64,000 nucleotides of DNA, taken from assembly GCF_947179015.1 (NCBI RefSeq), contig NZ_CAMXCM010000001.1:124001-188000 (forward strand). The letters are read 5' to 3'. Below the pieces are notes generated by a model. That model saw only the letters and a list, made by a program, of their open reading frames with translations. It did no database searches and was not told the origin of the DNA. Below are positions 1 through 64,000 of this stretch, one piece after another (position 1 is the first letter of the stretch; each line of letters begins with the position of its first letter). Source of the DNA: Commensalibacter communis (GTDB lineage Bacteria > Pseudomonadota > Alphaproteobacteria > Acetobacterales > Acetobacteraceae). The position numbers and the translations under genes are program-made.

Positions 1-380
1 CGCAAGGTCGTGAGATGTTGCAAGGATTGATTGAGAATTTTTACGATCAGTTTGTCGGGATGGTTGTTGAAGGAAGACATATGGATGCTGCAAAAGTCAG
101 AGAACTTGGCGATGGTCGTCCATATAGTGGTCAACAAGCGGTTAAAAATGGATTGATTGATCAAATTGGTACAGAAAAAGATGCTAAAAATTGGTTAATT
201 CAATACTCAAAATTACCATCTGATATCAACATAACGGAATTAAAGAATAAGAAACCTTCTAAATGGTTTTCTAAATTTGTAGGCGAAATGTTGGGAGATT
301 CAATGAACGGTTTTATACATCAAATTGTGTATAAAGATCATGAAAATCTCGATGGTGCGATAGCAATTTGGAATCCTTAG
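1..380 (+). CDS. sppA: Signal peptide peptidase SppA-type serine protease (S49), C-terminal part
   Basis: The reading frame is already open at the left edge (first full codon at base 3), so this is the last ~126 residues of a longer protein. The segment reading RPYSGQQAVKNGLIDQIG matches the conserved C-terminal region of the S49 family, where a short G-R-x-Y-x-G-x-x-A-x-x-x-G-L-[IV]-D motif lies after the catalytic serine. Family members are inner-membrane proteases that degrade cleaved signal peptides. The catalytic Ser and Lys lie outside the window, so activity cannot be judged. The stop is 30 bases before ihfB, so the two may be cotranscribed; an SppA-like gene before an IHF/HU gene is a familiar alphaproteobacterial neighbourhood. 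Confidence 0.85.
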   Translation, partial: QGREMLQGLIENFYDQFVGMVVEGRHMDAAKVRELGDGRPYSGQQAVKNGLIDQIGTEKDAKNWLIQYSKLPSDINITELKNKKPSKWFSKFVGEMLGDSMNGFIHQIVYKDHENLDGAIAIWNP

Positions 381-410
381 GTAAAAAATTATAAAACGAG
401 TATAAATTAA

Positions 411-704
411 ATGACTAAATCTGAGCTTATTTTAGAGATTGCAGCTGCACATCCAAATTTATTAATTAAAGATATTGATTTGATTGTTTCTACTATTTTC
501 GATGAAATCGAAAGTTCTCTAGCCCAAGGCGGTAGAGTAGAATTACGTGGTTTTGGTGCTTTTTTCGTGAAAAATCGTAAAGCACGTACTGGTCGTAACC
601 CAAGAACAGGAGATGCTGTAGACGTTCATGAAAAATATGTTCCTTTCTTTAAAACAGGAAAAGAATTAAGAAAACGGACAAACAGTCAAATGGATGAGGC
701 TTAA
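411..704 (+). CDS. ihfB: Integration host factor subunit beta
   Basis: A 97-residue protein of the HU/IHF family, which bends DNA in the nucleoid and at promoters. The N-terminal dimerisation helices (residues 3-40) are followed by the saddle motif [11 protein letters not shown] (43-53) and the DNA-binding beta arm with TGRNPRTG (60-67), whose proline intercalates between base pairs. The RGFG...RKARTGRNP pattern and length fit IhfB better than HU; the alpha subunit is not in this window. The start lies 30 bases after the sppA stop. No strong terminator separates it from manC, 44 bases downstream. Confidence 0.92.
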
Positions 705-748
705 TTATTTTCGATAAAGCTTAAGGAAATCAGGCAAAGGGGTATAGG

Positions 749-2185
749 ATGAGTGGAACTGAAATGATAAAAATTGTTCCAGTGATTTTATCAGGTGGAA
801 CGGGTAGCCGTTTATGGCCTGTATCTCGAGCCAGTTTTCCTAAGCAATTATGGCCGTTATTATCTGAAAATTCGATGTTGCAAGATACAGCACTTAGAGC
901 AATTGGGTCTTTATTTACAGACCCAATCATTGTTTGTAATAATGACCATCGTTTTTTAATTGCCGAACAATTACGTGAAATCGGAATCGAAAAAGCCCGT
1001 ATTTTATTAGAGCCAATAGGAAAAAACTCTGCACCTGCTATTGCAGCTGCTAGTCTATTAGTAGAAGAAGAAAATCCACATTATATCCTTTGGGTGATGG
1101 CAGCGGATGCAGTTGTTCAAGAAACTGAACGATTAATTCAGTTGGTTGAAGAAGCAGCGTCTCTGGCTAAACAAGGGAATATAATTACTTTTGGGATTCA
1201 ACCTACTCGACCAGAAACAGGCTATGGATATATTCAAAAGGGTGATAAAGTCTCAGATGCCCAACATGCTTTTTCTGTAAAAGCATTCACTGAAAAGCCA
1301 GACTTTCAGCGGGCTTCTCAAATGGTTGAGTCTGGGCAGTATTTGTGGAATTCGGGAATGTTTGTATTTTCTGCACAAACCATGTTGCAGGAAATGGGAA
1401 AATATACGCCAGAGCTGCTTTCGAGTATCCAAACTGCCATTCAACAACGTAAAACTGATTTGTTTTTTGAGCGTATTCAATTGGAAGATTTTGAGAAAGT
1501 TCCTGATATCTCCATCGATTATGCAATTGCAGAAAAAACTGAAAAAATGTTGGTGATTGCGGCTGACTTGACTTGGTCAGATATTGGTAGCTGGGATGGA
1601 CTTTGGGACATTAGTGCAAAAGATGAGGTAGGGAATGTTGCCATTGGCAATGTTGTTCTTGAAAATACACAGAACAGCTATATCCGTTCGGATGACATGG
1701 TTGCTGCGGTCAATGGTCTTGAGAACATTGTTGTGGTGGTTACCAAAGATGCAGTTTTAGTTACAGATCGACGCAAATCTCAAGACGTAAAAAGAATCGT
1801 TGAAAAGTTAATATTAGCCAATCAGAAAGAAGCATTTGCACATACACGCTGTTACCGTCCGTGGGGATATTATGAAACTTTGGCGAGCGGGCATCGTTTT
1901 CAAGTTAAACAATTGGTTGTGAATGAGGGTGCACAACTTTCTTTGCAAAAGCATTATCATCGTTCGGAACATTGGGTTGTTGTTTCTGGAGTGGCTGAGG
2001 TTACACGAGATACTGAAATTATTTTGGTCAAAGAAAATGAAAGTATCTATTTGCCTGTTGGAACATTACATCGTTTGAAAAATCCAGGACGTATTCCGTT
2101 GGTGGTTATCGAAATACAATCTGGTTCTTATTTAAATGAAGATGATATTGTGCGTTTGGAGGATAATTATAATCGTTTAGACTAA
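749..2185 (+). CDS. manC: Mannose-1-phosphate guanylyltransferase / mannose-6-phosphate isomerase
   Basis: A 478-residue bifunctional type II enzyme that makes GDP-mannose from mannose-1-phosphate and GTP and usually also interconverts fructose-6-P and mannose-6-P. The nucleotidyltransferase signature is GGTGSRLWPVSRASFPKQL (16-34), and FTEKP near residue 180 is the sugar-phosphate site. The C-terminal cupin isomerase domain starts near RPWGYYE (~369) and carries the metal-binding QKHYHRSEHW. Length is normal for the AlgA/XanB/ManC family. GDP-mannose feeds exopolysaccharide or lipid-linked mannose, consistent with the GT2/GT39 genes 2 kb downstream. An AAAGGGG stretch precedes the start. A second in-frame ATG at residue 6 is possible. 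The stop overlaps the convergent gene by 4 bases. Confidence 0.95.
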   Translation: MSGTEMIKIVPVILSGGTGSRLWPVSRASFPKQLWPLLSENSMLQDTALRAIGSLFTDPIIVCNNDHRFLIAEQLREIGIEKARILLEPIGKNSAPAIAAASLLVEEENPHYILWVMAADAVVQETERLIQLVEEAASLAKQGNIITFGIQPTRPETGYGYIQKGDKVSDAQHAFSVKAFTEKPDFQRASQMVESGQYLWNSGMFVFSAQTMLQEMGKYTPELLSSIQTAIQQRKTDLFFERIQLEDFEKVPDISIDYAIAEKTEKMLVIAADLTWSDIGSWDGLWDISAKDEVGNVAIGNVVLENTQNSYIRSDDMVAAVNGLENIVVVVTKDAVLVTDRRKSQDVKRIVEKLILANQKEAFAHTRCYRPWGYYETLASGHRFQVKQLVVNEGAQLSLQKHYHRSEHWVVVSGVAEVTRDTEIILVKENESIYLPVGTLHRLKNPGRIPLVVIEIQSGSYLNEDDIVRLEDNYNRLD

Positions 2186-2475
2186 GCCTTATACTTTATA
2201 AATATCCATCCTTTATAAGAATTTAAAGTATCTATTGGGGCATTTGTCTGGGTTAAAATGATTTCTTGGGATTGAAAGTCAGGAAAATCAGCGAGTATTT
2301 CAGTAACAGCACAATCTATGATTTCATAGTCGTCCTCGGTTGGTTCAGTATCATAATACGCATAAATAAAGACCGAGTTGGTTGTATAATCAAAAGCAAT
2401 TGCACGAACATTACTTGTAATATGCCCCAAAAAAGCCCTATTGGCAGATAGTTTTACATCAGTATTATTAACCAT
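2182..2475 (-). CDS. Small acidic hypothetical protein, immunity-like
   Basis: A 97-residue soluble acidic protein with no signal peptide or membrane segment. The layout RAFLGHITSNVRAIAFDY, then a run of aromatic residues (VFIYAYYD), then EPTEDDYEIIDCAVTEILADFP resembles a widespread family of ~95-residue orphan proteins often found near polymorphic toxins and proposed to be immunity proteins. That link is from memory and is inference; no toxin gene is adjacent here. The stop codon overlaps the convergent manC stop by 4 bases, and the manC-oriented terminator lies beyond this gene, so manC transcripts should run antisense through it. Confidence 0.7.
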   Translation of the reverse strand: MVNNTDVKLSANRAFLGHITSNVRAIAFDYTTNSVFIYAYYDTEPTEDDYEIIDCAVTEILADFPDFQSQEIILTQTNAPIDTLNSYKGWIFIKYKA

Positions 2476-2484
2476 TTCGAGAGT

Positions 2485-2520
2485 AGTGGGAAATAATATT
2501 GCTATTTCCCACTTTTATTT
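2485..2520 (+). terminator. Rho-independent terminator, plus orientation
   Basis: A perfect 11-base stem (2485-2495 with 2503-2513) and a 7-base loop are followed by TTTATTTTATTT. The T-rich side is on the plus strand, so it should end transcripts from manC after they cross the oppositely oriented small gene. It also lies between trxB and that small gene on the minus strand, but without a T-tract in that direction. Confidence 0.8.
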
Positions 2521-2523
2521 TAT

Positions 2524-3483
2524 TTATTCAATTTCACTTATAAACCGTTCAGCATCCAAAGCAGCCATACAGCCTGAACCTGCTGCAGTGATCGCTTGGC
2601 GATAGGTTTTATCTTGAACATCGCCTGCAGCGAAAACGCCAGGAATAGATGTTTTAGGCGTGCCTGATTGAGTAATTATATATCCTTCAGAATCGAGATC
2701 AAGTTGGCCTTTGAATAAAGATGTATTGGGATTATGACCAATAGCAATGAAAACCCCATCAATCTCTAAAGTTGATTGCTCATTGGTTTTTACATTTTTC
2801 AAAGCAAGACCCGTAACAGCTTCTGGAGTTCCGCCTGAAAGAATATCTTCAACAACACTGTCCCAAATCACAGATACTTTTGGATTATTCAATAAACGAT
2901 CTTGTTGAATTTTTTCAGCTCTTAGACTATCACGGCGATGAATTAGGGTCACGTGTGAAGCATGATGGGTCAGATACAAAGCTTCTTCAACCGCGGTATT
3001 GCCACCACCGATAACGGCTACTTTTTTACCACGATAAAAGAAACCATCACAAGTTGCACACGCAGAAACCCCATAGCCTTGTAAACGCTGTTCTGCTTCT
3101 AGTCCTAACCAGCGTGCTTGGGCACCTGTGGCGATAATAACAGTACGGGCTTTATAGATATCGCCATTATCTGTATGAAAAATAAAATATCCATCTTCCT
3201 TTTGAGGATTCAACAAGGAACATTTTGAAACGCTATCCATAACGATTTCAGCGCCAACATTTTTGGCTTGAGCGGCCATTTGCTCCATTAACCAAGGTCC
3301 TTGGATTGCATCGGCGAAGCCTGGAAAATTTTCGACATCATTGGTGATGGTTAATTGTCCGCCAGGTTGCATGCCTGTTAATAAAACAGGTTTCATATTG
3401 GCTCTGGCACCATAAATCGCAGCGGTATATCCAGCTGGGCCAGCACCAACGATAAGCATATTTGTTATAAAAGTTTCTGTCAT
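2524..3483 (-). CDS. trxB: Thioredoxin-disulfide reductase
   Basis: A 319-residue cytoplasmic flavoprotein that passes electrons from NADPH to thioredoxin. The FAD-binding GAGPAGYTAAIYGARA is at 13-28, the redox pair CATC at 142-145, the NADPH motif GGGNTA at 159-164, and a C-terminal FAD motif (GVFAAGDVQD) is present. The frame is open for 29 more codons upstream to 3570, but that extension is AT-rich and unlike the family. The ATG at 3483 is preceded by an AGGA ribosome site and puts the Rossmann motif at the normal place. It is divergent from the Lrp-type regulator, sharing a ~135-base promoter region. Confidence 0.96.
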   Translation of the reverse strand: MTETFITNMLIVGAGPAGYTAAIYGARANMKPVLLTGMQPGGQLTITNDVENFPGFADAIQGPWLMEQMAAQAKNVGAEIVMDSVSKCSLLNPQKEDGYFIFHTDNGDIYKARTVIIATGAQARWLGLEAEQRLQGYGVSACATCDGFFYRGKKVAVIGGGNTAVEEALYLTHHASHVTLIHRRDSLRAEKIQQDRLLNNPKVSVIWDSVVEDILSGGTPEAVTGLALKNVKTNEQSTLEIDGVFIAIGHNPNTSLFKGQLDLDSEGYIITQSGTPKTSIPGVFAAGDVQDKTYRQAITAAGSGCMAALDAERFISEIE

Positions 3484-3618
3484 ATTGTTATATCCTGATT
3501 TAATCGTAGCGATTTTTGAAATTATATATATATTGGGTTTATTGTATAAGAAGAAGGTTTTGTTTAACAATAGTCTTTTATAGATATTAGCAAAATGCTA
3601 GGGCGGAATAAGAAGTAT

Positions 3619-4101
3619 ATGGCACATTTAGTAGACCTTGATAAGATTGACTGGTTGATTTTAGATGAATTACAAAAAGATGGTCGCATTACCAATATAG
3701 ATTTGGCTCAGCGTGTTGGAATATCTGCTCCTCCTTGTTTAAGACGCGTCAGACGATTAGAGGCGATGGGCGTTATTCAAAGCTATCATGCCAGAATCAA
3801 CACCGCTGCAGTGGGATGGTCTTTGACTGTATTTGTATTGGTTGGGTTGGATAGCCAAAAAGAATCAGTATTAAAAGAATTTGAAGCCCAGATGGCACAA
3901 TTACCAGAAGTTCGTGAATGTCATATGGTCAGGGGTGGCGTTGATTTTTTGATTCGTTTTATTGCCAAAGATGCAGAAGATGAGAATCGATTGACGCATG
4001 AATTAACCAATAACCCTCATGTCGCACGCGTGCAAACATTGCAAATTATCAGAACCAGTTTACAACGAGAAGGGGTTCCCTTAGAAAGTAATGCGGAATA
4101 A
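3619..4101 (+). CDS. Lrp/AsnC family transcriptional regulator
   Basis: A ~160-residue DNA-binding protein. It has an N-terminal winged helix-turn-helix (LDKIDWLILDELQKDGRITN, then LAQRVGISAPPCLRRVRRLE) and a C-terminal RAM ligand-sensing domain. Such proteins form octamers and respond to amino acids. I prefer the ATG at 3619 because GGGCGGA lies 11 bases upstream and homologues begin just before the LDxID motif; an in-frame ATG at 3595 has no visible ribosome site. It is divergent from trxB, which may be a target, though the sequence does not prove this. The specific ligand and gene name cannot be assigned. Confidence 0.92.
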   Translation: MAHLVDLDKIDWLILDELQKDGRITNIDLAQRVGISAPPCLRRVRRLEAMGVIQSYHARINTAAVGWSLTVFVLVGLDSQKESVLKEFEAQMAQLPEVRECHMVRGGVDFLIRFIAKDAEDENRLTHELTNNPHVARVQTLQIIRTSLQREGVPLESNAE

Positions 4102-4144
4102 TTTCCATAGATATAGGTTAGATTAATAGATAGTAAATGATGTT

Positions 4145-4888
4145 ATGAATGCTTCTCGTCCTTTCGAAAATAGACTAGAGCTAAGTGTTATTATCCCATG
4201 TTATAATGAGCGCGATAATGTCGAGCCGTTGTTCAGTGCACTAATCAAAGCGTTAGATGGACGGAAATGGGAAGCAATCTTTGTCGATGACAATTCCCCT
4301 GATGGCACAATAAAACAAGTCTGGCAACTTGCACAACAAGATCAACGAATTAGAGGGATATTACGCGTAGGAAGAAGAGGACTTTCTTCTGCTGTAATTG
4401 AAGGTGTACTATCTTCTTCAGCGGAATGCGTGGCTGTTATTGATGGTGATATGCAGCACGATGAAACATTATTGCCGACAATGTTAGATGCAATATTACG
4501 GGAAAATTATGATTTTGCTGTTGGAAGTCGCCATGTCGAAGGAGGCGATAATACTGGATTAGCCAATCGTTGGCGACTTTTTTTATCCAATACAGGGATT
4601 CGAATCTCTCAACAATTTTTACCAGTCACCTTGAACGATCCAATGAGTGGCTTCTTCATGTTAAGGCGCTCTTTATTTATTCAGCTGTTGCCCGCATTAT
4701 CGGGCACGGGGTTCAAGATTTTATTGGATTTAGTCATGTCTGCCTCAGCATCGGTTCGCTTAAAAGAAATTCCATTTCAATTTCGTCAAAGACTTTTTGG
4801 CGAAAGCAAATTGGGTTTTAAAATTATGGTGCAATTTTTATTCATGTTGATGGAAAAATTATTCAAAACATCGCTAAAGAAAAAATAG
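4145..4888 (+). CDS. Glycosyltransferase family 2, DPM1-like polyprenyl-phosphate sugar synthase
   Basis: A 247-residue GT-A enzyme. Motifs in order: VIIPCYNERDN (15-25), FVDDNSPDGT (46-55, nucleotide-sugar binding), DGDMQHD (100-106, metal and catalytic region), then a conserved GSRHVEGG. This pattern and the short length, without the long C-terminal membrane domain of ArnC/GtrB, match dolichol-phosphate-mannose-synthase-like bacterial proteins that load a sugar on polyprenyl phosphate. A GT39 enzyme able to use such a donor is 0.8 kb downstream, and manC makes the likely GDP-mannose substrate upstream. That the sugar is mannose is inference. Confidence 0.9.
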   Translation: MNASRPFENRLELSVIIPCYNERDNVEPLFSALIKALDGRKWEAIFVDDNSPDGTIKQVWQLAQQDQRIRGILRVGRRGLSSAVIEGVLSSSAECVAVIDGDMQHDETLLPTMLDAILRENYDFAVGSRHVEGGDNTGLANRWRLFLSNTGIRISQQFLPVTLNDPMSGFFMLRRSLFIQLLPALSGTGFKILLDLVMSASASVRLKEIPFQFRQRLFGESKLGFKIMVQFLFMLMEKLFKTSLKKK

Positions 4889-4922
4889 TTTATTATATTT
4901 TCGAATTTGTAAGGAATAAGTT

Positions 4923-5570
4923 ATGGATATTTTGCTTATAGAATTACAGTCTGAAGATGTCGTAACAAGAAAAAATGCAGTTGCTCGTATCAATAGACTT
5001 TCGAGAGGAAGATGGACTGTTAAAAACAAAGAATTTTTAACGGATGATGCAGTGCTTTCTATTGTAATTCATGCGATAGAACAAGAGATAGATATAACAA
5101 TCTTATTAAATACTGTAGGTAGTATCAGCCAAAGATACGAATATTACGATTTAAGGATTTTAGAGGCACTTATTCCACTTTATGAGCATGTGTCTATTTC
5201 TATCAAAGTAGCGGCATGTACATGGACAATACAATTTAATGACCCTAAAACATGGAATGCAATTTGTCAGATTTTTGGAGTAAAGACAACAAAGATTACA
5301 AATAGGTTACTTGGATTAATGATTGCTAGGCATGCAAAGAATGTACCTCAAAATTTTATAGTTAAGTTATCTTCTCTTATTCAAAATGCTTTTGTTCAAG
5401 AAAAGAATCTGGATGCTAAAGATGCTTTATTACTTGCATTAGGAAAAGTCGGAAATGACGCAACGATTGCATTTATTAATAAACAGGTTTTGAAGAAAGG
5501 AATGGACCGTTTGTTAAAGGAACGTGCAACACATATACTGGAAGAAATAGCCGAGAGGTCTGCAAAATAA
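4923..5570 (+). CDS. Helical-repeat (HEAT-like) hypothetical protein
   Basis: A 215-residue protein that appears almost wholly alpha-helical and soluble. Helix-turn-helix units of the HEAT/Armadillo kind can be seen at the N-terminus (LQSEDVVTRKNAVARINRLS) and the C-terminus (DAKDALLLALGKVGNDATIAF, then ERATHILEEIAERS). No catalytic motif is visible. It sits between two glycosyltransferase genes in the same direction, 34 bases after the first, with an AAGGAATAAG ribosome site, so it is probably cotranscribed with the GT2. Its codons are more AT-rich than its neighbours'. Function unknown; a scaffold or protein-binding role is inference from the fold. Confidence 0.75.
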   Translation: MDILLIELQSEDVVTRKNAVARINRLSRGRWTVKNKEFLTDDAVLSIVIHAIEQEIDITILLNTVGSISQRYEYYDLRILEALIPLYEHVSISIKVAACTWTIQFNDPKTWNAICQIFGVKTTKITNRLLGLMIARHAKNVPQNFIVKLSSLIQNAFVQEKNLDAKDALLLALGKVGNDATIAFINKQVLKKGMDRLLKERATHILEEIAERSAK

Positions 5571-5708
5571 GTAATAGACCTTCATTATAATAAAAATATA
5601 TAAAATTAAAGTGTAAATTTTTTATGTATTTAAATATTATTTTTATAATAGATATGATTAGTAACGTAATTTTCTTGATATGTTACAGTCGGTATTTTAT
5701 TACAACAT

Positions 5709-7235
5709 ATGTACCGGCATAATGATAAAAGATCTGGTTTTGTATTTATGAAAAATAATTTACTTCTCAAACTATCTATTGGGTTGGGTCTGTTGACAAT
5801 AATACGAATTATTGTCGCAGCTTCTGTGCCTTTATCACCTGATGAAGCCTATTATTGGGTCTGGTCACGTCATTTGGATTATAGTTTTTACGATCATCCA
5901 CCCATGATCGCACTATGGATCAAAGCTGGTTGTTTATTGTGGGGGAATACAGAGCTAGGGGTTCGCTTTTTAGGTTCACTGGCTGCTTTTATCGGTAGTT
6001 TCTTTATTTTTTTTGCTGTTAAAGATTTTAACAATCACCAATCTGATTCAGATCAAAAAGCGCTGATTGCGGTTTTATTATTAAACGCGACTTTGACGGT
6101 CGGGGTTGGGGCAATTATTATGACTCCAGATACGCCTTTATTATTCTTTGTGTGTGTATTTCTTTGGGGCTGCGGTCGCTTATTTTATACAAAATCAGTA
6201 CAATGGTGGTGGTTTATTGGTGCCAGTGCAGGATTGGCGTTACTGAGTAAATATACAGCTATTTTATTGATTATGGCTTTGGGAATATGGTGTTTAATTA
6301 GTCAAGAAGGACGTTCTTATTTAAAAACAAAAGAACTGTGGGGTGGTGCAGTTTTAGCCAGCGCTATTTTCTCACCTGTGATTTTTTGGAATAGTCAACA
6401 TCAATGGATCAGTTTACTTAAACAAGGTGGACGGACAACTGACTGGAATCCTAGTCGCGCGTTACAATTTTTATCAGAATTATTGGGTGGGCAAATTGGT
6501 TTATCAACGCCTATTATTTTTATTTGTTTTTGTATTGGGATAGTATCTTTAACCAAAACTATTTGGTATAAAAAATTTAGCTCATGCGCTTTGTTATTAT
6601 GGTTAATGATTATTGTGCCTGTTTGCGTGTTTATCCAACATGCAGTTGGGGATCGTGTGCAAGCAAACTGGGTCGGATTATTGTATCCTGTGCTGGTTGT
6701 TATTGCAGGATTGTATGTTACTCAATGGTTGAAGACGGCTATTATTATTGGCTTTTCAGTCATATCATTGGTTTATATCCAAGTGTTATTTGCAATTCTT
6801 CCTTTGCCTGCAAAAAAAAATATATTGTTAAAACAGCTAGGTGGATGGCAAACATTTGCACAATCAGTGAACTCTGCGGTTCCTTCAGACCGAGTGATTA
6901 TTTCTGATAACTATGGGTTGGCATCAGAACTAAGATTTTATTTGCCAAAACGACAAATCATAGTTGTTGGAGATCGCTGGAAATATTTTAATTTACCCGT
7001 AAGCTATACAATGAAAGGGTATTATATTCGTAAACAGAATAATAAAGAATCTTCTTTTTTATCAGTTGATGAAAATAGCTATTTTGCTCCCGCTTATAAT
7101 CCATTAGGTTATCCGCCCAGAGGGAAAATAGAACGTCAACAATATGATCAAATAGCGCAAATATATGAATTATATAATGTTGATCTTAACCCAAGATTAG
7201 CTACTATAGGTGAAAGTAAGCAGTTGCCAAATTAA
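5709..7235 (+). CDS. Glycosyltransferase family 39 (GT-C) integral membrane protein
   Basis: A ~508-residue membrane enzyme with about a dozen hydrophobic segments. The first periplasmic loop has SPDEAYYWVWSRHLDYSF (43-60) followed by YDHPPM (61-66), the hallmark of ArnT/PMT-type transferases, in which the acidic residues bind the metal and lipid-phosphate donor. The family transfers a sugar from a polyprenyl-phosphate donor to a lipid or protein outside the inner membrane. It lies downstream of a DPM1-like synthase that could make the donor. Starts at 5709 or 5748 (residue 14) are both possible; neither has a clear ribosome site. Acceptor unknown. Confidence 0.88.
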   Translation: MYRHNDKRSGFVFMKNNLLLKLSIGLGLLTIIRIIVAASVPLSPDEAYYWVWSRHLDYSFYDHPPMIALWIKAGCLLWGNTELGVRFLGSLAAFIGSFFIFFAVKDFNNHQSDSDQKALIAVLLLNATLTVGVGAIIMTPDTPLLFFVCVFLWGCGRLFYTKSVQWWWFIGASAGLALLSKYTAILLIMALGIWCLISQEGRSYLKTKELWGGAVLASAIFSPVIFWNSQHQWISLLKQGGRTTDWNPSRALQFLSELLGGQIGLSTPIIFICFCIGIVSLTKTIWYKKFSSCALLLWLMIIVPVCVFIQHAVGDRVQANWVGLLYPVLVVIAGLYVTQWLKTAIIIGFSVISLVYIQVLFAILPLPAKKNILLKQLGGWQTFAQSVNSAVPSDRVIISDNYGLASELRFYLPKRQIIVVGDRWKYFNLPVSYTMKGYYIRKQNNKESSFLSVDENSYFAPAYNPLGYPPRGKIERQQYDQIAQIYELYNVDLNPRLATIGESKQLPN

Positions 7236-7294
7236 TTTGCAATCAAATTAAACCATTTATATAAATTTGACGCGAAGTAAATATAATTTTGTTA

Positions 7295-7690
7295 TCAAGC
7301 AGAGTTCAATGCTTGTAACGTTTTGGTGACGGGTATTTCAAAAGCTTGCTCAACAGACTTCATCAATGTTGGCAAACGAAACGGCTTTTCTATTCGAGGC
7401 AAAGGTAGTCGTGCCAGGCGTTTATTTAACTCGAAATTTCCGCTCATTAGCAAAACTTTGCATTGTTGCGCCAATAATTCTTTGACCAACGGATAAGGAT
7501 CACCATCTGGTAAACAAGAATCAACGATAGCGACATCAAAACGATATTTAGATTGTAAATGACAGGCTGTAGATACTGAATGCGCAATATGTATTTGTTC
7601 TACTTTATCAAGCAAACTGAGTTCAATTAAATCACATATTTCTGGTTGATCTTCTATGATCAGAAGCGAGGAAGAAGGGGGTATCATCAA
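7295..7690 (-). CDS. Single-domain response regulator receiver protein
   Basis: A 131-residue CheY-like protein with no output domain. The acidic pocket is E13/D14 (LLIIEDQPE), the phosphoacceptor is D57 (VAIVDSCLPDG), the switch serine is S83 (LLMSGNF) and the conserved lysine is K102 (RIEKPF). All residues needed for phosphorylation are present. No histidine kinase or output gene adjoins it, so its partner cannot be named. Such stand-alone receivers act in phosphorelays or by protein binding. It is convergent with the GT39 gene. Confidence 0.85.
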   Translation of the reverse strand: MMIPPSSSLLIIEDQPEICDLIELSLLDKVEQIHIAHSVSTACHLQSKYRFDVAIVDSCLPDGDPYPLVKELLAQQCKVLLMSGNFELNKRLARLPLPRIEKPFRLPTLMKSVEQAFEIPVTKTLQALNSA

Positions 7691-7826
7691 CTAATCAATC
7701 ATATATTTCGTATTAATGGTATGAAGTAATTCTTTATAACAAAAACTTGATTGTTTGTATAACAAAATTTTCATATATTTGATGATTTTTTGTAATATAT
7801 CAATGTTTCATTGATGATATTTATAA

Positions 7827-7903
7827 TGGCGCACCCGACAGGAATCGAACCCATAACCCCCAGATTCGTAGTCTGGTGCTCTATCCAGTTGAGCTACGGG
7901 TGC
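7827..7903 (-). tRNA. tRNA-Arg (anticodon ACG)
   Basis: The minus strand folds into a standard cloverleaf: acceptor GCACCCG pairs with CGGGTGC, the D arm contains AGCTCAACTGGATAGAGC, the anticodon stem CCAGA/TCTGG encloses loop CTACGAA (anticodon ACG, presumably edited to ICG), and the T loop is GTTCGATTC. The 3' CCA is encoded (7829-7827 read on the minus strand). It stands alone between a receiver gene and a lipoprotein gene. Confidence 0.96.
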
Positions 7904-7967
7904 GTCTTGAATAAGGCTTTTATCTTATCTTTTTTTTTATTGCAAGTCTTTTTTTAAATTTTATTTA

Positions 7968-8405
7968 TTAATGTGCGATGGCATCGGATAATCCATAATG
8001 ATTAGGGCGATAAAATGTAATATGCGCACGACAATCAGGCGTTCCATAAGTCCCTATAATATTCTCATTTTGTGCTTTACCTTCGAAAATAAGATCGTAT
8101 GGCTTGTGATCCATATCAACACGATGAAGTTGAGCAACTAAATGTCTTGGCTTTTGTTTTTTATCGAAATCACCTCTGAGAATCAAAGCACCGTTATCTG
8201 GGGAAAAAAGAACCATCTTTTTATCAATGCGTAATGCAGCCATTCTATCCGTAGGGCACGTTCCTTGTTCAACTTCCATTTTCCCCAACCACACACCTTG
8301 TGGGTGATCTTCTGCAAGTTTACTGCTACAGGCGCTTAGAACAAGGCAAGTCAGCCCTAAAAACATTGTATTCGTTAAAAAATATCCTAATTTCTTTTTA
8401 AACAT
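7968..8405 (-). CDS. Hypothetical lipoprotein
   Basis: A ~145-residue exported lipoprotein: a lysine-rich N-terminus (MFKKK), a hydrophobic segment and the lipobox LSAC followed by SSK. The mature part is a small beta-rich domain (GVWLGKMEVEQGTC, later IIGTYGTPDCRAHITFY) with two further cysteines that could form a disulfide. I do not recognise the family. The frame also opens at 8420, but the ATG at 8405 gives a normal signal peptide. It is transcribed away from guaA, in the same direction as the tRNA. Confidence 0.75.
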   Translation of the reverse strand: MFKKKLGYFLTNTMFLGLTCLVLSACSSKLAEDHPQGVWLGKMEVEQGTCPTDRMAALRIDKKMVLFSPDNGALILRGDFDKKQKPRHLVAQLHRVDMDHKPYDLIFEGKAQNENIIGTYGTPDCRAHITFYRPNHYGLSDAIAH

Positions 8406-8577
8406 AGAAGGCTCCGACAAAATTCAATAAAAAACTATAGTATAAAAATATTAAATTGATTTAGTCTTATAAACGAGAAAGTTAAATTTTTTTAGATAAT
8501 TCCCTTTTTATCTGAATGTTTTTCGCTTATGTGATATGGAAACATGTTTTTTGATAAGTATTAATAAAGAAGTTGGT

Positions 8578-10158
8578 ATGATGACCCAAGTAAGTGACTT
8601 AGAACAATCTTTACACGAAGAAAAGATTCTTATTCTTGATTTCGGCAGTCAAGTAACCCAATTAATTGCCCGACGTGTTCGGGAAAGTGGTGTTTATTGT
8701 GAGATTTGGCCTTATACCAGCAAGAATGAAAAGATTCGTTCTTTTGCACCTAAAGGGATTATTTTATCAGGGGGACCTGCCAGTGTTGCGGATAAAGATT
8801 CTCCTCGGATTCCAGATGAAGTCTTTGCATTGAATATTCCTGTGTTGGGAATTTGTTATGGCGAACAAGCGATGTGCCATCAACTAGGTGGACAGGTCGA
8901 ATCTAGCGATCATCGTGAATTTGGTCGTGCGCATGTTGATGTTGTGGAAGATAGCTCTTTATGTCGTGGCGTGTGGTCAAGAGGAAGTCGTGAACAAGTA
9001 TGGATGAGCCATGGCGATCGTGTTGTTAAGCTCCCGCCTGGATTTAAAGTCATCGGAACCAGTGAAGGCGCACCTTATGCAATGATTGCGGATGAAGGTC
9101 GTCGTTTATATGGTGTTCAATTCCATCCAGAAGTTGTGCATACACCTCATGGTGCAGCATTGTTAAAGAATTTTACGCATAATATTGCGGGTTGTCATGG
9201 TAATTGGACTATGGCGAGTTTCCGTGATTTAGAAATCGCACGTATACGTGACCAAGTTGGCGATAAAAAAGTTATTTGTGGTTTATCAGGCGGTGTTGAT
9301 TCTGCGGTTGCAGCTGTATTAATCCACCAAGCGATTGGCGATCAATTAACCTGTATTTTTGTCGATCATGGTATGTTACGTCAAGGCGAAGTGGATGAGG
9401 TTGTTAAGACATTTACTGGACAGTTTAATATTCCTTTAATTAAACGTGATGCCTCTGATCTTTTCTTAAAAGAACTTGAAAATGTTACTGATCCAGAAGT
9501 CAAACGCAAAACGATTGGCCGTCTATTTGTAGAAGTCTTTGAAGAAGAAGCAAAGAAATTAGGTGGTGCTGACTTCCTTGCCCAAGGAACGTTATACCCA
9601 GATGTGATTGAGAGTGTTAGCGTTACTGGCTCATCTGTGACGATTAAATCTCATCATAACGTGGGTGGTCTACCAGAACGGATGAACATGCAGTTGGTTG
9701 AACCGCTTCGTGATCTGTTTAAAGATGAAGTCCGCGATCTTGGTCGTGAAATGGGTATTCCAGAAAATATTGTTGGTCGCCATCCTTTTCCTGGACCAGG
9801 ACTGGCTATTCGTATTCTCAGCGATATTACGCGGGATAAACTCGATTTATTGCGCAAAATTGATTCTATTTATTTGGAAGAAATCCGTAGTGCAGGGTTG
9901 TATGACGCGATTTGGCAAGCCTTTGCTGTGTTATTGCCAGTACGTACCGTTGGTGTGATGGGGGATGGTCGTACTTACGATCATGCATGTGCATTGCGTG
10001 CCGTTACCAGCGTAGATGGAATGACTGCTGATGTCTATCCATTCGATATGGCATTTTTAACCCGAGTGGCTGGGCGCATTGTCAACGAAGTGCGTGGCGT
10101 TAACCGTGTGACGTATGACATCACCTCAAAACCACCAGGGACGATTGAGTGGGAATAA
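8578..10158 (+). CDS. guaA: GMP synthase (glutamine-hydrolysing)
   Basis: A ~526-residue enzyme converting XMP, ATP and glutamine to GMP, the last step of guanine nucleotide synthesis. The class I amidotransferase domain has the nucleophile in GICYGEQ and the FHPEV triad histidine/glutamate. The ATP pyrophosphatase domain begins at the P-loop [10 protein letters not shown], and the C-terminal dimerisation domain ends with the family's [11 protein letters not shown]. Tandem ATGs at 8578 and 8581 follow AAAGAAG; 8581 has the better spacing (8 bases). The frame opens at 8536, but that extension lacks a ribosome site. Confidence 0.97.
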
Positions 10159-10184
10159 GGGTTTAATTATAAGTAAGAACTATA

Positions 10185-10225
10185 AAAAAGCTTAATTAGT
10201 TGAAACACTGATTGAGCTTTTTTAT
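10185..10225 (+). terminator. Rho-independent terminator after guaA
   Basis: A 12-base stem (10185-10196 with 10211-10222, one G-U pair) encloses a 14-base loop. The second arm ends in TTTTTTAT. It lies 27 bases after the guaA stop and before a lipoprotein gene. Confidence 0.8.
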
Positions 10226-10247
10226 TCTGCATAATAGAGAGTATTGA

Positions 10248-10610
10248 ATGTATAAACGATTTATATTTTTGTGGTTACCTTTTGCTTTTATGATGTTAAG
10301 CGCATGTCGTAATTATTATCACCCAAAATATTATACAATTTTATTATCTCAAGAAATTGTTCCTTGTCGTGGATGGATGGGAATGATGGAGAAATGTATG
10401 CAGGTTAAAGATTTAAGTAATAAAGATCAAAAAAAGTCAGAGTGGGAATTTTTATATAATCCTATTAAAGGATTTATACCAGAAAAAGGGTATATATATC
10501 AACTATATGTTAAGGATACGGATAGAGGAAGGCAAATTCCTACAGATTCTGTTGGGCAATATTGGACATTAGTCAAAATTATTCATCGACAAAAGATGGA
10601 TGTAAAATGA
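10248..10610 (+). CDS. DUF4377-like lipoprotein
   Basis: A 120-residue exported protein: signal segment FLWLPFAFMMLSAC with a lipobox Cys at residue 20, then a domain containing EIVPCRGWMG, KCMQVKD, WEFLYNPIKGF and EKGYIYQLYVK. That sequence of motifs matches the DUF4377 family, short periplasmic domains sometimes found with META domains. No enzymatic function is known for the family. It follows the guaA terminator and precedes an unknown gene in the same direction. Confidence 0.75.
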   Translation: MYKRFIFLWLPFAFMMLSACRNYYHPKYYTILLSQEIVPCRGWMGMMEKCMQVKDLSNKDQKKSEWEFLYNPIKGFIPEKGYIYQLYVKDTDRGRQIPTDSVGQYWTLVKIIHRQKMDVK

Positions 10611-10663
10611 TAAAATACCATTTAGATGGCATATTATCAAAGATCAATAGTTAAAGGTAGTAT

Positions 10664-11116
10664 ATGTCTACCCACAAAACAGGTCTTGTTTTATCCCCCA
10701 AACATTATAAAAATTGGTGCGCTGAATGTGTTAGCGATTCAGCCGATACAGGGGGAATCTATGTTGTTCTTCATCATACTGATCATTGGAAACCAGTGAC
10801 GTTTTGGGAACTAACTCTGAATGAAATGGAACAGGCTTTAAGAGATCAGAATATTACTATTCTTTGGGAGGACGAACATACGATCTCTTCGTTTTTGAGT
10901 AGCGACAATTTAACAAAGAAATTTGCTAAAAAAATTATAGAGAATTTTTACACTCGAACTGAAGCAACGATGACTTTCAATCTGACCCAACTGGCGTTTG
11001 ACTTTAAATCTTCGTTAGTCATAGTTTCATATTATGTTGAACAAGAAACCTATCCCGATATTGTTTTTTCTTTCGAACAATTAGAAGCTTTATTACTTGA
11101 ATATCTAATCCAATAA
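10664..11116 (+). CDS. Hypothetical protein
   Basis: A 150-residue protein with no signal peptide or membrane segment, mildly acidic. An AAAGGTAG ribosome site precedes the ATG. Visible segments include GGIYVVLHHTDHWKPVTFWELTL and an acidic C-terminus (FSFEQLEALLLEYLIQ). The layout suggests a small alpha/beta cytoplasmic protein. I do not recognise the family. It follows a DUF4377-like lipoprotein by 53 bases, so the pair may be cotranscribed. Confidence 0.65.
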   Translation: MSTHKTGLVLSPKHYKNWCAECVSDSADTGGIYVVLHHTDHWKPVTFWELTLNEMEQALRDQNITILWEDEHTISSFLSSDNLTKKFAKKIIENFYTRTEATMTFNLTQLAFDFKSSLVIVSYYVEQETYPDIVFSFEQLEALLLEYLIQ

Positions 11117-11302
11117 TATACTGTAAGAGTATGCTTATATTTGAGATGCTAATGTCTGAGTAGAGTATCAAAAGACTTTGATTGATCCTTTAATCTACAA
11201 TAAAATCTATAAAAAACTGATATTTAATAGAATCTGTAATATTTTATTTAAATCATACCAAGCGTTTGACATTATACAACTATTAAGGAGTTAATAGTAA
11301 AA

Positions 11303-11734
11303 ATGTGGTTGAGAACAATTATTGTATCTATATTCCTTTTCCTAATAATGCCCTTCCAAACATACGCAGGGGAACCAATGAAAATTCTTATCAGCACGGA
11401 TGATGGTCAACACTCTATCAATGTGACTTTGGACAATAATCCAACGGCTCGAGATTTTTATCATCAATTACCAATGGACTTAATATTAGTAGACTATGGG
11501 GATAAAGAAAAAGTCTCAGAACTACCTAAAAAACTGACTCAGGAAAATGCGCCTAAGGGCCATAAACCCCTCAAAGGGCAGTTGGCATATTTTGCACCTT
11601 GGAATAATTTTGTGATTTATCGTGAAGATGCGTCTTTCTATCCAGGAATTATTTATCTTGGTAAAATCGAAACGGGTCTTTTATTCGTTGATGAAGCAGG
11701 AAAAATCAAAGTACATATTCAATCTGCTCCATGA
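11303..11734 (+). CDS. Secreted cyclophilin-like fold protein
   Basis: A 143-residue protein with a signal peptide (hydrophobic 5-17, cleavage probably after TYA at ~22). The mature domain has TARDFYHQLPMDLILVDYG, then KGHKPLKGQLAYFAPWNNF and YPGIIYLGKIETG. This is the signature of the small cyclophilin-like proteins (Cyclophil_like2 type), which share the barrel of peptidyl-prolyl isomerases but are not proven isomerases. TTAAGGAG precedes the start. The stop overlaps the 3' end of the convergent broken gene by 16 bases. Confidence 0.82.
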   Translation: MWLRTIIVSIFLFLIMPFQTYAGEPMKILISTDDGQHSINVTLDNNPTARDFYHQLPMDLILVDYGDKEKVSELPKKLTQENAPKGHKPLKGQLAYFAPWNNFVIYREDASFYPGIIYLGKIETGLLFVDEAGKIKVHIQSAP

Positions 11735-12256
11735 CTTATTTTATCTAAACGTGTTTGTATTTCTTTTTGTAGTTTTTTAGTTTTAACAGAGGCAAGTAGC
11801 ATAGTTAGGATTTCAGAATTACTATGCTTATTTTCTGCAATATATTGATGTAGATATTTATTACCTGATTTGATTAATTTTTGAACGATTTTAAGATCAT
11901 TATAATGGTTTTCAAAAGTTATCATTTGCTCTTCTAAACGATAATGGTCTTCTGCTGTTTGTTCATTCGTGCCTTGTGTGAATATATATAATTCTAAGTG
12001 ATCTTCTGTGTTTATTGCAAATAAATAGATGGTTTCTCCACAAGTAAAATATTCTTTTTCTAATCTTTCTTTTTTTAATATAAGATTGCCCAAAGAAAAA
12101 TGCTGTTTGATTCTCAATCATTGGAATCTCTGAATCGTAATGTTTCCATTTCGGAGGGCGGCGTAGGCAACGAATTTTTTTGGTATTGAACATATCACCA
12201 TAGATGCTGTTACTTAATATTATCTCCATCAATAGTGCAATAAAAAGTACTTTCAC
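11719..12256 (-). pseudogene. Secreted hypothetical protein, disrupted by a one-base frameshift
   Basis: Two overlapping minus-strand frames look like one gene. The upstream frame (from 12256) gives a signal-peptide-like start (VLFIALLMEIILSNSIYG), then CLRRPPKWKHYDSEIP and MIENQTAFF. The downstream frame (to 11719) gives FSLGNLILKKERLEKEYFTCGETIYLFAI and a helical, acidic C-terminus. Where they overlap, both frames read the same DNA shifted by one base. Removing one base from the A5 run at 12096-12100 (T5 in the gene) joins them as ENQTAFSLGNL, giving a product of ~178 residues. It is either a real inactivating mutation or a sequencing error. Family not recognised. Its 5' end overlaps the gene at 12210-12509 by 47 bases, unless it starts at an inner ATG. 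Confidence 0.65.
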
Positions 12257-12509
12257 TGTGAGTAAGTTGGGCTAAGATTAAGCTATATTGTTGGTCTTTA
12301 TCAATTTCTATGATTAGGAAATTAGCATGCCATGTTTCTATTCCATCATAAATTTTACCAGTTGAGATTTTATCAGCAAATATTTGTATAGTAAGCTTTA
12401 AACTGATTCCTAAGGTTGTCGCTTCTTCATTTTTGATCTCCATTGTTCCTAATAGAATGGATGGGTTTCCTTTGATTTTTGGATTATTTTCGATTTTTCG
12501 TTGACCCAT
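12210..12509 (-). CDS. Hypothetical protein
   Basis: A 99-residue protein with no export signal, beginning MGQRKIENNPKIKGNP. It has alternating strands (SLKLTIQIFADKI, then WHANFLIIEIDKDQQYSLILAQL) and looks like a small beta-rich domain. No clear ribosome site is seen. It lies directly upstream of the frameshifted secreted gene on the same strand and overlaps it, so the two may form a small unit. No family recognised; it could also be a remnant. Confidence 0.45.
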   Translation of the reverse strand: MGQRKIENNPKIKGNPSILLGTMEIKNEEATTLGISLKLTIQIFADKISTGKIYDGIETWHANFLIIEIDKDQQYSLILAQLTHSESTFYCTIDGDNIK

Positions 12510-12670
12510 TTATTTTGCTTATATGGTTTACTGTGTTCTTGTAGCAATCTGATTGTTTTTTAATTGCTGACCATGATTATAAAATATATTTTTGTTTTTA
12601 TTTTTGTGTACTTATCACACACAGATAAAATTAATTGATGTCAAGACCATTGTTTAGTTGATTTTACATC

Positions 12671-12712
12671 ATCATATAGATATTTATAATCTTTAAATAT
12701 ACTATATATAGA
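12671..12712 (+). promoter_or_regulatory. Candidate NrdR box pair upstream of nrdA
   Basis: ACTATATATAGA at 12701-12712 fits the core of the NrdR box (aCaCwAtATaTwGtGt) at all but the last base. A weaker site, ATCATATAGAT (12671-12681), lies with its centre ~30 bases upstream, close to the three-helical-turn spacing usual for NrdR box pairs. NrdR represses ribonucleotide reductase genes when dATP is high. The nrdR gene is not in this window. The region 12510-12804 holds no gene; it is otherwise AT-rich. Confidence 0.6.
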
Positions 12713-12804
12713 CAATTAACCATTTCATTGAACAATTTATGGTGTATGGTTAGGGATATAAAGAGTCCCTAAACCGTTAATCTTGTTTTACGAGGATATG
12801 AGAC

Positions 12805-14727
12805 GTGAGCCCTGTTGATGTACTTGAAAGAAAGCCCTCTGCAACTACAAAAGATAAAGTTGAACAACCAAAGTTTGATTTTACTGATGCGTTGGCAGGA
12901 AATGTTCAACTTTATGGACGGTATCAGGTAAAACTCGATCATTCTCGTGATAATTTATTGACGCCTTTTGGTAAGGCAACATTGGATGATCGCTATTTAA
13001 TGGAAGGCGAATCATATCAAGATTTATTTGCACGTGTTGCCTCTTACTACGGCAGTGATGCAGGTCACGCGCAACGTATCTATGATTATATGTCTCAACA
13101 TTGGTTCATGCCAGCGACGCCTGTCTTATCGAATGGCGGAACGTCCCGTGGATTACCAATTTCTTGTTTTTTGAACGAAGCTGAAGATAGCCTTAAGGGC
13201 ATCGTCGAGCTTTGGAATGAAAATGTATGGCTAGCTTCAAGAGGCGGTGGGATTGGTTCTTATTGGGGCAATTTGCGTTCGATTGGTGAGAATGTAAAGC
13301 GCAATGGCAAAACATCTGGGGTCATTCCTTTTATTCGCGTGATGGATAGTTTGACATTGGCGATTAGCCAAGGTTCATTGCGCCGTGGTTCCGCAGCTGT
13401 TTATTTACCTATTTGGCATCCTGAAATTGAAGAATTCATTGAACTACGCAGACCAACGGGTGGCGATCCAAATCGTAAAGCATTGAATTTACATCATGGC
13501 GTGTTGGTTTCTGACGCCTTTATGCGTGCTGTAGAAAAAAATGAAGAATGGGCTTTATTATCCCCTAAAGATCAATCTGTGATTCGTAAAGTTTCAGCCC
13601 GTTCTTTATGGATCAGATTATTAACTACTCGTATTGAACAGGGCGAGCCATATATTGTTTATTCCGATACAGTGAATAATGCACGCCCTGAACATCACAA
13701 GCTGGCAGGGTTAGAAGTAAAAACATCAAATCTTTGTGCGGAAATTACCTTGCCAACAGGGATTGACCATAAAGGTGAAGAACGAACAGCCGTTTGTTGT
13801 TTGTCTTCTTTGAACTTAGAATATTGGGATCAATGGCATCAAAATCCTCAATTTATCCCTGATGTGATGTTGTTCTTGGATAATGTATTACAAGATTTTA
13901 TCAATAATGCACCTGATGAAATGGCTCGTGCGCGCTATGCTGCCTCTCGTGAGCGTTCGGTTGGGATGGGCGTGATGGGTTTCCATTCGTTTTTGCAAGC
14001 GAAAAAGATCCCATTTGAAAGTGTAATGGCTAAGGTATGGAATAAGAAAATGTTCCAACATATTCGCCAACAAGCTGACAAAGCTTCTGTGATGTTAGCT
14101 GAAGAACGCGGAGCTTGTCCAGATGCAGAAGATTACGGCATTAACGAGCGTTTTTCAAATAAAATGGCCATTGCACCAACTGCTTCTATTTCGATTATCG
14201 CTGGAAATGCCAGCCCAGGAATAGAACCGATCAATGCTAATGTATTTTTACAAAAGACATTATCAGGGTCTTTTACGGTGCGTAACCGTCACCTACGTGC
14301 ATTGTTGCAAAGTAAAGGACAAGATACAGATGAGATTTGGTCCTCTATCACTTTGAATAAAGGCAGTGTGCAGCATTTAGAGTTTTTAACTCAAGATGAA
14401 AAAGATGTCTTTAAAACAGCGTTTGAGTTGGATCAACGTTGGATTATTGAACATGCTGCGGATCGTTCTCCGTTCATTTGTCAATCTCAGTCAATTAATT
14501 TGTTTGTGCCAGCGAATATTCATAAAAAAGATTTACATCAAATCCATTATCAAGCATGGAAAAAAGGTGTGAAATCTTTGTATTATTGTCGTTCTTTATC
14601 CCTGCAACGTGCTGATGACGTCAGTAATGTTGCGGTAAAGATGGATGTATTATCTCCGATTTCGCCAGCAACACCGATAGATGGCAATACAACGACTGAT
14701 TATGAAGAGTGTTTATCCTGTCAATAA
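12805..14727 (+). CDS. nrdA: Ribonucleoside-diphosphate reductase subunit alpha (class Ia)
   Basis: A 640-residue catalytic subunit that reduces ribonucleotides to deoxyribonucleotides. The redox pair is C121 (PISCFLNE) and C331 or C332 (AVCCLSSL). The thiyl cysteine is C311 in SNLCAEI, with N309 and E313. The C-terminal tail ends CLSC (636-639), the shuttle that accepts electrons from thioredoxin or glutaredoxin. YYCRSLSLQ carries the radical-transfer tyrosines. There is no N-terminal ATP-cone, so the protein is ~100 residues shorter than the E. coli form. The start is GTG at 12805, with GAGGA 8 bases upstream; the ATG at 12798 runs quickly to a stop. The partner nrdB is 1 kb downstream on the other strand. 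Confidence 0.95.
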   Translation: MSPVDVLERKPSATTKDKVEQPKFDFTDALAGNVQLYGRYQVKLDHSRDNLLTPFGKATLDDRYLMEGESYQDLFARVASYYGSDAGHAQRIYDYMSQHWFMPATPVLSNGGTSRGLPISCFLNEAEDSLKGIVELWNENVWLASRGGGIGSYWGNLRSIGENVKRNGKTSGVIPFIRVMDSLTLAISQGSLRRGSAAVYLPIWHPEIEEFIELRRPTGGDPNRKALNLHHGVLVSDAFMRAVEKNEEWALLSPKDQSVIRKVSARSLWIRLLTTRIEQGEPYIVYSDTVNNARPEHHKLAGLEVKTSNLCAEITLPTGIDHKGEERTAVCCLSSLNLEYWDQWHQNPQFIPDVMLFLDNVLQDFINNAPDEMARARYAASRERSVGMGVMGFHSFLQAKKIPFESVMAKVWNKKMFQHIRQQADKASVMLAEERGACPDAEDYGINERFSNKMAIAPTASISIIAGNASPGIEPINANVFLQKTLSGSFTVRNRHLRALLQSKGQDTDEIWSSITLNKGSVQHLEFLTQDEKDVFKTAFELDQRWIIEHAADRSPFICQSQSINLFVPANIHKKDLHQIHYQAWKKGVKSLYYCRSLSLQRADDVSNVAVKMDVLSPISPATPIDGNTTTDYEECLSCQ

Positions 14728-14751
14728 ATTTTATTTATTTGTAATTTTATG

Positions 14752-14790
14752 AAAACCCCTTATCCTTAATAGAAGATAAGGGGTTTTATT
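14752..14790 (+). terminator. Rho-independent terminator after nrdA
   Basis: A perfect 13-base stem (14752-14764 with 14775-14787) contains a CCCC/GGGG core and a 10-base loop, and ends in TTTTATTTTA. It separates nrdA from the aldo/keto reductase gene. Confidence 0.88.
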
Positions 14791-14843
14791 TTACACTTGC
14801 TATACAAAAAATAGAAATTCACCATAACAGAAAAGGATATTAA

Positions 14844-15683
14844 ATGACCGATATTCCACAATTGACGTTGAATGATGGCACGAAAATTCCAGCTGTCGGA
14901 TTTGGCACTTATAAACTCAATGGCAAGCAAGGTGCCAAAGATATCGTCAGAGCCATTCATAATGGTTATTATTTTTTAGATTCTGCTTTTAATTATGAAA
15001 ATGAAGGCACAGTGGGGGAGGCCGTTCGTCAGAGTGGTTTGTCTCGTGATAAAATTCAAATTACTTCGAAATTACCAGGTCGTCGTCAACAATATGATCA
15101 AGCATTGGTCACTATCGAAGAATCTTTATATAGAGCTCGGTTGGATTATTATGATTTTTACTTAATTCATTGGCCCAATCCGCAGACGGGGCATTATGTA
15201 GAAGCGTGGCAAGCTTTGATTGAGGCGCGTAAAAGGGGGATGATTAAATCAATCGGTGTTTGTAATTTCTTACCTGAACATTTGGATAACATTATCAAAG
15301 AAACTGGGGTAACACCTTGTCTCAATCAAATAGAGTTACACCCTTATTTTTCCCAAGAAACGCAACGGGCTTATAATAAAAAACTTGGAATTGTTACTCA
15401 GTCATGGAGCCCGATTGGCAGAGCGAATAATATGCTACAAAATCCAGTCATTCAGGAAATCGCAGATCAATATCAGCGATCTATTGCTCAGGTTATTTTG
15501 CGTTGGCATATTCAATTGGGGGCAATGCCCATTCCAAAAGCAACATCCGATGAAAGACAAAAAGAGAATTTGTCTTTGTTTGACTTTGAACTATCTCAAA
15601 CCGATATTGATAAAATTAAAGGATTAGATAAACCAGATGGCCGTTTAAAGGATCAAGATCCTGCACGTTATGAAGAATTCTAA
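14844..15683 (+). CDS. Aldo/keto reductase
   Basis: A 279-residue cytosolic NADPH-dependent oxidoreductase with the (beta/alpha)8 fold. The tetrad is visible as Asp in FLDSAFNYENE, Tyr in the same motif (the usual DTAxxYxNE with SAFN instead of TAxx), Lys in ITSKLPG and His in LIHWPNP. The cofactor end has PIPKATSDERQKEN. The closest named relatives are 2,5-diketo-D-gluconate reductase-like AKR5 proteins, but the substrate cannot be read from sequence. An AAAAGGA ribosome site precedes the ATG. It has terminators on both sides, so it is probably monocistronic. Confidence 0.93.
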   Translation: MTDIPQLTLNDGTKIPAVGFGTYKLNGKQGAKDIVRAIHNGYYFLDSAFNYENEGTVGEAVRQSGLSRDKIQITSKLPGRRQQYDQALVTIEESLYRARLDYYDFYLIHWPNPQTGHYVEAWQALIEARKRGMIKSIGVCNFLPEHLDNIIKETGVTPCLNQIELHPYFSQETQRAYNKKLGIVTQSWSPIGRANNMLQNPVIQEIADQYQRSIAQVILRWHIQLGAMPIPKATSDERQKENLSLFDFELSQTDIDKIKGLDKPDGRLKDQDPARYEEF

Positions 15684-15700
15684 CAATAATTAAACTTATG

Positions 15701-15731
15701 AAAGAGGTTAATTCACTTAACCTCTTTTTTT
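15701..15731. terminator. Bidirectional terminator between the aldo/keto reductase gene and nrdB
   Basis: A perfect 11-base stem (15701-15711 with 15717-15727) has the 5-base loop TTCAC. T7 follows on the plus strand, and the stem begins with AAA, so a shorter T-tract exists on the minus strand. It is placed to serve both convergent genes. Confidence 0.85.
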
Positions 15732-15741
15732 ATGAGAAGTA

Positions 15742-16752
15742 TTAAGAATCTAGGATCATATCTTCAAAAGCATCTTCCCATGTGCCTTGAGTCGCAGCAC
15801 GGCTATATTCCGTAGAACGATTTTCAAAGAAGTTTGTATGTTCAACCGCATTCAACATTTCATCCATCCAAGGTAATGGATTTTTATCAATATCATAAAG
15901 TGTATCCACGCCCAGTTGGGTTAAACGGCGATTAGCAATAAAACGGATATATTGTTTGACGGTAGCGGCATCCAAGCCTTCAATGTCACCCATTTCAAAG
16001 GCAAGATCAATAAAAGCATCTTCATGTTCAACGATCGTTGCGCAAATATCGCGTAATTCTTGTTGGAATTCAGGAGTCCACAAAGAAGGGTTTTCTTGAA
16101 TAAAAGTACGGAACAGTTTGATAATCGATAAACAATGTAAGGTCTCGTCACGAACAGACCAAGAAACGATTTGCCCCATACCTTTAAGTTTATTAAAACG
16201 TGGGAAATTCATCAAAATCGCAAATGTTGCGAATAATTGTAACCCTTCGGTAAATGCACCGAAAACAGCCATGGTTTTGGCAATTTCATAAGGGTTATCA
16301 ACGTTGAAATTCTGCATATAATCATATTTATCCCGCATTTCTTTGTAATTTAAAAATGCAGAATATTCAATTTCAGGCATGCCAATTGTATCTAGCAGAT
16401 AGCTATAAGCAGCAATATGAATCGTTTCAATATTAGAAAATGCTGAAAGCATCATCAGAACTTCAATCGGTTTGAAGACCTGACTATAATATTTCATATA
16501 GACGTTATTAACTTCTACATCGGATTGAGTAAAAAAACGAAAGATTTGAGTAATCAAATGTCTTTCTGATTCGGTGAGTTTTTTATGCCAATCCTTGACA
16601 TCTTCTGCTAATGGAACTTCTTCTGGAATCCAGTGAAGACGTTGTTGTGTTGACCATGCATCATACGCCCACGGATAATGAAACGGCTTATAAACAGGGT
16701 TATAAGTCATTAAATTATGAATCTTTTCATTATCTTTAGTATCGTTGCTCAA
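15742..16752 (-). CDS. nrdB: Ribonucleoside-diphosphate reductase subunit beta (class Ia)
   Basis: A 336-residue radical-generating subunit. The di-iron ligands and radical tyrosine are in canonical order: D78 (FTQSDVE), E109 and H112 with Y116 in IETIHIAAY (equivalents of E115, H118 and Y122 in E. coli), a Glu in FTEGLQLFATF, and Glu/His in VRDETLHCLS. The tyrosine-radical class Ia chemistry is therefore intact. There is no ATP-cone in this subunit either. It is transcribed toward nrdA from its own promoter region, which carries an NrdR-like box. Separate nrdA and nrdB units are unusual but known. Confidence 0.95.
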   Translation of the reverse strand: MSNDTKDNEKIHNLMTYNPVYKPFHYPWAYDAWSTQQRLHWIPEEVPLAEDVKDWHKKLTESERHLITQIFRFFTQSDVEVNNVYMKYYSQVFKPIEVLMMLSAFSNIETIHIAAYSYLLDTIGMPEIEYSAFLNYKEMRDKYDYMQNFNVDNPYEIAKTMAVFGAFTEGLQLFATFAILMNFPRFNKLKGMGQIVSWSVRDETLHCLSIIKLFRTFIQENPSLWTPEFQQELRDICATIVEHEDAFIDLAFEMGDIEGLDAATVKQYIRFIANRRLTQLGVDTLYDIDKNPLPWMDEMLNAVEHTNFFENRSTEYSRAATQGTWEDAFEDMILDS

Positions 16753-16882
16753 CGAACGTCTCCTTTATAAATTTCTTTTGGGTTATTCATCTCGTAAAGA
16801 TGGCGAATAATCTCAAAATAGCAATCTATATCTGCATAATAATATCCAATCGCTAGTGCAGATATTGATGAAATGATGATAA

Positions 16883-16930
16883 ATATTATATATATGGTAT
16901 CTAAAAAAATGTAAATATACTATATATAGT
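16883..16930 (-). promoter_or_regulatory. Candidate NrdR box pair upstream of nrdB
   Basis: ACTATATATAGT at 16919-16930 is a perfect 12-base palindrome and matches the core of the NrdR box consensus at every position. A looser site around 16883-16898 (TATTATATATATGG) has its centre ~32 bases nearer the gene. With the similar site before nrdA, this suggests coordinated repression of the split nrd genes. The 16753-17031 interval holds no other recognisable feature. Confidence 0.65.
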
Positions 16931-17031
16931 TTTTAAGCGATTACAAAGAAATGCTATTTTTATTCAAATAATCATAAAAAAAAATATATGACTTGATTTT
17001 TATATGGGTTGTTTATCTAATTTAATTTGTT

Positions 17032-17832
17032 TTAAGGAAGTAAGCAAAGCATTTGTCCATCTCTGAGGATATGATTGGCTTGGGTGGTAAAATCACCATT
17101 TTCATTGTGTAAAATCATACCTGGAGAGATCTGACTTCCCCCCGTAGATCCCATACGCCCTTGTAATAAAATGATTCGAGAAGAGCGATTCAGTTTTGGC
17201 CATAATGGAAATAAAACGATAGATCCTAGTTTATACTGATTCATGATCGCGCTGGCCTCAACATATAAAGAGGCAGAGAGAGCAAGGGTTAACGTGCCGC
17301 CTTGGCGTAATGGTCGGCTCAGTGCATAGATCCATTCTGCAAGACAATCTTTTGGGAGTCTTTTTGCCAAATCTTTTTGCAGATCAGGAGAAGGAAAGCT
17401 ATTATGGGCATGCCAAGGAGGATTGGCAAAGACATGATCGACGTGTTCTTGTCCTTTGGACAGAAAATCAAAAGGACGCTTTGGGAGTTTTGGAAGGCTT
17501 ACTTCAACAACCTTAAGGCGATTCATATGGTTAAGTTGAAAATTTTCATTTGCCAATGTAAGCATTTTTGGATTTTGTTCAAAACCAATGCCTGTAATAT
17601 TTGGAACACGATAGTTTAGGCACATTAATCCAGCCCCCGCGCCACAACCGCCTTCAATAATGGTTTGACCAGGTTTTGCTGGAATAGATGCCGCCATTAA
17701 AATGGGTTCAAGTGCCGTTCTATATCCTTCTTGATATTGTCGATAGAAAATCTTTCCTCCGAGAAGTGTTCCATCAGATGTTTTTTTTGATTTATGGTGT
17801 ATAAAAGAGGACGAAGATGATAGCGATTGCAT
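17032..17832 (-). CDS. TrmN6-like SAM-dependent methyltransferase
   Basis: A 266-residue class I methyltransferase. SAM motif I is IIEGGCGAGAGLMCLN (family form DxGCGTG), the acidic residue of motif II is in GIGFEQNP, and motif IV is ANPPWH, the NPPY-type signature of N6-adenine methylases. The N-terminal TLLGGKIFYRQYQEGYR also matches the COG4123 family, which methylates A37 of tRNA-Val in E. coli. The substrate here is inferred from family only. It is divergent from the polyprenyl synthase gene, as seen in other Acetobacteraceae and Rhodospirillales as far as I recall. Confidence 0.85.
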   Translation of the reverse strand: MQSLSSSSSFIHHKSKKTSDGTLLGGKIFYRQYQEGYRTALEPILMAASIPAKPGQTIIEGGCGAGAGLMCLNYRVPNITGIGFEQNPKMLTLANENFQLNHMNRLKVVEVSLPKLPKRPFDFLSKGQEHVDHVFANPPWHAHNSFPSPDLQKDLAKRLPKDCLAEWIYALSRPLRQGGTLTLALSASLYVEASAIMNQYKLGSIVLFPLWPKLNRSSRIILLQGRMGSTGGSQISPGMILHNENGDFTTQANHILRDGQMLCLLP

Positions 17833-18026
17833 AAATCATGAACCAAAAAGATGTTTCGACAAAATAAATTATATACTAACTTAATAATAAGTGAGGTGTT
17901 AAAGATAAAAATGTTCTATAGTCTTGTTTTTGGATTGAATAAGAATATTTAAAGTTTTACACATAGTTGGTTGGAATTGAAAGTAACAATTCTATAAAAA
18001 GATAGAAGAGTAAGAAGCCCATCTCA

Positions 18027-19031
18027 ATGGATAAAAAAGAACCCTTACAAAGATTATTAGATTACTTAGACGAAGATATGACGCTTTGTAATCGTGTCAT
18101 TATGGATAGAATGCAAAGCTCTGTAGAATTAGTTTCACAGTTAGCTGCGCATCTTATTGTTGCTGGGGGCAAGCGATTACGCCCTTTGTTAACGTTGGCT
18201 TCAGCTCGGTTATGTGGATATGAATACAGCCCTGATGATGTGATGCCTCGTCATGTCCGTTTGGCAACGTGTATTGAATTTTTGCATACGGCCACTTTAT
18301 TACATGATGATGTGGTGGATGAAAGCTTGTTGCGACGTGGGGCAGAAAGTGCCAATGTCGTATTTGGGAATGCAGCTTCTGTGTTAGGGGGGGATTTTTT
18401 ATTTTCCCGCGCTTTCCAGATTATGACAGAAGATGGATCATTGGAAGTCATGCGCATTATTTCCCAAGCTTCTGCGACGATCGCAGAAGGCGAATTGTTG
18501 CAAATGACGATACAAAATGATTTATCGACATCTATCGTTCGATATTATGAAGTCATCTATGGTAAAACTGCTGCTCTTTTTGCCGCTTCTTGTCGAGTTG
18601 GGGCAATTGTTGCTGAACGGTCTTTGAAAGAAGAAGAAGCATTAGAAGCTTACGGTCTCAATTTAGGAATGGCTTTTCAACTTGTGGATGATGCGTTGGA
18701 TTATTCAGCAAATCAAGAAGAGTTAGGTAAGACAGTTGGTGATGATTTCCGTGAGGGAAAAATTACTTATCCTATCTTGATTGCTTATCAACAAGCAGAT
18801 GCAGAAGAAAAGAAATTTTGGGAACGGGTTATTGAAGCTTGCGATCAAAACGAAGATGATTTGAAACATGCTCTGTTCTTAATTCATAAACATCAAGCTC
18901 TAGAGGCAACGTTGCAAGAGGCCATGAATTTTGCCAACAAGGCATGTGATGCTATTCGTTTTTTTCCTGAAGGAGAACTACACAGCTTATTTGAGGATAT
19001 TGCTCGATATACTGTTAATCGTCACTTTTAA
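18027..19031 (+). CDS. ispB: Polyprenyl diphosphate synthase (ubiquinone side chain)
   Basis: A 334-residue trans-prenyltransferase that extends FPP with IPP to the C40-C50 chain of ubiquinone. It shows GGKRLRP (47-53, IPP site), the first aspartate-rich motif DDVVDE (94-99) followed by LLRRG, the second motif QLVDDALDY (~218-226), and KTVGDDFREGKITYP. Length is normal for octa- or decaprenyl synthases; chain length cannot be read with certainty, and acetic acid bacteria often make Q9 or Q10. The stop overlaps the convergent murI stop by 4 bases. Confidence 0.93.
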   Translation: MDKKEPLQRLLDYLDEDMTLCNRVIMDRMQSSVELVSQLAAHLIVAGGKRLRPLLTLASARLCGYEYSPDDVMPRHVRLATCIEFLHTATLLHDDVVDESLLRRGAESANVVFGNAASVLGGDFLFSRAFQIMTEDGSLEVMRIISQASATIAEGELLQMTIQNDLSTSIVRYYEVIYGKTAALFAASCRVGAIVAERSLKEEEALEAYGLNLGMAFQLVDDALDYSANQEELGKTVGDDFREGKITYPILIAYQQADAEEKKFWERVIEACDQNEDDLKHALFLIHKHQALEATLQEAMNFANKACDAIRFFPEGELHSLFEDIARYTVNRHF

Positions 19032-19849
19032 GATTCGAAATGTGATAAGTCTGTATAACCCATTGTTAATATTTGTGTTAACAAAGCCTTATCTTCAGTG
19101 GGTAAGGCAGTATAATAAAAATTATTCTTTCGTGGAATGTTATTGTTAGGTAAATGATTGCTCTGCAACATGATGTCTAAAGCATGTTTTGCCACAGCAT
19201 TTGCAGGGTCTAGCCACTGAATATGACGAGGCGATAACGCTTGTAGATGAGGTAAGACAAAAGTGTAATGAGTGCATCCTAAACAAACAGTGTCGATTTG
19301 GTCTGCTGATGGCATCTGTAATAATGCATCAATTTCTTTTTGAATATCTTCTGAATTATATGCCTCTTGCCTAAAAACGCGTTCAGCAATTTGTGCCAAA
19401 GTCGGTGAGCCATATCCAATCAGTTGACAATCTGCTGCAAATTGTTCTTTTAAACTTGTAAGATAAGGTCTTCTCACGGTGGCACGCGTTGCTAATAGCC
19501 CAATATGCTTAGATTGACTGATCCTAGCAGCCCAACGAATGGGTGGAACGCAGCCGACGAAGGATGTATTTGGGTAATTTTCTCTCAGAGCCTGTAGGGC
19601 AATTGTACTGGCTGTATTGCAGGCAATAATTACCAGATCAGGCTCTAACCGATCAATTGCAATACCAATTAAATTAATAATTCTTTGAATTAAAAAATTA
19701 TCTTCTTGCTCGCCATAAGGGAAGATTAAATTATCTTCCAAATAATCGATCGATAAATTAAAAGAAGTGTTTTGAAGCTGCTGTTGGAGGCTTTGGACAA
19801 TACCAAGCCCCCCAATACCAGAATCAAATGCAAGGATATGATAGGTCAT
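19028..19849 (-). CDS. murI: Glutamate racemase
   Basis: A 273-residue cofactor-independent racemase that makes D-glutamate for peptidoglycan. Substrate residues D9/S10 are in AFDSGIGGL. The catalytic pair is C77 (IIACNTAS) and C192 (CLGCTHYT, where most homologues have THYP). The stretch FPYGE is also conserved. It lies 22 bases downstream of pyrE on the same strand, so the two are probably cotranscribed. Length is normal. Confidence 0.94.
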   Translation of the reverse strand: MTYHILAFDSGIGGLGIVQSLQQQLQNTSFNLSIDYLEDNLIFPYGEQEDNFLIQRIINLIGIAIDRLEPDLVIIACNTASTIALQALRENYPNTSFVGCVPPIRWAARISQSKHIGLLATRATVRRPYLTSLKEQFAADCQLIGYGSPTLAQIAERVFRQEAYNSEDIQKEIDALLQMPSADQIDTVCLGCTHYTFVLPHLQALSPRHIQWLDPANAVAKHALDIMLQSNHLPNNNIPRKNNFYYTALPTEDKALLTQILTMGYTDLSHFES

Positions 19850-19871
19850 TTGTATGACAAAGATTTATGAA

Positions 19872-20633
19872 CTATAAACGTGCTTTTTTATAAGCTAATG
19901 CTTCTTGTTCATTGCTGACACCACCATGTTTGGCAGACCAAGCACAAGGATCTTCTAAGAAGCGTCTGATTTCAGAAGTGTCGCCATTTGAAAAATATGG
20001 ATATTCAGAGCTTACTTCTAAAATATCCCACCATGTGCAAAGTGAATGAAGCGTAATACCCATTTCACTTAACGTTTGATAGGCACTGGTAAATACGCCA
20101 TAAAAAAAGACAACGAAGGCATGGTCTACGATTGCACCTGCATCGCGTAATGCTTTGGCAAAACCAATTTTAGACATACCATCTGTGGTTAAATCTTCAA
20201 CTAACAAAGTGCGCATATTTTCTGGAACGTCGCCTTCGATTTGTGCATTACGTCCAAATCCTTTTGGTTTTTTTCGCACATATGCCATCGGTGTCATCAT
20301 GCGATCTGCAAACCATGCAGCAAAAGGAATCCCCGCCGTTTCACCACCAACCACAGCATCAAAAGATTCGTATCCGACATGGCGACAAATTTTCTCTACA
20401 CCTAATTCAATAATTTTTGCTCTGGCTCTGGGAAAGAAAATAATCTTGCGGCAATCAATATAAACAGGAGACTTCCAACCTGCAGTCAGAAGATAAGGAT
20501 CATTTGGGCGATAATTAACAGCTTTGATTTCTAGTAATAATCTTGCTGTAATTAATGCAGCATCACGATCCCACTCGGTCATACGAGGAGAACGAGGTTG
20601 TTTTCTGGTAGAAGCAGTTGTTGTTTGAGACAT
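19872..20633 (-). CDS. pyrE: Orotate phosphoribosyltransferase
   Basis: A 253-residue enzyme of de novo pyrimidine synthesis that joins orotate to PRPP. The PRPP-binding motif is LLVEDLTTDGMS (143-154), and the catalytic-loop lysine-rich stretch is YVRKKPKGFGR (118-128). The N-terminus is longer than in E. coli (213 residues), with a Thr/Arg-rich tail, as in several alphaproteobacterial forms. It is followed on the same strand by murI after 22 bases. Confidence 0.92.
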   Translation of the reverse strand: MSQTTTASTRKQPRSPRMTEWDRDAALITARLLLEIKAVNYRPNDPYLLTAGWKSPVYIDCRKIIFFPRARAKIIELGVEKICRHVGYESFDAVVGGETAGIPFAAWFADRMMTPMAYVRKKPKGFGRNAQIEGDVPENMRTLLVEDLTTDGMSKIGFAKALRDAGAIVDHAFVVFFYGVFTSAYQTLSEMGITLHSLCTWWDILEVSSEYPYFSNGDTSEIRRFLEDPCAWSAKHGGVSNEQEALAYKKARL

Positions 20634-20832
20634 AATAAGTTCGTGTCCTGTTTTAAAATCTTACTTGTGATGTTCAATCTTATATATATGGTTTTTTATA
20701 AAAAATCAGTAAATATCGTGTTAAAAATGTCAAAAGTCCCAAGAAATCATCAACAGTTTATTATAAAGTGACTTTACTTAGATGGTATTGCTTCTTATTC
20801 TTAACTTTTTGTTAATAAATTGGGAATCGCTG

Positions 20833-21096
20833 ATGACTATTCTGGCAAATAATATACAACGTCGATGTGAACGCTCTGTTATTACAGCTTATCAAGAGTT
20901 AAAATCAGCAGGGGTGGATGAGGTTCAAGTGTTCAAGAGCTGCACAAATTTGTATAGAATCTATCATCCCGAATCGTCTATTACAGAAGCGCGTTTGTTG
21001 GTTTCTGAATGGATCGATCATTATTTTTATAATGTATCAGACGGTGGAACTCGTGGATGTAATTGTGCCGAAGCTTCAGGAAATTTAAAACACTAA
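20833..21096 (+). CDS. Conserved alphaproteobacterial hypothetical protein
   Basis: An ~87-residue protein with a helical N-terminus (RRCERSVITAYQELKSAG), a core YRIYHPESS-TEAR, an EWIDHYF helix and a Cys-containing tail (GCNCAEASG). The pattern of an R-rich helix followed by YRxxHPE is one I associate with small uncharacterised acetobacterial proteins. The frame opens at 20782, but that extension encodes a hydrophobic stretch (LLLILNFLLINW) that the family lacks, so I prefer 20833. If 20782 were used, it would be membrane-anchored. It is convergent with gltA. Confidence 0.65.
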   Translation: MTILANNIQRRCERSVITAYQELKSAGVDEVQVFKSCTNLYRIYHPESSITEARLLVSEWIDHYFYNVSDGGTRGCNCAEASGNLKH

Positions 21097-21123
21097 ATTT
21101 CCTGAATATTATTTTAGTTTGAA

Positions 21124-22446
21124 TTATTTTGAGTTTTTAAGATCGCGTTCTGTTGGGCCAGTATATAGCTGGCGAGGGCGGTAGATTCTGCGTAAAGGAT
21201 CGTTAAACGCTTCTTTCCATTGGCTGACCCAGCCGACTGTACGAGCAACCGCAAATAGTGCAGTAAACATCGTTTCTGGAATGCCCATTGCTTTGAAAAT
21301 AATGCCAGAATAAAAATCCACGTTTGGATATAATTTACGTTTTACAAAATATTCATCTTGTAGAGCGTATTTTTCTAATTCCATTGCAAGCTCTAATAAT
21401 GGATCATCGGTTCCTAATTCGCGAAGTACTTCATCACACGTTTTTTTCATGATTTGTGCTCGTGGATCGAAGTTTTTATAGACACGATGTCCAAAGCCCA
21501 TTAAGCGCACATCACTGTTTTTATCTTTGACTTGGGCGATGTAATCAGGAATATTTTCTTTCGTGCCAATGGTATGAAGCATTTTTAGAACAGCTTCGTT
21601 GGCACCACCATGAGCAGGTCCCCACAAAGCCGCAATACCCGCGGCAATACATGCAAAAGGATGAGCCCCCGTAGAACCTGTAAGTCTTACGGTAGAAGTC
21701 GATGCATTTTGTTCGTGATCGGCATGTAAAATCAGAATAAGATCTAATGCTCGACTAAGAATAGGATTAACTTTGTAAGGAGCATCTGGACGAGCAAAAA
21801 GCATATTTAGGAAGTTTTCTGAATATGAGTAATCTGCTCTGGGGTAAACAAAGGGTTCACCACGAGAATATTTGTAAGCCCATGCAGCGATTGTCGGAAT
21901 TTTGGCAATGAGGTGAACAGCCGCAATATCACGACTTTCTTCATTTGATGTATCTGTACCTTCTGGATAGAAAGCAGACAAACCAGCAACCGTTCCGCAA
22001 AGGATGGACATTGGGTGGGCATCACGACGAAATCCATTGAAGAAGTTACGGATTTGTTCATGTAGTAACGATTTTTCTTCTAGGCGATTGACGAATTCGT
22101 TATATTCATGACGCGTAGGTAAATTTCCATATAAAAGTAAGTAAGCTACTTCTGGAAAACTTGATTTTTCAGCGAGTTGTGTAATAGGGTAACCTCTGTA
22201 AAGTAGAGTACCTTTCTCTCCATCAATGTAAGTGATTTTACTTTCGCAAGACGCTGTTGTTCCAAGGCCTGGATCGAATGTAAATAAATTGAGGTCTTTT
22301 TGTAGGTTGCGTATATCAATAACATTATTGCCGTTAGTCCCCGATAAAACGGGCAATACTGAGCTTTGCCCTTTATAAGTAATGGTTACAGAACCTTCAT
22401 CTTGGGGTGGGCTAAAAGATGGAGCGGTTGGCGTGGTTTGAGTCAT
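21124..22446 (-). CDS. gltA: Citrate synthase, type II (AarA)
   Basis: A 440-residue enzyme condensing oxaloacetate and acetyl-CoA to citrate. The catalytic histidines lie in GPAHGGANE and [14 protein letters not shown], and the catalytic Asp in NVDFYSG. The N-terminal domain [20 protein letters not shown] and the CoA-binding [14 protein letters not shown] are typical of hexameric, NADH-type Gram-negative enzymes. In acetic acid bacteria this gene is aarA, needed with aarC for acetate resistance; aarC lies 1.8 kb away on the other strand. The gene stands alone, with its own promoter region. Confidence 0.96.
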
Positions 22447-22553
22447 ACACTTACTCCTAAGTAAAATATTAAAGTTATTAAGACTGATTTATTAAAAATA
22501 TTATAACAAAAAATGAAACATATCTTGTCACGTCTATGCGAGGCGTGCAAGTT

Positions 22554-23066
22554 TTATGGATGATAAGAGGACAACAATCCTTGATGCCAGTTAATTTCAG
22601 ACCAATTTTCACAATAGAAATGAATTTCTACAAGCGCACATTTAGGAAGGGATCTAGATAGAGAATCTTGCAGCACGCTTTGATGTAACGGATTAATAGA
22701 AAGTAAATCATAAGCAAATTGATGTAGTCCAGGATTGTGCCCGATGATTAGTGCTGATTTCCCATGGGTGATTTGTTGTGTACAAGCTAATAAAATTTCA
22801 GGATCACAAAGATACAGATTATTATCAGTAATAATCTGTGATTTATCGATATTTATATCTAAGTAGCTTAGTGTTTCAGCGGTTCGTTTGGCAGCACTAC
22901 ATAAGATCGTATCGATAAGAGGAGTTTTATTTTTGAGTAGCGTTCCTTTTTCAATCGCTTGTTGCTGTCCTTTTTTGGTCAAAGGGCGATCAAAGTCAGT
23001 ATTAGCGTGATCGCTTGCTTTAGCATGTCTTAGGATAAAAAGAGTTAAATAAGAGGATGTAGGCAT
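22554..23066 (-). CDS. SixA-like histidine phosphatase family protein
   Basis: A 170-residue phosphoglycerate-mutase-like protein. The phosphohistidine loop is ILRHAKAS (R13, H14) and the second histidine is H110 in IIGHNPGLH. Short size and the RHAKA form match SixA, which in E. coli dephosphorylates a phosphohistidine on a signalling or PTS protein. Its start overlaps the chorismate mutase stop by one base (TAATG), so translation is coupled. Its nearness to gltA and aarC recalls the acetobacterial aar cluster, but I cannot confirm that it corresponds to a named aar gene. Confidence 0.86.
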   Translation of the reverse strand: MPTSSYLTLFILRHAKASDHANTDFDRPLTKKGQQQAIEKGTLLKNKTPLIDTILCSAAKRTAETLSYLDINIDKSQIITDNNLYLCDPEILLACTQQITHGKSALIIGHNPGLHQFAYDLLSINPLHQSVLQDSLSRSLPKCALVEIHFYCENWSEINWHQGLLSSYHP

Positions 23067-23380
23067 TATTTACTATCTTTTTGTTCGGCAATGGCTTTGT
23101 GATGTTGAATCACTTCTTTAATAATAAAATTTAAAAATTTCTCAGCAAAGTCAGGATTTAACCGTGCGGATTGCGCCATCTCACGTAAACGCGCAATTTG
23201 TCTTGCCTCTCTTTGCGCGTCTGCAGGGGGAAGGTTATGAGTTGCTTTGAGTTCTCCAACTGTTTGAGTCAAACGAAAACGTTCTGCTAGGATATGAATT
23301 AAAGCATTATCAATATTATCAATACTAAGACGAAGATTTTGTAATTGTTCTAAAGCATCTGCAGAAGAAGGAGAGCTCAT
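23066..23380 (-). CDS. Chorismate mutase (AroQ class)
   Basis: A 104-residue all-helical protein converting chorismate to prephenate for Phe and Tyr synthesis. It shows LRLSIDNIDNALIHILAERF (16-35), the arginine and lysine in ERFRLTQTVGELKATHNLP, and an ARQIARLREMA helix, matching the AroQ monofunctional family. It has no prephenate dehydratase or signal peptide. It sits between a metallophosphatase gene (35 bases upstream) and the coupled SixA-like gene. Together these look like a three-gene operon. Confidence 0.88.
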   Translation of the reverse strand: MSSPSSADALEQLQNLRLSIDNIDNALIHILAERFRLTQTVGELKATHNLPPADAQREARQIARLREMAQSARLNPDFAEKFLNFIIKEVIQHHKAIAEQKDSK

Positions 23381-23415
23381 TATATATGATCCTTTTTAAA
23401 TAAAAATAATGATAT

Positions 23416-24111
23416 TTATAAAGTAATATCAACCCATGATAAATGCCCGCCTTTGCTGGCGCCTGTATCCATAAATATTGCTGTGCCACCAGCATATCCT
23501 TTGCGTACCCAAGGTCTACCATCGGTTGAACGGCAATCATGACCACAATATAAAGTATATCCTTCGGGAATATGATTAACCCATTTTAATTTGCGTACAG
23601 GATATCCACTTTTATAAAGTTTATTGCTGGTTTCCCCGTACAAAGCTCTAGATAAAAGAGGATTAATCTGTGCCAATGGGTTTAGAGGTGGTTGTTCTGT
23701 AAGCATTCTTGTGTGAAAGCCTGCGTGAACGAAAATAAGTTTTTTAAGAACAATCCAAGCTGGAGCCTGTTCTAAGGCGTGGATAATTTTTTCGGGTAGC
23801 TCTTTATCATGATGGCTGTTAATTTGTTCAATTGTCTCATTCAAGGCATTATCTATACGAGGTTTATGCCCTTTAAGAACGAGCCCTAGTTTGCGATCAT
23901 GATTTCCAATAAGAAATAATCCTCTTTTTTCTTCGATGACTTTTAACATCAAAGCCATGACTTTGCCGCTTTCTGCGCCGTAATCAACCAAATCGCCTAA
24001 TTGTATAATAAAATGGTTTGTATGTACGGCGTGCTTAAAGGCGTGCCAATCACCGTGCACGTCTCCAATAATACGCAAAGATTTAGGGTTCGATGAAAAC
24101 AAACTAGACAT
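23416..24111 (-). CDS. Calcineurin-like metallophosphoesterase
   Basis: A 231-residue phosphatase with all signature blocks: GDVHGD (17-22), GDLVDYG, GNHD, and late histidines in IFVHAGFH and LYCGHDC. The order and spacing match the ApaH/PrpE-type serine/threonine and Ap4A phosphatases. The substrate is unknown. It is first in a probable operon with chorismate mutase and the SixA-like phosphatase, so two phosphatases flank an aromatic amino acid gene. It is divergent from aarC. Confidence 0.88.
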   Translation of the reverse strand: MSSLFSSNPKSLRIIGDVHGDWHAFKHAVHTNHFIIQLGDLVDYGAESGKVMALMLKVIEEKRGLFLIGNHDRKLGLVLKGHKPRIDNALNETIEQINSHHDKELPEKIIHALEQAPAWIVLKKLIFVHAGFHTRMLTEQPPLNPLAQINPLLSRALYGETSNKLYKSGYPVRKLKWVNHIPEGYTLYCGHDCRSTDGRPWVRKGYAGGTAIFMDTGASKGGHLSWVDITL

Positions 24112-24279
24112 AAGAAAGTATTTTAAACATAAAGTACAAAATTTGCATCATATATTTCATAAAAGGAATCTCTAGAATATGCGCTCACGGTGTTTTGTGC
24201 TGCGTATGTACAGTTTTTTATCTCTTTTTGAGGGCAAAGCGGGTTATATTGTTTCAATTACAATTAATAAGAGGGCATT

Positions 24280-25794
24280 ATGAATCAAGATAAGCGTATT
24301 CATCATACTGGATTACAACGTAAGATATGTAGTGCAGAGGATGCTGCACAATGGATTAAGCATGGTGATTTAGTGGGGGTTAGTGGTTTTACAGGCTCAG
24401 GTTATCCTAAGGCTGTTCCAGGTGCTTTGGCTCAGCGCATAAAAGAATCTCATAATAAAGGTGAAGAGTTCAAAATTAAAGTGCTGACGGGTGCTTCAAC
24501 TGGTCCTCAAATGGATGGTGTTCTTGCAGAAGTCAATGGTGTTTCTTATCGGTCATCTTTTAATACAGACCCAAAAATGCGTGAGCGTATTAACAATGGT
24601 GATACAACCTATTTTGATATGCATTTGGGTCAGGTTGCTCCTTTTTATCGTAGCGGTGCAATCGGTGATATGGATGTTGCAATTATTGAATTGTCAAGTG
24701 TTCGTGCAGATGGCACATTGATTGCTTCGTCGGCAGTTGGGAATAACCAGCTCTGGTTAAATAGTGCTAAAAAAGTTATTTTAGAAGTTAATTCATGGCA
24801 ACCCGAAGAACTAGACGGAATGCACGACATTTGGGAAGTTTCCACCAATTATCCGCAGGATATTATCCCTATTCGTACTCCATCAGATCGTATTGGTGTT
24901 GATTATATGACGGTTGATCTTGAGAAGGTGGTTGCTATTGTAGAAACCGATACGTCTGATCGTAATACTCCGTTTAGCCCACCTGATGATAATGCGCGTA
25001 TGATTGCAGGTCATTTGATGGAATTCTTAAAAGATGAAAAAAAGAAAGGTCGAATTCCAGAAAAATTCTTACCATTACAATCAGGGGTTGGAAATGTTGC
25101 CAATGCTGTGATGGAAGCGTTAAGTCAAGGAGATTTTGAAAATCTGACAGCCTATACCGAGGTGATCCAAGATGGGATGTTAGCAATGTTGGAAAGTGGA
25201 AAAATGAGTGTTGCTTCAGCGACTTCATTTTCACTTAGCCCTGAGAAAGTACAGTATTTTAATGATAATATCAGTAAGTTCCGCGATAAAATTATTCTGA
25301 GACCTCAAGAAATTAGTAATCATCCTGAAGTCATACGCCGTCTTGGGTGTATTGCGATGAATGCTGCTATTGAAATTGATATTTTTGGTAATGTTAATTC
25401 AACCCATATTATGGGTACGCGCATGATGAATGGGATTGGTGGGTCTGGTGATTTCGCACGAAACTCTAAACTTACAATTTTTATGACACCATCTTTGGCT
25501 AAAAATGGTGCAATTTCTGCAATTGTTCCGATGGTTTCTAGAGTAGATCATGCCTCTATGGATATTCATGCCGTAGTGACAGAATATGGATTGGCTGATC
25601 TGCGAGGGCTTGCTCCGAAACAACGTGCAGAATTATTAATTGAAAAATGTGCACATCCAAACTTTAGACCTTTATTAAGAGAATATTTCAAAAAAGGTTT
25701 AGATAATGGTTCGATGTATACACCGCATTATTTAAAAGAAGCTCTTTCTTGGCATGAGCGTTTTGTTGCTACGGGTAGCATGCTGCCGAAGTAA
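24280..25794 (+). CDS. aarC: Succinyl-CoA:acetate CoA-transferase (AarC)
   Basis: A 504-residue class I CoA-transferase that replaces succinyl-CoA synthetase in the acetic acid bacterial citric acid cycle, moving CoA from succinyl-CoA to acetate and so detoxifying acetate. The glutamate that forms the CoA thioester is in TAYTEVIQDG and counts to E294, the number known for Acetobacter AarC. SGFTGSGYPKAVP near the N-terminus and GVGNVANAV are further family blocks. An AAGAGGGC ribosome site precedes the ATG. It works with the gltA product nearby. Confidence 0.96.
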   Translation: MNQDKRIHHTGLQRKICSAEDAAQWIKHGDLVGVSGFTGSGYPKAVPGALAQRIKESHNKGEEFKIKVLTGASTGPQMDGVLAEVNGVSYRSSFNTDPKMRERINNGDTTYFDMHLGQVAPFYRSGAIGDMDVAIIELSSVRADGTLIASSAVGNNQLWLNSAKKVILEVNSWQPEELDGMHDIWEVSTNYPQDIIPIRTPSDRIGVDYMTVDLEKVVAIVETDTSDRNTPFSPPDDNARMIAGHLMEFLKDEKKKGRIPEKFLPLQSGVGNVANAVMEALSQGDFENLTAYTEVIQDGMLAMLESGKMSVASATSFSLSPEKVQYFNDNISKFRDKIILRPQEISNHPEVIRRLGCIAMNAAIEIDIFGNVNSTHIMGTRMMNGIGGSGDFARNSKLTIFMTPSLAKNGAISAIVPMVSRVDHASMDIHAVVTEYGLADLRGLAPKQRAELLIEKCAHPNFRPLLREYFKKGLDNGSMYTPHYLKEALSWHERFVATGSMLPK

Positions 25795-25879
25795 ATTTAA
25801 ATCTTTTAACTCCGTCTGTTGATATTATTGTAGTGATTGACCAGAATGTTCAAAACGGACGGGTTTAGATGTTAGAGCT

Positions 25880-25910
25880 TGCAAGGTTACGTATAATAAC
25901 CTTGCAGTTT
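25880..25910. terminator. Hairpin between aarC and a convergent lipoprotein gene
   Basis: A perfect 10-base stem (25880-25889 with 25897-25906) has a 7-base loop and is followed by only GTTTAAAA. A second, weaker pairing (25813-25821 with 25854-25862) lies just upstream. Both are plausibly transcription stops for aarC; the weak T-tract lowers confidence. Confidence 0.6.
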
Positions 25911-25917
25911 AAAATTA

Positions 25918-26535
25918 TCAGTAACTCTTATACTGTACAGGTCTGAAATGATCACGATTATACGCAAGTTGTTCTGGTGATAATTGAAAACCAATAAACA
26001 GCTCATATCCATCTGGTTGTCTATCGGCTGTTGCTGGGATTTTGAGTAATATTTTATCAGATTTTAAAGTAACTTGATCGATGTTATCTGGAAATTGTAC
26101 ATTTGCAACAAATTGCTGTTTATCTATAATCTCGCCGTTTTTAATCATCGTAATAAAGTATGGAATTTGATAGCGACGTTCTTGTGCTGCAGGACCACGT
26201 TTGACTTGAATGACGACATTCATCGTTGTATCGATTTTATCGGTATACGCTTTTTTTCGTTTTTTCTTTTCTTTATTATCTTCGTTTTTAGGATCGTCTA
26301 TACAATTTCCTTCGGCTCCTAAGATACTTGCTTTGGTTACCAGATGAGCAAGATCATTTGTATTATTTGAAAATTGATAGGCATCAGAGGCAGAGGAAAG
26401 AACCGTCACCTTGGGACAAGCAGGTGGGAAATCATATGTTTCTTTTGCATTACATCCTAAGAGGAAAAGGCTGGCACTTATTGGAACAAACAAAGTGTTT
26501 AATACTGGTTTTTGAAGAATGTTTAAAAGAATCAT
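25918..26535 (-). CDS. Hypothetical lipoprotein
   Basis: A 205-residue exported protein. The hydrophobic segment ends at the lipobox FLLGC (Cys ~28). The mature part starts with a short linker and PPACPKVTVLSSASDAYQF, then a strand-rich domain with a highly charged insert, KKKRKKAY (~91-98), and ends in PDGYELFIGFQLSPEQL. The CPxVxVL start and the LVTKASILGAEGNC block fit an uncharacterised lipoprotein family common in alphaproteobacteria. No function is known. It is convergent with aarC and divergent from ispH. Confidence 0.78.
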   Translation of the reverse strand: MILLNILQKPVLNTLFVPISASLFLLGCNAKETYDFPPACPKVTVLSSASDAYQFSNNTNDLAHLVTKASILGAEGNCIDDPKNEDNKEKKKRKKAYTDKIDTTMNVVIQVKRGPAAQERRYQIPYFITMIKNGEIIDKQQFVANVQFPDNIDQVTLKSDKILLKIPATADRQPDGYELFIGFQLSPEQLAYNRDHFRPVQYKSY

Positions 26536-26612
26536 ATTTTTACTGCCATGATAGTATATTGATTAAGAACAACGATGTTTGCATAACATAAAGCAAAATG
26601 ATTAAATGTGGA

Positions 26613-26686
26613 ATATACTGTATATTTAAATTCTTAATGTGAAATGGTATCTTGCCTACCGATCAAACTATAAATATATAGTATAT
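26613..26686. promoter_or_regulatory. Paired ATATACT[AG]TATAT sites upstream of ispH
   Basis: ATATACTGTATAT at 26613-26625 is palindromic around its centre. ATATATAGTATAT at 26674-26686 is the exact reverse complement of the 13-mer ATATACTATATAT found upstream of nrdA (12697-12709) and nrdB (16915-16927). The two ispH sites are 61 bases apart and end 27 bases before the ispH start. They could be operator sites or simply AT-rich promoter elements. Confidence 0.4.
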
Positions 26687-26712
26687 ACATTAATTATTTA
26701 TTTGGAAAAGTC

Positions 26713-27696
26713 ATGCCTAGTCAAAATTTAGAATCCTCTGCGACAGATTCTCGTGCATTAAAAGTCTTATTGGCTGGACCACGTGGTTTTTGTGCGGGTG
26801 TAGATCGTGCCATTCGTGTGGTGGAAGAAGCATTGCGCAGGTATGGTGCTCCTGTTTACGTGCGTCATGAAATTGTTCATAATCGTACTGTTGTTGAAGA
26901 TTTAGAAAAACAAGGTGCGATCTTTGTAGAAGAACTTGATGAAGTTCCGCAAGATGCGCATGTTGTGTTTTCTGCTCATGGTGTGCCTAAAACGGTGCCA
27001 CTAGAGGCAGAACGCCGTAATTTGCTTTATCTTGATGCTACTTGTCCGTTGGTTTCAAAAGTGCATAGAGAAGCAGAGCGTCATTTTGCCAATGGTGGAG
27101 AAAACTCTCGTCATATTTTGATGATTGGACATGCTGGACATCCTGAAGTTGTCGGCACAATGGGGCAATTACCTGCTGGTGCAGTAACGTTGATTAAAGA
27201 TGCAGATGAAGCGAGAACGGTTCAACCAGAGAACCCAGCAAGATTAGCATTTATAACGCAAACAACTCTTTCAGTTGATGATACTGCTGAGATTGTAGCA
27301 ATTCTTCGTGATCGCTTTCCTCAGATCGAAGGCCCTAAACGTGAAGATATTTGTTATGCAACCACGAATCGCCAAGAGGCTGTAAAAAGAATAGCGCCAG
27401 AATGTGATTTAGTACTTGTGATTGGCTCACCTAATTCTTCTAACTCACAACGTCTACGTGAAGTTGCAGAACGCTCTGGAGCACCAAAAGCATTGTTGAT
27501 TCCTAAATTGGAAAATTTAGAATGGGATGCTCTGGATGGGGTTAATGTATTAGGGATTACAGCCGGTGCTTCTGCGCCAGAGACGTTGGTGCAAGAAATT
27601 ATTGAAGCCTTGTCTGATAGGTTTAGCCTCAACATTGAAGAGCGTATTGTTAAAGAAGAACACGTTACCTTCAGTTTACCAGCACCACTAGGATAA
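26713..27696 (+). CDS. ispH: 4-hydroxy-3-methylbut-2-enyl diphosphate reductase
   Basis: A 327-residue iron-sulfur enzyme, the last step of the MEP isoprenoid pathway, giving IPP and DMAPP. The three cluster cysteines are C27 (GPRGFCAGV), C111 (LDATCPLV) and C214 ([11 protein letters not shown]). The catalytic glutamate region ([12 protein letters not shown]) and the substrate [10 protein letters not shown] are intact. It is followed after 22 bases by thrB and then rnhA, forming the order ispH-thrB-rnhA known in many alphaproteobacteria. Its product feeds the polyprenyl synthase at 18 kb. Confidence 0.97.
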
Positions 27697-27718
27697 TTAG
27701 GAATTATAGGGCTTATTC

Positions 27719-28678
27719 ATGGCCGTTTATACGCAAGTTTCAGAACAGGAAGTCTCGCAATGTTTACAAAATTACGAGATCGGTGATCTTGTAAAATTGA
27801 AGGGAATTGCTCAGGGAGTTGAGAACAGTAATTTTTTATTGGAAACAACGACGGGCAAATATATTTTAACGCTTTATGAAAAGCGAATTAAGGCTGAGGA
27901 ATTACCTTGGTATTTGGAATATATGGGGCATTTGGTTAAACATGGTGTTTCATGTCCTTTGCCTGTTGTCGATAAAGATGGCGTTGCGTTGACTGTTCTT
28001 GCTGGACGACCAGCAGCGATCGTTACTTTTCTTGAAGGAAAAGAAGCGTCTGAAATCACTGAACATCATTGTTTTTTACTAGGGCAAGCCATTGCCCAAC
28101 TACATCTGGCTGGTTTAGGTTTTACCAAATGCAGAAAAAATAATGTGGGTCCAGATTCTTGGCAAGAGTTATTAAATAAATCAAAGGGCTACGATCAAGA
28201 GCAATTGATTCAAGAGATTGAACCTGTTTTACAAGAAATATTATCCCAATGGCCAACTGATAAGAATAATTTACCAATTGGGCAAATCCATGCTGATATC
28301 TTCCCAGATAATGTGTTTTTTTCTGCGCCAGATCAATTAAGTGGGTTTATTGACTTCTATTTTGCTTGTACTGATTTCTTAGCCTATGATTTGGCTATTG
28401 CGATTAATGCTTGGTGTTTTCAGGATGATGGTCGTTGTCTAACGAATTTATCGGCCGCCGTGATAAATGGGTATGAGACTATACGTCCGTTAACGACCGA
28501 GGAAAAACGTTTTTTCCCAATATTGAATATGGGTGCAGCAGTTAGGTTTTTATTAACGCGGCTACATGATTGGATTCATACGCCTGCGGATGCCTTGGTT
28601 ACACCAAAAAACCCTAAACCATATCTATACCGCCTTCGATACCATCAAACATTGATAGCGCTTTCTGATGGAACATGA
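27719..28678 (+). CDS. thrB: Homoserine kinase, aminoglycoside-phosphotransferase-like type
   Basis: A 319-residue kinase of the APH fold (the alphaproteobacterial ThrB type, unrelated to the GHMP form), phosphorylating homoserine for threonine synthesis. It shows the N-terminal [11 protein letters not shown] and [13 protein letters not shown] (nucleotide loop), catalytic [12 protein letters not shown] (the HxDxxxxN brace) and metal-binding GFIDFYFA. The 3' end overlaps rnhA by 11 bases, so the two are probably translated in concert. Confidence 0.94.
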
Positions 28679-29123
28679 TGCCAGTGCCACTTTAATCCCT
28701 GTTGATATCTGGACAGATGGCGGGTGCAGTCCCAATCCTGGTGCAGGAGGATGGGGAGTATTATTGCGTTGTCGTGGAAAAGAGCGTGAATTATCTGGTG
28801 GGGAAGCAGAGACAACGAATAATCGTATGGAGTTAACCGCTGCTGCTGTGGCTTTAGAAACATTAACTCGTCCTTGTTTGGTCAATTTATATACAGATAG
28901 CGAGTATGTAAGAAAAGGAATTACTGAGTGGTTGGCAGGTTGGAAACGGAATGGCTGGAAAACTTCGGCTAAGAAACCCGTTGCGAATGCTGATTTATGG
29001 CAACGTTTGGAAGCAGCAGCAGAAAGTCATCAAGTGCAATGGCACTGGGTTAAAGGGCACTCAGGCCATCCTGAGAATGAACGCGTCGATCAGCTGGCCA
29101 CGCAAGGGCGTATTGCATTATAG
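28668..29123 (+). CDS. rnhA: Ribonuclease HI
   Basis: A 151-residue enzyme that cuts RNA in RNA-DNA hybrids. The DEDD active site is complete: D17 (IWTDGGC), E55 (NNRMELTAA), D77 (LYTDSEYV) and D141 (NERVDQLA), with the helper H131 in VKGHSGH. The basic handle helix ([10 protein letters not shown]) is present. It overlaps thrB by 11 bases, and its start is chosen because homologues begin 8-15 residues before the first motif. It is the last gene of the ispH-thrB-rnhA operon. Confidence 0.96.
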
Positions 29124-29170
29124 ATAATATAATACGTAGAACTATAATGTAATAATAATATGGAGCTATT

Positions 29171-30208
29171 ATGTCTTCTTTGGTACAACAGAATAGAATT
29201 GAGTGGGTAGATCAATTAAAAGCCATTTGTATGGCTTTAGTTGTATTTACGCACTGTCATGAGAATACAGCTAATATTTCACTAGGTTTTAAATCAATTT
29301 TTTATTCAATTGATCGTTGCGGTGTACCTATCTTTTTTATGTTATCAGGTGCATTTATTATTCAAAAAGCCAATACAGATGATATCGCAAGTTTTTATAT
29401 AAAGAGATTACCTCGATTTATTGTAGCAATATTTTTTTGCTGCTTTATAACTAATTTTGTTTATTTAATAGCTCATGATAATTTACCTTTAGGTAATGCC
29501 TTACTTACATCGCTAATCAAATATAATGGGGTATTTGGTTCTACAGGGGCGACAGTTCAAATTTGGTTCATGTATCCTTTAATACTTATTTATTTGCTTG
29601 CACCTTTTATTGCTAAAATGGTGATTAAAACGAGAACATCAAACATTTTATTTTTATTGGCACTTTCTATAATTTTTGGGCAACTTCAAAGTACATTAAA
29701 TACCTTTGGTTATAATTCAGAATTTCTTTCTCGTTTTGGAGGAATTGATTTTCCTAGCCCTTATATATCCTATTTTATTATTGGTTACCTTATTTTTAAT
29801 AAAGTACAAAAAAACAATAAAATGATTTTTTTCTTAGCAACTGCTATTTTTATTTTCTCTGTATCTACTGTATATTACCTTGATGCTAAGAAAGGTGACC
29901 TTTATGGTGAATTACACTGGTATGGTACATCTTTGTTTATTTACATCTCTAGTATCAGTTTAGTGTTTGCACTAAGATTCGTTCTAACAAAGATTAATTT
30001 AAATCTAATGAATGATATTGGTCAGAAATCTTTTGGTATATATTTATTACATGATGCTTATATTTTTATAATTATTTATTTCACTCAAAATTATAATTTG
30101 TACTGGTATAATAATGTAACAATTTTATTCTTATTTAGCTTTCTTCTTTCTTATATAACAACTAAGTTACTATATAAAATACCAGTATGTAAGTATGTTA
30201 TAAAATAA
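29171..30208 (+). CDS. Acyltransferase 3 family membrane protein
   Basis: A 345-residue integral membrane protein with about ten hydrophobic helices. The N-terminus IEWVDQLKAICMALVVFTHCHEN has the conserved His of the acyltransferase 3 family, and CGVPIFFMLSGAF the matching second block. Members O-acetylate or succinylate sugars of LPS, peptidoglycan or exopolysaccharide. A TATGGAGC ribosome site precedes the ATG. The gene is clearly more AT-rich than thrB and rnhA, with many TTT/ATT/AAA codons, and a gene-poor stretch follows it, so recent transfer is possible. The acceptor is unknown. Confidence 0.88.
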   Translation: MSSLVQQNRIEWVDQLKAICMALVVFTHCHENTANISLGFKSIFYSIDRCGVPIFFMLSGAFIIQKANTDDIASFYIKRLPRFIVAIFFCCFITNFVYLIAHDNLPLGNALLTSLIKYNGVFGSTGATVQIWFMYPLILIYLLAPFIAKMVIKTRTSNILFLLALSIIFGQLQSTLNTFGYNSEFLSRFGGIDFPSPYISYFIIGYLIFNKVQKNNKMIFFLATAIFIFSVSTVYYLDAKKGDLYGELHWYGTSLFIYISSISLVFALRFVLTKINLNLMNDIGQKSFGIYLLHDAYIFIIIYFTQNYNLYWYNNVTILFLFSFLLSYITTKLLYKIPVCKYVIK

Positions 30209-30667
30209 ATAAAAATTTTTGTTACATAAAATTCTCTCTATTTCATATTTGAAAAAGGGGGAAGTAGATTTGTACAAAGATTTAAATGACTTGCTAAAAG
30301 CAACATCAGCCTTAAACTTAGATTCCCACAGAAATTAAATGCTTCATCAACACTATTAAACCACCATTGGATAAAGGAATAATTATTCGTTGTATAAGTA
30401 TTAAAGCCAAGTGATTGAACCAAGTTTGGTTAATAAAAACTGCTTTTGTGTTTTAAGTAGATTTTTTGTATCGAAGATTTGCTCTCGTAAAATATGTGTT
30501 ATTTATTGCTTGGTTAATTTTTTAGTGCAGAATAAATTAGTTTACTTAATTGAGAAATGCTAACATGTTTTAGTGTTATATAAAATGTTATATTTAGTAT
30601 TTGCTAAATAAGTTATATTTGTTTGTGCATTAGTAAAAGAATGCACAAACAAGTGCGCAATATAAAA
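30209..30667. other. Gene-poor AT-rich stretch
   Basis: 459 bases without a supportable gene. A 61-codon minus-strand frame (30238-30423) has no ribosome site and its aromatic-rich product resembles nothing I know; I do not call it. The only structure is the hairpin at 30621-30650. It may be the decayed remainder of whatever brought in the acyltransferase gene, but no terminal repeats or transposase fragments are visible. Confidence 0.5.
30621..30650 (-). terminator. Hairpin downstream of the secreted proline-rich protein gene
   Basis: A perfect 11-base stem (30621-30631 with 30640-30650) has an 8-base loop and lies 18 bases after the minus-strand gene's stop. No clear T-run follows on the minus strand, so it may act as a 3'-end-stabilising hairpin rather than an efficient terminator. 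Confidence 0.55.
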
Positions 30668-31087
30668 TTAATATCCGTCTCCAACACTCTGTTGTAAGAT
30701 TGCATTTCTGTTGCCACCGGGTTGTCCAGCATATGTGTCATAAGATGCTGCGGCATTATAGGGCGGGGAAACAGGTGCGTCAAAATAAGCACGAATACCC
30801 GTTCCTGGAATATTAATGGATGGTCCATTATATGGTCTGTTAGGGGATTGGCTTGGGGTCGAACCAGGTAATCCAGGCCCTTTTTTAGAAGTAACACTAT
30901 CGGATTGTGTAGCAGTCATTGAACTGGTGTATTCTTGCACAGGTTGATATTCTGACATGCCAGGACTTGGGGTGGGGCGTGCTGTATTTTGTTGTGCAAA
31001 AGAAGAGCTTGCTATTCCAACACTGCCAAAGAGAAGAGAAAAAGACAAAAGCGTTTGGGTAATTGTTTTTTTTGTAAAGCGGAACAT
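30668..31087 (-). CDS. Secreted proline/glycine/serine-rich hypothetical protein
   Basis: A 139-residue protein with a clear signal peptide (FTKK, hydrophobic SLLFGSVGIA, cleavage after SSFA at ~31). The mature ~108 residues are low-complexity and disordered-looking: PTPSPGMSEYQP, GPGLPGSTPSQSPNRPYNGP, YDTYAGQPGGN. There are no cysteines and no recognised domain. An AAAAGGA site precedes the start. It stands alone. It could be a cell-surface or periplasmic linker protein; function unknown. Confidence 0.72.
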   Translation of the reverse strand: MFRFTKKTITQTLLSFSLLFGSVGIASSSFAQQNTARPTPSPGMSEYQPVQEYTSSMTATQSDSVTSKKGPGLPGSTPSQSPNRPYNGPSINIPGTGIRAYFDAPVSPPYNAAASYDTYAGQPGGNRNAILQQSVGDGY

Positions 31088-31347
31088 TTGATAAATCCTT
31101 TTCCAGTAGTTATATTACAAATAAATCTTTTTATGCAGCAATCAATAATAAAAAGTAGAATAACAGAGATTTAAAAAAAGATGGTTTTTATGCCATATAT
31201 TTTGAATAAAGATACTTTAAACGGGATCAATGAAATCAAGTTGATGATAAAGTAGGTTCAATTTTTAAAAAATAATATGATATTGTAATTTACTTTATTA
31301 TTCATTCGTTTTGATATCATGATACCAAGAAAAAGAAGGTTTCGCAA

Positions 31348-32187
31348 ATGACCATTAAAGATCATACAAGTTTAACACCACTTTCTTTGAACGATCAAGA
31401 AATTGCCCAATTGACGCAAGCGCTGGATAAATTGGAATCTGGTCGAGGGGTTTTGCTGCGTCTTGCTGATATTATGGGGGGCGCTGTGGGACATGCGGTT
31501 AAATTAAGTAGTCGTAGCCTTGGGTTGTCTGGCAATTTTCAACAGAAAATACAAAATTTAGCTAATAGTGCCGTTCAGATTGCTTTTGATGTTGCAATTG
31601 TAGGTATGGATCATCAATCAGGTCGTTTGAAGAATTTACCAAACTATAACAAAATACGCAGCTCGGTGATGCAAGCAATGGTCGTTACTTCTGGTGCTGT
31701 GGGTGGTTTTACTGGATTTACAGGAATGCTGCCTGATATCAGTTTTACCACATTGGCGCTGATGCGAGAGATTGCTAATATCGCTCAGGAAGAAGGTGAG
31801 GATCTATCCAATGAAGATACAAAGAGAGCCTGTTTAGAAGTCTTTGCGCTGCGCTCTTTTGGAAATGCAGGGCGTGCTAATGAGGAAAATGAACTAGGCT
31901 TTTTCTCTGCGCGATTAATGTTGCGTGGGCGACCTATGGTATTGTTAATGGCGGATATTTCTTATCAATATGGCCTTAGCTTGTCACAAAAATTGAGTTT
32001 ACAAATGATGCCTGTGGTTAGTGCTTTGTGTGGTGCATCTTTGAATGCAGCGTTCTTGTCGCATTATCGTGCATTGGCGCGCGTGCATTTTGTTGCACGT
32101 CGATTGGAACGTGAACATGGACCTTTGGCAAAGGAAACGATTGAATATATTCGTAAACAACGTTTTGACGAATATGCAGCCTCTTAA
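31348..32187 (+). CDS. EcsC family protein
   Basis: A 279-residue protein with the EcsC-domain layout: an N-terminal helical part, a glycine-rich hydrophobic block (VVTSGAVGGFTGFTGMLPDISFT, ~112-134) that may insert in the membrane, then LALMREIANIAQEEGEDLS and a C-terminal ARLMLRGRPMVLLMADIS. The family is named for a third gene beside an ABC transporter in Bacillus; its biochemical role is unknown. An AAGAAGG site precedes the ATG. The stop is 3 bases before aat, so the two are cotranscribed. Confidence 0.85.
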   Translation: MTIKDHTSLTPLSLNDQEIAQLTQALDKLESGRGVLLRLADIMGGAVGHAVKLSSRSLGLSGNFQQKIQNLANSAVQIAFDVAIVGMDHQSGRLKNLPNYNKIRSSVMQAMVVTSGAVGGFTGFTGMLPDISFTTLALMREIANIAQEEGEDLSNEDTKRACLEVFALRSFGNAGRANEENELGFFSARLMLRGRPMVLLMADISYQYGLSLSQKLSLQMMPVVSALCGASLNAAFLSHYRALARVHFVARRLEREHGPLAKETIEYIRKQRFDEYAAS

Positions 32188-32190
32188 AAT

Positions 32191-32853
32191 ATGTCAGTAA
32201 GCAACGAAGAGATTACGGCTGATATTTTGTTAGAAGCCTATAGGCAAGGTGTTTTTCCTATGGCTGATGATAAAGATGATCCAAGATTATATTGGTATCG
32301 TCCAGAGGAAAGAGGTATTCTTCCTTTGGACGAGTTTCATTTATCAAGACGGTTGGCAAGGACTGTTTTAGCCAATCCTTACGAGGTTAAAGTCGATACC
32401 GATTTTTTAGCGGTGATTGATGCATGTGCACATCCGACACCTCAAAGAGAACAAACATGGATTAATCAGCCCATACGTTCTTTGTTTTTTGAGCTTTATG
32501 AACGAGGTCACGCTCATACTGTAGAAGTGTGGGACAAGGATCATCTGGTGGGTGGGTTATATGGGCTGTCAATTGGGCAAGCTTTTTTTGGAGAAAGCAT
32601 GTTTTCAAGAAAAACTGACACTTCGAAAATTGCATTAGTACATTTAGTTGCACGGTTAAGGTTAGGTCATTTCCAACTATTAGATACTCAGTTTATGACA
32701 TCGCATTTGGCTCAATTTGGTGGGTTGGAAATTAAAGATTTAGAATATGAAACACGATTATATCAGGCGATTACACGATCGGGGCATTGGTTAAATAATG
32801 AGTGGCAAGCCGATATTTTCCAAGAAATCAAAGCAATGCGTGCATCAAGATAA
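32191..32853 (+). CDS. aat: Leucyl/phenylalanyl-tRNA--protein transferase
   Basis: A 220-residue enzyme that adds Leu or Phe to proteins with N-terminal Arg or Lys, marking them for ClpS/ClpAP degradation (N-end rule). It shows LLEAYRQGVFPMAD (13-26), YWYRPEERGILPL, WDKDHLVGGLYGLSIGQAFFGESMFS and LLDTQFMTSHLAQFGG, all conserved in the family. It begins 3 bases after the EcsC stop. Length is normal. No clpS or clpA is in this window. Confidence 0.95.
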   Translation: MSVSNEEITADILLEAYRQGVFPMADDKDDPRLYWYRPEERGILPLDEFHLSRRLARTVLANPYEVKVDTDFLAVIDACAHPTPQREQTWINQPIRSLFFELYERGHAHTVEVWDKDHLVGGLYGLSIGQAFFGESMFSRKTDTSKIALVHLVARLRLGHFQLLDTQFMTSHLAQFGGLEIKDLEYETRLYQAITRSGHWLNNEWQADIFQEIKAMRASR

Positions 32854-32890
32854 GTTTGCGCATATAGTATCGAATAATTATAGTTAATAA

Positions 32891-34132
32891 ATGAAGGTTC
32901 AAAAAAGAATGTCGTCTCTTTTAAAAAAGAATTATCAATTGCCTTTATATAAAGGGGTGATGTTTGGTTTGGGTTCTTTCGTGATGATTTCTGGGGCGTG
33001 GGCTCAAGATGTCAGTTCTGAAAAGCCTTTATTTATGCCCAAACGCGATGTGACCGTTCTTTATGCCGTCAAACCAGAAAATTCGTCTTTGTTGCAAAGC
33101 AGAAAGATTATTTTTTCTGGTGATGGTAACAGATTACGTGTTGATGGTCCTGACAATATGGGAATTGTCATTGTTGATTCTGCAAAAAAAACGGCGACCG
33201 TGATTGCCAATAAATCAAGGGTATATGCAGTTGTTCCCAGTAAATCCGATCAATATGGTTTATTTTTAGATCCTAAAATGACTTTTCAAAAGAAAGGTAC
33301 CGAGCGTATTGCAGGCGTTTTGTGTCGAGATTGGAAAGTAAAAGGCCCCAAAGGTTCGGCAGTTGTTTGTATTACAGATGATGGGGTTTTGTTAAAACAA
33401 GAAGGTACTGATGCAGACGGAGTTGAAGGGAAAACCGTTGCTTTATCCGTTGATTATAGCAAATTGCCTGAAGCAACATTTCAAATTCCTGTTGGATACC
33501 AGCCTGTAAAACTACCTCAGCATAAAGGGGATACACCAACTTTAATCGCACCGAATAGTGTAGCTCAACCCTTGATTCCGATGAAAGCAAAAGCAGCTGA
33601 TGAGTCAAAAGGATTAAAAGTTGATGCGGATCAAAATCCTTTTATTACCCCTCAACATGATGTGGATGTTGTTTATGCAATTGCTGGAGCAATGCCTGGT
33701 TTACCACCATTCCATCAAAGAATGCGTTGGTCTGTAGGGGAATGGAAACAACGTATTGATTCTCAAGGTGTCGATACATACATGATTACCGATTATAAAA
33801 AGCAGCAATTGGTTGTGTTAAATCCAGAATTAAAGAAAAAAACAACAATGCCTGCACCTGGAGACTCAACTTTAGCCCCTGGGCAAAGGCCTGCTGGAGA
33901 TTATATGAAGGTTGGTGAAGCCACCGTTGCAGGTCAACATTGTAATGAATGGCAAATCGTTGATAGCGAAGGCAATCCTAATGACATTTGTTATACAGAT
34001 GATGGGGTGATGTTACGTGTCGTACGAAATAATATTCCGTTAGTGGTGGCGTTAAAAGTGAATTATGCCCCACAAGATGCAAAACTATTTCAGGTGCCAT
34101 CTAATTTAACAGAATTGGCACCAGCGCAGTAA
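32891..34132 (+). CDS. Secreted protein with two tandem copies of a DUF4412-like domain
   Basis: A 413-residue exported protein. The signal peptide runs through SFVMISGAWAQD (cleavage ~39). Two homologous halves follow: copy A from ~48 (FMPKRDVTVLYAV) and copy B from ~251 (FITPQHDVDVVYAI). Each then has a strand with (Q)R or QS, a VDSxxK or ITDYKK segment, a Cys before a W (GVLCRDW in A, GQHCNEW in B) and a near-identical motif, CITDDGVLL in A and CYTDDGVML in B. The two Cys per copy could form disulfides. The fold resembles DUF4412/LolA-like outer-membrane-associated domains; function unknown. It is convergent with bcp. Confidence 0.8.
   Translation: MKVQKRMSSLLKKNYQLPLYKGVMFGLGSFVMISGAWAQDVSSEKPLFMPKRDVTVLYAVKPENSSLLQSRKIIFSGDGNRLRVDGPDNMGIVIVDSAKKTATVIANKSRVYAVVPSKSDQYGLFLDPKMTFQKKGTERIAGVLCRDWKVKGPKGSAVVCITDDGVLLKQEGTDADGVEGKTVALSVDYSKLPEATFQIPVGYQPVKLPQHKGDTPTLIAPNSVAQPLIPMKAKAADESKGLKVDADQNPFITPQHDVDVVYAIAGAMPGLPPFHQRMRWSVGEWKQRIDSQGVDTYMITDYKKQQLVVLNPELKKKTTMPAPGDSTLAPGQRPAGDYMKVGEATVAGQHCNEWQIVDSEGNPNDICYTDDGVMLRVVRNNIPLVVALKVNYAPQDAKLFQVPSNLTELAPAQ
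32990..34110 (+). repeat. Internal tandem domain duplication in the secreted DUF4412-like protein
   Basis: The two halves (about codons 48-200 and 251-405) align by eye at the DV[TD]V[LV]YA start, the C-[RN]-[DE]-W core and the C-[IY]-TDDGV end. They are diverged in the rest, so this is an old intragenic duplication rather than a recent DNA repeat. A ~50-residue linker rich in Pro and Lys separates them. Confidence 0.7.
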
Positions 34133-34139
34133 AATAGGC

Positions 34140-34613
34140 TTACTGGTCAAGTTCTTGGATGGTTTTTAAGACATCCTCAACATGACCAGTAACTTTTACT
34201 TTTGGCCAAATTTTAACAATTGTACCTTGTTCATCGATTAAAAATGTAGCCCGTTCAATGCCCATATATTTACGGCCATACATCGATTTTTCAACCCAAA
34301 CGCCATAGGCTTCTGTCACATGTCCTTCTTCATCAGAAGCCAGAGGAAAGGTCAGATTATATTTATCTGCAAATGCTTTTAATTTTTTAACGGGGTCTCT
34401 TGAAACGCCAATCACTGGAATATTAATTTTGTTCAAAGTAGAAAGGTTTTCCTCGAACGCACAAGCCTCTTTGGTGCAACCAGAAGTATCTGCTTTTGGA
34501 TAAAAATAAAGAATAAATTTCTTCCCTTTTAACTCAGATAAGGAAATCGATTTATCTAGTTGTGTTTGCATTTCAAAGTTCGGTGCTTTGGCACCTTCGG
34601 TTAATGTTGTCAT
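34140..34613 (-). CDS. bcp: Thioredoxin-dependent thiol peroxidase (Bcp-type peroxiredoxin)
   Basis: A 157-residue cytosolic peroxiredoxin that reduces hydroperoxides. The peroxidatic C46 lies in PKADTSGCTKEACAFEE and the resolving C51 is five residues later, the atypical 2-Cys Bcp/PrxQ arrangement. YPKADTSGCT replaces the commoner YPKDxTPGCT. The arginine in ERATFLIDEQG completes the site. It is followed on the same strand by nothing close; glnE lies 50 bases upstream on the same strand, so the two may share a transcript. Confidence 0.95.
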   Translation of the reverse strand: MTTLTEGAKAPNFEMQTQLDKSISLSELKGKKFILYFYPKADTSGCTKEACAFEENLSTLNKINIPVIGVSRDPVKKLKAFADKYNLTFPLASDEEGHVTEAYGVWVEKSMYGRKYMGIERATFLIDEQGTIVKIWPKVKVTGHVEDVLKTIQELDQ

Positions 34614-34663
34614 TGCACATACCTTTATGATTTAAAGAAATAGAATAAATACAGCATATCAGT

Positions 34664-37600
34664 TTATGTAAGAGAGCCAATATATTTTATAAAAATAGTT
34701 CTGACCTGTTTACCAATCATTTCTGCTTTTTCTTGAATTTTCGTAATGGCTTGAATATCTTGAGTCGCTGTTCCCAAAAGGTCTCTGGACATTACTTCGA
34801 TAATTGCAGGTGTCAGATCTGTGGTAATCTCTTTTGGTGGTAATTTGCCAAAGAAAATTCTTAGTAGACTTTGTAGATTTCTCCAGAAACAATCAGCCTG
34901 AATTAATATTTTCGCATCTTTAGCGTCTAAAACATTATGCTTGGCTAAATTTCGTAAAGCAATACGGGTGCATGGATGAAAAATACTTGGATTTTTGGCA
35001 ATTAATTGCAGCGTTTGAGCAATGAATTCAACTTCCATTAATCCTCCAGTAAGGTGTTTAACATCCCAAGGACTGCTGGGCGGGGCATCTCTTAACAAAC
35101 GTGCTCTCATATCAGCGGTATCTCTTAGCACTTTTTTATTGCTGAGGTTATGAGGTGCATTTAATAATGCGTGTTGAATAGTCTTGGTTATCTTTTTTTG
35201 TAATTTTAATGGACCACCAATAACTCTGGCTCTTGTCAATGCCATTCTTTCCCATGTCCAGGCTTCTTCTTTGTGGTATCGCTTAAAAGAAGTCAGAGAA
35301 ACCGCAACGGGACCCTTGCTGCCAGAGGGGCGTAAACGCATATCAACTTCATATAATGAGCCCGCTGAACCAGCATTGGTGATGGCAGAGATAAAATTCT
35401 GTGTGAGTCGTATGTAATAGTTATTGGTCGAGAGCGAGCGCTGCGTTGAATTGTTTTGGTGCGTAGTGTTACATACACTTTCGTAAATTTCTGGTGGATG
35501 ATCAAAAATCAACATTAAATCGAGATCAGAACCAGCAGTCATTTCCCAAGAGCCAGCTTTTCCCAAAACAACAATACAAATCCCCCCATTGGGGATTATT
35601 CCATATTTCTTTTTGTGCTCTTTGGTAACTTGCTCAAGCAACGATTTCATGATGCTATTGGCCATGGAGGTGCGTAAAATCTGGGCTTTATTAAGGCTAA
35701 GTTGATTATCTAGATGTGCTACGGATAATCGAAATTCTTCACTATGTACTAAACTATGTAACGCAGGAATAACATCCATATAATATTCGGCATTTTTAAG
35801 GTAATTTCGAATCGTTTTTTGTAAATCAAATCGGTTTTTCACCATATTTGTTTCTAAGAGTGCATCAATAGCGGCTGGATTGCTGGCGATATGTTCAGCA
35901 ATAAAGTGGGATGTTCCAATAACGGCTGACAATCGTTTGATTAATGCGGGATTGCGTTCGAATAGGGATAAAAGTTGAATACCCGCACGGTGGCGTGCCA
36001 GAATAGTGTCAAATCGTTGTAAAACCAATAACGGATTGCGTTGGTTGGCAAATGCATCTAGTAACTTAGGGAGTAGATTGGTTAGAATAGTTCTCGCCTT
36101 GGCCGTTCTTAATGCTCTGGGACCACTATCATTCCATGATTGTAAAATGGTGGCAGCTTCGACAGGAAATCCTTTTTGGTTTAAATATTCCTTCAGCTCT
36201 TCGGTTGGCATATCTAGAATATATTGCTCATCATTTTCAGGGGTGGCAAATAATCCTTCAAAGGTTTGTCTGACAAATTGCATCAACGGAAATAGATCAT
36301 GAGCAAATTTCTGAGGTGTTTCATATCCCATGAAAATAGAAAATTGTTCAAGTTCCTCAAGACTATTGGGTAAAGAATGGGTTTGATAATCATTTTGCAT
36401 TTGCAAACGATGTTCAGTCTTACGCAATAAAGAATATGCTTCGATGAGTTTTTGTGTTTGAGATGCGGTCAGTAAGTCTTTGTCGGTCAGTTTTGTTAAG
36501 CCACCAACGGTTGTGGAATCTTGTAATTCTGGAAAACGCCCGCCCCAAACCAATTGCATGGTTTGAGGACAAAATTCGATCTCTCTGATCCCGCCGTGCC
36601 CTAATTTAATGTTTTGACCAACCAGCCAATTTAGGGCGTCTTGATCTGATATATTGGGGGGAAGTTTTGATAAATTTTGTTTGCCAGTTTTTTTATGTTG
36701 ATCTATTCTTTTTTTCATTGCGTGAATATCGTCAATCACGGTGAAGTCGAGATGTCTGCGCCAAATGAACGGGCGAATGGCTTCTAAGAAAGTATAACCA
36801 GCTGGAATGTCCCCTGCAATCGGTCTGGCTTTGCTCATTGCAGTGCGTTCCCATGTTTGACCTAAACTTTCGTAATAAGTAATTGCTGCTGGTAAAGAAA
36901 CAGCCAAAGGAGAAGAAGAGGGGTCTGGACGTAACCGCAAATCAGTTCGGAATACATAGCCATTTTCGTCGCGCTCTTCCATTAAAGAAACGAGTTGACG
37001 TGTCAGTCTCACAAAAACCGTATTTAAGTCATCATTATCTGGATAAGTGTCAGGATCGTATAAAATAATCAGATCAATATCAGAGGAATAATTTAATTCT
37101 TTTGCCCCAAGCTTTCCCATTCCAAGGACAATAAATCCACAATTTTTTTCAGGGGTGTTTGGATTGTGTAAATTTAATTTTTTATTTTGGTGTGCATGGA
37201 GTAAAAGATGATTAATAGCAAGATTTAATGTTGTTTCTGCAAGTGTGCTGAGCGTTAAAGTGATTTGTTGTAATGACCACACATTTCCAATATCTGCCAG
37301 AGCGCAACTTAATGCAATTTTTTGTTTAGTGACGCGTATTATTTTGGCGACTGCTTGACGAGATTCTTGTGCTGAAAATTGATGTAGCGTATCAAAGGTT
37401 ATTTTACAGGCAAGATCAGGATCATTTTGTAATAGGAATTCAAAAAAATGGATATTTTGTAAAATTAAATGTGATAAATAAGGGCTGTTACCACCAATAG
37501 AATGAATAAGACTAACGATTATTTCTTGATCTAAAAAAGAGGGATCTTTTTCATACTGTATCCATAATTTCACAAGGTCTTCGTGAAATAAATCAGCGGA

Positions 37601-37669
37601 TTGTTGATTTGCTGGTTTAGGCCAGTTTTGATGAAACCACGGAATTGAGGTAGAATGGGGTGCAGGCAT
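34664..37669 (-). CDS. glnE: Bifunctional glutamine synthetase adenylyltransferase/deadenylylase
   Basis: A 1001-residue two-headed nucleotidyltransferase that adds and removes AMP on glutamine synthetase in response to PII and glutamine. The N-terminal deadenylylase head has GMGKLGAKELNYSSDIDLI (~182-200), and the C-terminal adenylylase head has LGKAGSWEMTAGSDLDLM (~700-715). Both keep the D-x-D metal motif. Each is followed by the family block RLRPDPSSSP or RLRPSGSKGPVAVS. Length is normal for alphaproteobacteria. The short 50-base upstream region to the divergent AsmA-like gene holds both promoters. Neither glnA nor glnB is in the window. Confidence 0.95.
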   Translation of the reverse strand: MPAPHSTSIPWFHQNWPKPANQQSADLFHEDLVKLWIQYEKDPSFLDQEIIVSLIHSIGGNSPYLSHLILQNIHFFEFLLQNDPDLACKITFDTLHQFSAQESRQAVAKIIRVTKQKIALSCALADIGNVWSLQQITLTLSTLAETTLNLAINHLLLHAHQNKKLNLHNPNTPEKNCGFIVLGMGKLGAKELNYSSDIDLIILYDPDTYPDNDDLNTVFVRLTRQLVSLMEERDENGYVFRTDLRLRPDPSSSPLAVSLPAAITYYESLGQTWERTAMSKARPIAGDIPAGYTFLEAIRPFIWRRHLDFTVIDDIHAMKKRIDQHKKTGKQNLSKLPPNISDQDALNWLVGQNIKLGHGGIREIEFCPQTMQLVWGGRFPELQDSTTVGGLTKLTDKDLLTASQTQKLIEAYSLLRKTEHRLQMQNDYQTHSLPNSLEELEQFSIFMGYETPQKFAHDLFPLMQFVRQTFEGLFATPENDEQYILDMPTEELKEYLNQKGFPVEAATILQSWNDSGPRALRTAKARTILTNLLPKLLDAFANQRNPLLVLQRFDTILARHRAGIQLLSLFERNPALIKRLSAVIGTSHFIAEHIASNPAAIDALLETNMVKNRFDLQKTIRNYLKNAEYYMDVIPALHSLVHSEEFRLSVAHLDNQLSLNKAQILRTSMANSIMKSLLEQVTKEHKKKYGIIPNGGICIVVLGKAGSWEMTAGSDLDLMLIFDHPPEIYESVCNTTHQNNSTQRSLSTNNYYIRLTQNFISAITNAGSAGSLYEVDMRLRPSGSKGPVAVSLTSFKRYHKEEAWTWERMALTRARVIGGPLKLQKKITKTIQHALLNAPHNLSNKKVLRDTADMRARLLRDAPPSSPWDVKHLTGGLMEVEFIAQTLQLIAKNPSIFHPCTRIALRNLAKHNVLDAKDAKILIQADCFWRNLQSLLRIFFGKLPPKEITTDLTPAIIEVMSRDLLGTATQDIQAITKIQEKAEMIGKQVRTIFIKYIGSLT

Positions 37670-37719
37670 ATCAATGATCCTTGTAATTCCTAATCCATTG
37701 ATGAGTAGTTATATAAAGT

Positions 37720-40700
37720 ATGCAATCGAATACAGACCAAGAACCACAGACGATAACGACACAAAAATATCTTATACGATGGTTAAAAAACTTTCTATTC
37801 CTTATTCTTGGAGTAGTAATTTTTTTAAGCGCTATTGTGGTGACTGGTGGTATTTATCTTACTTTAGAGCCGGTGAATATTACGCCTTTTGTAAAATCTT
37901 GGTTACCTATACCTATTATCAAAGGGACGAACAAACACCACCCAGCAGGAACGTTGAATTTTCAGAAGCTTGTTGTTGCGTGGCCTGTATGGAAACTAGG
38001 TTTCTCAGCGCCTTTGCAAATAGAAATTCAAAAAGCTGAGATTTTGGATTATCAAGAACATGTGCAGGGAAGTATCCAATATGCAAAGCTCGGCTTGGCA
38101 GTTGCCCCTTTATTTCATCGTGAGATACAGCCTTTGTCCTTGAATGTGGTTGGGGCAGAGTTACGGTTTAAAAGAACAACGGATCAAAGTATTCAACTAG
38201 ATCTAGTCGATCAAAAAAAGAGCTCTTCTAAGTCTAAGTTTCATTTTAATCTAAAATACCTGCATGACATTACTATTCGTAATAGCCATGTTAAATTAAT
38301 GGATGAAGTGAATAATAAAGTCATTCAATTAAAACAAATTGATATGAATATTTCACCATTTTATATTCAAAATACGTTGGGCGTTGTTGGGCATGTAATG
38401 GCGCAGCTTGATGTTGATGGTCATGTGATTAATCTGAGTGCACAAAGTGGTGCCGATGAGAATATCGAAATAGCACGTCAGATGCTTAATAACACAGGTT
38501 TACTAAAATGGCATGTGCAGATGGATGGGTTCAATCCTGCTGATTTTGCACAAATCAATCCAGCGTTAAAAGAATTAGCACAAGTTAATCTTCCCATTTC
38601 ACTTATGGCAGATATTGGCTTAAAATCAGAACAAAATCAATCTGTTATAGAACCTTATGAAATGTCTTTAACTATTAAAACCGGTAAAGGCAAAGTTGGG
38701 GTTAAGGGGCAAGATTTATATCCATCATCGCTTGATGCGCATATTCGTGCTAATTTTTCAACAGATTTGTATAAACCAGCTCATGTGACAATTGACAAGA
38801 TGGCTTTGCAATTACGCTCTCCCAAGGCATTGGATCAGGATCAAAGTGGGCCATTATTCCAATTTACTGGATCTTTGTTTTTATCAAGCTTAATTAAGAC
38901 TAAAGAAGTTAGAGTAAATTTCTCGGCGAATAGTTCAACGTTAGATTTTGCAACGATCAAAGATTACTGGCCTGCAATGGTTGCCAAAGGTGCACATGCG
39001 TGGGTAACAGAGAATATCACATCTGGGCAAGTGCACGGATTTAATATTGAAGCTGGATTATCCAGCCAAAAAGGCTGGGAACATTTGGATTTAGTGCATC
39101 TGGGCGGTGGTATTAAAGAAGCCGATCATGCGGAAATCCATTGGCTGCGTCCAGCCCCACCGTTAAAAGATATGAAAGCGAGCCTACGCTTTGTGGATCC
39201 TAGTCGTATCTATATCAAGCTTTGGGATGGGTATCAGGTTGTATATCCTAATAATACACCAACAGATCAATATCACAAATTATCAGTGCCCAAAGGAGAT
39301 ATGTGGATTACTGGGCTTGATAATCATCAAGAAACAGGGATAATTTCAACTGATATCCAAGGAAAATTACAAGATATTATTGCGCTTTTATACGAACCTA
39401 GATTACGCTTATTATCCCGACATCCTTTGCCTTTTAAGCATCCCAGTGGAGATGTCAAAACGACGTTAAAAGTCAAACTTCCTTTGAAAAAGAAAGTCAA
39501 AATAGAGCAAATTTCTATTCAAGGTCATAATGAAATTCGCAATGCGTATTTAGATAATGTCGCTTTGGACAGAGATTTTAAAAATGGGTCATTGACGATC
39601 AACGTAGATACCGACCATTTGGAGTTAACAGGCAAGGGGATATTCTCTGTTTTTCCTGTAACCTTAAACTATATGCAAAAATTCTCGCATAAGAGTGAGC
39701 AAAGTATTACAGAGATCGCTCAGGCAAAATTGGATATTACCCCTGATCGTTTTAAAAAAATGAAGGTCGATACATCGGGCGATTTTATAGGAGAGATCCC
39801 TTTATATGTTGGGTATCAGAAATTGCATAATGGTCAAGCAACTGTAAAATTACGATTTGATTTGCTTAATGCAGGTGTTCAATTGCCGATATGGACAAAA
39901 AATATTGGGCAACCAGCCATACTTGCTGGCGAAATAGCACTAGATCAAGGAAAATTAATTGGTATTAATAATTTATATGCGCAAGGAAAAGATCTTTCAT
40001 TAGATGCTAATATTGATGTTATTAATCATACCCCTCAACAGTTAAATATTACGTCTTTCCAAATTGGTCGTTCAATTGGCCAAGCCAGCTTAAATATTCC
40101 CATGACCAAAGAAGCGATGAACAATCCACAAAAGGGCGATATACGTCTTTCTGTAAAAGCGGATGCTTTGGATATCGCACCTTTTGTTCACAAATATGTG
40201 GGGCAAGATAAGAAAAAAAGTAAAACCACGAAAGCGAAAGATCAATATCAACTTCCGATTGCTGCAACAGGTCGATACTCAGGGCCAAGAGGACGCAAGT
40301 GGGTTGTGAATATACAAGCGCAAAAGATTTTTTATCGCAAAGATCAATTCCTAAGCAACGTGACAACGTATATGGAGTATAATGGGGTGCGCTTGATGCG
40401 TTTATCTTATGGGATGCGCAAACCTTTTGTATTGACAGCCTCATTATTCCCCAAAGATCAATATCGATATTTTCATTTAGAGGCTCAAGATTTTGGTCAG
40501 ATTTTAGAAACGGTGGGCGTTTCAACACAATTAAAAGGAGGAACGGTTGTTTTTAAAGGGCAATTTGATGATGCTAAACCTTCTGCACCTTTTACTGGTC
40601 GGGTTAAGATCAAAAATGTGACGTTAGAAAATGCCCCGCTTGCTATGCGCCGATTAAGCGATGCGTCAATTTACGGTTTGTTTAAGAAACGAAAAAACAA

Positions 40701-41043
40701 GGAAATTATTTTGGATACTATTCAAACTAATTTATCATTAGGTGATGGAATTTTAAATGTTACCGATGGGTTAGTGCATAACGCAGAGCTAGGGGCCACG
40801 TTGCAAGGTGATATCGATCTTAATCAAGCCAATTTAAATTTAAGAGGGACGATCGTGCCTGTATACGCAATTAATAAACTATTTGGTTTTTTACCTGGCG
40901 TTGGTAAATTGTTTAGTCCAGAAAAAGGGGGCGGGTTTGTTGCCGTTCCTTTTGATATCGAGGGTGGCTTTAAAAAACCAATTTTTGATTTATATCCTGC
41001 TCGAATTTTAACCCCAGGGGTTTTAAGAGAGCTGTTTTATTAG
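37720..41043 (+). CDS. Large AsmA/YhdP-like envelope protein (DUF3971-type)
   Basis: A 1107-residue protein with one N-terminal membrane anchor (LFLILGVVIFLSAIVVTGGIYL, ~26-47) and a long periplasmic beta-rich body. It carries repeated blocks of the AsmA-like superfamily: the DUF3971 part with WPAMVAKGAHAWVTENITSG (~419-438), and the C-terminal LRGTIVPVYAINKLFGFLPGVG with FDIEGGFKKPIFDL. YhdP/TamB/AsmA proteins form bridges that carry phospholipids between the membranes. Alphaproteobacterial homologues have this size and start. It is divergent from glnE. Confidence 0.88.
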   Translation: MQSNTDQEPQTITTQKYLIRWLKNFLFLILGVVIFLSAIVVTGGIYLTLEPVNITPFVKSWLPIPIIKGTNKHHPAGTLNFQKLVVAWPVWKLGFSAPLQIEIQKAEILDYQEHVQGSIQYAKLGLAVAPLFHREIQPLSLNVVGAELRFKRTTDQSIQLDLVDQKKSSSKSKFHFNLKYLHDITIRNSHVKLMDEVNNKVIQLKQIDMNISPFYIQNTLGVVGHVMAQLDVDGHVINLSAQSGADENIEIARQMLNNTGLLKWHVQMDGFNPADFAQINPALKELAQVNLPISLMADIGLKSEQNQSVIEPYEMSLTIKTGKGKVGVKGQDLYPSSLDAHIRANFSTDLYKPAHVTIDKMALQLRSPKALDQDQSGPLFQFTGSLFLSSLIKTKEVRVNFSANSSTLDFATIKDYWPAMVAKGAHAWVTENITSGQVHGFNIEAGLSSQKGWEHLDLVHLGGGIKEADHAEIHWLRPAPPLKDMKASLRFVDPSRIYIKLWDGYQVVYPNNTPTDQYHKLSVPKGDMWITGLDNHQETGIISTDIQGKLQDIIALLYEPRLRLLSRHPLPFKHPSGDVKTTLKVKLPLKKKVKIEQISIQGHNEIRNAYLDNVALDRDFKNGSLTINVDTDHLELTGKGIFSVFPVTLNYMQKFSHKSEQSITEIAQAKLDITPDRFKKMKVDTSGDFIGEIPLYVGYQKLHNGQATVKLRFDLLNAGVQLPIWTKNIGQPAILAGEIALDQGKLIGINNLYAQGKDLSLDANIDVINHTPQQLNITSFQIGRSIGQASLNIPMTKEAMNNPQKGDIRLSVKADALDIAPFVHKYVGQDKKKSKTTKAKDQYQLPIAATGRYSGPRGRKWVVNIQAQKIFYRKDQFLSNVTTYMEYNGVRLMRLSYGMRKPFVLTASLFPKDQYRYFHLEAQDFGQILETVGVSTQLKGGTVVFKGQFDDAKPSAPFTGRVKIKNVTLENAPLAMRRLSDASIYGLFKKRKNKEIILDTIQTNLSLGDGILNVTDGLVHNAELGATLQGDIDLNQANLNLRGTIVPVYAINKLFGFLPGVGKLFSPEKGGGFVAVPFDIEGGFKKPIFDLYPARILTPGVLRELFY

Positions 41044-41535
41044 TTAAATTTTATTAACGAAACCGTAGCATTTTATTTATAGATAAGTGTTTAATAAAAT
41101 ACGACCTGGGAATAACGATTGTATTTCAGTTGCAAAAGTGAAGGAAATAATAATACAAAAGTTGAATGAAGAGCTTTCACGTTTTATACAGTTATATCGA
41201 GTTTTAGAGTGAATCTAATTGCCTTAATACTGCCTTAATCTCGACTTATTGACCTTAATTATGATTTTTTGATTTAAAAGAAATTTGTAATATTATGGGT
41301 TATTTCTTTTGTGTAACAAGAATTCATTTAATCTAGTATCATATTTAAATGGTTTATAATCATTCTTATTATGGCATGATTATTCATTTATATAAAATCA
41401 TACTGATTATATAAATTAAGCGTTATATGAGAGCTTTATAATTTGTAGTCATGTTAAATGATTAAGCACATCGTTATTTAAGCTGCTGTGAAAATTATTT
41501 ATTATTAAAACTAAAGAAATGGAGCATTTAGTTAC
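41044..41535 (+). promoter_or_regulatory. Long leader and control region of the RND efflux operon, with CTTAAT direct repeats
   Basis: 492 bases with no gene. At 41223-41259 there are half-sites CTTAAT (41223-41228), CTTAAT (41234-41239), CTTATT (41245-41250) and CTTAAT (41254-41259). The first three are exactly 11 bases apart on one strand. CTTAAT-N5-CTTAAT is the layout of direct repeats bound by OmpR/PhoB-type response regulators; PmrA boxes have this very sequence. Which regulator binds here is unknown. The rest is very AT-rich, with no clear terminator after the AsmA-like gene. Confidence 0.55.
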
Positions 41536-44500
41536 GTGAATGCGATAGTTATTACGGCGTTAAAACGCCCGTATACCTTTGTTGTCTTAGCAATTTTAAT
41601 CGTTGTATTTGGGGTTTTATCAATTTTTAAAACACCAACAGATATTTTTCCTGATATTAAAATACCTGTTGTCGCTGTGGTTTGGAATTATAATGGATTA
41701 ATGCCCGAGGATATGTCAGGGCGAGTGGCTTACTATTACGAAAGAGCCCTCACGTCAACCGTCGATAATATTGAGCATATTGAAAGCAATTCTTTTTATG
41801 GTCGTGGGATTGTAAAAATATTTTTCCAGCCGGGAACAAATATTGCCGAGGCACAAACTCAGATCACATCTGTTTCTCAAACTGTTTTAAAACAAATGCC
41901 AAAGGGGATTACGCCTCCTTTGATTTTAAAATATAATGCGTCTTCTGTCCCTGTATTGATGTTAAAAATCTCTTCCAGCACCATAACAGGATCTCAGCTT
42001 TATGATATGGCCTCTAACCTTATCCGCCCATCATTGGTTTCAGTAGCAGGGGCAGCATTGCCTTCACCCTATGGGGGAACGGCTAATAATGTGCAAGTTT
42101 CTTTAAATCAAAAACGCTTACTAGCTTATGGATTGACGGCTACGGACATTGGAAACGCGCTCAATCAGCAAAATATTGTTTTACCTGCTGGGGATCAAAA
42201 GATTGGTGCTGTTGACTTTATGGTACAAACAAATGCAACACCACGGGCGATAGAAGAATTTAACAATATTCCTATTAAGCAAGTTGGAAATGCGACTGTT
42301 TATTTAAAAGACGTTGCTTGGGTGCATAGAGGCGGTTCACCACAAACAAATTTAGTGCTGGTAAAAGGGCACAAAGCCATTTTGATGGTGGTAATGAAAT
42401 CAGGTGATGTATCAACATTGAATGTTGTATCTGGGATAAAAAAATTATTACCTCAAGTGCAAAAAACACTGCCACCAGGGGTTAATATTGACATTATCTC
42501 AGACGCTTCGACTTTTGTAAAAGAGTCCGTGGAAGACGTTGTCCATGAAATGGTTATTGCTGCTTTATTGACCAGCATAGTGGTCATTTTATTTCTGGGT
42601 TCATGGCGATCCACGTTAATTATTGCCACGTCAATTCCTTTGGCTATTTTAACGGCGTTGATTGGATTGGATTTAGCAGGGCAAACCATTAATGTTATGA
42701 CCCTTGGGGGGCTGGCGTTAGCAGTGGGTATCTTGGTTGATGATGCTACGGTGATGATTGAAAATATTGATACGCATTTAGAGATGGGAAAAAATCTCTA
42801 TGACGCAATTGTGGATGCGGCCAATCAAATTGTTATTCCAACCTTTGTCTCTACACTTTGCATTTGTATTGTGTGGTTTCCGTTATTTGAGTTGACTGGC
42901 GTAGGTGGATGGTTATTTATGCCAATGGCAGAAGCTATTATTTTTGCGATGATCGCTTCTTTTATTTTATCCAGAACCTTGGTTCCCACGATGGCTTATT
43001 ATCTTTTGCCAGGTCAGATCAGAGAGCATGAAAATCCTAATCGAAAGATTTCAAAACTTCAAAAGTTTTTAAATCGTTTTGACGCAGGTTTTGAGCGTTT
43101 TAGAACAAATTATAAGGCATTATTAGAGCATTTATTATCTATCCGAAAAAGATTCATCGCTGGTTTTATGGTTTTTTCAGTTGCTTCGATGGGATTATTA
43201 TATTTTTGTGGGCAGGATTTTTTCCCTGAAATTAAATCAGGGGAACTGGATTTGCATATGCGCGCGCCTTTAGGGACGCGGATTGAAGAAACAGGTAAAA
43301 TCTCGTATTTAGTTAATGAAGAAATAGAGAAATTGTTACCTGGCCAGGTCAAAGGCATTGTCAATAATTGTGGACTACCATTCAGTAGTCTTAATCAGGC
43401 TTTTATTCCCACGCCTACTATTGGGTCGCAAGATTGTGATTTAACAATTTCTTTGAATAACTCTGAATCTCCGATTACAGAATATCGTAAAATATTACGT
43501 CAAGGATTAAGGGATAAATTTCCTGGGACGGATTTTGCATTTATGCCAGGGGATATGACGGCCAAGATTCTGAATTTTGGCTTGCCCGCACCAATTAATG
43601 TTCAAATTGTCGGACGTAATCTATCTGCAAATTATGAATATGCTAAATTTGTGGCTTCTAAATTAAAAAATATTCCTGGGATTGCTGATGTTCGGGTGCA
43701 ACAAACAGTGACTACTCCAACGTTAATGATAAATACACGCAGAACATTTGCCCTCAGCACAGGATTAACAGAGGCTGATATTGCTAATAATGCGTTGGCA
43801 ACATTGTCAGGCAGTGGTCAGACGGCTCCGACTTATTGGCTTGATCCTAAAACTGGTGTTTCCCATTTGGTCAATATCCAAACACCGCAAGCAGAACTAC
43901 AAACGATGAATGATTTGGAAACCATTCCTGTCAATGGGCCAGAGGGCGCCAGTGGGAAAACCAAAACACAAATGTTGGGGTCTTTAAGTCACATTTCACA
44001 AACTGGAACGGGTGGAGAGGTTTCTCATTATAATATTATGCCTGTTTTCGAGATTTATGCCAGCAATGATGGTCGAGATTTGGGTGCCGTATCAGCGGAT
44101 GTAAATAAAGTTGTTCACGATCTTAATTCTCAATTGCCCAGAGGATCCACGATTGCGATCCGAGGGCAATCAACAACCATGTACAATGCATATTCTCAAT
44201 TGATCGGTGGCTTAGCCATGTCAATTTTATTGGTTTATCTGATTATTGTTGTTAATTTCCAGTCTTGGTTGGATCCATTTGTGATTATCACGGCATTGCC
44301 TGGTGCATTAGCTGGAATTGCTTGGAGTTTATTTATAACCCATAGTTCTATATCTGTACCTGCATTAACGGGGGCGATTATGTGTATGGGTACAGCTACG
44401 GCAAATTCTATTTTAGTCGTTTCATTTGCAAGGGAACGTTTAGCTGTGCATGGAAATGCTGTTTTAGCAGCAGTGGAAGCAGGGTATGGACGTATTCGAC

Positions 44501-44685
44501 CTGTTTTAATGACGGCTTCGGCAATGATTATTGGGATGTTACCAATGTCACTCAGCAATACTCAAAACGCCCCTCTGGGTAGAGCAGTGATGGGTGGATT
44601 AAGCGTTGCAACCTCAGCAACTTTACTCTTTGTTCCTTGTGTTTTTGCACTTGTTTATTATCGCCAGAAAAAGGAAGCTGTTTAA
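41536..44685 (+). CDS. RND efflux transporter permease (AcrB/MexB-like)
   Basis: A 1049-residue proton-driven inner-membrane pump. It has TM1 (residues ~13-33), two large periplasmic loops and 12 membrane helices in all. TM4 contains GGLALAVGILVDDATVMIEN, whose paired Asp (~402-403) relay protons. PTDIFPDIKIPVVAVVW and the C-terminal GLPMS-like block MIIGMLPMSLS are family signatures. The start is GTG at 41536, with GGAG 11 bases upstream; the nearby ATG is out of frame. The permease comes first in the operon, before adaptor and channel, an order unlike acrAB. The substrate is unknown; the PDI-P-V pattern belongs to the multidrug (HAE) class. Confidence 0.94.
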   Translation: MNAIVITALKRPYTFVVLAILIVVFGVLSIFKTPTDIFPDIKIPVVAVVWNYNGLMPEDMSGRVAYYYERALTSTVDNIEHIESNSFYGRGIVKIFFQPGTNIAEAQTQITSVSQTVLKQMPKGITPPLILKYNASSVPVLMLKISSSTITGSQLYDMASNLIRPSLVSVAGAALPSPYGGTANNVQVSLNQKRLLAYGLTATDIGNALNQQNIVLPAGDQKIGAVDFMVQTNATPRAIEEFNNIPIKQVGNATVYLKDVAWVHRGGSPQTNLVLVKGHKAILMVVMKSGDVSTLNVVSGIKKLLPQVQKTLPPGVNIDIISDASTFVKESVEDVVHEMVIAALLTSIVVILFLGSWRSTLIIATSIPLAILTALIGLDLAGQTINVMTLGGLALAVGILVDDATVMIENIDTHLEMGKNLYDAIVDAANQIVIPTFVSTLCICIVWFPLFELTGVGGWLFMPMAEAIIFAMIASFILSRTLVPTMAYYLLPGQIREHENPNRKISKLQKFLNRFDAGFERFRTNYKALLEHLLSIRKRFIAGFMVFSVASMGLLYFCGQDFFPEIKSGELDLHMRAPLGTRIEETGKISYLVNEEIEKLLPGQVKGIVNNCGLPFSSLNQAFIPTPTIGSQDCDLTISLNNSESPITEYRKILRQGLRDKFPGTDFAFMPGDMTAKILNFGLPAPINVQIVGRNLSANYEYAKFVASKLKNIPGIADVRVQQTVTTPTLMINTRRTFALSTGLTEADIANNALATLSGSGQTAPTYWLDPKTGVSHLVNIQTPQAELQTMNDLETIPVNGPEGASGKTKTQMLGSLSHISQTGTGGEVSHYNIMPVFEIYASNDGRDLGAVSADVNKVVHDLNSQLPRGSTIAIRGQSTTMYNAYSQLIGGLAMSILLVYLIIVVNFQSWLDPFVIITALPGALAGIAWSLFITHSSISVPALTGAIMCMGTATANSILVVSFARERLAVHGNAVLAAVEAGYGRIRPVLMTASAMIIGMLPMSLSNTQNAPLGRAVMGGLSVATSATLLFVPCVFALVYYRQKKEAV

Positions 44686-45935
44686 TGTCTGGATTTTCAA
44701 AAAAAACAAAAGCAGTTTTTGCATTTATTGCGGTCGGTGCAGTCATTTACACTGGAATAGAAATAGTTCAACGCCAGCATCATGTTCACGTGTTGGTCAA
44801 GGAAGCTAAAGATTCATCTATACCAAGAGTGCAATATATTAATCCACAAACGGGTCCCACAGTCCGTAACCTGACCTTGCCAGGAAATGTAACGGCTTGG
44901 TATCAGGCTCCTATTTATGCTCAAGTCTCTGGCTATGTTAAGCAATGGTATAAAGATTTTGGTGCTGACGTTAAAGCTGGGGATATATTAGCAACCATTG
45001 ACACCCCAGGTTTAGATGCTGAGTATGAAGCAGCTAGAGCCAATTTAAAAGTGGCTCAAACAAAATATCAGCTAGCCAAAGTTACAGCACAACGATGGAA
45101 AGCACTTTCTGGAACAAAAGCTGTTTCACAACAAGAAGTAGACGTGCAGGCAGCAAATGCGAAAGTGCAAGATGCTTTGGTTGATGCTGCAAAACATGAT
45201 GTTGATCGTTATGCGGCTTTACAAGCGTTTAGAAGTATTCGTGCCCCTTTTGATGGTGTGGTAACCTCTCGTTTAACGGATGTTGGGGATTTTGTGAATG
45301 ATAATGGTGATCTGAGTCGTTCAGGAAAAGCTACGGAATTATTTACCGTGGCGGACATTCATCGATTACGTGTATTTGTCGATGTGCCACAAGATTATGC
45401 CTCTATTTTAAAGTCTGGTGTTAAAGCGGAATTGACAGCTATTCAATATCCTGGGAAAATTTTTAAAGCAGATTATTTAACGTCTGCGCGGGCATTTAAT
45501 ACAACGACCCGAACAGTGACAACCGAATTAACGGTTGATAATGCATCTCATTTATTGTGGCCGGGTACTTTTGTAAATGTTCATTTCATCGCCCCTGCAG
45601 ATCCTAATATATTAATCTTACCAGAACAAGCGCTGATTTTTAGAGCGCAAGGTATGCAAGTTGCTGTGATTGGAACGGATAATCGGGTTCGAATGCACAA
45701 TGTGACTTTGGGAAATAATTTGGGTAAATCTGTACAAATCTTATCAGGGGTTACTAAAACAGACCGTGTTGTGAATAATCCTTCGGCTGGATTGATGGAC
45801 GGGCAATTGGTGAAGTTAGTGGATAGCACCCCTGGGTATAATGATGATTTTCAAAATACAGAGCAAATAACTCCTAAACATGAAAATGAATCGCTCAAGA
45901 AAAATGCTGCACAACCTGTCGAGGTACAACAATAA
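44685..45935 (+). CDS. RND efflux periplasmic adaptor (membrane fusion protein)
   Basis: A 416-residue HlyD/AcrA-type adaptor bridging the permease and the outer-membrane channel. It has an N-terminal membrane anchor (AVFAFIAVGAVIYTGIEI, ~11-28), a biotinyl-lipoyl half with YAQVSGYVKQWYKDFGADVKAGDILATID, a helical hairpin (residues ~105-155), and the beta-barrel with IRAPFDGVVTSRLTDVGDFV. The ATG at 44685 shares its A with the permease stop (TAATG), so translation is coupled. The frame opens earlier at 44637, but that overlaps the permease and lacks the usual N-terminus. Confidence 0.94.
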   Translation: MSGFSKKTKAVFAFIAVGAVIYTGIEIVQRQHHVHVLVKEAKDSSIPRVQYINPQTGPTVRNLTLPGNVTAWYQAPIYAQVSGYVKQWYKDFGADVKAGDILATIDTPGLDAEYEAARANLKVAQTKYQLAKVTAQRWKALSGTKAVSQQEVDVQAANAKVQDALVDAAKHDVDRYAALQAFRSIRAPFDGVVTSRLTDVGDFVNDNGDLSRSGKATELFTVADIHRLRVFVDVPQDYASILKSGVKAELTAIQYPGKIFKADYLTSARAFNTTTRTVTTELTVDNASHLLWPGTFVNVHFIAPADPNILILPEQALIFRAQGMQVAVIGTDNRVRMHNVTLGNNLGKSVQILSGVTKTDRVVNNPSAGLMDGQLVKLVDSTPGYNDDFQNTEQITPKHENESLKKNAAQPVEVQQ

Positions 45936-47449
45936 TGTTGAATAACTTTAGATTACAGCACACTCGAATAGGGATATGTTTAGTTTCGGGTTTGTTGATG
46001 TTAAGCGCATGTGATTTAGCCCCTGAATATAAACGACCTCAATATGCTTTGCCTGATACATGGCAAGGGACGGCGCCGTTTCATGTTGCTCAACCCTTAG
46101 ATGAAATCCCAAAAGGGACATGGTGGACTGTATTTAATGATCCAACTTTAAATCAATTAGAAGACCAGCTGAATAAAAATAACCCTGATCTAAAGGCTGC
46201 CGCAGAGACTTTTATGCAAAGTCGTGCGTTGTTAAGCGAAGTCAAATCTCAGCTCTATCCCAATTTAACGCTCTCGGCTGGTGGAGGACGGTATAAACAG
46301 TCTCATAATCGTCTGTTTCGTAGCTCGACAAGCAATGGACCTATTACAGAGAATAATGCCCAATATCAAGCCTCTGCAATGTGGGAGGTTGATTTGTGGG
46401 GCAGGATTCGTAATCAGATTAAAATGCAGCGCAGTCTAGCACAAGTGAGTGCTGCTGACTATGAAGCGGCTAAGTTGAGTTTACAAGCCGAATTAGCCCG
46501 AAACTATATGATTTTACGTGGATATGATGCGCAAAATGAAGTGTTAAAAGAGTCAATTAAATATTTTGAAGCCGCTGTTGATGTGACACGTATGCGTCAA
46601 ATGGGGGCAATTGCTGCGGGCATTGACGTATCCAGAGCTGAAAATCAACTTGAAATGACCAAGGCACAACAGACAGAAATTCAGGCTCAACGTGATATTA
46701 CAGAACATGCAATTGCGGTATTGGTCAATCAAGTTCCCATGGGTTTTCATGTTGAACCTATAAAATCGAATGAGGCGATGAATATTCCCAATGTGCCTTT
46801 GGGGGTTCCTTCTGCCTTGTTACAACGTCGCCCTGATATTGCCAGCGCTGAACGTCAAATGGCAGCGGCTAATCGTGCTATTGGGGTATCAAAAGCAGCT
46901 TTTTACCCAGATATTACCATTAATGCTTTAAGTGGATTTGAAGATAGTGGTTTTGGTTTAGCCACATTGCCGAACAGTATGTGGTCAGCGGCAGTTAAGG
47001 CTGCCCTTCCTCTATTTCAAGGCGGGTTACGCAGAGCAACGTTACAAAGGAATTGGTCTCAATATCGACAAACCAGAGACAATTATCGTTCAGTTGTATT
47101 AAATGGCTTTAAAGAGGTTGCTGATAATTTGACGTTGACCCAAAAAATGTCAAAAAAATTTAGAGAGAATAAAGCAGCGTCAGAAGCAGCATTGCGAACA
47201 CAAGGGATGGCAATGTCTTTGTATACGGGTGGCTTAACAAATTATTTAGATGTTGTTACTGCACAAACAGCAGCCTTAACCGCCCAGATAGCAGAGGTGG
47301 AAAGTAAAACCAGGTTAATGCAAGCTTCTGTCAATCTGATCACCGCTTTAGGTGGGGGATGGGATGCAAACGAACTGCCACAGAAAAAGTTAGAATCAGT
47401 AGGTGTGTTTCAGTATAGTCATTTAGGGAATAGTGTGGGCAAAGAATAA
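45935..47449 (+). CDS. Outer-membrane efflux lipoprotein (NodT/OprM family)
   Basis: A 504-residue TolC-like channel. A signal sequence ends at the lipobox LMLSAC (Cys 26), followed by DLAPEYKRPQ, the typical start of NodT-type channels. The body has the two OEP repeats of long coiled helices: DPTLNQLEDQLNKNNPDLKAA begins the first, and PLGVPSALLQRRPDIASAERQM opens the second. It begins at a TAATG junction with the adaptor, so the three proteins should be made in fixed ratio and form one tripartite pump. Length is normal. Confidence 0.95.
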   Translation: MLNNFRLQHTRIGICLVSGLLMLSACDLAPEYKRPQYALPDTWQGTAPFHVAQPLDEIPKGTWWTVFNDPTLNQLEDQLNKNNPDLKAAAETFMQSRALLSEVKSQLYPNLTLSAGGGRYKQSHNRLFRSSTSNGPITENNAQYQASAMWEVDLWGRIRNQIKMQRSLAQVSAADYEAAKLSLQAELARNYMILRGYDAQNEVLKESIKYFEAAVDVTRMRQMGAIAAGIDVSRAENQLEMTKAQQTEIQAQRDITEHAIAVLVNQVPMGFHVEPIKSNEAMNIPNVPLGVPSALLQRRPDIASAERQMAAANRAIGVSKAAFYPDITINALSGFEDSGFGLATLPNSMWSAAVKAALPLFQGGLRRATLQRNWSQYRQTRDNYRSVVLNGFKEVADNLTLTQKMSKKFRENKAASEAALRTQGMAMSLYTGGLTNYLDVVTAQTAALTAQIAEVESKTRLMQASVNLITALGGGWDANELPQKKLESVGVFQYSHLGNSVGKE

Positions 47450-47558
47450 ACTCGAAATATGGAGAGTTCAATAAATTCATTGCTAGCAACATTTTAGTAT
47501 TGTATAAATTCACCTAAATAATAACCTTTATAGCTCTAAAGTTAAAGTGAATATAAAA

Positions 47559-49052
47559 ATGGAAAAGACTGTCCCTACGGTTGCTATTGTCTTATTTGTA
47601 AAAAATGAATTCTCTGATATCAAGGGTTGGATTGCTTGGCATTTTGCTCTTGGAGTTAAAACATTATTTGTTTTTGATGACCACTCGACCGACGGAACGT
47701 GGGAAGTATTACAAGCTGCGGCTAAATGTTTTGATATTCGTCTTTTTCGTACAGACCCTTTAAATGAAACTAATTTTTATTGGCGCCAGAAAAAAAGTTT
47801 TCTTCAAGCTGTCGAAGAGTGTAAGGGTGAATATGATTGGTTAGGTTTTTTAGATGGAGATGAATACATCTACATCAAGCATTTCGATACGTTACCTGAA
47901 TTTTTTTACCGATTTGATCATGCTGATGCTGTTGCCTTTTCTTGGAAAATTTACGGACATTCTAATAAAGTCGTTAGACCTAAGCTTACTATTGTAGAAT
48001 CATTTGTGGAGCATTCGACTACAAATCTAGGTGATAATCAACTTATTAAAACTTTTTTACGCCCAGAAAAATTAAAAGGCAATTATCATGATCCACATTG
48101 GTTCTACGATATTGATGCTGATCGTTATGTAAGACCTCATGGGGGTAAAGTTAAAAATCCTGGTGCAACTCAAGAAATTGAATGGTCAGATGCATTTGTA
48201 ATGCATTATATTTGTAGAAGTATGGAACACTTTGTTGATCGTGTAAAAAAACGCCCAGACAACGCGGGATATTGGAAGCGCTTCGCATGTTCAGACATCA
48301 AAGATACAGAACCATTGCGTTTTGTTCCAAAAATGAATGACAACTTAATAATGATTCATAAAGCGATGTTGAAGGATGCTATTCAAAAATTAGGTAGCTC
48401 ACCATATACGTCTCAAAATATAGTTGGTAACAATATTGGATATTCTGAAACGCCCGCGGTTTACCGAGTTAAATCCCATTTTGATACATTTCTTTGTTAC
48501 GATCCATCTAGTAAACTCGTTGTACATGCCACAGAAGAGAGTATTAATCAAAATAATTATAAAATACTTTTGGGGCTCATATACCCTTCATTGCCAAACA
48601 TAATAACTATTACATTAGAAATGCAAGATGATGACGTTCCTTATCTTAGAACTAGAGAAGGGGTGCCTTTGTATAATAAATTGTTCTTCCGTATTGATGC
48701 GTTGGATGATGGCAAAAAGGGGTTGCTTACCTTAGCTGGGGATGTTTATTATTACACCTGTTTCATGCCACCTAACGGGTCGTGTGGTGACTTGTATTCT
48801 GATCGTTTAATTTGTAACGATAATGAAAAAGTGACATTGGAGTATGTTGGTGAGGGGAGTGACTTCATCGATGACAGTCTTCCGTTTAATGTGTTTGACG
48901 TGTCAAGCGTAGATACGATTATAGAGTGGATTGCAAATACTCCTAATCTTTCAGAAGATCAGTTTTTACGCGTGATGTATGCTTTGCCACCATCAGTACG
49001 TGATCATATTTCTAAATATCTTATTCCAGGTCTATTATGGCCTTATATTTAA
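47559..49052 (+). CDS. Glycosyltransferase family 2/92-like protein
   Basis: A ~497-residue enzyme. The N-terminal GT-A domain starts VAIVLFVKNEFSDIKGWIAW with the nucleotide-sugar motif FVFDDHSTDGTWE and the metal motif FLDGDEYIYI. This E-x-x-D-I-x-x-W-I-x-x-H pattern is that of the Glyco_tranf_2_4/GT92 group. DPHWFYDID is the probable acceptor region. A ~200-residue C-terminal domain (FDTFLCYDPSSKLVVHATEES onward) matches nothing I know. No polysaccharide genes adjoin; it sits between an efflux operon and the ribosomal cluster, where secE-nusG usually lie. A GTG at 47547 is an alternative start; neither has a good ribosome site. Confidence 0.82.
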   Translation: MEKTVPTVAIVLFVKNEFSDIKGWIAWHFALGVKTLFVFDDHSTDGTWEVLQAAAKCFDIRLFRTDPLNETNFYWRQKKSFLQAVEECKGEYDWLGFLDGDEYIYIKHFDTLPEFFYRFDHADAVAFSWKIYGHSNKVVRPKLTIVESFVEHSTTNLGDNQLIKTFLRPEKLKGNYHDPHWFYDIDADRYVRPHGGKVKNPGATQEIEWSDAFVMHYICRSMEHFVDRVKKRPDNAGYWKRFACSDIKDTEPLRFVPKMNDNLIMIHKAMLKDAIQKLGSSPYTSQNIVGNNIGYSETPAVYRVKSHFDTFLCYDPSSKLVVHATEESINQNNYKILLGLIYPSLPNIITITLEMQDDDVPYLRTREGVPLYNKLFFRIDALDDGKKGLLTLAGDVYYYTCFMPPNGSCGDLYSDRLICNDNEKVTLEYVGEGSDFIDDSLPFNVFDVSSVDTIIEWIANTPNLSEDQFLRVMYALPPSVRDHISKYLIPGLLWPYI

Positions 49053-49352
49053 ATATGCAGAGTTAACACTTTATTGACGGTCTGATGTTTGTAGTATCAG
49101 ACAGTTTAAATGATGATGTTCGCTTATGTTTTATGAGATACAAAAAAGTGGTAACAAAATATTTGTATATAGGTGGTGTCGGATTAATTTAAGAGAATAT
49201 TTTCAATAAAATTCTTGACAAATCTTTCAATAAATAGTTAAGAGGTAAGTTCTCATCGGAACGCGGGAGATGAACTGTAAGGTAATTAAGTATTTCCTTA
49301 TGGTTTTCGTGTGAACCGCGGTCTGGGTAGAATTTATTAAGGAGACCCGGAT
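49053..49352 (+). promoter_or_regulatory. Upstream region of rplK with hairpin and promoter
   Basis: A 7-base hairpin stem (49080-49086 with 49096-49102) soon after the glycosyltransferase stop may end its transcript, though the T-tract is poor. TTGACA at 49215-49220, then 17 bases and TTAAGA at 49238-49243, is a plausible sigma-70 promoter for the ribosomal operon. The GC-richer leader from ~49255 to the AAGGAG site before rplK is where the L1-binding autoregulatory site would be expected, but I cannot show its fold. Confidence 0.5.
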
Positions 49353-49787
49353 ATGGCCAAAAAGATTGTTGGCTACATTAAATTACAAATTCCTGCGGGG
49401 AAGGCGAATCCATCCCCACCAGTTGGTCCAGCATTGGGTCAACGTGGTTTGAATATTATGCAATTCTGTAAAGAGTTCAATGCTGCGACTCAAAATCTTG
49501 AACCGGGAATGCCAATTCCTGTTGTGATTACTGCTTATGCGGACCGCACATTTAGCTTTATTACAAAAACACCACCGAATACTTATTTCTTGTTAAAAGC
49601 TGCTAAAGTATCAAAAGGCGCTCAAGTTATCGGTAAAGGTGCGACTGTTGGTACAGTCAAAATGAGCCAATTGCGTGAAATTGCTGCTGAAAAAATGAAA
49701 GACATGAATGCGAACGATGTCGATGGCGCAGTTCGTATGTTGGTTGGTTCAGCACGTTCAATGGGCTTGAAAGTAGAGGAGTCTTAA
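49353..49787 (+). CDS. rplK: 50S ribosomal protein L11
   Basis: A 144-residue protein of the GTPase-associated centre of the large subunit, needed for factor binding and the stringent response. It shows [28 protein letters not shown] (~7-34), the proline-rich hinge and the C-terminal rRNA-binding domain [12 protein letters not shown]. An AAGGAGACC site precedes the ATG. It is the first gene of the ribosomal cluster here; nusG and secE, its usual upstream partners, are absent. rplA follows after 3 bases. Confidence 0.98.
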
Positions 49788-49790
49788 GAC

Positions 49791-50486
49791 ATGGCTAAAA
49801 ATAAACGTCTTGCTGCGGCTCATGCTACTTTAGAACGTCATAAAGTTTATTCTCTACAAGAAGCGATTGCTCTTGTTGTTGGTAATGCTAAAGCTAAATT
49901 TGACGAAACCATTGAAATTGCGATTAACTTGGGTGTAGATCCTCGTTATGCAGATCAAATGGTTCGTGGCTTAATGTCCCTTCCTCATGGAACAGGTAAA
50001 ACATTACGCGTTGGTGTGTTTGCTCGTGGCGATAAAGCTGAAGAAGCAAGAGCAGCAGGCGCTGATGTTGTTGGTGATGAAGATCTAGCTGAAAAAATTC
50101 AAGCTGGTCAAATTGATTTTGACCGTTGTATTGCAACCCCTGACATGATGGCATTGGTTGGTCGTTTAGGTAAGGTGCTTGGTCCACGTGGATTAATGCC
50201 AAACCCTAAATTGGGAACCGTGACAATGGATGTTAAGGGTGCAGTCAGTGCGGCTAAATCTGGACAAGTAGAATATCGCGCTGAAAAAGGTGGTGTTGTG
50301 CATGCTGGTATTGGTAAAGCATCTTTTACTGCAACTAACCTTGTAGAAAATATCCGTGCATTTGTTGATGCAGTGCAAAAAGCACGTCCAACAGGTGTAA
50401 AAGGAACTTATATGAAGAAGATTTATCTTTCTTCAACAATGGGTCCTGGGATTGAAATTGATATTGCTAGCGTTAACGCTGGTTAA
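49791..50486 (+). CDS. rplA: 50S ribosomal protein L1
   Basis: A 231-residue protein of the L1 stalk and, in many bacteria, the translational repressor of rplKA. It contains [24 protein letters not shown] (~46-69), the RNA-binding [15 protein letters not shown] (~133-147) and the C-terminal [13 protein letters not shown] block in the form [12 protein letters not shown]. It begins 3 bases after rplK, whose last codons hold the GAGGAG ribosome site, so the pair is coupled. Confidence 0.98.
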
Positions 50487-50502
50487 TATGATATAGAGTT
50501 AT

Positions 50503-50529
50503 CATTGGCTTGTATTTTACAAGTCAATG
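50503..50529 (+). terminator. Hairpin between rplA and the rplJ leader
   Basis: An 11-base stem (50503-50513 with 50519-50529, one G-U pair) and a 5-base loop lie 16 bases after the rplA stop. No T-tract follows, so partial attenuation or RNA processing is more likely than full termination. Confidence 0.5.
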
Positions 50530-50559
50530 CATATATAGGGTAAGATATCTTGCCCTACA

Positions 50560-50680
50560 CCTGTCCAAGACCGTGCGTAACTTTGTTTTAAAAGTTCTTG
50601 TAACTGCGAACGGGAGGCGGGGCTGGTATGTATAGATTTTATAAGTCTATTTATGTGCTAGTGTAACCGTTTAGGACAGG
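50560..50680 (+). ncRNA. L10 leader (rplJ-rplL autoregulatory mRNA element)
   Basis: A closing stem CCTGTCC (50560-50566) with GGACAGG (50674-50680) encloses ~107 bases containing AAGACCGTGCGTAAC, a purine-rich GCGAACGGGAGGCGGGGCTGG block and inner hairpins. This position, size and outer stem fit the L10 leader, the mRNA mimic of the 23S L10 site through which L10-L7/L12 represses its own translation. It is assigned from layout and memory of the element, not from a covariance model. A further hairpin (50725-50731 with 50735-50741, 3-base loop) lies just before the ribosome site. Confidence 0.6.
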
Positions 50681-50760
50681 CGAACCGGATTATATTTCAT
50701 GTATAATCTAAATGGTAACCTGAACAGTCAATGATTGACTGATCAAATTGGAGACGGGAT

Positions 50761-51279
50761 TTGGACCGCACGGAAAAACGAGCTTTTGTTGCTTCCATGG
50801 CATCTGTTTTCGCAAATACATCAATGCTTGTTGTTACACGTAACAAAGGATTGGATGTGGCTGCTGTTACAGATTTGCGTCGTCGTATGCGCGCTGCTGG
50901 TGCAACTTACAAAGTTGGAAAAAACCGCTTGGTCACCCTTGCTGCTAAAGGTACCCCATTCGAAGGTATTACCCCATTGTTAACTGGTCCTACTGCTCTT
51001 GCATGGGCACAAGATCCAGTTTCAGTTGCGAAAGTAGCCGTCGAGTTCGCCAAAACCAATGATAAACTTGAAATTCTTGGTGGTAATTTAGATGGGCAGA
51101 TGCTTGATTTAAATCAAGTTAAAGCTCTAGCAGAATTGCCTTCATTGGATGTATTGCGTGCACAGCTGGTTGGGCTTATTTCTACACCTGCTACGCGTAT
51201 TGCTGGTGTTGTTCAAGCTCCTGCTGGACAATTGGCACGGGTTTTTGGCGCTTATGCGGACAAAGGTGAAGCGGCTTAA
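50761..51279 (+). CDS. rplJ: 50S ribosomal protein L10
   Basis: A 172-residue protein that anchors L7/L12 dimers on the large subunit. MDRTEKRAFVASMASVFANT begins the family N-terminal domain, RRRMRAAGATYKVGKNRLV (~40-58) binds rRNA, and the C-terminal helices dock L7/L12. The start is TTG at 50761, with GGAG 7 bases upstream. The TTG is unusual for so highly expressed a gene and fits leader-controlled translation. Confidence 0.97.
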   Translation: MDRTEKRAFVASMASVFANTSMLVVTRNKGLDVAAVTDLRRRMRAAGATYKVGKNRLVTLAAKGTPFEGITPLLTGPTALAWAQDPVSVAKVAVEFAKTNDKLEILGGNLDGQMLDLNQVKALAELPSLDVLRAQLVGLISTPATRIAGVVQAPAGQLARVFGAYADKGEAA

Positions 51280-51363
51280 TAAGATTAAGCTTTTATTAAT
51301 TTGCTAAATTATTAGTAAATTTGTATTGAACACTTATATTAGTATATAAATAGGATAGATATC

Positions 51364-51732
51364 ATGGCTGATTTAGCTAAAATTGTTGACGAATTATCTG
51401 CATTAACTGTTTTGGAAGCTGCAGAACTTTCTAAAATGTTAGAAGAAAAATGGGGCGTTTCTGCTGCTGCTCCAGTTGCTGTTGCTGCTGCTGCTGCTCC
51501 TGCTGCTGCTGCTGAAGAAAAAACAGAATTTGATGTAATTCTTGCTAAATCTGGTGACAAAAAAATTAACGTCATTAAAGAAGTTCGCGCAATCACAGGT
51601 CTTGGTTTAAAAGAAGCTAAAGATCTAGTTGAAGGTGCACCACAAACTCTTAAAGAGGGTGTGAATAAAGATGAAGCAGAAAAAATTAAGAAGACCCTTG
51701 AAGAACAAGGTGCTACTGTCGAATTTAAATAA
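51364..51732 (+). CDS. rplL: 50S ribosomal protein L7/L12
   Basis: A 122-residue stalk protein that recruits elongation factors. It has an N-terminal dimer domain (2-33), an alanine-rich hinge ([19 protein letters not shown], ~37-55) and a C-terminal factor-binding domain with [27 protein letters not shown]. The hinge is encoded by a run of GCT triplets (~51464-51512), a candidate slippage site. An AGGATAG site precedes the ATG. It is 84 bases after rplJ. Confidence 0.98.
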
Positions 51733-51789
51733 TGCTATGGATCAAACGTTTATAGGGCTTTCTCTATATCGTTGGATTTAGGATTACGG

Positions 51790-51852
51790 TAGGGCGGAAC
51801 CCAAGGTTTGGGTGTCCGCCTACTTGGTCGTTAAAGAGTTTTTTTTGACGAC
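51790..51852 (+). terminator. Attenuator-like hairpins between rplL and rpoB
   Basis: A strong GC-rich hairpin (51790-51822; TAGGGCGGA opposite TCCGCCTA with inner ACCCAA/TTTGGGT) is followed by a second pairing (GTCGTTA 51827-51833 with TGACGAC 51846-51852) whose loop contains T8. In E. coli this spot holds an attenuator and RNase III site that set the lower level of beta subunit versus L7/L12; the same role here is inference. Confidence 0.6.
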
Positions 51853-52002
51853 GTAAATAAAATATGTTTCCCTAGGTTTTAGGGGTAGGCGTAACTCTTT
51901 GGTTGAGAGTTATATTTTAGTTATCATTAGCCGATTATTTGTTTTACAGATGATGGATAAAAACAAATATAGTTGGCAACAAGCGATGGGGCACAATACA
52001 CG

Positions 52003-55000
52003 ATGAACGCGGTAAGCAAATCGTTCACGGGACGCAAGCGCATTCGCAAAAATTTTGGACGGATTCCAGAAATCGCACCAATGCCGAATCTTATTGATGT
52101 GCAAAGGGCGAGTTATGAGGCTTTTTTACAGCGCGATGTAAAGCCAGAGAACCGTTCCTTAATGGGGTTGGAAGAAGTATTTCGTTCGATTTTTCCAATC
52201 AATGATTTTGCGGGTAATGGTCGTCTCGAATTTGTAAATTACGAATTTGAAGAACCGAAATATGATGTTGAGGAATGTCTTCAGCGTGGATTGACCTATG
52301 CGGCTCCTTTGAGAGTCGTTCTTCGTTTGATTGTATGGGACATTGACGAAGATACAGGTTCACGTTCTATTCGCGATATTAAAGAGCAACCCGTTTATAT
52401 GGGTGATATGCCTTTAATGACGGAAAATGGTACCTTTATTGTCAATGGTACGGAACGCGTTATTGTATCGCAAATGCACCGTAGTCCAGGTGTGTTTTTT
52501 GATCATGATGGTGGTAAGACGCATTCTTCTGGTAAGTTTTTATTTACAGCCAGAATTATTCCTTATCGTGGTTCATGGTTAGATTTTGAATTTGATAGTA
52601 AAGATTTAATTTACGTTCGTATTGATCGTAAAAGAAAATTCCCTGTTACAACATTGTTGTACGCCCTCGAAGGCGAAAACTCTATTGCATTGCGCGATGC
52701 AAAAGCAATAGAAGGTGGGGATGTAGATTCTATTCCAGTACGTGGAATGGATGACGATGAAATTCTTTCTTATTTTTACAATACAGTTACGTTTAAAAAA
52801 ATTGATGGTGGTTGGGCACGTTCATTCGAACCAGATGCTTTCCGTAATATGAAGTTATTGGCTCCATTGGTTGATGCTGATACAGGTGAAGTGGTTGCCG
52901 ATGTTAATGTGAAGCTTACTGCACGCACCGTACGTAAAATTGCAGAAAAAACAAAAAGCGTTTTAGTTCGTAGAGAAGAGTTACTAGGTCGTTATTTTGC
53001 TCATGATTTGGTGAATGAAAATACGGGTGAAATTTATGCTGAAGCTGGTGAAGAGCTTACAGAGGCCACACTAGATCGTTTTGAAGAGCTTGGATTAGAT
53101 GAAATTCCAACTTTGGCTGTAGATAATGTCACAGGGCCTTGGATTAGAAATACATTAATTACAGATAAAAATACTTCCAGAGACGATGCGTTGGTTGATA
53201 TCTATCGTGTGATGCGTCCTGGTGAGCCACCAACTGCAGAAACTGCTGAATCTTTATTACGTGGATTGTTCTTTGATTATGACCGCTACGACTTATCAGC
53301 CGTTGGTCGTGTAAAAATGAATATTCGCTTAGGTGTTCCTGGCGATGATACAATTCGCGTTTTACGTAAAGTTGATATTCTTCGCACAATTAAAATCATG
53401 TGTGAACTTAAAGATGGTCAAGGTAGTGTCGATGATATTGATAACCTTGGAAACCGTCGTGTGCGTTCTGTTGGTGAATTGATGGAAAATCAATATCGCC
53501 TTGGTTTGTTAAGAATGGAACGTGCAATTCGTGAGCGTATGGGATCAGTTGATATTGATACCGTCATGCCTCATGATTTAATTAATGCTAAACCTGCTGT
53601 TGCCGCTGTTAGAGAGTTTTTTGGTTCTTCTCAGTTGTCACAATTTATGGATCAAACCAACCCATTATCCGAAGTGACCCATAAACGCCGCTTGTCTGCG
53701 TTGGGACCAGGTGGGTTGACTCGTGAGCGTGCAGGGTTTGAAGTTCGTGACGTTCATCCAACGCATTATGGTCGTATTTGTCCGATTGAAACGCCTGAAG
53801 GGCCGAATATTGGGTTGATTAACTCACTATCTACTTACGCGAAAGTGAATAAATACGGATTCATTGAAACACCTTATCGCTTGGTGCAAGACGGCAAATT
53901 GCAAGATGGATGGAAATATCTATCCGCTATGGAAGAGGACAAGCTAATTGTTGCTCAGGCTGATGCGAAGCAGGATGCTGAAGGTAATTTGACTGATGAG
54001 TTAGTTTCTGTTCGCAAGAGTGGTGACTTCCAGTTGGTGAAACCAGAAGATGTGACGGCTTGTGACGTTTCTCCAAAACAATTGGTGTCTGTCGCGGCAG
54101 CTTTAATCCCGTTCTTGGAAAACGATGATGCGAACCGTGCATTAATGGGTTCGAACATGCAACGTCAGGCTGTGCCGTTGATTCGTTCTGACGCACCTTT
54201 GGTGGGAACAGGTATGGAAGCAGCCGTTGCTCGTGACTCAGGAGCAACTATTGTCGCAAAACGTGGTGGTATTGTTGATCAGATTGACGGTGCGCGTATC
54301 GTCGTTCGTGCTACGGATGAGAATGGTTCCACTCAAGGTGTAGATATTTATCGCTTACGTAAATATACCCGTTCGAATCAATCAACATGCATTAATCAAC
54401 GTCCGCTTGTTTACGTGGGTGATCAGATTAAGGCGGGTGATATCATCGCTGATGGTCCCTCAACGGAATTAGGTGAGTTGGCTTTGGGGCGCAACGTGTT
54501 GGTCGCGTTTATGCCTTGGAATGGATATAACTTCGAAGATTCGATCTTGATTTCAGAACGTATCGCTCGTGATGACGTATTTACTTCAATTCATATTGAA
54601 GAATTCGAAGTCATGGCTCGTGATACAAAATTAGGGCAAGAAGAAATCACACGTGATATTCCAAACGTTGGTGAAGAAGCACTTCGCAATTTGGATGAAG
54701 CTGGGATCGTTTATATCGGTGCAGAAGTTAACCCTGGTGATATTTTAGTCGGTAAAATTACGCCTAAGGGTGAAAGCCCAATGACACCAGAAGAAAAACT
54801 TTTACGTTCTATTTTCGGTGAAAAAGCTTCTGATGTTCGTGATACCTCATTAAAACTTCCTCCTGGAACCAGCGGTACGATTGTTGATGTCCGTGTATTC
54901 TCCCGTCGTGGTATTGATAAAGACGAACGTGCGATGGCGATTGAACGTGCTGAAATTGAACGTTTGAGTAAAGACCGTGACGATGAATTGGCTATTCAAG

Positions 55001-56175
55001 AGCGTTCATTCTATAATCGTTTAAGAGAAAACTTATTGGATCAAACTGCTGGTGTTGGTTTCAAAGGGATTCCTTCAGGAACTGTATTGACACTTGACGT
55101 ACTGTCAGAGCATCCTAAAGGGGCTTGGCGCAATATTGTTGTTGCTGACGATACAGTCATGGCCAATATCGAAGCAGTTAAACGAGATTTCGATCGTGAA
55201 GTTGCTGGTGTTCAAGCACGTTTCAACAATAAAGTTGATAAATTACAACGTGGCGATGAGCTTCCTCCGGGCGTAATGAAAATGGTTAAAGTTTTCATTG
55301 CCGTAAAACGTAAATTACAACCTGGTGATAAAATGGCGGGACGTCATGGTAACAAAGGGGTTGTTTCCCGTGTTGTTCCCGTTGAAGACATGCCTTTCCT
55401 TGAAGATGGAACGTCTGTTGATCTCGTATTGAATCCACTGGGCGTGCCTTCTCGTATGAATGTTGGACAGATTCTTGAAACGCATTTGGGCTGGGCTTGT
55501 GCCAATATTGGTAAGCAAGTTAGTCAAGTGGTCGATGATTATGTTCGTCAAGGTGAGAAGAAGCAGGAGCTTTTGGATCGTCTTAAAACAATTTATGGTG
55601 AAAAAACTTACCAGGAAAAAATTGTTGATCTTGATGATAATGAGTTGGTTGAATTCTGTAACGATATCCGCAAGGGTGTATCGATCATGACCCCTGTGTT
55701 TGATGGTGCAAGTATTCCTGATATTGAAGGCATGTTGACCCAAGCAGGATTGAATCCATCTGGACAAAGCACGTTAATTGATGGTCGCACAGGTGAAGTT
55801 TTCGAACGTCCAGTGACAGTTGGTTATATTTACATGCTGAAATTGCATCACTTGGTTGATGATAAGATTCACGCACGTTCAATTGGACCGTATTCCTTGG
55901 TTACACAACAGCCATTGGGTGGTAAAGCTCAATTTGGTGGCCAACGTTTCGGGGAAATGGAAGTTTGGGCGTTGGAAGCTTATGGAGCTGCATATACATT
56001 ACAAGAAATGTTGACGGTTAAATCTGATGACGTTTCTGGTAGAACGAAAGTGTATGAAGCGATTGTTAAAGATCAAGATGACTTTGAAGCAGGTATTCCA
56101 GAAAGCTTTAACGTATTGATTAAAGAACTGAAATCGCTCGGTTTGAATGTTGAACTGGAACAAAGTGCTGAATAA
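52003..56175 (+). CDS. rpoB: DNA-directed RNA polymerase subunit beta
   Basis: A 1390-residue catalytic subunit. [20 protein letters not shown] at the start is typical of Acetobacteraceae, so I use the ATG at 52003 although the frame opens with a TTG at 51973. The rifampicin cluster [20 protein letters not shown] followed by [10 protein letters not shown] keeps the sensitive residues equivalent to E. coli Asp516, His526 and Ser531. [15 protein letters not shown] near the C-terminus (here as [15 protein letters not shown]) binds the active-site region. It lies downstream of the rplL attenuator and 83 bases before rpoC. Confidence 0.98.
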
Positions 56176-56258
56176 GCATATTGATTTGGTTTGTAAGTAT
56201 TTTAATAAAGAGGTGTTATATTTAATAACGCCTCTATCCCCCAAAGGGTTTATGGCGA

Positions 56259-59200
56259 ATGAATGAACTTATGAAAATTCTTGGTCAATCAGGCCAAGCA
56301 ATGACGTTTGATCAAATTAAAATTCAATTAGCCTCGTCTGAGCAGATACGGTCATGGTCTTATGGTGAAGTTAAAAAACCAGAGACCATTAATTACCGTA
56401 CATTTAAACCAGAACGAGATGGACTATTCTGTGCCCGCATTTTCGGGCCTATCAAAGATTATGAATGTTTGTGCGGAAAATATAAACGGATGAAGTTCCG
56501 TGGTATTGTCTGTGAAAAATGTGGTGTTGAGGTTACGCTTGCTAAAGTACGCCGTGAACGTATGGGGCATATTGAACTGGCAAGTCCTGTTGCACATATT
56601 TGGTTCTTGAAATCTTTACCAAGCCGTATCGGCCTTATGGTTGATATGACGTTAAAAGATCTTGAGCGTGTACTTTACTTTGAGAATTATGTTGTTTTAG
56701 AGTCAGGAACTTCTCCTTTAAAACAATATAGTCTGCTTTCCGAGGAGCAATATCTTGATGCCATGGATGAATATGGGCATGAAGGTGTAGAAATCAGTAT
56801 CGGTGCAGAAGCAGTTAAAAAAATCTTGATTAACATTGATTGTGATGTTGATAAGGTTGATCTTCGTGCTGAATTAAAAGAAACAACATCAGAAGTTAAA
56901 CGTAAGAAATTAGTCAAACGTTTAAAATTAGTAGAAGCATTTGCTGAAAGCGGTTGTCGTCCAGAATGGATGATTATGAATGTTGTCCCTGTGATCCCAC
57001 CGGAATTAAGACCATTGGTTCCGTTAGATGGTGGTCGCTTTGCTACTTCTGATTTGAATGATTTATATCGTCGCGTAATTAACCGTAATAACCGTTTGAA
57101 ACGATTAATGGAGCTTCGTGCACCAGATATCATCGTTCGTAACGAAAAACGAATGTTACAAGAATCTGTGGATGCGTTATTTGATAACGGTCGCAGAGGG
57201 CGCGCAATTACGGGTGCGAATAAACGTCCATTAAAATCTTTGGCAGACATGCTGAAAGGGAAACAAGGTCGTTTCCGTCAGAACTTGCTTGGTAAACGTG
57301 TTGATTATTCAGGTCGTTCCGTTATTGTTGTGGGTCCTGAACTAAAATTGCATCAATGCGGTTTGCCAAAGAAAATGGCTCTGGAGCTATTCAAACCATT
57401 TATTTATTCGAAACTTGAAAAATATGGACATGCTACAACCATCAAAGCTGCGAAGCGTATGGTTGAAAAAGAACGTCCAGAAGTTTGGGATATTATTGAA
57501 GAAGTTATTCGCGAGCATCCAGTGATGTTGAACCGTGCGCCGACATTGCATCGTTTAGGTATTCAAGCTTTTGAACCTATATTGGTTGAGGGCAAGGCTA
57601 TTCAATTGCATCCATTGGTTTGTACAGCATTTAACGCTGACTTTGACGGTGACCAAATGGCTGTGCATGTGCCGTTGAGCCTAGAAGCTCAATTAGAAGC
57701 ACGTGTTTTGATGATGTCTACCAATAATATCTTAAGTCCTGCAAGTGGTAAGCCGATTATTGTGCCTTCACAAGATATCGTGTTAGGACTTTATTATTTA
57801 AGTTTGGATATTCCTGAATTTAAATTGACACCAGATCAAGCAGAATATGATGCAGAAGGACGTTTGATCAAAGAAGGTGCTCCAGTATTTGCAAATATTG
57901 GGGAAATCGAACATGCTTTATCAGCTAAAGCAATTAAGTTGCATGACAAAATTCGTACTCGTTATGAAACTAAAGATGCAGAAGGGAATCCTATTACTCA
58001 ACGTGTAATCACAACAGCTGGTCGTATGTTGATCTCTCAGATTCTTCCTAAACATCCAGCGATTGCTTTTGATTTGATTAACCAACAATTAACGAAGAAA
58101 TCTATTTCTGATATTATTGATATGGTTTATCGTCATTGTGGTCAGAAAGAGTGTGTTATTTTCGCTGATCGTATGATGGGGCTTGGTTTTGCTTACGCTG
58201 CGAAAGCAGGGATTTCGTTTGGTAAGGATGATATGATTATTCCTGATGCTAAACAGGAATTGGTTGCAAAAACAACAGAAGAAGTCAAAGAGTTCGAACA
58301 ACAATATCAAGATGGTTTGATTACTGCTGGTGAACGTTACAACAAAGTTGTGGATGCTTGGTCACGTTGTACTGACGAAGTTCAGGCTGCAATGATGAAA
58401 GAGATTTCACGTGTAGAACCTGGTCAGCGTATCAACTCTGTGTGGATGATGAGCCATTCAGGGGCTCGTGGGTCACCGGCTCAGATGAAACAGCTTGCTG
58501 GTATGCGTGGTTTGATGGCAAAACCTTCTGGTGAAATTATCGAACAACCGATTATCGCAAACTTTAAAGAAGGTTTGTCCGTTCTAGATTACTTCACGTC
58601 TACCCATGGTGCGCGTAAAGGTCTTGCTGATACGGCTTTGAAAACTGCGAACTCTGGATATTTGACTCGTCGTTTAGTGGACGTGGCGCAAGATTGTATT
58701 ATTATTGATCAAGATTGTGAAACAGAACGCGGTTTGACAGTGCGCGCTGTGATGGATGGCGGTGAAGTGATTTCATCTCTGTCTGAACGTATCTTAGGAC
58801 GTACTTTGGCTGCAGATGTTCTTGATCCAGCATCAGGTAAAACCTTGTATCCGCGTAATACTTTGGTTGAAGAGGCAGAGGCTGAAACCATTGAGAAAGC
58901 TGGCGTTGAAAGCGTGATGATTCGCTCTGTTTTAACTTGTGACAGTCAAGTTGGCGTGTGTGCGTATTGTTATGGTCGTGATCTTTCTCGTGGAACGCCA
59001 GTAAATATTGGTGAAGCTGTGGGTGTTATTGCAGCTCAATCAATTGGTGAGCCTGGAACTCAGTTGACTATGCGTACGTTCCATATTGGTGGGGCTGCTC
59101 AAAGAGGGGCAGAACAATCAATGGTGGAAGCATCTCGCGATGGCAGCATTAAAATCTTAAACTTGAATGTGGTTCAAAACAGTCAAGGTTTCGATATTGT

Positions 59201-60506
59201 GATGTCCAGAAACTGCGAAATTGTCTTATTAGATGAAAACAAAGTTGAGCGCGCACGTTATCGTATTCCTTATGGTGCAAGACTGTTGGTTAAAAATGCG
59301 GCTAAGGTCACGCGTAATCAGAAAATGGCAGAGTGGGATCCATACACCCTTCCAATTATTACTGAAAAATCAGGTACAATTGAATATCAAGACTTGATTG
59401 AAGGTATTACTCTGGTTGAGCGTATGGATGAAGTCACAGGCTTATCTTCTAAAGTTGTGGTGGATTACAAACAAACCAGCAAATCCCGTGACTTAAGACC
59501 AAGACTCCAATTGAAAGATTCAAACGGAGAAGTCATGAAGCTTGCGAATGGGAATGATGCACGTTATTTCTTATCACCAGATTCTTTGTTATCTGTAGAA
59601 AATGGTGTTGATGTAAATGCTGGTGATGTGTTGGCACGTATTCCACGTGAGGGTTCAAAAACTCGTGATATTACAGGGGGCTTGCCTCGTGTTGCGGAGT
59701 TGTTTGAAGCGCGCAGACCAAAAGACCACGCTATTATTGCAGAGAATGATGGTATCGTCGAATTTGGTAAGGATTACAAAGCTAAACGCCGTATCGTTGT
59801 ACGTAATGAAGAAACTGGAGAAGAAACAGAATATCTGATTCCAAAAGGTAAACATATTTCTGTTCAAGAAGGTGACTTTGTTCGTCGTGGTGATCCATTG
59901 GTTGATGGGCCACGTGTTCCCCATGATATTTTGAAAGTTCTGGGTGTTGAAGCTCTTTCAGATTATTTGATTGACGAGATTCAAAGTGTTTATCGCCTTC
60001 AAGGGGTGAAAATTAACGATAAACATATTGAAGTGATTGTTCGTCAGATGCTGCAAAAAGTTGAAATTACCGATCCTGGTGATACAACCTATCTGGTTGG
60101 CGAAACCATTGATCGCCTTGAATTTGAACAAGAAAATATCAAGCGGATGAATGCGAATGAACGTCCAGCTGTGGCATCACCTGTACTACAGGGGATTACT
60201 AAAGCTGCATTGCAAACGAAATCATTTATTTCTGCGGCATCCTTCCAAGAAACCACTCGCGTATTAACCGAAGCAGCATCTGCTGGTAAAGTTGATACAT
60301 TGATGGGTCTTAAGGAAAACGTTATCGTCGGGCGCTTAGTTCCTGCAGGAACGGGTAGCGTGATGAACCGCTTTAGAGCATTAGCTTATTCTCGTGATAA
60401 ACAAAGATTAGCTGATGCTCGGATGCAAATTCAGTCTAAAGATTCTTTAGATGTAAATATTGCACAAGAAAATGAAATGGAAGACGTGACAGAGGCCGCA
60501 AAATAG
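56259..60506 (+). CDS. rpoC: DNA-directed RNA polymerase subunit beta'
   Basis: A 1415-residue catalytic subunit. The N-terminal zinc finger cysteines are in [20 protein letters not shown] (~71-90), the lid/rudder region in [12 protein letters not shown], and the metal-binding active-site loop is [12 protein letters not shown]. The bridge-helix and trigger-loop region holds [19 protein letters not shown], and [25 protein letters not shown] follows a second zinc site ([13 protein letters not shown]). All catalytic aspartates are present. The ATG at 56259 is used because the upstream ATG at 56250 runs to a stop in four codons. Confidence 0.98.
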
Positions 60507-60890
60507 GCTATAAGAAAACGATTCTATTAATTTCATATTGATCGGATAGGTCTTGATCTATCCGATCAATTTAAAATACGGGTTATTTTCGTCTTTTGGC
60601 GGAAATAAAATGCTTTGTTTCCAACAGGGTCTTTAAGTCTTGCATCTGAAGGTAAATAATTTACCTTGCAAGATTTATGATTTGGTGGTAAATAAAGCAT
60701 CATTGTTCGTTGAATTAAATACATTTTTATGGAAACAAAGTTCAAAGAAATCCTTTGCTTTTTTTTATATTGGATGTATTCAGTAAGAAGTATCTATCGT
60801 TTGTTTAGATACAAGAGTGTTGTAAATGACCGTTAAGTCAATATATATTAAATTGCTTAACCTAGAAATAGTAAGGATCGGGAAAGGCGA
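60507..60890 (+). promoter_or_regulatory. Structured rpoC-rpsL intergenic region
   Basis: 384 bases without a gene but rich in pairing. Hairpin 60537-60570 (next entry) ends rpoC. Then ATGCTTT (60610-60616) can pair with AAAGCAT (60694-60700), or the overlapping CTTTGTTTCCA (60613-60623) with TGGAAACAAAG (60730-60740); the two exclude each other. Inside lies a long hairpin: AAGGTAAAT/ATTTACCTT (60649-60667) with flanking TCTTGC/GCAAGA (60638-60643, 60668-60673). CAAAG/CTTTG (60743-60757) with T8 (60759-60766) follows, and another hairpin (60790-60812). It may be an attenuator or ribosomal-protein leader for rpsL-rpsG. Confidence 0.5.
60537..60573 (+). terminator. Terminator-like hairpin after rpoC
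   Basis: A perfect 13-base stem (60537-60549 with 60558-60570) has an 8-base loop and starts 30 bases after the rpoC stop. Only TTT follows, so it may give partial termination or protect the rpoC 3' end. Confidence 0.7.
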
Positions 60891-61262
60891 ATGCCGACCA
60901 TTAACCAATTAATCGCTAAAGGCCGCGAACCTGCTGCCAAGCGCAATAAGGTTCCTGCTTTGCAGGGATGTCCGCAAAAACGAGGGGTATGTACTCGTGT
61001 TTATACAACAACACCAAAGAAGCCGAACTCAGCATTGCGTAAAGTTGCAAAGGTACGTCTGACAAATGGTTACGAGGTGGTGAGTTATATTCCTGGTGAA
61101 GGTCATAACTTGCAAGAACATAGTGTGGTCTTGATACGCGGCGGGCGTGTTAAAGATTTACCAGGTGTACGTTATCATATTTTACGTGGTGTCCTGGATA
61201 CACAAGGTATTGCAAAGCGACGTCAACGTCGTTCTTTGTATGGTGCTAAACGTCCAAAATAA
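60891..61262 (+). CDS. rpsL: 30S ribosomal protein S12
   Basis: A 123-residue decoding-centre protein. [19 protein letters not shown] keeps the streptomycin-sensitive lysine (K43 region), and [14 protein letters not shown] keeps the second (K88 region), so the gene looks wild-type. [19 protein letters not shown] is fully conserved. A GGGAAAGG ribosome site precedes the ATG. It follows the structured leader and precedes rpsG by 14 bases. Confidence 0.98.
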
Positions 61263-61276
61263 GAGGAATAATAGGC

Positions 61277-61753
61277 ATGAGTCGCCGACACCGCGCAGTA
61301 AAGCGTGAGATACTTCCCGATCCAAAATTTGGTGATGTAGTCATCACGCGTTTCATGAATGCGTTGATGTATGATGGAAAAAAATCTGTCGCTGAAAAAA
61401 TCGTTTACGGAGCATTGGAAACATTGCGTGCCCGTGGTGGTGCAGAAGCAGATCCAGTACGTTTGTTTCATGAAGCATTAGATAACGTAAAGCCAGCTGT
61501 TGAAGTTCGCTCTCGCCGTGTAGGTGGTGCAACTTATCAGGTGCCTGTAGAAGTTCGTGCAGATCGACGTCAGGCGTTGGCTATTCGTTGGTTGATTGAT
61601 TCGTCTCGTAAACGTGGTGAAAATACCATGGAAGAAAGACTATCTAACGAATTGTTGGATGCAGTGAATAATCGTGGGTCTGCTGTTAAAAAGCGTGAAG
61701 ATACACATCGTATGGCTGAAGCAAACAAAGCATTCAGTCATTATCGCTGGTAA
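61277..61753 (+). CDS. rpsG: 30S ribosomal protein S7
   Basis: A 158-residue primary binder of the 16S 3' domain and usual repressor of the str operon. It starts [20 protein letters not shown] and includes [21 protein letters not shown] and the C-terminal [25 protein letters not shown] site precedes the ATG. In most alphaproteobacteria fusA comes next; here the gap to tuf is only 66 bases and fusA is missing. Confidence 0.98.
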
Positions 61754-61819
61754 GTAAACTGAGTTTAGGTTAACCTTTTAACCGAAAATCTTGGGCTGTC
61801 CAAGTAACGGAGAGAGAGA

Positions 61820-63010
61820 ATGGCAAAGGCTAAATTTGAGCGGAATAAACCGCACTGTAATATTGGTACTATTGGTCACGTTGACCATGGTAAAACTTCA
61901 TTAACAGCTGCTATTACAAAAGTATTAGCAGAAGTTGGTGGTGCAGAATTTACTGCATATGATATGATTGATAAAGCACCTGAAGAGCGTGCTCGTGGTA
62001 TTACCATTTCAACAGCACACGTTGAATATCAAACCGACAAACGTCACTATGCTCACGTTGACTGTCCCGGTCACGCTGACTATGTTAAAAACATGATCAC
62101 TGGTGCTGCACAGATGGATGGTGCTATTCTTGTTGTGTCTGCAGCAGATGGTCCAATGCCACAAACTCGTGAACATATCTTGTTGGCACGTCAGGTTGGC
62201 GTTCCTGCATTGGTTGTATTCATGAACAAATGTGACCAAGTGGATGATCCAGAGCTTCTTGAATTGGTTGAAATGGAAATCCGTGAACTTCTTTCTTCAT
62301 ATGATTTCCCTGGTGATGATATTCCCATCATTAAAGGATCTGCATTAGTAGCTCTTGAAGATGGCGATGCTGAATTAGGCAAAAACCGTGTTCTAGATCT
62401 TATGAATGCTGTTGATGAATATATTCCTCAACCTGAACGTCCAGTTGATCGTCCATTCTTGATGCCGATCGAAGACGTATTTTCTATTTCAGGTCGTGGT
62501 ACAGTTGTTACCGGCCGTGTAGAGCGTGGTGAAGTGAATGTTGGCGAGGAAGTTGAAATTGTAGGTATTCGTCCTACAACTAAAACAACTGTTACTGGTG
62601 TTGAAATGTTCCGTAAACTTCTCGATCGTGGGGAAGCTGGGGACAATATTGGTGCACTTCTTCGTGGAACAAAACGTGAAGATGTTGAACGCGGTCAAGT
62701 TCTTTCTAAACCAGGCGCAATCAAACCTCATAGCAAATTTAAAGCTGAGGCTTATATTCTTACAAAAGAAGAAGGTGGACGTCATACTCCATTCTTTACA
62801 AATTATCGTCCACAATTCTACTTCCGTACAACGGACGTAACAGGTGTTGTGCATTTACCAGAAGGCATTGAAATGGTAATGCCTGGTGATAATGCTGCGA
62901 TGGATGTTGAATTGATTGCACCAATTGCTATGGATGAAGGTCTACGCTTCGCTATTCGTGAAGGTGGACGTACTGTTGGAGCTGGTGTGGTTGCTAAAAT
63001 CACAGAATAA
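61820..63010 (+). CDS. tuf: Elongation factor Tu
   Basis: A 396-residue GTPase that brings aminoacyl-tRNA to the ribosome. G-motifs in order: [10 protein letters not shown] (P-loop, 19-28), RGITI (switch I), DCPGH (switch II) and NKCD. Domain 2 and 3 blocks ([28 protein letters not shown]) are complete. A GGAGAGAGAG ribosome site precedes the ATG. It lies directly after rpsG and before rpsJ, joining the str and S10 operons. Other tuf copies, if any, are outside the window. Confidence 0.98.
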
Positions 63011-63029
63011 TTTCTAGCTCTTAAGTTTG

Positions 63030-63062
63030 GATTCTCAGTCAGTTTTCTGGCTGGGAATCTTG
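63030..63062 (+). terminator. Hairpin between tuf and rpsJ
   Basis: A 13-base stem (63030-63042 with 63047-63059, two G-U pairs) has a TTTT loop and is followed by TTGTTGCT. It may be an attenuator separating the tuf message from the S10 operon, or a 3' stabiliser. Confidence 0.65.
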
Positions 63063-63116
63063 TTGCTATATAGGATCGGCTTTTTAGATCCGTTATTATG
63101 ATTAGGCAAATAGAAG

Positions 63117-63425
63117 ATGGAAAGCCAAAATATCCGTATTCGCCTCAAAGCTTACGATTACAGAGTGCTTGACAACAGCACCAAAGAAATTGTAAATACA
63201 GCGAAGCGTACGGGGGCGCAGGTAAGAGGACCAATTCCTTTACCAACGCATATTGAGCGGTTTACAGTTAACCGTTCTCCTCATATCGATAAGAAGAGTC
63301 GTGAACAGTTCGAAATTAGAACTCATCGACGTTTGTTAGATATTGTTGAGCCTAACCCGCAGACCGTGGATGCTCTCATGAAACTTGACCTCGCCGCTGG
63401 CGTGGATGTCGAGATAAAGCTATAA
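63117..63425 (+). CDS. rpsJ: 30S ribosomal protein S10
   Basis: A 102-residue protein of the small-subunit head that also acts as NusE in antitermination. [20 protein letters not shown] (~6-25), [20 protein letters not shown] and [16 protein letters not shown] are conserved throughout. It is the first gene of the S10 operon; rplC follows after 10 bases. The ribosome site is weak (AGAAG, close to the ATG). Confidence 0.98.
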
Positions 63426-63435
63426 GGTCCAGACG

Positions 63436-64000
63436 ATGCGTACAGGATTGATCGCAAAAAAGTTGGGGATGACCCGACTATTTAAAGAGGACGGCACACA
63501 TGTGCCAGTCACTGTTTTGCACTTAGATGAAGTGCAAGTAGTAGATACTCGTACACAAGACCGTGACGGCTATACAGCTGTTCAATTAGGTATTGGTAAA
63601 GCTAAAGTTAAGAACGTTAGTCAGCCAAACCGTGGTCACTTTGCACGAGCAAAAGTTGAGCCAAAACAGAAGCTTGTTGAATTTAGAGTTTCTGAAGATG
63701 CGTTACTTGAATCAGGATCAGCATTGACCGCTGCACATTTTGTTGCAGGTCAAAAAGTTGACGTAACTGGAACCAGTAAAGGTAAAGGTTTCGCTGGTGC
63801 GATGAAACGTTGGAACTTCCGTGGTTTGGAAGCAACCCATGGTGTTTCAGTGAGTCACCGTTCACATGGTTCTACAGGTAATCGTCAAGATCCTGGTAAA
63901 ACTTTTAAAAATAAGAAGATGGCAGGGCATTTGGGTGATGAAAGAGTTACCACTCAAAATTTAGAAGTCGCTGCTGTAGATGTTGAGAAAAATTTGATCA
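63436..64000 (+). CDS. rplC: 50S ribosomal protein L3, N-terminal part
   Basis: The start at 63436 (preceded by AAGG) opens a frame that runs without a stop to the right edge, giving 188 residues. [20 protein letters not shown] is the L3 N-terminus, and the conserved central loop [20 protein letters not shown] and [21 protein letters not shown] is the part that reaches the peptidyl transferase centre. The last ~25-40 residues lie outside the window. It continues the S10 operon after rpsJ. Confidence 0.96.

Follow-up and report, generated by a model that had tools for sequence, protein, structure and literature searches.

The repeats in front of the RND efflux pump operon of Commensalibacter communis probably constitute an operator of the OmpR class, with ChvI as its most likely regulator, that was born within the gene rmuC and left in place after the loss of that gene. 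The features computed here were the conservation of the repeats, the periodicity of their half-sites, their position in rmuC, the absence of synonymous change in one genome pair and the recurrence of like sites at two other promoters.

The stretch of DNA analysed (64,000 nucleotides, hereafter the window) carried the operon in the order RND permease, adaptor, outer-membrane factor, preceded by a 492-nt intergenic region (Table 1). The closest relatives of the pump belonged to Commensalibacter, as did the host genome, and no plasmid record matched the region. Nine genomes of the genus were searchable (G000-G008, where G000 is the window's own genome and G002 and G003 are near copies), and all nine kept the pump (79-100% identical). 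In the four genomes G002, G003, G007 and G008, rmuC lay between the YhdP-like gene and the pump. A search for RmuC (Pfam PF02646) gave no match in any of the five genomes with the present intergenic region (G000, G001, G004, G005, G006); of 14 genomes used as controls, PF02646 matched in four, including E. coli and Caulobacter. A tiny frame (ATGGAGCATTTAGTTACGTGA, window 41519-41539) overlapped the GTG start of the pump gene and was kept in all five rmuC-less genomes, where only the third base of its Val codon varied; it is perhaps just the ribosome-binding region.

Table 1. Pump operon, upstream gene and elements of the intergenic region, in window positions.
Feature	Position	Strand	Sequence	Remarks
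YhdP-like gene	37720..41043	+		Upstream; Pfam YhdP
Conserved block (candidate operator)	41218..41262	+		45 nt; place of the rmuC codons (P)ALMPPLLRTIHLGY; basis: alignments and rmuC match
Half-site 1	41221..41228	+	GCCTTAAT	Invariant columns 7/8 in the five rmuC-less genomes
Half-site 2	41232..41239	+	GCCTTAAT	11 bp after half-site 1; invariant columns 6/8
Half-site 3	41243..41250	+	GACTTATT	Weaker; invariant columns 5/8
Possible -35 hexamer	41249..41254	+	TTGACC	Directly after half-site 3
Fourth CTTAAT	41254..41259	+	CTTAAT	9 bp further on; not conserved; probably no half-site
Second candidate promoter	41269-41296		TTGATT-16-TATTAT	Listed by consensus scan
RND permease	41536..44685	+		Pump operon; Pfam ACR_tran, 656 bits
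Periplasmic adaptor	44637..45935	+		ORF as listed; Pfam HlyD_D23; NCBIfam RND_mfp over cut-off
Outer-membrane efflux protein	45935..47449	+		Pfam OEP

Direct inspection of the window confirmed the repeats of the preliminary description, i.e. CTTAAT at 41223-41228 and 41234-41239 and CTTATT at 41245-41250, 11 bases apart; the further CTTAAT that it listed at 41254-41259 was also present but not conserved. Successive spacings were thus 11, 11 and 9. The exact pair CTTAAT-N5-CTTAAT was unique, both in the 64-kb window and in the 2.58-Mb genome as a whole. It arose in 7 of 20,000 dinucleotide shuffles of the intergenic region, and three CTTAWT in 11-bp register arose in none of 20,000. Allowing one mismatch, the whole genome held 31 matches against 32 for the reversed-pattern control, i.e. 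no enrichment, and allowing two mismatches, the window held 17 against 15.2 expected. Since shuffles rarely reach the cluster and the reversed control nearly equals the pattern count, the local repeat cluster is beyond chance, yet the genome is without a set of CTTAAT-N5-CTTAAT boxes. The preliminary description had named two outcomes as speaking against its proposal: a motif found equally often inside genes, which, taken as elsewhere in the genome, holds for the bare CTTAAT-N5-CTTAAT pattern, and a lack of conservation in relatives, which the comparison of the intergenic region contradicted.

The block was present in all four relatives with the window's gene order (G004, G006, G005 and G001). 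The conserved unit was GCCTTAAT-N3-GCCTTAAT followed by a weaker third copy, at an 11-bp period, and the consensus common to G000, G004, G006, G001 and G005 was GCCTTAWTnCYGCCTYRATYnnnAHTTAWT, 265-328 nt upstream of the pump start. Over the 45 nt, identity to G000 was 44/45 in G004, 32/45 in G006, 35/45 in G001 and 29/45 in G005. Identities of the pump gene to G000 in the same four genomes were 0.55, 0.39, 0.37 and 0.32 at four-fold sites, and 0.67, 0.54, 0.53 and 0.50 at third positions of identical residues. Four-fold identity was 0.32-0.41 for every pair of the five except G000-G004, i.e. near saturation, and binomial tails for block versus four-fold identity ranged from 3e-8 to 1e-5 (G001, G006, G005), uncorrected for the choice of the block.

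A BLAST search with the region returned the block in G001 as a match of its own (E 8.5e-9). The blind best ungapped 30-mer between intergenic regions fell on the block in five of six pairs and scored above shuffles in four (0, 2, 0 and 0 of 200 shuffles as high). For G000-G005 it fell on the block yet was no better than shuffles (33/200 as high), and for G006-G005 the best match was off the block (106/200). Gapped identities of the flanks were 0.60-0.88, and shuffled flanks gave about equal values in the six pairs checked, with the exception of the downstream flank of G000-G004 (0.83 vs 0.69 shuffled). The last 60 nt upstream of the pump start codon were also conserved (0.75-0.97). Invariant columns numbered 18/24 within the three half-sites versus 3/21 outside (Fisher p 7e-5, five rmuC-less genomes), a count that is not a blind test because the half-site borders were our own choice, taken from the repeats first described and extended by two bases.

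Half-sites 1 and 2 together read GCC-N8-GCC. The conserved core was this sequence with TTAWT-like spacers and not CTTAAT alone, the GCC being as conserved as the CTTAAT part. Two marks of an OmpR/PhoB-class site were found, namely head-to-tail half-sites at a 10-11-bp period and conservation upstream of the same operon in relatives, GCC-N8-GCC standing at the pump in eight of the nine genus genomes (G007 was the exception). Over the genus genomes, the site lay 265-370 nt before the start codon, with a long leader in between that holds no conserved promoter.

Allowing two mismatches, the pump-site pattern had 29 matches in the nine genomes, 10 at the pump and 19 elsewhere. The latter equalled the reversed-pattern control (19, summed over genomes), so that only recurrence at orthologous promoters supports them. 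Eleven were inside long frames on either strand, and all eight intergenic matches lay upstream of two gene families (five and three matches, near copies G002/G003 included). The first family encodes a secreted coiled-coil protein and possessed TTGTTACA-N5-GCC-N8-GCC in 8/9 genomes, 64-72 nt before the start; in G007 the site read GCC-N8-GTC, with TTGTTACA absent in register. The second encodes a Lys/His/Ala-rich secreted protein, which is called Asr-like here by composition only and which, in its C. melissae form, had no Pfam match. Related repeats were found there on the other strand in 9/9 genomes, 127-136 nt before the start. Strict GCC-N8-GCC occurred in 0/9 genomes and GCC-N8-GTC in 5/9; the second triplet was GTC or ATC, and G000 and G004 had ACC as their first. 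Both distances are shorter than the 265-370 nt at the pump. Another secreted protein, in which LTPEQK/MTPEQ motifs recur and which is perhaps a periplasmic stress protein, was encoded downstream of the coiled-coil gene (L161; L143, second gene).

A model of all 21 sites (R3) returned its own training sites by construction and no further convincing target. Its E-values near 2e-4 are untrustworthy because a position within a coding frame scored E 2e-4 and so outranked several of the training sites. Among the eight new R3 matches inspected, L234 (E 2e-4) was antisense within another frame, and L233 (G007, E 0.04) and L239 (G006, E 0.05) were intergenic. The other five (L232, L236, L237, L238, L240) were GCC-N8-GCC with like spacers in one orthologous desaturase-like frame of G000, G006, G004, G005 and G001, at codons for GLILA or similar, which may reflect constraint on the protein or another intragenic operator. 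Among the lower matches of a model trained with the rmuC sites (R1), inspected in six loci (L175-L180), four were in long frames and two intergenic (L176, L180); L180 (1507-1520, G007) is a GCC-N8-GCC about 130 nt before the gene of a DsbA-like periplasmic protein. Within 700 nt upstream of the pump in 80 loci, as far as sequence reached, CTTA[ATG]T-N5-CTTA[AT]T or TTAA-N7-TTAA was found only in L009.

A two-component response regulator is likely to control the pump, as an 11-bp repeat of the OmpR/PhoB type is conserved in relatives and recurs at two promoters; to this extent the two-component control proposed in the preliminary description is borne out, apart from its attribution to PmrA (see below). 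It is quite probable that the regulator, whichever it is, belongs to the OmpR class. Six OmpR-type regulators (PF00486; L127-L132) were encoded in the genome, all outside the window, in agreement with the earlier remark that the window holds no such regulator with an output domain. None of the six reached the cut-off of its best-matching NCBIfam family; these families were PhoB (L127), OmpR (L128 and L130), the regulator of a dedicated sortase system (L129), MtrA (L131) and CtrA (L132). L131 is labelled here as a putative CenR.

The kinase encoded directly after L129 had ChvG as its best match (376 bits versus 178 for the next family; cut-off 740) and carried Sensor_TM1 and Stimulus_sens_1 domains. 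No ChvI model matched L129, which is presumably ChvI, a name given because this ChvG-like kinase directly follows it. A ChvG-ChvI pair was therefore considered to be encoded, with the kinase below the equivalog cut-off. A porin gene of the OmpW family lies downstream of chvG in the same orientation (L242, 809-1675). For ChvI of S. meliloti, PMC9731502 cites a consensus of 15 bp, N-GCC-N8-GCC, whose GCC-N8-GCC was found at the pump and at the coiled-coil gene in 8/9 genomes each and, in strict form, at the Lys/His-rich gene in 0/9. Since its eight occurrences on the two strands of the window are no more than those of other spacings, the GCC-N8-GCC match is low in information. The Caulobacter ChvI motif given in the same paper (TTGC-N3-GCAA, PMC9731502) occurred in 0/26 sites. 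ChvG-ChvI responds to acid and envelope stress in Agrobacterium (PMC9731437) and is described as widespread in acetic acid bacteria (PMC5017713). ChvI is the best candidate for the regulator of the predicted operator, with a probability that falls slightly short of one half.

The operator could also belong to another of the OmpR-type regulators (PhoB-, OmpR-, PetR-, CenR- or CtrA-like; L127, L128, L130, L131, L132), which is unlikely, if still worth weighing with six such regulators in the genome. The motif was absent upstream of chvI and of the ompW gene beside chvG (G000), which speaks against ChvI although such a site would be a lead and no strict requirement. A CtrA-like protein is encoded, and the full CtrA box TTAA-N7-TTAA (PMC4287350) was found at the pump in G000 and G006. 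That box was nevertheless confined to 2/9 pump sites and 0/17 other sites, and neither the CenR site TGA-N8-TGA (PMC9275681) nor the RstA box (PMC4117788) occurred in any of the 26 sites. As motifs for the whole site set, all three were rejected (2/26, 0/26 and 0/26 sites, respectively). The CtrA-like regulator (L132, 1066-1773; contig C2 of G000, around 335000) had a degenerate receiver: compared by eye with alignments, its phospho-acceptor Asp was Glu, the conserved Lys was Ile and the acidic pair was altered, and it may act without phosphorylation.

The origin of the preferred operator was addressed through rmuC. In three of the four rmuC-bearing genomes (G002, G003, G008), the block lay inside rmuC at the codons for ALMPPLL, about 370 nt before the pump. 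Allowing one mismatch, GCCTTAAT-N3-GCCTTAAT had eight matches in the nine genomes, all at the pump and one in each genome except G007. A model built from the five intergenic blocks alone had its best genome-wide match inside rmuC in G002, G003 and G008 (E 0.008). In G007, rmuC encoded the same residues by other codons (GCT TTG ATG CCA CCT TTG versus GCC TTA ATG CCG CCT TTA in G003/G008) and was unmatched by that model; the place was the best match of the 6-kb locus by a simple profile (5.3 bits) and a weak match (E 0.44) of the model trained with rmuC sites. MAFFT also aligned the block to these rmuC codons, on input stretches pre-cut to start shortly before the block. Searching the intergenic regions with RmuC by tblastn gave no convincing protein-level match among the matches listed, and the putative homology of block and rmuC codons is argued from DNA, place and rank.

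The rmuC genes of G003 and G008 were 81.6% identical in nucleotides, and their longest identical run (51 nt, the next being 20) covered the block. The same codon was used in 193 of 338 same-residue codons (rate 0.57; Met and Trp excluded), with 16 identical codons in a row on the block (shuffles: p = 0.014 for such a run anywhere). This codon constraint comes from one independent genome pair, and comparison with G007 showed none (4/14 codons the same). In the pump tree with outgroups, G007 branched first (98/97) and the five-genome clade was weak (76/74); the joined tree of three genes, one of them partial, grouped the five rmuC-less genomes at 99.4/99. One loss of rmuC is the simplest history. 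As the rmuC-less genomes keep a block that lies inside rmuC in 3/4 of the rmuC-bearing ones, the block appears to have arisen in coding DNA and to have outlived the gene.

The same position would also suit a functionless, decaying relic of rmuC, whose repeats stem from Ala-Leu-Met-Pro-Pro-Leu codons in an AT-rich genome. In favour of a relic, the block agrees with rmuC codons at the orthologous position, a stop in the rmuC frame fell within the repeats in G000, G001 and G006 (TAA) and in G005 (TGA), and the block was no more alike than shuffles in 2/6 pairs. At this distance, neutral sites are close to saturation in every pair but G000-G004, yet the half-sites were kept at their 11-bp period, between flanks that, apart from the one exception downstream, aligned about like shuffled ones. 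Together with the like sites at two unrelated promoters and the lack of synonymous change at the block between G003 and G008, this makes a relic improbable.

That the repeats serve a non-OmpR regulator, or act not as an operator but as an RNA or a promoter element, is given a similarly small chance. In favour of this, TTGAC follows half-site 3, being retained in G000, G004 and G001 only; against it, the repeats are better conserved than this promoter-like hexamer, and a head-to-tail arrangement with 11-bp period is characteristic of OmpR-class sites. TTGACC was not listed by the promoter consensus scan, whose six promoter-like sites were no excess over shuffles (4.2, sd 1.9), and no Rfam family exceeded its cut-off in 40900-41700. 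The preliminary description's own reading, a PmrA box CTTAAT-N5-CTTAAT through which PmrAB controls the pump, is hardly credible: the box was exact at 2/9 pump sites (G000 and G006) and inexact in the other seven genomes, GCC was conserved as well as the CTTAAT part, the pattern was not enriched in the genome, and PmrA was the best NCBIfam match of 0/6 OmpR-type regulators.

Among the 80 pump loci examined, 41 had an OmpR-type regulator and kinase directly before the pump (e.g. L013, 3714-5835; same place in L014-L021, L023-L027, L029-L051, L055, L057, L059, L083), and RmuC stood before them in 32 of the 41. The four Commensalibacter among the 80 had neither regulator nor kinase, and most other remaining loci were more distant pumps. 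No close relative of the pump-adjacent regulator was found in the nine Commensalibacter genomes (best 38% identical, versus 65-88% in the 40 other loci).

Under the favoured ChvI-type operator, an OmpR/PhoB-family regulator would bind the two strong and one weaker head-to-tail GCCTTAAT half-sites as a tandem dimer or oligomer, the phosphorylated form most likely occupying half-sites 1 and 2 and then 3. Bound regulator would recruit RNA polymerase to a promoter just downstream, either TTGACC at 41249 or TTGATT-16-TATTAT at 41269, giving a leader of more than 200 nt to the pump start. From the computed features we infer binding, the identity of the regulator, one regulator for all three sites, activation and not repression, and a stress signal. 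As like operators precede the secreted coiled-coil and Lys/His-rich genes, these two and the pump may form a small envelope- or acid-stress regulon. The operator would have arisen in the 3' part of rmuC, and when one Commensalibacter clade lost that gene, the repeats would have stayed behind as intergenic sequence; the operator may replace the lost pump-adjacent two-component system. The complete sequence of events, in which synonymous changes in rmuC built a ChvI operator after the loss of the adjacent two-component system, the codons served doubly and the operator outlived rmuC, is proposed tentatively, at a little under even chances.

If true, this would be a traceable case of a pump changing its master, from a dedicated local two-component system to a general envelope-stress system, and of a site that evolves within the codons of the adjoining gene and survives that gene's death. 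Operator birth in coding DNA is thereby made testable in nine related insect-symbiont genomes, and the case suggests that regulation of a downstream gene can constrain synonymous positions towards the 3' end of the gene before it. In Commensalibacter, an efflux pump would thereby be connected with secreted proteins that are perhaps related to stress. Literature searches, not aimed at operators within rmuC, found no report of this operator among the papers listed.

An 11-bp repeat operator is of a known kind (OmpR-class), of which the pump site appears to be a variant born in rmuC codons. The arrangement of response regulator, histidine kinase and RND pump occurs in other Acetobacteraceae, including Komagataeibacter, Gluconacetobacter, Acetobacter, Gluconobacter and Bombella. 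With the PmrA/BasR box the pump site shares the 11-bp direct repeat, and in G000 and G006 two of its half-sites contain CTTAAT; unlike that box, it is neither conserved as CTTAAT nor enriched, and PmrA was not found. The CtrA box likewise shares the 11-bp period and fits the pump sites of G000 and G006, but is missing from the remaining pump sites and from both of the other target genes. The S. meliloti ChvI site, whose consensus presumably goes back to Ratib et al. 2018, is similar in its direct GCC trinucleotide repeat with 8 bases between and an 11-bp period, and a regulator-kinase pair of this kind is also encoded in the Commensalibacter genome. In contrast to it, the Commensalibacter half-sites, as predicted from sequence, are longer (GCCTTAAT) and up to three in number, the Lys/His-rich gene has GTC or ATC in place of the second GCC, and the pump site appears to have arisen in coding DNA.
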